From Candidatus Naiadarchaeum limnaeum (GTDB lineage: Archaea; Undinarchaeota; Undinarchaeia; Undinarchaeales; Naiadarchaeaceae): DNA of 25,738 nucleotides. The notes below the pieces were generated by a model. That model searched no databases and had not been told where the DNA came from. It saw nothing but the letters and a program-made list of their open reading frames with translations. The stretch's first letter is position 1. Each line of letters begins with the position of its first letter. The translations under genes were made by a program, and so were the position numbers. The DNA lies in contig DVAB01000012.1 of the NCBI GenBank assembly GCA_014189685.1, positions 1-25,738 of the forward strand. The letters run 5' to 3'. Shown piece after piece: positions 1 to 25,738 of the stretch.

Positions 1-182
1 GCAGAAATATATGTGGATGGTTTATTAGATAAGTTATTTTTATTGAAAGAATTCTTTTCTATAATAGAAACACGGTGTAAGAGAAAGAGCAGAATAAAAA
101 TTAGTACTGCTATTAAAATTCGGTTTCTTTTATTGGATTTATTTTTAGATTCTAAGTTGATCTGATTAAACTCGAGGTTCAT
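1..182 (-). CDS. Membrane-anchored protein of unknown function, N-terminus only (3' part outside window)
   Basis: An open minus-strand frame runs from an ATG at 182 to the left edge with no stop, giving about 60 residues. It opens with a polar, Asn/Lys-rich stretch (MNLEFNQINLESKNKSNKR), then a hydrophobic segment at about residues 22-35 (ILIAVLIFILLFLL), then a polar Asn/Ser/Lys-rich region. This looks like a single N-terminal membrane anchor with the bulk of the protein on one side of the membrane. A TATA-like CTTTATAAG lies about 30 nt upstream, which fits a leaderless transcript starting at this ATG. No family is recognisable from so short a piece. Confidence 0.6.
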   Translation of the reverse strand, partial: MNLEFNQINLESKNKSNKRNRILIAVLIFILLFLLHRVSIIEKNSFNKNNLSNKPSTYIS

Positions 183-207
183 AATAAAAAGAAAGCGAAA
201 AGTGTTG

Positions 208-216
208 CTTATAAAG
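208..216 (-). promoter_or_regulatory. TATA box for the left-edge membrane protein
   Basis: On the minus strand the sequence CTTTATAAG is centred about 30 nt upstream of the ATG at 182. The spacing matches archaeal core promoters driving leaderless messages and the other promoters in this window. Confidence 0.5.
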
Positions 217-305
217 TTTTTTTAACTCTAGGATACTTGCTAGGGTTTATTTATTTTAATAAACAATATTTATAGGCACCTCAGTCACAAATAGAAGTAG
301 AAGGT

Positions 306-403
306 AGGCTGCTTCGCTTCAATTATAATACAGCGAATGCAGCCTCATAAGCGCCAGCCGATTATACAACCAACAAGAAGCTTCACAGTTATAACTGCGG
401 CTG
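306..403 (+). other. Two GC-rich stem-loops immediately upstream of tRNA-Thr
   Basis: Stem 1 pairs AGGCTGC (306-312) with GCAGCCT (339-345) and TCGCT (314-318) with AGCGA (332-336) around a 13-nt loop. Stem 2 pairs CAGCCG (355-360) with CGGCTG (398-403) and TTATA (362-366) with TATAA (390-394), ending one base before the tRNA. The block is clearly more GC-rich than its surroundings. A TATA-like AATATTTATAG at 265-275 could start a transcript near 296 that spans both stems and the tRNA. It may be a structured tRNA leader or a small RNA; no known RNA family is recognised. Confidence 0.45.
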
Positions 404-404
404 T

Positions 405-476
405 GCCTCTGTAGCTCAAGGGTAGAGCGTCTGTTTCGTAAACAGAAGGTTGTCGGTTCGAGTCCGGCCTGAGGCT
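405..476 (+). tRNA. tRNA-Thr (anticodon CGU)
   Basis: Complete cloverleaf. The acceptor stem GCCTCTG pairs with CTGAGGC (469-475) with one T-T mismatch. The D stem is GCTC/GAGC. The anticodon stem TCTGT/ACAGA encloses the loop TTCGTAA, giving anticodon CGT at 437-439, which reads ACG. The T arm is GTCGG-TTCGAGT-CCGGC. The discriminator base is U, as in archaeal threonine tRNAs. CCA is not encoded and there is no intron. The stop codon of the convergent membrane-protein gene begins at the very next base. Confidence 0.93.
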
Positions 477-1505
477 CTATTTTTCTTCAAAATAGAGCAT
501 GCTCAGATAGCCAGCTGTTAGTCCAAAAATATAGTAAATGCCTCTAATCAGAAGTGTAGCTGCAATTGCACTAGCAACAGGAATTCCAAGTGTTGTTGCA
601 AAAGCTACCATTAGAATTTCGACAATTCCTGCGCCGCTGGGGATGAATAGCAAGAACCCTATCAAATCTGAAAGAGTTATCATAACAATTATGAAGTAAA
701 ATGGAATTTGCACACCCACTGCTTTAAACAGAAGCCAAGCCTGAAAGTAAAATATAAACCAGTATAAAAATGAAAGAAAAACCCCCTCTGCCCATAATAC
801 TTTGTTTTTACTCAGTACAACAACTTTATTAAAAAAATGTTTAATTAAGCCATATATGTGGGCATAAAAAAGGTTGTATGTTTTGTATTTTTTACTCAGC
901 CGCGTGTGTTTCAGCTTGTAAAAATATGGCAAGATTTTTGAAATAATGCGCATCATAAAATGTATTCCGCGTTTTTCATGGTAAAACGCATGAAAGAGCA
1001 GGTAGCTTAGAGTCAAAACAATGAAAAATGCACCGGCCATCGCTATCATTAGCCAAGATGGAAGGCTTAATTTAAAAAAAGCAAACACAAATGAAAAGAA
1101 TGCGAAGAATAGAAAGGCTATTAAATTATAAACGCGCTCAAGCAAAATTGTTGTCAGACTTGTATCAGTCTTATATCCCAGCTTTTCTAAGTAAAAAACT
1201 CTTAAAGGCTCGCCCCCAATTCTTGAGCCGGGGGAGACAACATCGCCAAAATTTCCTATAAATAAAATGAGCCACAGTGTCCAGAAATCTACTTTTTGCC
1301 GGACAAAATTAAAAACAATTTTCCATTTCAAATTCCAGAAAAAGGACATCGCAACCTGCAAAAAAACCGCCGCTAGAATTAACCTTTTATTTGCAGATGC
1401 AAAAACTTCTGACAAATTTGTTGTTCCAATAAATTTAAACAACAGAATCGCTGCTATAATTCCGACTACTATGACAAGTATCGAATGTGTATGCTCTTTA
1501 TGCAT
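477..1505 (-). CDS. YbhN/UPF0104-type integral membrane protein (LPG synthase TM-domain family)
   Basis: 342 residues with about eight hydrophobic membrane segments. The family signature is visible: NLKWK at 58-62, the SPGSRIGGEPLR loop at 91-102, and a late glycine-rich FIPSGAGIVE loop. This matches the lysylphosphatidylglycerol-synthase membrane-domain family (UPF0104, PF03706-like), which in archaea often sits with glycan or lipid genes and is annotated as a flippase-like protein; the substrate is unknown. It is a paralogue of the protein at 4915-5955, sharing the GGEPxR and WKxxx motifs. The ATG at 1505 lies about 23 nt from a TATA element shared with the divergent DUF192 gene. Its stop codon abuts the tRNA-Thr gene with no spacer, leaving no room for a conventional terminator. 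Confidence 0.85.
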   Translation of the reverse strand: MHKEHTHSILVIVVGIIAAILLFKFIGTTNLSEVFASANKRLILAAVFLQVAMSFFWNLKWKIVFNFVRQKVDFWTLWLILFIGNFGDVVSPGSRIGGEPLRVFYLEKLGYKTDTSLTTILLERVYNLIAFLFFAFFSFVFAFFKLSLPSWLMIAMAGAFFIVLTLSYLLFHAFYHEKRGIHFMMRIISKILPYFYKLKHTRLSKKYKTYNLFYAHIYGLIKHFFNKVVVLSKNKVLWAEGVFLSFLYWFIFYFQAWLLFKAVGVQIPFYFIIVMITLSDLIGFLLFIPSGAGIVEILMVAFATTLGIPVASAIAATLLIRGIYYIFGLTAGYLSMLYFEEK

Positions 1506-1517
1506 TGTTATGCGATA

Positions 1518-1540
1518 GAAACTATTTAATTAGGTACCTA
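1518..1540. promoter_or_regulatory. Divergent core promoter with palindrome TAGGTACCTA
   Basis: GAAACTATTTA at 1518-1528 supplies a BRE-like GAAAC and a TATA-like TATTTA about 28 nt ahead of the DUF192 ATG (1556). Read on the other strand, TAATTAAATAG lies about 23 nt ahead of the ATG at 1505. A perfect 10-bp palindrome, TAGGTACCTA, occupies 1531-1540 beside it and could be an operator. The same 11-mer GAAACTATTTA recurs at 13350-13360. Confidence 0.5.
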
Positions 1541-1555
1541 TTAAAAGTTCTGCTC

Positions 1556-1894
1556 ATGGGAAAAAAAGCCAAAATAAAAGGTAAAATGTGTGAAGTTGAG
1601 GCAGAACGAGCTAAATCTTTGAGCAGAAAAGTGCTTGGCTTGATTTTAGAGCGCAAAATATATCCGCTTTTGTTCGAATTTACGCATGAAAGAAGGTGGA
1701 GTTTTCATACATTTTTAGTTATAAAACCGATTGATTTTTTATTTATAGATAAAAATAAGCGGGTTGTTGAAATAAAATGCAGAGTGCGGCCATTTAACTT
1801 CTCAATAAAGCCGCAAAAACCAGTTAAGTATGTTCTTGAGCTTCCAGAGGGAATGGGACATTTATTTAGAGTCGGGGAAAAATTAAAATTTTAA
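1556..1894 (+). CDS. DUF192 family protein
   Basis: 112 residues from the ATG at 1556. The frame is open further upstream, but this start lies 28 nt after a TATA element, as expected for a leaderless message, and the upstream residues do not look like the family. The protein follows the DUF192 pattern: an N-terminal strand with ERAKSLSRKVLG, then LLFEFTHERRWSFHTFLVIKP, the PIDFLFIDKNKRVVEI core, and a C-terminal YVLELPEGM...VGEKL close. DUF192 proteins are small beta-rich domains of unknown function. No signal peptide is present, so this one is probably cytoplasmic. Its stop codon is directly followed by the end of the convergent coiled-coil gene. Confidence 0.8.
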   Translation: MGKKAKIKGKMCEVEAERAKSLSRKVLGLILERKIYPLLFEFTHERRWSFHTFLVIKPIDFLFIDKNKRVVEIKCRVRPFNFSIKPQKPVKYVLELPEGMGHLFRVGEKLKF

Positions 1895-2593
1895 TTACCA
1901 CGGCTTTTTGATTTCTGTTTTTTGATAAGTAGGCCTTGGGAAATCATGATAGGATGGGGCTTTCTTTCCCTCAGCTGCCTTTTGTTTTGTGGCCTCTGCC
2001 AAATTTTTAAGCTCTTCATGCAGAGCGTGCATTTCATCTTGAATACCAGATATATTTGAGCGCAGATTCTGAATCTCGGAGCTTAGTTGCGCAGTTGGTT
2101 TATGGACAACAACTTTTTTTAAATCTTTTTGCAAATCAGTAATTTCTGTCTTGATCTTTTCTTTCTGTTGCTGTTTCTTTCGCTCTTCAACAATTGCCTT
2201 TAAGCGGCCTGTTTCAGGCATGTGAGAGAGCAGTTTGTTTAACAAGTCGCGTGTTGTATCTAATTGTTCTTTCCATCTCTGGGTTTCTTTGCGCTGATTT
2301 TCTTCAACAGTTGAAAGATTTATTAAAATTTCTCCCATTTTTTCAAGAGAAGCGAAAAGAATGTGAAGGTCAGAAACTATTCTATCATATTCCTCAACTT
2401 TCATAAAGAGCGGGAGTTTTGCGACCTCCTGAGTTGAAAGAGTTGGTTTTTGTGGATGCAGCGGTGGCATTCCAGGGATTGGGGGTGGGGGAGGTAGCTG
2501 AGGTTTTACAGCAGAGGAAGGCATTGGCATTATAGCGGTTGGCCTCTGTATTGTTGGAGGCAGCATTGCAGGTGTGGCTATCGGATCTGGCAT
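1895..2593 (-). CDS. Proline-rich coiled-coil protein of unknown function
   Basis: 232 residues from the ATG at 2593. Residues 1-50 are rich in Pro, Met and Ala with a PPPPP run at 34-38. Residues from about 65 to 215 form long heptad-like, charged helices (EKMGEILINLSTVEEN, IVEERKKQQQKEKIK, QDEMHALHEELKNLAEATK) expected to be coiled coils. There is no membrane segment and no enzyme motif. The reading frame stays open and protein-like for 17 codons upstream of this ATG (EEELLEEIKKETAELSD) but contains no start codon before a TAA at 2645-2647, so the true N-terminus is uncertain. A structural or scaffolding role is plausible; no family is recognised. Confidence 0.7.
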   Translation of the reverse strand: MPDPIATPAMLPPTIQRPTAIMPMPSSAVKPQLPPPPPIPGMPPLHPQKPTLSTQEVAKLPLFMKVEEYDRIVSDLHILFASLEKMGEILINLSTVEENQRKETQRWKEQLDTTRDLLNKLLSHMPETGRLKAIVEERKKQQQKEKIKTEITDLQKDLKKVVVHKPTAQLSSEIQNLRSNISGIQDEMHALHEELKNLAEATKQKAAEGKKAPSYHDFPRPTYQKTEIKKPW

Positions 2594-2692
2594 ATCACTG
2601 AGTTCAGCAGTCTCTTTTTTAATCTCCTCTAAGAGTTCTTCTTCTTAATATTCGCCCGTGTTCTTTTTCCAGGGGAGTTCCAGATGTATCAA
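2594..2692 (-). pseudogene. Possible N-terminal extension of the coiled-coil gene, interrupted by in-frame TAA
   Basis: In the frame of the downstream gene, a TTG at 2690-2692 is followed by 14 codons (IHLELPWKKNTGEY), a TAA at 2645-2647, and then 17 further codons (EEELLEEIKKETAELSD) running straight into the ATG at 2593. The TTG sits about 25 nt downstream of a good TATA box, the spacing seen for other starts here. Either the gene begins at TTG and carries a nonsense mutation or sequence error, or this is a short leader ORF followed by reinitiation. TAA ends other genes in the window, so a recoded TAA is unlikely. Confidence 0.4.
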
Positions 2693-2712
2693 AAAAAGGT
2701 AGGGCTGTGGGC

Positions 2713-2722
2713 TTTATAAATT
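2713..2722 (-). promoter_or_regulatory. TATA box for the coiled-coil gene
   Basis: TTTATAAAGC on the minus strand, within an AAATTTATAAAG context, is centred about 25 nt upstream of the TTG at 2692 and about 124 nt upstream of the ATG at 2593. It predicts a transcript start near 2690. The message would therefore include the interrupted upstream frame. Confidence 0.5.
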
Positions 2723-2730
2723 TAGCCTTT

Positions 2731-3066
2731 TTATTTCGGACGCTCGTACTTTTCAAAAACAGCCAAAAATTTCATTTCCTTTTTTGAATTGTTGTAAACA
2801 CGATGGAAAGCTCCGAGCGGAATTGTAACAACATCGCCTTTTTCAAATTTAAAACGCTCCGCATCTATTTCCATTTCTCCGTTTCCCTCAAGGCACATAT
2901 AAACCTCCTCAATATTCTCATGCTTGGGCCCCCGTGTTTCTTTTCCTGCGCGCAATTCTGTTAGAGAATCTGTTAAGTGCTCTAATTTTAAATCATACAC
3001 ATTATAGCGCTCGTTGCTCAGAGCGAGCTCTGCGATTTCCTTGAAAGTTTGTGGAGTGAATTTCAT
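2731..3066 (-). CDS. Small single-domain cupin
   Basis: 111 residues forming one cupin barrel. Motif 1 reads KHENIEEVYMCLEGNGEMEI (residues 48-67) and motif 2 reads GDVVTIPLGAFHRVYN (77-92), giving H49, a glutamate at 53/54 and H88 as visible candidate metal ligands. The first histidine of the usual HxH pair is replaced (P-K-H), so metal binding may be altered. Stand-alone cupins of this size include sugar-phosphate isomerases, dioxygenases and ligand-binding proteins; the substrate cannot be told. The gene follows DUF2070 on the same strand after a 34-bp gap and probably has its own promoter. Confidence 0.82.
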   Translation of the reverse strand: MKFTPQTFKEIAELALSNERYNVYDLKLEHLTDSLTELRAGKETRGPKHENIEEVYMCLEGNGEMEIDAERFKFEKGDVVTIPLGAFHRVYNNSKKEMKFLAVFEKYERPK

Positions 3067-3088
3067 GTAAAGTGAGTGGGATTAATGC

Positions 3089-3099
3089 CTATTTATTTC
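3089..3099 (-). promoter_or_regulatory. TATA box for the cupin gene
   Basis: GAAATAAATAG on the minus strand is centred about 28 nt upstream of the cupin ATG at 3066. It abuts the stop codon of the DUF2070 gene, so the cupin may be transcribed independently as a leaderless message. Confidence 0.4.
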
Positions 3100-3100
3100 T

Positions 3101-4858
3101 TTATATTTGTAACTGCAAAACAACATAGGCTGCAAATAAAAACGCAATAAACAGTGAAAGCCCAAGGAATTTTGCAAATGGGATTAGTGAATGGGCTGTT
3201 GCTATTAACTGATGAAATGTTTTTTCACCAAAAACCTTTGTTTCTATTTCAGCATAGGAATAGCTTGCTCTTGCTTTTTCTAAATTGGAAATTGATTTCT
3301 GGGCAAGGGAAATAATTTCATTTTCCAAAATTTCCGCGCCGCGCAATCCGATCTGCCCGTACATTTTTACCACAAAATCCCCCAAATGCGTATCTGTAGT
3401 CACAACTTCTGCAATGTTAAAACCAATTGATTTTAATTTTTTGAGCGCATTTTCTCTAAACTCTGGAACAAGATTATTAGTGTCAAGAACTACAATTGCC
3501 ACCTTCTGGTTTGAAATTTCAAAAGCAAGTATTCTTATGCCCTTCACTCCATGATCCAAAAACTCTTTTTCAGAATTTATGAGAGAGAATTTAAAAGAAT
3601 ATTGTTTTTCTTTGTCAAGTTTTTTCTTTGACAAGTCTATTGCTGAGATTAAATTAGAAATCCTTTTATCCCCAAAACCAATTGCTTCGCTTTCATCTTC
3701 TTCTAGTGAGAAGGAATTGTGCGCGTCAATAAAAATTGCATTTTTTGAAAACTTTTCCAGAAGTGTTAATCCAACTGCGGGCACAATATCCTCAGTAACT
3801 TTGGGGGCAAAGGTTGAGATAAAGAAATATTTGTTTCCAATTTTTTGGGCGAGCAACTTGACTCCTTTGAACTCTAGATTTATGAATTTTGTGCATTTAG
3901 AAGAGTTACCAGAAAATTTTCTGCCATTTAATAAAAGTGAAATTATTTTTGAAAGAGATTTACCTAGAAAGACAGGATTAAGGGAATGGTCAACATATGT
4001 GTGCAAAAAAACAGCGTTTGAAAATTTCTTTTTTAATTTGCTGACAAGGGCACTTGGCAATTTTCCGCCTATGCTCTCAACAGGCCCTGGGTGGAGCCAT
4101 GGAATTGCGAGTAAATATTTGTTTTTTCTTGTTTCAAATTTAATTGCTTGATTCGGAACGCTGACATTTTTCCCAATTGCTTTGAATGGATTTCTGTTTA
4201 TTTGCTCAGGGGCTACGTATTCCAAAATCGCAAAAGATAGTAAATCAAAAGTTGCAATTCCCAATGTTCGCTTAAATGGGGCATCTGTGAGTTTGATAAA
4301 AAGCCATACCAATAAAAATGAGATCAAAACTAGAATCAAAAATCTCCCCAATATTCTAAATGTGACTGCTCTAAAAGAGTAGAGGATTATTGCTGAAAAA
4401 AACAGATAACCCGCTGATGGGATAAAAGCACGATAGAGTGATAGCGAACCGACAGCAGCATATACCAGTATATGCAGAATGAAAACTGCTGCCAGTCCGA
4501 CAAATAAAATTTCTAGTGAGTTCCAAATCTTGAAAGCATAATAGTTGTCAACAAAAGATACGAAAGCTAAAAGGGCTGCAATTGCGAACATTGATACGGT
4601 TGATAAAAAGTAAGAATGGTTTTCTTTAAAAGTTCCACCCAATTTTTGAACAATTCGCCAGGAGAATATTGAAGTCAAAATTGCTGGCACAAAAAGAAAT
4701 ATAAAAAATCCGGTTTTGGAGAATATATCATTTCCTGCAATTGGAAATAATAGAGCAGAAACAAGCATCACTATTATAACATGTTTTGTGGGGGGGCATC
4801 TAAAGAAGTATCTAGTCAGTGCTGCAATTCTGCTCACGCCCCCGATTGTGTTTGTCAT
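3101..4858 (-). CDS. DUF2070 family membrane protein
   Basis: 585 residues from the ATG at 4858. The N-terminal third is a bundle of about six membrane helices. It is followed by a soluble domain containing WLHPGPVESIGGKLPSALV (about residues 254-272), HTYVDHSLNP, FIDAHNS and VVTTDTHLGD, and the protein ends with one more membrane helix. The order and the repeated His/Asp motifs match the archaeal DUF2070 family. They suggest a metal-dependent enzymatic site on a membrane platform; the activity is not established. An upstream in-frame TTG at 4876 would add six residues but lies only about 10 nt from the TATA box, whereas the ATG at 4858 is about 28 nt away and is preferred. Confidence 0.82.
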   Translation of the reverse strand: MTNTIGGVSRIAALTRYFFRCPPTKHVIIVMLVSALLFPIAGNDIFSKTGFFIFLFVPAILTSIFSWRIVQKLGGTFKENHSYFLSTVSMFAIAALLAFVSFVDNYYAFKIWNSLEILFVGLAAVFILHILVYAAVGSLSLYRAFIPSAGYLFFSAIILYSFRAVTFRILGRFLILVLISFLLVWLFIKLTDAPFKRTLGIATFDLLSFAILEYVAPEQINRNPFKAIGKNVSVPNQAIKFETRKNKYLLAIPWLHPGPVESIGGKLPSALVSKLKKKFSNAVFLHTYVDHSLNPVFLGKSLSKIISLLLNGRKFSGNSSKCTKFINLEFKGVKLLAQKIGNKYFFISTFAPKVTEDIVPAVGLTLLEKFSKNAIFIDAHNSFSLEEDESEAIGFGDKRISNLISAIDLSKKKLDKEKQYSFKFSLINSEKEFLDHGVKGIRILAFEISNQKVAIVVLDTNNLVPEFRENALKKLKSIGFNIAEVVTTDTHLGDFVVKMYGQIGLRGAEILENEIISLAQKSISNLEKARASYSYAEIETKVFGEKTFHQLIATAHSLIPFAKFLGLSLFIAFLFAAYVVLQLQI

Positions 4859-4879
4859 GGCAGGTTTGTTTAACAAACA

Positions 4880-4895
4880 AAAGATAAATAACTTT
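4880..4895. promoter_or_regulatory. Bidirectional core promoter AGATAAATAACTTTTC
   Basis: AGATAAATAAC lies about 29 nt ahead of the plus-strand ATG (4915). Read on the opposite strand, GTTATTTATCT lies about 28 nt ahead of the minus-strand ATG (4858). One AT-rich element therefore seems to serve as the TATA box in both directions, both transcripts being leaderless. A 16-mer differing at one base occurs at 10860-10875. Confidence 0.6.
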
Positions 4896-4914
4896 TCTAG
4901 ATATAGTCTGTGCT

Positions 4915-5955
4915 ATGGTATTTTCAATTAAAAAGTATTTTGGGCTAAAAGAGGCCGTTCTTCTACTATTAGGAATTATAATATTTTTTATTGTATTAAG
5001 GCAGATAAAAATTGAAGAAGCTTTCCTTGCATTTCAGCGCACAAATCTGCAGATACTGCTGCTTTTTATTTCTATAAAAGTCGGCCAATACTTGCTTGGG
5101 AATTACAAGTGGAAAATTTTTGTTGATAGATTGAGGAAAGTGAGCTATACAAAGTTGCTGCCCGTGTATTTTAGCGGGATGATTGTAGATAATCTTGTCC
5201 CAGGGCCCGGCTTTGGTGGCGAACCTGTAAGAGCTTATTATTTAAGTAGATTAATAAAGAGGAGCACTGCAAAATGTTTTGCAACGGCACTCATGGATAG
5301 TATTGTTTTCTCAATCGCCCTCATAGGCTTTTTGATAATATCAATTGGCTATGTCTTCCTTTATGTAAAAATACCAATTATCAGAGTAGCTTTAAAGGTG
5401 ATAATAGTTGCGCTTGCAGCAGCGGGCGGTTTGTTTGTTTATTTCTTTTATAAAAAAGATGGAGCGCTATTTGACAAAACCTTGAAATTTATCTATCATT
5501 TTAGGCTGTTCAGGGCACTGCAAAAAAGGTTTTCTAAATATCTGCACTTTAGGGATTATGTCAGAAAGCAATTTTCAGAATTTATAGCAACTATGAAACT
5601 GCTTGGAGGGGATATATCCGCTTCTCTTTATTCAATTCTTATATCACTTGCAATAATTTTGCTTGATTTCTTTGGAGCCAAGATTCTAATTTCAAGTTTT
5701 GGAGAGCATATATCGTTTTTGAGCATAATGGTTATTATGACAGTTTCTGGATTCATAGGATACTATGCAGGGATACCTGGCGGAATAGGGGTTGCAGAGG
5801 GCAGCATGATTTTGCTATTTGTATTTTTTGGAATAAGTGTGGGCGTTGCAACTGCTGTAACTATAATAAGCAGAATAATTTTTTACATAATGACTTATGG
5901 CATCGGATACCTATCGTTTGTTTATATTAATTTAACAAAGTCGAGTGGCAATTGA
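4915..5955 (+). CDS. YbhN/UPF0104-type integral membrane protein (second copy)
   Basis: 346 residues with about eight membrane helices. The family loops are clear: GNYKWKIFV at 62-70, VPGPGFGGEPVRAYYLSR at 95-112 and a late GIPGGIGVAEG. It belongs to the same lysylphosphatidylglycerol-synthase membrane-domain family as the protein at 477-1505 and is a diverged paralogue. Here it directly precedes a Wzy-like polymerase, overlapping it at TGATG, which supports a role in moving or modifying a lipid-linked glycan; the substrate is not known. The start is set by the TATA element 29 nt upstream. Confidence 0.87.
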   Translation: MVFSIKKYFGLKEAVLLLLGIIIFFIVLRQIKIEEAFLAFQRTNLQILLLFISIKVGQYLLGNYKWKIFVDRLRKVSYTKLLPVYFSGMIVDNLVPGPGFGGEPVRAYYLSRLIKRSTAKCFATALMDSIVFSIALIGFLIISIGYVFLYVKIPIIRVALKVIIVALAAAGGLFVYFFYKKDGALFDKTLKFIYHFRLFRALQKRFSKYLHFRDYVRKQFSEFIATMKLLGGDISASLYSILISLAIILLDFFGAKILISSFGEHISFLSIMVIMTVSGFIGYYAGIPGGIGVAEGSMILLFVFFGISVGVATAVTIISRIIFYIMTYGIGYLSFVYINLTKSSGN

Positions 5956-7163
5956 TGAAAGAAACAAATTCAAAAATAGCAGATTTGTTTAAGCCACAAA
6001 GCTTTTTGCTATTCTATCTACTCTTTATTGTAATTGCAGCACTATCATTTTCAACTACGCTCCCCTTAAAAAAACCGAGCCTGCTAAGTTTTGTGATAAT
6101 TTTTATAACGTTTCCATTCTATTTGCTTGGGATAAAGCTCGGAAAGCATGTTTATGGGAAAAAAATCCCCGCGTTCATAAATTTTCTATATATTGGACTA
6201 CTAACAATTTTTTATGGGCTTGTACTTACAAACTTTTACAAATTTAACTTTTACCTTTCCTTGGCTTTATGCGCTGTTGCATTTTCGTTTATATACTTAG
6301 TTATTCTGAAGAAACTAGATATAATTACATCCGCAACAAAAGGTCCGTCATTTTTGTTTATAGTTGGCGCAGTATTTTTATTTATGGCATTTTTCCAAGA
6401 AAAAGGAATTCCGCTGTTAAATCCGGCATTAAAAGTAAATCTTCTCCACAACACCTTTTTTGGTATTTCGATGCTGATATTTATCTTCGGCTTTACACTC
6501 CTCATGCCACAAATTAAAGAAGATAAAAAATTCTTTCTAATTTTAATTATTGGAACTACACTATTTTTGTTGTCAGCATTCCGCGGCTCTATATTGGCAA
6601 TTTTTTTAACTGGCATCTTTATAGCGTATTATGCTAAAAAAGTAGATAACAAAAAGGTATTTTTGGCTCTTGTCGTAGCTTTCTTGCTGATTATATCAAT
6701 CGGATATTTAGCAAGGCCGCTTTTTGACCCACTAAATCTTTTTCTCTTTCGAGCTGGTTCAACACATGTTGTTTTTGATGACATAGTTCAGAAATCAATG
6801 CCATTTGGTTATACGCACGGAACTTTATTTTTCCAAGGAAATCCAAGAGATTTTGTTGGCCAAGAGATAGTTGGAAAGCAAGCAAATATAACATATACGA
6901 TTCTTGGTGCGGCTGTAATGGATTTTGGAATTATTGGAGCAGTTTTGTGGATGTTTTCGCTTGGAATGATTTTACAAATTGCATATACAAATATGCGAAT
7001 AAAAGGATTTGAAGGATTTTATCCGCTTTTGTTTTCTTTAAGTTTAATTTTCATAGAAATTGGAGCCGATCCTTTTTTCTTATTTTTCTTTTTTATATTC
7101 CTGATTTTTTATTTTGTAAAGAACACAAAAAATAGATATAAGCAGATGATTTATAAAAGTTAA
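5955..7163 (+). CDS. Wzy-like oligosaccharide repeat-unit polymerase
   Basis: 402 residues from the ATG at 5955, which overlaps the upstream stop (TGATG); an in-frame TTG one codon earlier is possible. Around eleven to twelve hydrophobic segments span almost the whole chain. Features typical of O-antigen-polymerase-type proteins are LLSAFRGSILAIFLTG in the middle and, near the end, TYTILGAAVMDFGIIGAVLWM, the conserved pattern of the last large loop and helix. Such proteins join lipid-linked repeat units on the outer face of the membrane. The call rests on topology and these two patches, so it is weaker than for the soluble enzymes. Translational coupling to the YbhN-type gene and the next-door epimerase support a glycan role. 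Confidence 0.7.
   Translation: MKETNSKIADLFKPQSFLLFYLLFIVIAALSFSTTLPLKKPSLLSFVIIFITFPFYLLGIKLGKHVYGKKIPAFINFLYIGLLTIFYGLVLTNFYKFNFYLSLALCAVAFSFIYLVILKKLDIITSATKGPSFLFIVGAVFLFMAFFQEKGIPLLNPALKVNLLHNTFFGISMLIFIFGFTLLMPQIKEDKKFFLILIIGTTLFLLSAFRGSILAIFLTGIFIAYYAKKVDNKKVFLALVVAFLLIISIGYLARPLFDPLNLFLFRAGSTHVVFDDIVQKSMPFGYTHGTLFFQGNPRDFVGQEIVGKQANITYTILGAAVMDFGIIGAVLWMFSLGMILQIAYTNMRIKGFEGFYPLLFSLSLIFIEIGADPFFLFFFFIFLIFYFVKNTKNRYKQMIYKS
7150..7159 (+). promoter_or_regulatory. TATA box for the epimerase gene
   Basis: TTTATAAAAG is centred about 27 nt upstream of the ATG at 7182 and lies inside the last codons of the upstream polymerase gene. The epimerase may thus have its own leaderless transcript in addition to any read-through. 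Confidence 0.5.
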
Positions 7164-7181
7164 AATTGTTGTAGATAGGTT

Positions 7182-8132
7182 ATGACAAAATTTTTTATTA
7201 CAGGGGGAGCGGGATTTATAGGGAGCCATCTAGTTGATGAGCTAATATCAAACCACGAGAATAGTATAGTTGTTTATGATGACTTGAGCAGTGGAAAAAG
7301 GGAATGTATAAAACACCATTTTTTGAAAAAAAACTTTCGTTTTGTTAAAGGAGATTTGTTAGATTTAAAAAAACTCAAAAAAGCGGCGAGGGGGAGCGAG
7401 TTTGTTTACCATCTAGCTGCAAATCCTGACATCCAATATGGAATAAAAAACACAAAAACAGACCTGGAGCAAAATACAATCGCAACCTACAACATTTTAG
7501 AGGCAATGCGACTCAACAAAATTGAGAAAATTGCCTTCGCCTCAACATCCGCCATTTATGGAGAACCAAAAATTTTTCCCACTCCAGAGGACTATGGGCC
7601 TTTATTGCCAATTTCACTCTATGGGGCAAGCAAATTGGCTTGCGAATCTTTAGTAACAGCCTATTGCGGAACTTTTGGTTTTCAATCTTGGATTTTAAGA
7701 TTTGCTAATATTATTGGGCCGCGCTCAACGCATGGGGTTATATTTGATTTTATAAGCAAACTAAAGAAAAATAAAAATGAACTTGAAATTTTAGGGGATG
7801 GTAACCAAAAAAAGTCTTATTTGCATGTTTACGATCTAATCGAGGGGATGCAATTTGCTATTGAAAACAGTAACAATAGTGTGAATGTTTTTAATTTGGG
7901 AAGTGATGATCAAATAATTGTTAAGGAAATTGCAAATATTTTAATAAAAGAGATGAATTTGAAAAATGTAAAGTATAATTTCACCGGCGGGAAAAGAGGG
8001 TGGCCAGGGGATGTTACTTTTATGCAGTTGGCCATTGAGAAAATAAATAGGCTAGGGTGGAGAGCAAAGCACAATAGCAGGGAAGCAGTTGAGAAAACTG
8101 TTTCTAGTTTGATAAATCAAAATGCGCCGTAG
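7182..8132 (+). CDS. NAD-dependent sugar epimerase/dehydratase (extended SDR)
   Basis: 316 residues. The N-terminal Rossmann fold has GGAGFIGSHL (8-17) and an acidic DD at the end of the second strand (33-34), favouring NAD. The catalytic triad region is FASTSAIYG (S123) with YGASK (Y147, K151). The C-terminal half has the substrate-domain pattern RFANIIGP and KSYLHVYDLIEGM. It is closest in look to the UDP-glucose 4-epimerase/GalE-like group, but dehydratase or 4-epimerase specificity cannot be separated by eye. It is the last gene of the plus-strand glycan run and overlaps the convergent GT2 gene by 16 bp. Confidence 0.88.
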   Translation: MTKFFITGGAGFIGSHLVDELISNHENSIVVYDDLSSGKRECIKHHFLKKNFRFVKGDLLDLKKLKKAARGSEFVYHLAANPDIQYGIKNTKTDLEQNTIATYNILEAMRLNKIEKIAFASTSAIYGEPKIFPTPEDYGPLLPISLYGASKLACESLVTAYCGTFGFQSWILRFANIIGPRSTHGVIFDFISKLKKNKNELEILGDGNQKKSYLHVYDLIEGMQFAIENSNNSVNVFNLGSDDQIIVKEIANILIKEMNLKNVKYNFTGGKRGWPGDVTFMQLAIEKINRLGWRAKHNSREAVEKTVSSLINQNAP

Positions 8133-8818
8133 CTGTGTTTTTGTGTGGGCTTTAAGCCAGCAAATATACGGAAGCCGTCGTATAAAAATCTAAAGAATGT
8201 GTTGAGATACCCAAACTTTTTGAAACGTCTGCTAGATGCATAAGCTATCAACCTTGAGTGGTAAATTAATTTTCCATACTTAACTATTCGAAATGCAATC
8301 TCATAATCCTCAAGCGTAGGGATTTCTTCATTAAAGCCACCACATTTCTTTAAAATATCCTTTTTGAATGACATATGCGGCCCCATTACATTTGGAAGCT
8401 TAGTGTAATAGCAAATTTTTGCATAAACATCTGCTATTGTGAAGTTGATCCATGAGTAAATGTGCTGCTCCTGCGGCAATGTCCGCCCAGAAACACAAAC
8501 AACGCGTGTATCCTCAAATACTTTTACAGCCTTTTCTAACCAATCTTTTGCCAGAATAAGGTCAGCATCAACGTATGCAATTATATCATGAGTGGCTGCC
8601 CTTATGCCATGGTTTCTCGCATTTGCAGCGCCCTTCCCCTTTTGAAAAATAACTTTGTCTGCATATCTTTTTGCAATCTTTATAGTATTGTCTTTACTTC
8701 TGCCATCAACCACAATAACCTCATACTTATTTCGTGGCAAGGTTTGATTTTCCAAACTAAGCAGACATATCTCCAAATATTTCTCTTCATTTAATGTTGG
8801 AATCACTACTGAGATCAT
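8117..8818 (-). CDS. GT2 family glycosyltransferase
   Basis: 233 residues with a GT-A fold. It begins ISVVIPTLNEEKYLEICLLSL and continues with VIVVDGRSKDNTIKIA, then GAANARNHGIRAA and the DAD metal-binding motif in AYVDADLIL (84-86). The acceptor region includes GPHMSFKKDILKKCGGFNE followed by the acidic LEDYEIAFRI. The length is that of a single catalytic domain with no membrane helices. It is the third gene of a tight minus-strand operon, its ATG coming one base after the stop of the flavoenzyme gene. It probably transfers a sugar to a lipid-linked glycan; donor and acceptor are unknown. It resembles the GT2 at 10120-10839 (same VDGRSKD/ADGRSKD block), so an old duplication is likely. Confidence 0.9.
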   Translation of the reverse strand: MISVVIPTLNEEKYLEICLLSLENQTLPRNKYEVIVVDGRSKDNTIKIAKRYADKVIFQKGKGAANARNHGIRAATHDIIAYVDADLILAKDWLEKAVKVFEDTRVVCVSGRTLPQEQHIYSWINFTIADVYAKICYYTKLPNVMGPHMSFKKDILKKCGGFNEEIPTLEDYEIAFRIVKYGKLIYHSRLIAYASSRRFKKFGYLNTFFRFLYDGFRIFAGLKPTQKHSYGAF

Positions 8819-8819
8819 T

Positions 8820-10112
8820 TTAGCTTAGCAATTTCTTTGACAAATCCAGTGCCCCCCTCACACATGCATCCGTATTTATATATTTGAACTCTGCAAACCT
8901 TCCAAGCGAGTCAATACCTAGTTTATTAAAGTAGTCCATTACTATTTTAAGATTTTTTTCATAACCCAGGGTGTAAACAACATACCCATATTTGTTGCGG
9001 CAAACTTTTTTGTAAACTATTTTATCTTTTTTTATCATATTTACTTCTTCAAGTTTTGGAATGACAAGATTAAGGATCTGTTCGTCGCTCATCTTTGCAA
9101 CACCATCTCCGGGCCTATAGGTTAGCTCAACCATTATTGAGGATTTCCCGTCTGGGGCAAGATTGGGACTGTAGTTGCTCTGAAAAACAATCCTGTGGAA
9201 GGGAATTTCATTTTGCGGAAAATACAGCCAGCTCAAATCCAGTCCATTATCATAGTCAAGGCCAAGCATTATTCCAATAACTGAGTTGTATCTTAGATTT
9301 GAGGCTGCTTTTTTGACTTCTTCTGGAACACCTTCTACTATATTTACCAAATCAAAAAGGGCAATTGTTGAAACAAGTTTATCATAAGCATGCTCTTCTT
9401 TTCCATCTGACACAAACCACTTACCGCCTTTTTTCTTAATACTCTTAATTCTAAAGTTCGTCTTTGCATTATCTCCTATTTGAGCAAGCATTGCATCTGT
9501 CATTGCTTGTATTCCCCCCTTTAGCGGGTAATAAAAATAAAGCTGGTGCGTATAACCTTCTGTTGAGATTCCTTTTGAGGATTTTATGATATCCTCAGCA
9601 GGCGGTTTTGGAACGCGCCCATCTACCCAGCTATGGGTCATCTCCTCTGCTGGAGTTTTCCAAATCTTTTCGTTATATGGGATGAGGTACTTTTCTGCAA
9701 TTCCGCTTCCAAAATTATGGTAGATCCATTCCTTAAAATTTTGTGGTGTTTTTTTAAAAGGGTTGTTCAAAAATGTTTCAAGGCATTCCTTGTTTTCCTC
9801 AGGTGGCAGATCTGAAAGCCCATTTTCAAAAGGGTATTTCACAAATTTTCCCTTATAGTAGATTTTTGTATTCCGCTTGTTTTTTATAATATTATCCCCA
9901 AGAATTTTAAGCATAATATCAAGAACTCCCTTGTCCTTGCTGAAAATTATATGCCCGCTTGCATAATCAAAAGTAAATCCGTTTTCTATAAAGCTCCTGC
10001 ACAATCCGCCACACACTGGTGTGCCTTCCAAAATCTCAAAATCTTCCTTGCCCCTTAGGAAATAGCCAAGAGCCAATCCACTTATTCCGCCGCCTAGAAT
10101 TCCTATTGTCAT
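8820..10112 (-). CDS. FAD-dependent UDP-galactopyranose mutase/protoporphyrinogen oxidase-like enzyme
   Basis: 430 residues from the ATG at 10112. The frame is open further upstream into the neighbouring gene, but the dinucleotide-binding motif GILGGGISGLALGYFL starts at residue 4 from this Met, as usual. GGLCRS at 35-40 completes the FAD-binding edge. Further on are YLIPYNEKIWKTP and YYPLKGGIQAMTDAML, typical of the amine-oxidase/UGM-like flavoproteins often labelled protoporphyrinogen oxidase in glycan loci. Flanked by two GT2 genes, it more likely interconverts a sugar nucleotide (pyranose to furanose) or modifies a lipid or sugar than makes haem. It lies 7 bp after one GT2 gene and 1 bp before the other. 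Confidence 0.8.
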   Translation of the reverse strand: MTIGILGGGISGLALGYFLRGKEDFEILEGTPVCGGLCRSFIENGFTFDYASGHIIFSKDKGVLDIMLKILGDNIIKNKRNTKIYYKGKFVKYPFENGLSDLPPEENKECLETFLNNPFKKTPQNFKEWIYHNFGSGIAEKYLIPYNEKIWKTPAEEMTHSWVDGRVPKPPAEDIIKSSKGISTEGYTHQLYFYYPLKGGIQAMTDAMLAQIGDNAKTNFRIKSIKKKGGKWFVSDGKEEHAYDKLVSTIALFDLVNIVEGVPEEVKKAASNLRYNSVIGIMLGLDYDNGLDLSWLYFPQNEIPFHRIVFQSNYSPNLAPDGKSSIMVELTYRPGDGVAKMSDEQILNLVIPKLEEVNMIKKDKIVYKKVCRNKYGYVVYTLGYEKNLKIVMDYFNKLGIDSLGRFAEFKYINTDACVRGALDLSKKLLS

Positions 10113-10119
10113 GAGTGGC

Positions 10120-10839
10120 TCACTTATAACTAAATTGATAATTAAATCTTGTGGTTTTGAATAATTTTGGAGAAACCTTGCGCCCAAGCAGCTTAAAAAT
10201 ATAGTGGTAGAGAAATGTTTTTGTTACATTTATCCTTCCGTACATTTCAAGCCTGCGCATTGAAATGAAAACTTTTTTACCATTTATAACTCTAAATTTT
10301 CCAACTTTAGAAGCGCGCTGCGCATATTCAGAATCGTCCAATAGGGGCATCGCTTCATCAAAGCCACTTATTTTATCATGCAAAGATTTCTTGACTAGAA
10401 TTGCATACGCGCCTGCGAAGGGCTTTGAGTACTGGAATGCGCGCATAACTAAGTTGAAAAGAGAAACAAGGGTCCGGTCAAGATAGTTTTCACTTAAGGG
10501 GGTTGCATAGAAGGTAGCAGCATCAAGATTTCTTTTTTCAAATTCTCTGATAGAAATTTCTAGAAACTTTTCATCAAATAAAACATCTGAATCTAAAAAA
10601 AGTATATATCTGCCTTTTGAATGATTCACGCCATTGTTTCTGCCCTTTGAGGGATGGCCTATTCCGTCAACAATTCTGCAGCCAAATTTCTTTGCTATTT
10701 GCCTTGTTTTATCTTTTGATCTTCCATCTGCAACAATAACCTCATAATTCCTATATGTTTGGTTTTTTATACAGCCAAGTAATTTGGGTAAATGTTTTTC
10801 TTCGTTTAGAGTTGGGATTATAATTGAAAGTTTTACCAT
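10120..10839 (-). CDS. GT2 family glycosyltransferase
   Basis: 239 residues with a GT-A fold: LSIIIPTLNEEKHLPKLLG, VIVADGRSKDKTRQIA, and the DSD metal site at 83-85 in ILFLDSDVLF. The C-terminal region AMPLLDDSEYAQRASKVGKF is the usual acceptor/catalytic acidic patch. There are no membrane helices and a basic C-terminus that could touch the membrane. It is the first gene of the GT2-flavoenzyme-GT2 operon. A leaderless start is set by the TATA element about 27 nt upstream, which it shares with the divergent tRNA-Leu gene. Confidence 0.9.
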   Translation of the reverse strand: MVKLSIIIPTLNEEKHLPKLLGCIKNQTYRNYEVIVADGRSKDKTRQIAKKFGCRIVDGIGHPSKGRNNGVNHSKGRYILFLDSDVLFDEKFLEISIREFEKRNLDAATFYATPLSENYLDRTLVSLFNLVMRAFQYSKPFAGAYAILVKKSLHDKISGFDEAMPLLDDSEYAQRASKVGKFRVINGKKVFISMRRLEMYGRINVTKTFLYHYIFKLLGRKVSPKLFKTTRFNYQFSYK

Positions 10840-10858
10840 GTGAAAAACATAAAGCAGT

Positions 10859-10875
10859 AGAGATAAATAAGTTTT
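10859..10875. promoter_or_regulatory. Bidirectional core promoter AGATAAATAAGTTTTC
   Basis: The element is centred about 27 nt upstream of the minus-strand GT2 ATG (10839) and about 31 nt upstream of the first base of tRNA-Leu (10897), so one TATA element seems to drive both a protein gene and a tRNA. It matches the divergent promoter at 4880-4895 at 15 of 16 bases. Confidence 0.55.
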
Positions 10876-10896
10876 CAGCCATATTATTCGAGCAAT

Positions 10897-11038
10897 GCAG
10901 GGGTACCCAAGCCTGGTCTAAGGGGTTAGGCTTAGGTCGAGCGAGTGACGGATAACAAGTGTATAAAAATAAGCCGTTGTCGCTCGCGAGATACCTAATG
11001 GCTTAGCGCCTTCGGAGGTTCAAATCCTCTCCCCTGCA
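10897..11038 (+). tRNA. tRNA-Leu (anticodon UAG) with intron
   Basis: Class II tRNA. The acceptor stem GCAGGGG/CCCCTGC is perfect. The D arm is CCC/GGG. The anticodon stem TTAGG (10926-10930) pairs with CCTAA (10994-10998). After removal of a 56-nt intron the loop is CTTAGGA, with anticodon TAG at 10933-10935, reading CUN. The long variable arm has GGC/GCC pairing, the T arm is GGAGG-TTCAAAT-CCTCT, and the discriminator is A. CCA is not encoded. The gene lies directly upstream of a small zinc-ribbon ORF. Confidence 0.95.
10937..10992 (+). other. Archaeal tRNA intron at position 37/38 with bulge-helix-bulge
   Basis: The fold places the cleavage sites in two 3-nt bulges, GG|T at the 5' site and AT|A at the 3' site, each cut after the second base. 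The inner stem CGAGCGA (10938-10944) pairs with TCGCTCG (10980-10986). The central helix CTTA/CGAG has three pairs plus an A-C mismatch, so the motif is slightly relaxed. The intron also contains GTATAAAAATA, a TATA-like stretch. Confidence 0.88.
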
Positions 11039-11049
11039 TTTCTTTAAAA

Positions 11050-11208
11050 ATGAATCAAATAAAAGTCAAATGCCCAAGTTGTAAAAGAGTTAAGAATTTT
11101 CTCCCAATGAAAGCAAATAGAGAGGTTTGGAGCACCCAATGTTTTTTCTGCGGAAAAAAATTCAAAATATATCCGAAAAATTCACCGAGCAGGGTTGTTT
11201 CACTCTGA
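11050..11208 (+). CDS. 52-residue C4 zinc-ribbon protein
   Basis: A short ORF translating to MNQIKVKCPSCKR and onward, with CPSC (C8, C11) and CFFC (C31, C34) forming a classical zinc ribbon, followed by a basic KKFKIYPK segment. The ATG lies only 11 nt after the 3' end of tRNA-Leu, so the message may be released from the tRNA precursor by 3' processing; alternatively a promoter lies within the tRNA. Its last 9 bp overlap the convergent hel308 gene. The function is unknown; small zinc ribbons of this kind in archaea often bind RNA, DNA or transcription complexes. Confidence 0.7.
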   Translation: MNQIKVKCPSCKRVKNFLPMKANREVWSTQCFFCGKKFKIYPKNSPSRVVSL

Positions 11209-13344
11209 ATATTTTTCCAGGCCAATTTTTGCCCTCTCACTTTTTATTTCCAAATTCTCAATTAGTTTTTTTGCAATTTTAACACCAACTAATTTTTCTA
11301 AAACCTCAGGCTTTGCTTTTCTCACATCTTCTATTCCTTTTATCCCTGCATTAAATAAGCGGCGCGCGCGGACGCGACCGATATCTCGAATTCTAATCAA
11401 TGGTAGTAATTCTCTTTTTACACCATACTTTAAGCGCTTTCGCAATAAATTTACTTTAGGAACTAATTTTTCTCTGCTTAGAATGAGTGCGATCTCTGCA
11501 AGAGAATACAAAAGCCAATCAGCAATATCCAATTTTGAGCGCATGGTTCCGGGCGGCATATTGTATCTGTCAAAAATAAAATCATCTGGCTTTTCATCCA
11601 TCCAATCAAAAAATATCATTGCGTTTTTAAACGCGCGAATTTGCTCGTCTTCTAAATCATATTTTTCAAATTGCTCATAGATCCCAAGCTCCTCAGAGGA
11701 GCGAACGCTTAATAACGGGCGCATTTCCGCCGTGTCTGAGAGAATTGTCAAAAGAACCAAGTCATCAACAGATTCGCGATTTAAAAGTCCAATTAAAGTA
11801 TGCGCTGTTAATGGATCTAAGTATAGCTGGGCAACTCTTAACCCAAGTTTTGTACATTTAAATCTGTTATCTTTTGAGTTATCAATAAATTTCCAGTCAA
11901 AAAGCTGGTCTAAAATTCTATCAATGATTGTTTCAAGTCCGCTTAAGTCTCTGTATTGAAAAGCATAAAAAGTTTTTTCAAAAAATTCGTATAATTCATT
12001 TTTAGTTTTTTGCATCTGTGAAATAATTCCAAGAATATGCATGCGCAGAATTGGCTCAACTCCTAATTTAGAGGTTATCTCTTCTGGGCGGCCTTCAATG
12101 TAAACGTCCCATAATTGATTGAACTCAGAATCGGATTTTGCAATTAAAACAGCTTCGCCCTCAGTATCATACTTTGGGCGGCCAGCGCGGCCGAACATTT
12201 GATGGATTTCTAAAACAGGAATTGGTTCACTTCCAAATGTGTTAAAGCGTTTGTAATCGCGAATTACAACTCTTTTTGCAGGCAAATTTACTCCAGCGGC
12301 CAAAGTTGGAGTTGCACAAATTACTTTTATTAAATTTTCTTTAAAGTTTTTCTCGATTAAATGCCTTTGTTTTGAATGAAGGCCTGCGTGGTGGAAGGCA
12401 ACTCCATTTTTTACACAATCTGCTAATCTTTGGCATTGTCTAGTTGGAGAATCAAGAACAGAAAGAATTTTTTTAGAAATTTGAAAGAGCTCTTTTTTCT
12501 CTTTTGTGTCCAAAATTTTGTAAATGTGCTCAGCTGTCTTTTCTGCTTCGCTTTCTGCACCCTTTCTTGTGTTTGCAAAAACAAGTGCTTGAGCTTTGCT
12601 ATTAACAATATCTGTTGCTAAAAGAACAGATGAGTCAATTTTTACGGATGGATTATTTAATTTATAATCCTCTTTTTCTTTAAAATCAATTTCTCCTTTC
12701 AAGTAAACTCCGCGCGAGAGTTTTATTGGTCTAAAACTAGATTCGACTAATTTTGCATTCAGCCATCTTGCGAGCTCATCTGAGTTTTCAATAGTAGCAG
12801 AGAGGGCTAAAATCTGCGCCCCTAAATCTTTAAGCTGAGTTGCAACGATTTCCAGAGCTGGGCCGCGGTTAACAGAATCTAATAGATGAATTTCATCCAA
12901 AATTACTAGAGAAATTTCTTTAATCCAATCAGCCTGATGGCGCATTAGAGAGTCCATTTTTTCAATTGTTAAAAGTAGCAAGTCGAAATTTCCAAGATTC
13001 GCCCCAGAGGAGTCAAAATCGCCTGTTGAGATTCCAATTTTGCACAAATCAGAATATTTTGTTTTGAAATCCTCATATTTTTCAGACGCAAGCGCGCGCA
13101 GAGGAACAATATAAACTGCTTTTCCCCTCTTGCTTAAAATGTGATTTAAAGCAACTAGCTCTGCAACTAGCGTTTTGCCAGAGGCAGTTGGAACACTGAG
13201 AACAAGGTTTTTTCCATCCAAAGCACCAGCTTTAATCGCCTCAGCTTGGGGGGGATATAATTCAGTAACATTATCATGCTTCTCTATTTTAGCGATAGGA
13301 AGCCTTAACTGCGAATATTTGTCTATAAGAGAGGTTAGTTTCAT
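11200..13344 (-). CDS. hel308: Hel308-type Ski2-like DNA helicase
   Basis: 714 residues, the usual Hel308 length. It has the Q-motif-like LYPPQAEAI (29-37), Walker A PTASGKT (52-58), DEIH (150-153), LSATIEN (181-187), FANTRKGAE (257-265), FHHAGLHSKQR and ATPTLAAGVNLPAKR. Motif VI is QMFGRAGRP (382-390), the QxxGRAGR form typical of Hel308. The C-terminal region carries a helix-hairpin-helix-like DIGRVRARRLFNAGI and VLEKLVGVKIAKKL. Hel308 is a 3'-5' ATP-dependent helicase acting at stalled forks and recombination intermediates, which fits the nearby RPA and RadA genes. The gene is divergent from the unknown protein at 13389 and convergent with the zinc-ribbon ORF. Confidence 0.95.
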   Translation of the reverse strand: MKLTSLIDKYSQLRLPIAKIEKHDNVTELYPPQAEAIKAGALDGKNLVLSVPTASGKTLVAELVALNHILSKRGKAVYIVPLRALASEKYEDFKTKYSDLCKIGISTGDFDSSGANLGNFDLLLLTIEKMDSLMRHQADWIKEISLVILDEIHLLDSVNRGPALEIVATQLKDLGAQILALSATIENSDELARWLNAKLVESSFRPIKLSRGVYLKGEIDFKEKEDYKLNNPSVKIDSSVLLATDIVNSKAQALVFANTRKGAESEAEKTAEHIYKILDTKEKKELFQISKKILSVLDSPTRQCQRLADCVKNGVAFHHAGLHSKQRHLIEKNFKENLIKVICATPTLAAGVNLPAKRVVIRDYKRFNTFGSEPIPVLEIHQMFGRAGRPKYDTEGEAVLIAKSDSEFNQLWDVYIEGRPEEITSKLGVEPILRMHILGIISQMQKTKNELYEFFEKTFYAFQYRDLSGLETIIDRILDQLFDWKFIDNSKDNRFKCTKLGLRVAQLYLDPLTAHTLIGLLNRESVDDLVLLTILSDTAEMRPLLSVRSSEELGIYEQFEKYDLEDEQIRAFKNAMIFFDWMDEKPDDFIFDRYNMPPGTMRSKLDIADWLLYSLAEIALILSREKLVPKVNLLRKRLKYGVKRELLPLIRIRDIGRVRARRLFNAGIKGIEDVRKAKPEVLEKLVGVKIAKKLIENLEIKSERAKIGLEKYSE

Positions 13345-13349
13345 TTGAG

Positions 13350-13360
13350 GAAACTATTTA
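13350..13360 (+). promoter_or_regulatory. Core promoter GAAACTATTTA for the gene at 13389
   Basis: The BRE-like GAAAC followed by TATTTA ends 29 nt upstream of the ATG at 13389, implying a leaderless transcript. The same 11-mer occurs at 1518-1528 with the same spacing to its start codon. On the minus strand a weaker TTAAGTA at about 13373-13379 is about 31 nt from the hel308 ATG. Confidence 0.5.
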
Positions 13361-13388
13361 TTAATCTTCGAATACTTAATTTTTTGCA

Positions 13389-13916
13389 ATGGCAATACCT
13401 ATTAAAGTAAAAGTGGAGAAAGTGCTCCCCTATACCGAATTTAATTTTGAGAATGTTGAGTGGTTGGCTAGGAATTACAGAGCATATCGAAAATACACGC
13501 AGCCACTTACAATTAGAGATGCCTTGATCCATGAGGTTGAAGAAATGTTTCTAAAATATTTTGGGGCTATTATGGCTAAGCATGAGCTAATTGAGGCTCT
13601 GAGAATAGTTGAGACTGTTTATAGTGGGGAAGACCAAATTGCTTTTTTAATAGCAATTGGAATAAGAAAAGTTGAAATTGAACCAACAGAGCGCGGCGGT
13701 AAAAAAATAGAAGGAATGAAAAATGTGCAATATTTCATTATCTATAGAAAAGAGCGAAGTGTTATAATTCTCCCCCTCATCAATAGAAATTTTTCTAACT
13801 GGGATGAGATTTTAAGTATCTTCTCTAACTTTGGGCTGCAATATAGAAGAAAAGGATTTGATGAGTTAGTTGGAAATGTCGTGATAAGAAAAGAGACTCC
13901 CAAAAAAAAGAGGTGA
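13389..13916 (+). CDS. Conserved-looking protein of unknown function, 175 residues
   Basis: I do not recognise this family. It is soluble, with mixed alpha/beta character and a strongly basic tail (ETPKKKR). The middle helices (ALIHEVEEMFLKYFGAIMAKHELIEALRI-type composition) are followed by strands such as YFIIYRKERSVIILPLI and a final GLQYRRKGFDELVGNVVIRK. No catalytic motif, signal peptide or membrane segment is seen. The start is well supported by a TATA element 29 nt upstream. It is divergent from hel308 and sits among replication/repair genes, so a nucleic-acid role is possible but unproven. It ends 5 bp before the convergent DUF2391-like gene. Confidence 0.75.
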   Translation: MAIPIKVKVEKVLPYTEFNFENVEWLARNYRAYRKYTQPLTIRDALIHEVEEMFLKYFGAIMAKHELIEALRIVETVYSGEDQIAFLIAIGIRKVEIEPTERGGKKIEGMKNVQYFIIYRKERSVIILPLINRNFSNWDEILSIFSNFGLQYRRKGFDELVGNVVIRKETPKKKR

Positions 13917-13921
13917 GAGAA

Positions 13922-14488
13922 TTATCTAATTATATCCGCAGCGCTCGCCCCAATCACTGCCGGCAATCCAATTACTAAAACTAAGCGAATTATTTCTTTT
14001 GATGGAGTAACGCCAAGTTGAATGATATTAAACAGAGTATAGATAAAAAAGACAATCAGAAGTGATAGTATATAAAAAATCAAAAATCTTTTTGGCAAGA
14101 GTTGGTGAATAATCCATTTTTCTTTTATTCTTCTGTATTGGGAGAAATATAGAACAGATGCACCTGCAATTATTGTTAAAAGAACAATAAGAGCAACATT
14201 AATTGAGGGCATATTAATAGCTGCATTTCTAACTCCCTCATGCCAGCCCATTATGCTCATCCCAAAAATCGCACCGACAATTCCGCGCGCGATATCTTTG
14301 TAAGTAAATTTTTCCGTAACTTCGGGCTTAATCTCTTTCTTTAATGATTCAATTTCCTTTTCAAACTTCCCGAGCTCAGTTTCAACATGCTTTTCCTCGC
14401 CTTTTACTCTTTTTAGTTCCTTTAATTGCTCTTGTTCAAGCTTTTTTATCTCTTCTAATTCCTTTTCTGTTTTGCCTTTTTTTGCCAT
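13922..14488 (-). CDS. DUF2391-like membrane protein with coiled-coil N-terminus
   Basis: 188 residues from the ATG at 14488. Residues 1-60 are a highly charged coiled coil (KELEEIKKLEQEQLKELKR, KFEKEIESLKKEIK), followed by four hydrophobic helices beginning DIARGIVGAIFGMSI and ending LVLVIGLPAVIGASAADII, a pattern I associate with DUF2391/TIGR02587 proteins. An upstream ATG at 14533 would add 15 residues (LRKLRFLASFVTLK). That stretch is the nucleotide element also found before the RPA gene, where it cannot be coding throughout, so it is treated as leader. The gene follows scpB on the same strand, 56 bp downstream. Function unknown. Confidence 0.72.
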   Translation of the reverse strand: MAKKGKTEKELEEIKKLEQEQLKELKRVKGEEKHVETELGKFEKEIESLKKEIKPEVTEKFTYKDIARGIVGAIFGMSIMGWHEGVRNAAINMPSINVALIVLLTIIAGASVLYFSQYRRIKEKWIIHQLLPKRFLIFYILSLLIVFFIYTLFNIIQLGVTPSKEIIRLVLVIGLPAVIGASAADIIR

Positions 14489-14526
14489 CTTGAGTGTAAC
14501 GAAAGATGCGAGGAAGCGAAGCTTCC
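14489..14526 (-). promoter_or_regulatory. Hairpin plus TTTCGTTACACTCA leader element before the DUF2391-like gene
   Basis: On the minus strand a tight hairpin GGAAGC-TTC-GCTTCC (14526 to 14512) is followed by TCGCATC and TTTCGTTACACTCAAG, which ends directly at the ATG at 14488. The order CTTCGCTT, spacer, TTCGTT(A/G)CACTCA, start codon is repeated before the RPA gene at 15407-15439. Here it sits between two genes transcribed in the same direction, so it may act at the RNA level on translation or processing. Confidence 0.5.
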
Positions 14527-14544
14527 GAAGCATGGGGACTATAG

Positions 14545-15261
14545 TTATTCTTGTTGCTTTGCTTTTATTCTTTTCTCGCGGCGTTCCTTTCTCTGCTGTT
14601 CTTTAACTCTTCTATGTTCAAGAAGTTTTTGCCACTCGTCCAAACTTAGCTCTTTTTTCTGCTCCAAAAGTTTCACTTCATCAACTTGTTTCTGCTTTTC
14701 AGCAGCTTCTTCTTTCGCGATTTCAGCTTTCAAAGTTTGCTCGATTTTCTCAAGCTGAATTTGCTTTACTCTTTTTAGGTCCTCTGCACCAAGATATGTT
14801 CCAAGCTTTTTAGTTGTTGTAAGCATTCTTGTTCTCTTGTGAGGGGCTCGATTAATTAAGCCGCGCTTTTCAAGTTCTACATTATATTCATAAATTCTGT
14901 TTCCAAAAAGCTTGACCATCTTCGCTTGAGTTATTGGCTGCTTAAATGCAACGTAAGAGAGTGTGGTTAAAACCGCCTTGCGCATATCCATCTGCGGCGC
15001 CAGATTTTTTACACGATCGAGATATTCTGGCTTTACATCAAGTTTGAATTTGCCCTCTTCCTCTGTAAGAACTATAGGGGAATCTCTTTTCAAATAATCA
15101 GCTCGTATCTCATCAACAGCTTTTTGCACTTTTGAAATAGGAGAATTGTGGGCATATCTTGCAAGGTCCTCTAAAGAAAGGCGCCTGCCTGCGATAAAAA
15201 GGGCTGCCTCTACAACTTTCTTTATATCAATCCTCTGTTCCTGTTTTAATTCCTGTTCCAT
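14545..15261 (-). CDS. scpB: ScpB-like segregation and condensation protein
   Basis: 238 residues. Residues about 12-165 follow the ScpB double winged-helix layout: VVEAALFIAGRRLSLEDLARY at the start, then VLTEEEGKFKLDVKPEY, then MRKAVLTTLSYVAFKQPITQAKMVKLFGN, which is the characteristic second-domain motif, and RGLINRAPHKRTRMLTTTKKL. The remaining 70 residues are a Glu/Lys/Gln-rich, probably helical tail that lengthens the protein. ScpB partners with the kleisin ScpA and an SMC ATPase to compact chromosomes; no scpA is seen in this window. The start is supported by a TATA-like AATTTAAAC about 28 nt upstream. The gene is divergent from RPA. Confidence 0.88.
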   Translation of the reverse strand: MEQELKQEQRIDIKKVVEAALFIAGRRLSLEDLARYAHNSPISKVQKAVDEIRADYLKRDSPIVLTEEEGKFKLDVKPEYLDRVKNLAPQMDMRKAVLTTLSYVAFKQPITQAKMVKLFGNRIYEYNVELEKRGLINRAPHKRTRMLTTTKKLGTYLGAEDLKRVKQIQLEKIEQTLKAEIAKEEAAEKQKQVDEVKLLEQKKELSLDEWQKLLEHRRVKEQQRKERREKRIKAKQQE

Positions 15262-15284
15262 AAAACGTATTATAAAGCGGGGTT

Positions 15285-15343
15285 GTTTAAATTCTTAATC
15301 AATAAACTCTATAGAGTATTCTCGAGTTAACAAAATTTTATAT
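15285..15343. promoter_or_regulatory. Divergent scpB/RPA promoter region with central palindrome
   Basis: GTTTAAATT at 15285-15293 is the minus-strand TATA element about 28 nt from the scpB ATG. TTTTATATA at 15335-15343 is the plus-strand TATA element for RPA. Between them, ACTCTATAGAGT (15306-15317) is a perfect 12-bp palindrome lying 12-18 bp from each TATA box, well placed for a regulator acting on both genes. CTCGAG and GTTAAC follow it at 15321-15331. Confidence 0.5.
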
Positions 15344-15378
15344 ACTACTGAAAGACATGAGTCTCTGGGAGATTTTAA

Positions 15379-15439
15379 ATGCGCGAAGTAAGTGAAGTAA
15401 TTTAAACTTCGCTTATTTTCCTTCGTTGCACTCAGGAAA
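15379..15439 (+). promoter_or_regulatory. Structured 5' leader of the RPA gene with short upstream ORF
   Basis: The predicted transcript start near 15367 leaves a leader of about 70 nt, unlike the leaderless neighbours. TAAGTGAAGT (15389-15398) pairs with ACTTCGCTTA (15406-15415) including one G-U, around a 7-nt loop, and CGAAG (15384-15388) can pair with CTTCG (15421-15425). TTCGTTGCACTCAGG then leads into the ATG at 15440. An 8-codon ORF, MREVSEVI, at 15379-15405 covers the left arm and the loop. Confidence 0.5.
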
Positions 15440-16444
15440 ATGGTCAAATTAGAAGAACTGTTGGACCTTGCTTCAATAAAAACTGGATTGAGCAAAGAGG
15501 AAATTTTGCTCAGGATTAGAAATAAGCAAAAAGAACTATCTGGACTGGTTAGTGAGGAGGGGGCTGCATATATTGTAGCGAATGAACTTGGGGTTAAAAC
15601 TAAAAATCGCGTTGTTGAGAGCATTTTAAAATTGAAGGAATTAAAGCCAGAAATGAAATCTGTAAATGTCATGGGCAGGGTAAAATCAATCTATGGGCCC
15701 AGAGAATTTACAACAAAGACAGGGATTAAAAATAAAGTTGTAAATATGGAAGTTGTTGACTCAACAGGAGTTGGTAGAGTTGTTTTATGGAATATGCACG
15801 ATATTGAGAAAGTTGAGAAAGGATTAATAAAAGCTGGGCAGGTCATACAAGTAAAGAGTGGGTATGTGCGCGAGTCTAGTTTTACAAATTCTTTGGAAGT
15901 TCATGTAGGCAGCAGAGGGGTTTTAATTGAAAATCCGGATGGTATTTTAGGAGAGGATTTCCCAAAGATTGGAGGAGTTGAGAATGGGCAGAGAAGAGTT
16001 AAAATCAGCAATTTAAAAGAAAATGAGATAAAAGAGGTAAGAGCAGCGATAACAGCACATTTTGGAAATAATTTTGTTCATGAAATGTGTGAAAACTGCA
16101 ATAAAAAAGTCACCTCGGGGAAATGCGAAAAATGCGGCGGAACTAAAACCAATAAACTATTAATACTTAATTTGGCAATAGATGATGGGAGCGGCACAGT
16201 TAGGGCAGCGGTTTTCAGGGAAACTGCTGAAAGATTAATTGGCTTAAAAGCAGAAGAGGCTGTAAACCAGCAAAAAGTTAAGTCTCAATTGGAAAAATTG
16301 CTTGGAAGTGAACTGATATTTGAGGGAAAGGTTAAGAGAAACGAACAATTTGACCGCTTGGAGTTTAATATTTTCAACATAAAAGAAGTTAAAACTGAAA
16401 GTGAGATTGAACAACTCATAGGAGAGAAAAATGGCAAAAGCTGA
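15440..16444 (+). CDS. rpa: Replication protein A (single-stranded DNA-binding protein)
   Basis: 334 residues. The N-terminal helical domain ([23 protein letters not shown], residues 4-26) and [12 protein letters not shown] are typical of archaeal RPA. An OB fold follows at about 70-165 ([26 protein letters not shown]). A zinc finger has C217, C220, C229 and C232 (CENC...CEKC), and a second OB-like region runs to the C-terminus ([19 protein letters not shown]). RPA coats ssDNA in replication and recombination and hands over to RadA, whose gene overlaps it by 14 bp, so translation is probably coupled. The in-frame stop at 15398-15400 with no start codon between fixes the ATG at 15440. Confidence 0.93.
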
Positions 16445-17432
16445 CTATGAAGAGGAGTATGAGGAAGAGGAAATTGAAGTTCCTAAGGGAAAAAAAGGAA
16501 ACGTGAATTTGGAAGATATTTCTGGAATCGGGCCTGCGACTGCTAAAAAATTAGAGGAAGCAGGGTTTAAGGATTTGAAATCAATTGCAACAATGGCTGC
16601 GGGGGAATTAGCAGAAATTGCTGAGATAAGCGATGCAAAAGCTAAAAAAATCATTGCAATTGCAAAATCACAGGCAGAACTGGGATTTGAAACCGCAGAT
16701 AAATTTTTGGAAAAGAGAAGGGAAGTTGGAAGGCTTACAACAGGCTCAAAAGTTTTTGACAAATTATTAAGTGGGGGTATGGAAACACAATCAATAACAG
16801 AGTGCTTTGGGGAATGGGGTTCTGGAAAATCACAGATGGGGATGCAATTATGCGTTAATGTTCAATTGCCAGTTGATAAAGGCGGTTTAGGGGCAGGGGC
16901 TTTAGTCATTGATTCTGAGCACACTTTTAGGCCAGAGAGAATTGTACAGATGGCAAAAGCAAAAGGACTAGACCCCGTAAAAGTTTTAAAAAATATTATT
17001 ATTGCAAGGGCTTACACATCAGATGACCAAATGCTGATTGCTGAGCAGGCGCATGAAATGATACAGGGAAAAAACATAAAATTAGTAGTGGTTGATTCTT
17101 TAACAAGTTTATTTAGATCTGAGTACACAGGAAGAGGGACATTGGCTCCACGGCAGCAAAAATTAAACAGGCATTTATCAACATTGCATAAATTGGCTGA
17201 TTTGAATAATTTAGTTGTATATGTAACAAATCAGGTAATGTCAAATCCCCAGATGTTCTTTGGGGACCCAACAAGACCAATTGGAGGACATATTTTAGGG
17301 CACAGTGCAACTTTTAGAATTTATTTGAGAAAGAGCAAGGCTGAAAAAAGAATTGCACGATTAATAGACAGCCCGAATTTGCCAGATGGGGAAGCAGTTT
17401 TCAAAGTAACTGAGGATGGAATTGGGGACTAG
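16431..17432 (+). CDS. radA: RadA recombinase
   Basis: 333 residues. After an acidic start ([10 protein letters not shown]) comes a helix-hairpin-helix DNA-binding domain ([19 protein letters not shown], 28-46) and the FETA polymerisation motif (86-89) in the linker. The ATPase core has Walker A GEWGSGKS (127-134) and Walker B LVVVD (218-222). [20 protein letters not shown] and [21 protein letters not shown] contain loop regions, and the chain ends [14 protein letters not shown] as RadA does. The length is normal. RadA forms ATP-dependent filaments on ssDNA for homologous pairing. A GGAG-type ribosome-binding site lies about 7 nt upstream of the ATG, inside the RPA gene. Confidence 0.97.
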
Positions 17433-17443
17433 GCAGCCTGATT

Positions 17444-18937
17444 ATGATAAAGCACAAACGAAAAAAATACCTAAAGATAGGCAGAGAGATTGGATTTTCT
17501 TATATACTGGTTTTTCTCCAGTTCATAGTGGGCCCTCTTCTGATTGCGTTGCTCACAAGAATACTGGGGGCTGAGAAATATGGAATATATGCCCTGTTTT
17601 CTGTTTTCGTGGGGCTGTTCTCACTGATTCTCCAGCCTGGCTTATCACAGTACTTGATTACAAAATTGCCTTCCTATGAAGAAAAAAAATGGCCGCTAAT
17701 ATTTTTTTCAGTAATATCTTTTGAGGCGGTTTTCGTGTTTGCAATTCTTACTATTTTCTACTTCAGCCCACTTGGGGCAATGTTTCTGGATGTGAACAAA
17801 CTTGCGACATACAAATCCCTGCTTGCAGTAAGTATGGTAATAATTTTCTTCAGCACGATTGGTGGAATATATGACTATTATTATAGGGCAAAGCAGCGTA
17901 TAAATTTGGCGAATTTTATGGAATTCTTTAGGCTTAAAGGTTGGGCGCTCCCGCTTTTTGTGCTGTTTCTCTTGTTTAGGAGATTTGACCTGTTTCAAGT
18001 GTTTTTAGCATGGGGAATTTTTGTTGTGTTAACTTTGCTTATCTATTTCTGGAAAACTAAAAAAGAATTGTTTTATTTCATCAGGTCAGGCGGAGCCCAA
18101 TACAATCTTATCAAGCCAGCACTCATATTTGGTTTCCCGCTGATTTCTACAAGCATTCTTTCATGGGTTATAGCGGCAAGTGACCGCTATATTTTGAATT
18201 ACTTCACTTCTGCAAGCGTTGTTGGGATATACAGTCTGGCTTATTCTCTGCTTGGCACTTTGTTCACAATGGCAATTATTGTGAGCAGTGTTATTCTTCC
18301 TTACTTTTCAGAAGCATGGTGGAAGGATAAGAAGCAGTACAGTACTCTTCTGAATGCCTCGCTAAAATATGGACTTATTATGATGGCCCCGGGGCTGGTT
18401 GGAGCGTTTGTGCTCAGGAATGAGTTAATCACTCTCATATCTGGCCCGCAATATATTGCTGCCGCACCTGTGGTCAAGACACTGCTGCTCTACCCATTAT
18501 TTTTATTTTTAAGCAGCGCATTGCTACAGGTTCTTATGGTCAGAAATCAGAATGTGTTTGCGGGATTTGTTTTTCTTTTTGGCGGAATACTGAATATAGG
18601 ATTGAACATATTGCTCATCCCCCCCTATGGAATGCATGGCGCTGCAATTGCAACTGTTCTTAGCTATTTGCTCATGTTTTTGCTTACGCTATACAAAACA
18701 AGAGTTCACAAATTACTTGATTATAATTTCGTAAAATTGCCGCGGATTGTTCTTTCGGCGATAATTATGGGAGCGGCAATTTCATTTATTCATCCTACCC
18801 ATGCCCTTACCAAACTTATAACACTGGCAGTTGGGGCAGGTATTTATTTTGCCCTATTGTTCCTAACAAAAGTTTTTGATAAAAATGAGTTGAAATTAGT
18901 AAGGGGTGCCTTATTTTCATTTAAAAAAATTCTCTAA
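17444..18937 (+). CDS. Wzx-type polysaccharide flippase (MOP superfamily)
   Basis: 497 residues with about fourteen hydrophobic helices. It opens GFSYILVFLQFIVGPLLIALLTRILGAEKYGIYALFSVFVGLF, the standard Wzx/RfbX entry (helix 1, then ARxLGxxxYG-like turn). It has YDYYYRAKQR, SWVIAASDRYILNYFTSASVVGIYSLAYSLLG in the centre, and GGILNIGLNILLIPPYGMHGAAIAT near the end, all typical positions in the family. Such proteins move lipid-linked oligosaccharides across the membrane. It starts 11 bp after RadA, so it may be co-transcribed with the recombination genes although its role belongs with the glycan genes. Confidence 0.93.
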   Translation: MIKHKRKKYLKIGREIGFSYILVFLQFIVGPLLIALLTRILGAEKYGIYALFSVFVGLFSLILQPGLSQYLITKLPSYEEKKWPLIFFSVISFEAVFVFAILTIFYFSPLGAMFLDVNKLATYKSLLAVSMVIIFFSTIGGIYDYYYRAKQRINLANFMEFFRLKGWALPLFVLFLLFRRFDLFQVFLAWGIFVVLTLLIYFWKTKKELFYFIRSGGAQYNLIKPALIFGFPLISTSILSWVIAASDRYILNYFTSASVVGIYSLAYSLLGTLFTMAIIVSSVILPYFSEAWWKDKKQYSTLLNASLKYGLIMMAPGLVGAFVLRNELITLISGPQYIAAAPVVKTLLLYPLFLFLSSALLQVLMVRNQNVFAGFVFLFGGILNIGLNILLIPPYGMHGAAIATVLSYLLMFLLTLYKTRVHKLLDYNFVKLPRIVLSAIIMGAAISFIHPTHALTKLITLAVGAGIYFALLFLTKVFDKNELKLVRGALFSFKKIL

Positions 18938-18940
18938 AGA

Positions 18941-18955
18941 TTATATTTATATATT
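18941..18955 (+). promoter_or_regulatory. TATA box for the ferredoxin gene
   Basis: TTATATTTATATATT ends 25 nt before the ATG at 18980 and only 7 nt before the upstream in-frame ATG at 18962. The archaeal spacing rule favours the later ATG and a leaderless message. Confidence 0.5.
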
Positions 18956-18979
18956 GAGCTGATGACAGTAGTTAAAATA

Positions 18980-19267
18980 ATGGTCAGAAAAGCGTATGTT
19001 GATAAAGAAATTTGTATCGGGTGTAGTCTTTGCAATACTATATGCCCTGAAGTTTTCTTAGAAAGTAAACAAAATTCTGAATATGGCGGAGATTTTAAGT
19101 CTGACACTGTTAATACAGTAAATCACGAAGAGGTGACAGATAAAGTAGATGACGCAATACAGCAATGCCCTGTGCAGTGTATAAGCTGGCGAGATGAGAG
19201 TTCAGGAGGAGAGACAAAGCTAACAACTAAGAAAGCTACGCAAAAACACGGAGAGCCAAACCATTGA
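18980..19267 (+). CDS. 4Fe-4S ferredoxin
   Basis: 95 residues from the ATG at 18980; six more residues if the ATG at 18962 is used. The motif CIGCSLCNTICP gives the C-x2-C-x2-C-x3-C-P pattern, and a later CPVQCI supplies two more cysteines. This fits one 4Fe-4S cluster with a partly degenerate second site, as in archaeal single-cluster ferredoxins. Between them is a polar insertion (SEYGGDFKSDTVNTVNHEE) and after them a hydrophilic tail. It is 62 bp upstream of a B12-binding radical SAM gene. Supplying electrons to that enzyme is a reasonable inference, not shown. Confidence 0.88.
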   Translation: MVRKAYVDKEICIGCSLCNTICPEVFLESKQNSEYGGDFKSDTVNTVNHEEVTDKVDDAIQQCPVQCISWRDESSGGETKLTTKKATQKHGEPNH

Positions 19268-19307
19268 TCAGAGATAGATGGTAAAGCTTAAATATCATTA
19301 TTGAATA

Positions 19308-19327
19308 CTTTTAAAATATATTAAAAG
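19308..19327 (+). repeat. Perfect 7-bp inverted repeat just before the radical SAM start codon
   Basis: CTTTTAA (19308-19314) and TTAAAAG (19321-19327) flank AATATA and end 2 nt before the ATG at 19330. It could be an operator or a weak start-site hairpin. A TATA-like CTTAAATATC at 19287-19296 lies further upstream. Confidence 0.35.
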
Positions 19328-19329
19328 TT

Positions 19330-21339
19330 ATGGCGAAGGAACTAAAATTACAATTATTGCAGGAAGATGGTCAGAAAGGCCATGCCCATGAATGCGGCAC
19401 TGAATCATGCAACTGTGGCAGTCATACCTCTAAGTTAGGACAAGAGCCAAAAATTGAAAATATAACTGCAAGTAAGACTGAAAACATAGTTGAAACAAAA
19501 GCAAAAGCTAAAACTCTTAAAGTTGTTTTGTGTACTACTCCTTTAGATATCCAGCTAGACAGAGGATTTGGGGAATATCCGCGAATGCCAAAGGTTGCAA
19601 TTATGAGTATTTATCAGTTCCTCGAAGAAGCAGGATATGCCCCAGATTATTATGATATTGACACGCTTCTTCCTTCGGACAATGAAATGTTTGAGTATTT
19701 TAAATCTAGCCAGCCGGAAGTTGCAGGCATAAGTGCTGTTGTCTCATCCGCCTATGCTTCAGTTAAAAAGATTACAAAAATTATCAGAGAAGCCAGCCCT
19801 AATACACTTATTGTACTTGGCGGATATATGGGAGCATCTGCTAATATATTGCTGAGAAAAACCAATGTTGACCTTGTTGTGTTGGGAGACGGAGAAAATC
19901 CTTTAGTTTCTTTGTGTGACTATCTTGAGGATAATGGAAAAAAAATAAACAAAAAAGAATTATTAAAAATAAGAGGACTGGCCTTTCTGGACGAGGATGG
20001 CGAAATGGAACTTACAGGATACGCAGACACGAAACTGAAAAACGCAAACTATCTCCCAAACTACGATATTCATGCCAAAGGATGTCTAGGCAACTATGAA
20101 CTTATGGAAAAGGCCTTTTTCCGCGAAACTAAAGATTGCCCTGATTTTAATCACGATCCAAAAGCATTTGAGCCAGACAGAAATCCTAAAATGGTATCAC
20201 TTTTATCCACAAAAGGATGCGTTGCAAGATGCACATTTTGCCAGCGTTTCTCACGCGGATATTTTGTAGGCAATATAGAAGCAATGGATACCTATCTCAG
20301 AGATGTAAAAGAGAAATATAATGTTGGGGCTGTTCTTGTTGCTGATGAAAACTTTGGTTCTGACCAGAACTTTGCTTATGCATTGGCAGGATTAATGAAA
20401 AAACATGGTTTGATATGGTTTGCAGGAGGAGTTAGAGTTACTTCTGTTAAGCCAGAGGACATTCAATACTATAAAGACCATGGATGTGTTATGATAAGAT
20501 TTGGAGTTGAGAGCGGGTGCCAGAAAATTCTAGATGTTATGGAAAAAAAGATTACAGTGAAGAATCTCATGAATGCTTTTACAGCTTCTAGAAATGCTGG
20601 GCTTTATCCTGGTTTGGGGTTCTGCCTAGGTATGCCAGGAGAGACTAATGAAACAATTATGGAATCTGGAAGATTCATAGCAGAGGTAGCGTTAATGTAT
20701 GGTGTGCCCCCCCAGAATATTTTTACAGGATTTCCTTATGCAATGCCATTTCCAGGAACCCCGCTGTATCAATACGGGCAGTTGCAAGGTGTTATAGGAA
20801 CAAGTGTGGATGATGAAGAAAAATACCTTCTTCATGTATCCGATATTTATCCTGTAAAAGAAAATTACATAAACCTTAGCGGATCAAGTATGAAAGATGC
20901 CATATTCTGGAATTTCTTGGCAAGATATGAGGCTATGCGTCACTATTATAACAACCCTCTCTCAAAAGAGACGGTAAAAGGAAAGAAAAGAGAAACAACA
21001 GTAAAAGCTGCAATTTCACAGTTAACATTTAAAAATTTCCTGCGACATTTGTTTAATCCAATAACAACTTTAAACGCAATTCTAATCTGCAGTCCGTTAG
21101 TTGCAAAGATAAGCGGTCCGTGGTTCTATAGCCTGATGCGAAATCTGCTTTGGACAGAATACAAAATAAAAAATCTTTTTAGAAAGAAAAAAGACTTCTG
21201 TCCGGATAAAGTGGAATTGCCTAAAGACATTGATATATCAAAAGGCCTGAGACATATTGTTGAAAAACTTAAAGAAGCCCGTACAGGAACACAAACCAAA
21301 ACTGACAAGAATGTAGATATTCTTCTCCTAGGTAGATAA
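19330..21339 (+). CDS. B12-binding-domain radical SAM protein, 669 residues
   Basis: Residues 18-32 are a His/Cys-rich patch (GHAHECGTESCNCGSH), followed by a variable linker. A cobalamin-binding-type Rossmann domain spans about 63-240, with KVAIMSIYQFLEEAGYAPDYYDID and a VLGGYMGASAN...DLVVLGDGENPL block, but without the DxHxxG base-off motif. The radical SAM core starts at STKGCVARCTFCQ (C297, C301, C304, the CxxxCxxC motif). It continues with VLVADENFGSD, VMIRFGVESGCQKILDVMEKK and GFCLGMPGETNET. About 110 further residues at the C-terminus include a hydrophobic helix. This class performs radical methylations, ring changes or similar steps on lipids, cofactors or sugars; the substrate here is unknown. 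Confidence 0.88.
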   Translation: MAKELKLQLLQEDGQKGHAHECGTESCNCGSHTSKLGQEPKIENITASKTENIVETKAKAKTLKVVLCTTPLDIQLDRGFGEYPRMPKVAIMSIYQFLEEAGYAPDYYDIDTLLPSDNEMFEYFKSSQPEVAGISAVVSSAYASVKKITKIIREASPNTLIVLGGYMGASANILLRKTNVDLVVLGDGENPLVSLCDYLEDNGKKINKKELLKIRGLAFLDEDGEMELTGYADTKLKNANYLPNYDIHAKGCLGNYELMEKAFFRETKDCPDFNHDPKAFEPDRNPKMVSLLSTKGCVARCTFCQRFSRGYFVGNIEAMDTYLRDVKEKYNVGAVLVADENFGSDQNFAYALAGLMKKHGLIWFAGGVRVTSVKPEDIQYYKDHGCVMIRFGVESGCQKILDVMEKKITVKNLMNAFTASRNAGLYPGLGFCLGMPGETNETIMESGRFIAEVALMYGVPPQNIFTGFPYAMPFPGTPLYQYGQLQGVIGTSVDDEEKYLLHVSDIYPVKENYINLSGSSMKDAIFWNFLARYEAMRHYYNNPLSKETVKGKKRETTVKAAISQLTFKNFLRHLFNPITTLNAILICSPLVAKISGPWFYSLMRNLLWTEYKIKNLFRKKKDFCPDKVELPKDIDISKGLRHIVEKLKEARTGTQTKTDKNVDILLLGR

Positions 21340-21351
21340 TTTTTGTATTTT
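21340..21351 (+). terminator. T-rich archaeal-type terminator after the radical SAM gene
   Basis: TTTTTGTATTTT begins at the base after the TAA stop, in the 36-bp gap between two converging genes. Archaeal RNA polymerase terminates at such T runs without a hairpin. No matching A-rich tract serves the opposing gene. Confidence 0.4.
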
Positions 21352-21375
21352 CCTGGGCAGAAATGGTAGGACTGA

Positions 21376-22665
21376 TTATGTCAATAAATCTTTATTTTCT
21401 CTTAAAAATTTAGCACCAATGCGGATGTTATATTTGCTCAAAAAATTAGTGCCAATACAAGTATCTTTCCTATTAGTAGTGCTTGATTGAAAGATATCTC
21501 TGAATTTCTTTTGCAATTTTTCGTCCTCTTTTGTGTATTTATATTTTCCATTTAAATTAGCGTACATCTCCTTCGCGAGTTCATATATTTCTTTGGGGGT
21601 ATTTTCTACTGGCACTAATCCAGCTTCATTAAAATCTTTCGTGTAGGTATATCTGCCTCCCTCAAATCCGATCATTTCACTGAATTTGAGAAAACGCTTT
21701 TCTTTTTTAGACCATATTTTTTTAGGTATGTATATGCTGTCTTTTCTGATTGGAGGGTATATTACAGGAATTATATTTGCAAGAGCAATTGGCCGGTTAA
21801 AAATTGCAGCTATGGTAGTAAGCCCTGATGTGCTTACAAGTAAAAATTTGCATTTTGCCAGTAGGTAAATATCCAAAAAATCGGCCCTGAATTTAGAAGC
21901 ATAATCAATTATTCGTGGATTTTTAAAAGAAGGCAATTTTTTTGAAACAATGCTACCCATGCGAACAGCAAACCCGCCTTTTGATGTTATATACTGTGCC
22001 GCTTTCAGATAATTGTTTATATCACTGTCGCGATAATTATAATATTTCCATTCCTGTGGGTCGCTTGTTTGCTTTAAAAAAGTAGAATCGCGGTTATGGA
22101 AGCAGACAAACCATGAGCCTTCCTTCATTCCAATTTTTCTTAATAATTTTTTTCCATGCCTCTCTTCTTCGGGGGTAAATGAAAGGTTTGGTTTTATAGT
22201 AGAGAATTCGTGTGTGTAGTAAGTTTCAGCAAATAAAGGCTGATAAAATATTGTCCTACCAAATAGAGATTTGCTACTGAACACTGCGCGGAGAAATGTT
22301 TGAATATAATTCGGCTCAGAGATTTGCACTACTTTTAAGCGCCCTTTAAAAACTTCCAATAATTTACGCTTGAACATTTTAAACAGCTGCAGATTTGGCT
22401 GGTTTTTAGAAGCGATTGCAATATAAAATGCGCCTTTCTCTATTTTTATAGCGCCATTTTGGATACGCCTAAGGAATAAATCTGTATTCGCAGCTAGATG
22501 CCCAATTTTATCATCGATAAGCAAAAATAGTTTTAGAAATTTAAATGGTTTGATCAAATATAAAAATAAAATGAATGCAGCAGAAAATAAATTTACTGCG
22601 GTCCAAAAAAATATTTTTAATAGTCTAGAGCTTCCGTGCGTCTCAAGTAAAATCGGCGTGACCAT
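21376..22665 (-). CDS. TIGR04372-like glycosyltransferase
   Basis: 429 residues. A hydrophobic segment at about 16-46 probably anchors the protein to the membrane. The middle contains WFVCFHNRDSTFLKQ, YYNYRDSDINNYLKAAQYITSKGGFAVRMGS and LAKCKFLLVSTSGLTTIAAIFNRPIALANIIP, the conserved blocks I associate with the TIGR04372 glycosyltransferase family (GT-B-like, found in surface-glycan and flagellin-glycan clusters). The tail is polar. It is the last gene of a minus-strand operon behind the MDR dehydrogenase, 15 bp away. Donor and acceptor cannot be deduced. Confidence 0.78.
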   Translation of the reverse strand: MVTPILLETHGSSRLLKIFFWTAVNLFSAAFILFLYLIKPFKFLKLFLLIDDKIGHLAANTDLFLRRIQNGAIKIEKGAFYIAIASKNQPNLQLFKMFKRKLLEVFKGRLKVVQISEPNYIQTFLRAVFSSKSLFGRTIFYQPLFAETYYTHEFSTIKPNLSFTPEEERHGKKLLRKIGMKEGSWFVCFHNRDSTFLKQTSDPQEWKYYNYRDSDINNYLKAAQYITSKGGFAVRMGSIVSKKLPSFKNPRIIDYASKFRADFLDIYLLAKCKFLLVSTSGLTTIAAIFNRPIALANIIPVIYPPIRKDSIYIPKKIWSKKEKRFLKFSEMIGFEGGRYTYTKDFNEAGLVPVENTPKEIYELAKEMYANLNGKYKYTKEDEKLQKKFRDIFQSSTTNRKDTCIGTNFLSKYNIRIGAKFLRENKDLLT

Positions 22666-22680
22666 ATAATTTAATTAAAC

Positions 22681-23712
22681 CTAGAACTTGATTAAACCTC
22701 TTATTATTTCTCCGTTTTCAAGTTCGGCAAAAGCATTATTTATTTCCCCAAGTCCATATTTCTGTGTTATTAGCTTATCAAGTTTTAATTTTCCGGCAAG
22801 GTACATTTTTGCATAAAGGGGGATGTCTTTGTCCAGATTTGTCTCGCCTCCCCAGGTTCCAAATATTTTCTTGCCCTTGATTAAATCAAAGGGGTCTATT
22901 GAAATTTTTTCGCCTTTTGCCAAATTGCCTGCAATTACTGCAATCCCTTTATCATGAAGAGACTCAAAAGCCGTTTCCATTGCTTTTCCATTTCCAGAAC
23001 ATTCAACAGAATAGTCAACACACAGCCCGCCTGTGAGTTCTTTTATTTTAGTTGCAGCATCCTCGTTTTTTGTATTTATTGTGTGGGTTGCCCCGAGCTC
23101 TTTTGCAAACTCTAATTTATGCTCATAAATATCCACTGCAATTATCTTTGCACACCCGAAGAATTTCGCTGCAAGAACAGCGCTTGAACCAATCCCTCCA
23201 ATACCAAAAATTGCTATTGAGCTACCTTTTTTGACCCTGAGTATATTCTTAATTATACCAGCTCCTGTTGGAAAAGCACAGCCTAAAAGTGCTGCAATAT
23301 CAGCAGGAATTTTTTTTGAAATTTTAACTAATCGATTTTCTGAAATAACTGAAAAATTGCTAAAAGTTGAAATTGCACCTGAATTTATAGTCTGGCTGTT
23401 CTTTTTGTACTTACAGGATGGCGCGTCAATGCCGCTGCCTTTTATCCAAGTTAAAACAACAAAATCACCTTTCTTAAACTTTTTAACCCCTGGGCCCACC
23501 TTTTCAACAATTCCTGAGCCTTCATGCCCCAATAAATGAGGGAGATATTTATCTTCGCCTTTTCTTCCTTTTATTTCATTTAACTGACTCCCACACAATC
23601 CACTATAGAGAATCTTTACAAGAACCTGCCCCCTTTCTAATTCTGGAATTTCCAAATCGTCAACAACAAGCTCTTTTCCTATTTCATACAAAACCGCAGC
23701 TTTGGTTTTCAT
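22681..23712 (-). CDS. Zinc-type MDR alcohol dehydrogenase
   Basis: 343 residues. The GroES-like N-terminal domain has GLCGSQLNEIKG (C40) and LLGHEGSGIVE (H63, E64), and C144 in LLGCAFPTGAGI completes a likely catalytic zinc site. The nucleotide-binding fold has IFGIGGIGSSAVLAA (167-181) followed by acidic VDIYEHKLEFAKELGA, favouring NAD. The lobe that usually holds four cysteines for a structural zinc contains only C99, so the structural zinc is missing. In this operon, between a radical SAM enzyme and a glycosyltransferase, it more likely oxidises or reduces a sugar-nucleotide intermediate than simple alcohols. A TATA-like element overlapping the stop of the upstream gene could give it its own transcript. 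Confidence 0.87.
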   Translation of the reverse strand: MKTKAAVLYEIGKELVVDDLEIPELERGQVLVKILYSGLCGSQLNEIKGRKGEDKYLPHLLGHEGSGIVEKVGPGVKKFKKGDFVVLTWIKGSGIDAPSCKYKKNSQTINSGAISTFSNFSVISENRLVKISKKIPADIAALLGCAFPTGAGIIKNILRVKKGSSIAIFGIGGIGSSAVLAAKFFGCAKIIAVDIYEHKLEFAKELGATHTINTKNEDAATKIKELTGGLCVDYSVECSGNGKAMETAFESLHDKGIAVIAGNLAKGEKISIDPFDLIKGKKIFGTWGGETNLDKDIPLYAKMYLAGKLKLDKLITQKYGLGEINNAFAELENGEIIRGLIKF

Positions 23713-23741
23713 TTTGGGTATAATAAAAAAAGGCAGCTAAA

Positions 23742-25193
23742 TTATTTTACAACATTAACCCCTAATTTGTGCCGTGTCTCCTTGCGCCAATTTTCTAACT
23801 CTTCCATGCTAATGCCCTGGATCCTTGCAATAGCTTCCTTTCTTTCTTTTGATCTAAAATTTATTCGATCCCATTCAAAGGCGCGCAATATCTGCAATTC
23901 CTCTGCCAGGAATTCATCAGTGGATATAGCACCATGTGTATAACCAACACTGGCAACTTTTTCATTGAAATCTTCGGGCAGGTATCCCTCCTCAATGCAT
24001 CGCTTTGCAAAATCTGTATTTGGAAGCGGTGTTGCTATATGGAAATTTACCAAGTCAACGTCCAGTTTTTCAGCATATGCAAAAGTATCTCTTATCTGCT
24101 CCCAAGTCTCGCCAGGAAATCCTATTATGAAATTAGCAATAATTTCAAGGCCTTTTTTCCTTGCTATAGATAGAATACCTGGCACTCTCGCAAGATTTAC
24201 TGGTTTTTTAATTATTTTGTTTAGAACATCTTGATTGCCAGATTCTATTGATACAGTAATTTGATAGCAACCACTTTTTTTCATAAGATCGAGCAACTCT
24301 TCATCGAGCAGCCAAACAATCAAATTAACACATTTCCAGGTGAGATCGTATTTGCGTTCTATCAGACCTTTCATAATATCTATTACACGCTTGCGGTTGG
24401 ATAAGAAATGGTCATCCAAAAAAATTACTTCTTTTATACCCTGTTTATACATCACGTCTATCTCTTTAAGGACATTTTCAGCGCTCCTCACTCTGACCTC
24501 GCTACCACTAATAACTGGTACTGAGCAGAAAGTACACCTGTATGAGCATCCTCTGGAGGTTACTGTTAGTGCATAAGGGAGCCTTCTGGCGCACAAACCC
24601 TGTGCATATTTAAGTTGCTGATTGCCATAGTCCATTATATTGAGGTTTCCATAATCGGCAAAAGGCATGGAATTTAAATCCTCAATGTGGCCCTCTTGCC
24701 GAGATATCATGGCTTTGCCATTTTCATAATAAGCTAGTCCTTTGATTTCAGATAGATTATGCCTAGAGTTGTTGAGCTCATTTAACAGTTTTGGAAAAGC
24801 TAGTTCTCCTTCACCCATTACCCAATAATTAACATTCTTATCTTTCATTGCGGTCCCTATTGCTACTGTTGGCAAGACACCGCCCTCTATTACTATTGCA
24901 TTAGGCAAGGCAGTCTTGATTAAAGAAGTCATATGCTCGATAGTCTTTACGTATTCAGTGGAATTGGTGCCGAGAGTTACAGCATCAGCATTAGATTTCC
25001 TAAGTGAATCTAAGATTTCCTCATCACTTAGGTTGTCAAAATTGGGGTCAAAAAGTTCAGTCTTGAAACTGTCCTTTATGCATGCGTTTAGTACGGCCAA
25101 AGAATAAGGGTACATTTTCCAGGTTCTCTTTTCAGACCACGAATAATTTGGCTGCGTCAACAAGACTTTCCTTATTTTTTTGGTTTCAGTCAT
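23742..25193 (-). CDS. B12-binding-domain radical SAM protein, 483 residues
   Basis: An N-terminal cobalamin-binding-type domain spans about 8-190, with KVLLTQPNYSWS, NAIVIEGGVLPTVAIGTAM and NYWVMGEGELAFPKLL; the DxHxxG motif is absent. The radical SAM core begins TVTSRGCSYRCTFCSVP (C216, C220, C223). It continues with EVIFLDDHFLSNRKRVIDIM, YQITVSIESGNQDVLNKIIKK and NFIIGFPGETWEQIRDT, and a C-terminal helical region follows. It differs from the 669-residue relative in lacking the His/Cys-rich N-terminus and most of the C-terminal extension. It starts 8 nt after a SAM-methyltransferase gene with a purine-rich AAGAGAAAG before the ATG, indicating an operon. Substrate unknown; a sugar or lipid precursor is suggested by context. 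Confidence 0.9.
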   Translation of the reverse strand: MTETKKIRKVLLTQPNYSWSEKRTWKMYPYSLAVLNACIKDSFKTELFDPNFDNLSDEEILDSLRKSNADAVTLGTNSTEYVKTIEHMTSLIKTALPNAIVIEGGVLPTVAIGTAMKDKNVNYWVMGEGELAFPKLLNELNNSRHNLSEIKGLAYYENGKAMISRQEGHIEDLNSMPFADYGNLNIMDYGNQQLKYAQGLCARRLPYALTVTSRGCSYRCTFCSVPVISGSEVRVRSAENVLKEIDVMYKQGIKEVIFLDDHFLSNRKRVIDIMKGLIERKYDLTWKCVNLIVWLLDEELLDLMKKSGCYQITVSIESGNQDVLNKIIKKPVNLARVPGILSIARKKGLEIIANFIIGFPGETWEQIRDTFAYAEKLDVDLVNFHIATPLPNTDFAKRCIEEGYLPEDFNEKVASVGYTHGAISTDEFLAEELQILRAFEWDRINFRSKERKEAIARIQGISMEELENWRKETRHKLGVNVVK

Positions 25194-25201
25194 CTTTCTC
25201 T

Positions 25202-25738
25202 TTACTCAGGTATGAACCAGTAGTAATCTCCTACGTAGTTTATAAACTTAAATACCTTTTCCCATAGACCCACATGCATATAGGTTTCTGCAGTAAGATT
25301 CCATTTTAAAAGCTTTTTCCTTTCTTCTTCATTTCTGTAAGCGTCTACTGTTATAAAAGCGTGTTTTCCAATGCGCTGTATTTCTTTTAAGGCCTGGCAA
25401 CAATCATCAAACTTTAAATTGTGAATAGTGTTTATTGAAATTACAAGGTCAAATGACTTATCTAGAAACTCTGAGAGGTCTTTTGCGTTACCAACACTTA
25501 TAAACGGCTTTACATCTTCAATTGAATTTTCTATTGCATATTCCGATATATCAATTCCCCTGACTGTAATTCCTGGCAGTGCTTTCCTAAAATCATGCAG
25601 CATGAATCCTTTGCCACAACCAACATCTAGTATTTTGCTTTTTTTTGTAAGACCATAATGCTTTATGAAATCTTTTACAGCCCCACTCCAGAACCGCTCA
25701 TCATAAGAATACTCGCCATAACCCTGGTTTCTAGTTCC
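25202..25738 (-). CDS. SAM-dependent methyltransferase, 5' end outside window
   Basis: The frame is open to the right edge, giving 178 residues without the start. Motif I is ILDVGCGKGFML, which lies upstream of the first internal Met (25603), so the gene clearly extends to the edge. Before it is NQGYGEYSYDERFWSG, common in class I methyltransferases. Later motifs are VRGIDISEYAIENS (motif II, ribose-binding acidic residue), DLVISINTIHNL (motif IV) and KEIQRIGKHAFITVD. It heads the minus-strand operon with the radical SAM enzyme, dehydrogenase and glycosyltransferase. The acceptor (sugar, lipid or small molecule) is unknown. Confidence 0.9.
   Translation of the reverse strand, partial: GTRNQGYGEYSYDERFWSGAVKDFIKHYGLTKKSKILDVGCGKGFMLHDFRKALPGITVRGIDISEYAIENSIEDVKPFISVGNAKDLSEFLDKSFDLVISINTIHNLKFDDCCQALKEIQRIGKHAFITVDAYRNEEERKKLLKWNLTAETYMHVGLWEKVFKFINYVGDYYWFIPE

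Follow-up and report, generated by a model that had tools for sequence, protein, structure and literature searches.

Genes of the window and the contig join

The window, by which we mean the whole 25,738-b stretch of DNA analysed, is contig C46 in full, and seven of its open reading frames are considered here. On the plus strand lie a Wzx/MOP-family flippase of 497 amino acids (17444..18937; Polysacc_synt, 6e-19), a 101-amino-acid ferredoxin of the single 4Fe-4S type (18962..19267; Fer4_13, 2.9e-11) and rSAM669, a radical SAM protein of 669 amino acids with a B12-binding fold (19330..21339). These face, on the minus strand, a TIGR04372-family glycosyltransferase of 429 amino acids (21376..22665; TIGR04372, 1.4e-65), a Zn-type MDR dehydrogenase of 343 amino acids recognised by a Pfam domain match (22681..23712), a second radical SAM protein with a B12-binding fold, rSAM483, of 483 amino acids (23742..25193), and the C-terminal 178 of the 219 amino acids of MTase1, a class I SAM methyltransferase (25202..25738) whose start lies on contig C50. 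All seven reading frames have the sizes and strands originally predicted, and their domain matches are far above chance; the methyltransferase is present on the strand claimed for it but is not complete, being cut by the contig end. The glycosyltransferase scores 220.6 bits against an NCBIfam cut-off of 45 and is a member of the TIGR04372 family; its AF2 model, built from 3 sequences, has a pLDDT of 46.7. The MDR dehydrogenase retains the catalytic-zinc ligands, and the structural-zinc Cys4 lobe is missing in 11/11 cassette members.

The MTase1 reading frame, truncated at the end of C46, resumes on C50. The last 82 b of C46 match the start of C50 in the same orientation, and joining the two contigs yields a single unbroken MTase1 reading frame of 219 amino acids, past which C50 carries nine further cassette genes on the same strand. 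It could be argued that the contigs are not adjacent, that the methyltransferase start on C50 comes from a paralog and that the minus-strand operon truly has four genes, since the 82-b overlap is only 87% identical. However, some of the mismatches lie in a poly-C run, evidently an error, at the extreme tip of C50; MTase1 relatives with 54-64% identity align with the joined protein without a break at the junction (60% identity over residues 3-219, 64% over residues 1-218); and the neighbours of MTase1 in relatives are the same genes as those on C50. We therefore regard non-adjacency as very improbable. Assembly contamination is also unlikely, because both contigs bear archaeal housekeeping genes, with RadA above cut-off on C46 and the TIGR00024 archaeal phosphoesterase above cut-off on C50. 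The four minus-strand genes do cluster, as the original prediction had it, but the idea that they form a self-contained operon was dropped: the contig join makes them the 3' end of a run of about 13 genes, the remainder of which lies on C50.

The order of the cassette is HldE-SDR337-E1alpha-E1beta-SDR335-SDR278-MTase2-TktN-TktC-(contig join)-MTase1-rSAM483-MDR-TIGR04372 glycosyltransferase. The C50 portion thus comprises an HldE-like kinase/nucleotidyltransferase, three SDRs, of which SDR335 is 4,6-dehydratase-like, a pyruvate-dehydrogenase-like E1alpha/E1beta pair, MTase2 and a split transketolase. Both domains of HldE were found in the HldE-like protein in reversed order, and its score against PRK11316 (168.9 bits) is below the cut-off of 521. 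A separate full pyruvate dehydrogenase unit, with E1a, E1b, an E2 with lipoyl domain and a LipA-like gene, is carried on contig C21, and contig C9 carries a separate pentose phosphate pathway transketolase together with Rpe and transaldolase. The C50 E1 pair is 33/41% identical to the C21 copies, and the C50 transketolase pair 38/30% to the C9 copy. Since these separate copies exist elsewhere, the E1 and transketolase pairs of C50 look dedicated to the cassette. No E2 or lipoyl gene was found in the C50 cassette; the E1alpha/E1beta pair lies without E2 inside a keto-sugar gene cluster, which is the genomic context of the alphaKADH2 type.

Occurrence and linkage in relatives

The original prediction stood or fell with the genes remaining together in relatives, and in distant relatives they do. 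The steadiest unit is MTase1-MDR, found in 10 of 16 relatives with an MTase1 locus and always on the same strand. The MDR proteins of these ten loci show 45-57% identity, and in nine of them the gene lies directly downstream of MTase1, with a gap of 14-138 b in eight and 445 b in one. Nanoarchaeota and WOR-1 bacteria have versions of the cassette, as does a plasmid of Desulfovibrio type; MTase1 is present in 6/74 WOR-1-phylum genomes and 9/371 Nanoarchaeota-phylum genomes. In G722 the E1alpha/E1beta counterpart is a fused protein. Archaeal matches to MTase1 surfaced only with the search of the Nanoarchaeota phylum; at E 1e-20 there were none in a set of 393 other archaeal genomes chosen as relatives, and a protein search of phage records gave weak matches only. 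Five other genomes of the same phylum had no MTase1, no rSAM669 at the limits used and no TIGR04372 protein above cut-off.

Among the five loci nearest in the MTase1 tree, E1beta (53-59% identity) and MDR are each present in 5/5, and HldE, SDR337, SDR335 and transketolase recur. The split form of the transketolase is seen in only one of these five (G554), while three others have a TPP_enzyme-type reading frame of ~590 amino acids instead, two of them Pfam-confirmed. Control loci held only generic or housekeeping homologs of cassette genes. The TIGR04372 gene is near MTase1 in 3/4 relatives (binomial P 1.5e-4 against the genome-level base rate), its relatives being 39-44% identical in L024, L025 and G553 and 31% identical on plasmid pDCAR1.

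The radical SAM proteins and the plus-strand run

Both radical SAM proteins have the CxxxCxxC cluster motif within a Radical_SAM domain (at residue 216 in rSAM483 and 297 in rSAM669), which places them in the superfamily. Neither belongs to a characterised family, in agreement with the original prediction, and NCBIfam scores are far under every cut-off. Against the AprD4 model NF033070 (cut-off 500 bits), rSAM483 scores 103.2 and rSAM669 33.3; against the HpnJ, BchE and Sden_1168/PhpK P-methyltransferase models, rSAM483 scores 180/578, 141/481, 186/575 and 140/600 bits (score/cut-off), and all scores of rSAM669 are lower. The AF2 model of rSAM483 has a pLDDT of 91.5, and its nearest fold is that of AprD4 (Z 33.7, rmsd 2.7 A, 408 residues aligned). 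AprD4 is also the best PDB sequence match. By analogy, we suggest that the rSAM483 step would most likely be an AprD4-like loss of a hydroxyl group from a vicinal diol.

It is possible, though we favour it less, that rSAM483 is instead a cobalamin-dependent C-methyltransferase that adds a methyl branch to the sugar. Like rSAM669, it has a B12-binding Pfam match; the methyltransferases MgmA, TsrM, OxsB and CysS are near to it in fold (Z 28-30); and its NCBIfam neighbours include P- and C-methyltransferases. AprD4 can lack cobalamin despite its B12-binding-type fold. The best match in both fold and PDB sequence is this enzyme with an amino-sugar substrate, and the dehydrogenase gene directly after rSAM483 would suit an AprD4/AprD3-like pair, both of which argue for the dehydratase. 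An ortholog of rSAM483 (60%) was found in just one relative, inside the Nanoarchaeota cassette of G722 (L136:18381-19847), and is missing from most cassettes, so that its step is an accessory one. The closest homolog in the same phylum (36%) is fused to a nucleotidyltransferase and lies in a heptose cluster (G002).

The original prediction also placed the plus-strand run in the same pathway as the minus-strand genes, a link that the gene layout does not establish: the run starts 11 b after radA and converges on the minus operon, with 36 b between them, and is not co-operonic with it. The flippase has a homolog (41%) in L074, a genome from the same order, and a homolog of the ferredoxin (51%) adjoins a large B12-radical SAM gene in G553 (L115:15033-15272). 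G553 is the only relative in which such a pair sits beside MTase1-MDR-TIGR04372, and its large B12-radical SAM protein is not orthologous to rSAM669. No ortholog of rSAM669 was found in 148 other archaeal genomes, which gave only generic matches of 24-34%. Judging from sequence, the flippase is probably an exporter of lipid-linked sugar, and the ferredoxin is a possible electron donor to the radical SAM enzymes. One could imagine that these enzymes modify the membrane anchor, an isoprenoid or lipid headgroup, rather than the sugar, with rSAM669 and the ferredoxin acting on lipid. The position of rSAM669 behind a flippase and with a ferredoxin would fit, as would the hydrophobic stretches in its C-terminal extension of ~170 amino acids, which has no Pfam match. 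We consider this unlikely, given that no lipid radical SAM family matches in sequence near any cut-off and that rSAM483 keeps company with sugar genes.

A proposed branched-sugar pathway and known systems

We suggest, with slightly better than even confidence (about 0.55), that a nucleotide-sugar cassette of ~13 genes, bacterial in type and shared by horizontal transfer, makes a branched sugar, and that the minus-strand genes form its 3' end. The original prediction of machinery for an unusual surface sugar fits the gene content, and the key chemistry is probably that of the ThDP carboligases on C50, not of the radical SAM enzymes alone. We infer that the product would be a surface sugar activated by a nucleotide, branched by a ThDP enzyme and modified by radical chemistry. 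HldE would phosphorylate and nucleotidylate a sugar, probably heptose-like, and SDR335 would form a keto sugar, to which the alphaKADH2-type E1 pair and/or the split transketolase may add a two-carbon branch at the ketone. MTase1 and MTase2 would methylate the branched sugar, rSAM483 would carry out the radical step, MDR and the SDRs would reduce the ketones formed, and the TIGR04372 enzyme would transfer the finished sugar. Wzx, encoded close by, may flip this product; the order of steps and any use of Wzx, ferredoxin and rSAM669 are conjectural.

An unbranched higher-carbon sugar of the ADP/CDP-heptose type is a competing product, although we think it improbable. The transketolase would then supply sedoheptulose 7-phosphate, the E1 pair would give acetyl or have another role, and the methyltransferases, rSAM483 and MDR would merely decorate the heptose. 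HldE lies within the cassette, and GmhA/SIS genes occur in many relatives (L024, L089, L129, L130, L132, L133, L135, L137), which speaks for that route. However, those parts of this genome that were examined showed no GmhA, transketolase and transaldolase are already present elsewhere in it, and an E1alpha/E1beta pair without E2 is hard to fit into a heptose pathway, yet E1beta is in all five nearest cassettes.

The branched-sugar reading in its fullest form is more tentative: a new surface-sugar pathway, passed between small archaea and WOR-1-type bacteria, in which a ThDP carboligase of E1 type, a split transketolase or both would add a two-carbon branch, perhaps to a heptose, and an AprD4-like radical SAM enzyme with an MDR lacking structural zinc would deoxygenate it, possibly giving the first ThDP-branched sugar of an archaeal glycan. 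In a 2025 review, sugar-branching enzymes of the E1 type belong to antibiotics, and the putative split transketolases that accept ketones come from streptomycetes (PMC12247030). If our reading is true, a recurring dedicated cassette with both enzyme types in small archaea and WOR-1-type bacteria would carry this chemistry into the surface glycans of little-studied microbes, and such cassettes would supply natural enzyme sets suited to expression. The same reading would help to explain the elaborate surface sugars of tiny-genome archaea, through the uptake of mix-and-match cassettes held in common with bacteria.

As originally claimed, searches of the literature on TIGR04372 and on transketolase, E1 and surface-polysaccharide clusters yielded no described pathway with exactly this gene set, and we found no description there of these building blocks combined in an archaeon. 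The glycan locus of Solidesulfovibrio carbinolicus plasmid pDCAR1 has TktC-MTase1 (42%)-radical SAM-...-TIGR04372 glycosyltransferase in one run; its radical SAM protein, however, is of a ~355-amino-acid type and not an rSAM483 ortholog, the locus adjoins pseudaminic-acid genes, and MDR was not found. YerE-type branching of O-antigens (yersiniose, erwiniose; PMC12247030) likewise sets a ThDP carboligase in a surface-polysaccharide locus; neither the window contig nor the C50 portion examined showed a TPP_enzyme protein of this kind, and proteins with TPP_enzyme N/M/C domains occur in two relatives (G441 and G722). In AprD4/AprD3, a radical SAM diol dehydratase and its reductase (PDB 6fd2; PMC5461906), the dehydratase has the fold closest to that of rSAM483, beside which lies a dehydrogenase gene, but AprD4 is only 20% identical to rSAM483 and has the motif CxxxCxxxC instead of CxxxCxxC.

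Branching of keto sugars by E1-type enzymes and split transketolases has been described (PMC12247030, PMC4753412). As in miharamycin and amipurimycin biosynthesis, TktN and TktC are separate genes in a sugar-modification cluster, but the 13 putative split transketolases are all streptomycete, with none tested in vitro (PMC12247030), whereas those considered here are archaeal and WOR-1 bacterial. The alphaKADH2 systems AviB1/AviB2, Pau11/Pau12, that of aldgamycin and KbDH-alpha/beta combine, as on C50, stand-alone E1alpha/E1beta with dehydratase-like SDRs and ketoreductases, and no E2 (PMC4753412, PMC12247030). The known examples named in these two papers belong to bacterial antibiotics, whereas the putative version described here is found in an archaeon and WOR-1-type bacteria and is accompanied by a glycosyltransferase and HldE.

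A cassette split between two contigs

The window is the entire contig C46 of a 0.98-Mb archaeal genome that is 98% complete, from a phylum that the collection represents by just six genomes. Its flanks encode archaeal proteins of replication and repair, namely RadA (460 bits against an NCBIfam cut-off of 361) and one that resembles RPA. The positions, strands and sizes that the original prediction gave to seven ORFs all held, and Pfam and NCBIfam confirmed the assignments. The proposed sugar system is real, but the four minus-strand genes taken for its whole operon are only the tail of a longer cassette.

The gene for MTase1, a class I methyltransferase, is truncated by the end of C46. Over its last 82 b the window aligns to contig C50 (bases 2-83, same orientation, 87% identity), and joining the contigs yields a single open frame of 219 aa, aligned unbroken over the join by relatives from other phyla (64%, residues 1-218; 60%, residues 3-219). 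The minus-strand operon runs past the window's edge onto C50. The C50 mismatches include a poly-C run at the contig's extreme end that resembles a low-quality tip; run and mismatches (L071:1-60) are likely a sequencing error that split the operon.

Beyond MTase1, nine further genes lie on the same strand of C50. In transcription order, the cassette begins there with an HldE-like nucleotidyltransferase-kinase and the NAD-epimerase SDR337 (genes 1-2), continues with the pyruvate-dehydrogenase-like E1alpha and E1beta (3-4), SDR335 (4,6-dehydratase-like), SDR278 and the methyltransferase MTase2 (5-7) and the N and C halves of a transketolase (8-9), and ends on C46 with MTase1 (over the join), the B12-binding radical SAM protein rSAM483, an MDR dehydrogenase and a TIGR04372 glycosyltransferase (10-13). 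Past HldE, archaeal genes resume, including an archaeal phosphoesterase above its cut-off.

Four proteins of this genome have a transketolase pyrimidine domain. Contig C21 encodes a full pyruvate dehydrogenase unit (E1alpha, E1beta, an E2 with lipoyl and E3-binding domains, and a LipA-like radical SAM protein), and C9 a split transketolase with ribulose-phosphate epimerase and transaldolase on either side. The C50 E1 pair is 33/41% identical to that of C21, and the C50 transketolase halves 38/30% to those of C9; the C50 pairs are therefore extra copies. Both pairs on C50 are set among sugar genes, with no E2, and we read them as dedicated to the cassette. Elsewhere, contig C17 holds a second glycan island (L027): its ORFs resemble, by eye, a cluster for NeuB-type nonulosonate synthesis, and further B12-type radical SAM proteins, of 473 and 486 aa, are encoded there.

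Linkage in relatives

MTase1 is present in six of 74 genomes in the phylum of a WOR-1 bacterium and nine of 371 in that of a Nanoarchaeota MAG; the MTase1 loci of these 15 genomes and of the Solidesulfovibrio carbinolicus plasmid pDCAR1 formed our neighbourhood set (n=16). As predicted, the minus-strand genes keep together: an MDR gene (45-57% to the window's) is on MTase1's strand at 10 of the 16 loci and directly downstream at nine, with spacings of 14-138 b in eight and 445 b in one. In an MTase1 tree the window's protein falls inside a fully supported group of six in which archaea and bacteria are mixed, the pattern expected under horizontal transfer. All five partners have E1beta (53-59%) and MDR, most have SDR337 (49-63%) and three have SDR335 (55-62%), several of the contigs being incomplete. 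Control loci, taken from these and from other genomes, gave homologs of housekeeping level only.

Four relatives of the glycosyltransferase were found at useful similarity (loci L024 and L025, genome G553 and pDCAR1), and in three MTase1 lies within 7 kb of it (chance 1.5e-4, based on the genome-level MTase1 frequency of 15/445). Among 72,556 plasmid records the glycosyltransferase matched one, the same that holds the sole strong MTase1 match. Three bacterial or archaeal cassettes additionally encode a TPP_enzyme N/M/C protein of ~590 aa (L091:12759-14540, L127:4589-6358, L089:8993-10768; Pfam-confirmed for two), possibly a YerE-like third branching route.

Radical SAM proteins and their partners

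rSAM483 is missing from most cassettes. Its ortholog in a Nanoarchaeota cluster (60% over 98% of length) is accompanied by a fused E1alpha-E1beta (61/58%), MDR (57%), MTase1 (64%), SDR337 (63%), GmhA and HldE. No NCBIfam radical SAM family claims the 483-aa protein. Its AlphaFold model (pLDDT 91.5; alignment with 31 relatives from viral contigs) is closest in fold to AprD4 (Z 33.7, rmsd 2.7 Å, 408 residues), then to MgmA, TsrM, OxsB and CysS. The diol dehydratase AprD4, itself a radical SAM enzyme, acts on an amino sugar with the NADPH-dependent reductase AprD3 as partner (PMC5461906). In the window MTase1 is followed by rSAM483 and then immediately by MDR, an order that would fit a similar dehydratase-reductase pair. 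However, AprD4 has a different cysteine motif and the fold is also common to C-methyltransferases, so we hold the dehydratase reaction to be tentative.

Zinc ligands in MDR proteins serve either a catalytic or a structural site. All 11 cassette MDRs keep the three catalytic ligands and lack the four-cysteine structural lobe; they form a coherent subfamily, which supports a single common function.

Two IMG/VR contigs (L141, L142) carry rSAM483 relatives (37-38%) in the same order with further ORFs in common. In one of the two, an upstream ORF resembles a glycosyltransferase by eye and the genes downstream are phage-like; these look like phage-borne B12-radical SAM glycan modules. Genome G002, of the window's archaeal order, encodes a 771-aa nucleotidyltransferase-like and B12-type radical SAM fusion (L035:6246-8561; 34% to rSAM483) within a heptose-type cluster. 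Adjoining a heptose cluster in G002, a split ThDP decarboxylase and a PEP-mutase-like ORF (L074:12701-15378, by eye) are perhaps phosphonate genes.

On the plus strand, RadA, the Wzx flippase, ferredoxin and the 669-aa radical SAM protein rSAM669 follow one another with gaps of 11, 24 and 62 b, and this run converges on the minus-strand one across 36 b. No rSAM669 ortholog was found in 148 other archaeal genomes. G553 has the order MTase1-MDR-SDR-methyltransferase-SDR-TIGR04372, then genes for a 717-aa B12-radical SAM protein and for a ferredoxin that shares 51% identity with the ferredoxin of the window (L115:12879-15272), an arrangement suggestive of a link between such pairs and the cassette. 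But the 717-aa protein is not an rSAM669 ortholog; its full-length homolog in the window's genome is a 709-aa B12-radical SAM protein (28%) at one end of contig C43 (L032:95-2224). The two runs may act jointly.

Proposed product and comparison with known systems

E1alpha/beta pairs have been proposed to transfer a pyruvate-derived acetyl unit onto a keto sugar, a role supported for aldgamycin by knockouts and feeding (PMC4753412, PMC12247030); for split transketolases, addition of a hydroxyacetyl unit has been proposed, with in vitro tests on none (PMC12247030). By these precedents, the cassette would make a nucleotide-activated sugar bearing a two-carbon branch, which would also be methylated and radically deoxygenated. 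The TIGR04372 enzyme would transfer the finished sugar, and Wzx perhaps flips the product. HldE and the GmhA genes of relatives hint at a heptose base.

A sugar locus on Lawsonia intracellularis plasmid 1 (L076) encodes two radical SAM proteins and several methyltransferases along with SIS, HAD and GHMP-kinase genes; in style it is similar to the clusters described here. The window's cassette probably belongs to an already known kind, that of branched-sugar surface glycans. It is new in that it occurs in archaea, brings E1-type and split-transketolase genes together with an AprD4-like radical SAM protein, and recurs over both archaeal and bacterial phyla.
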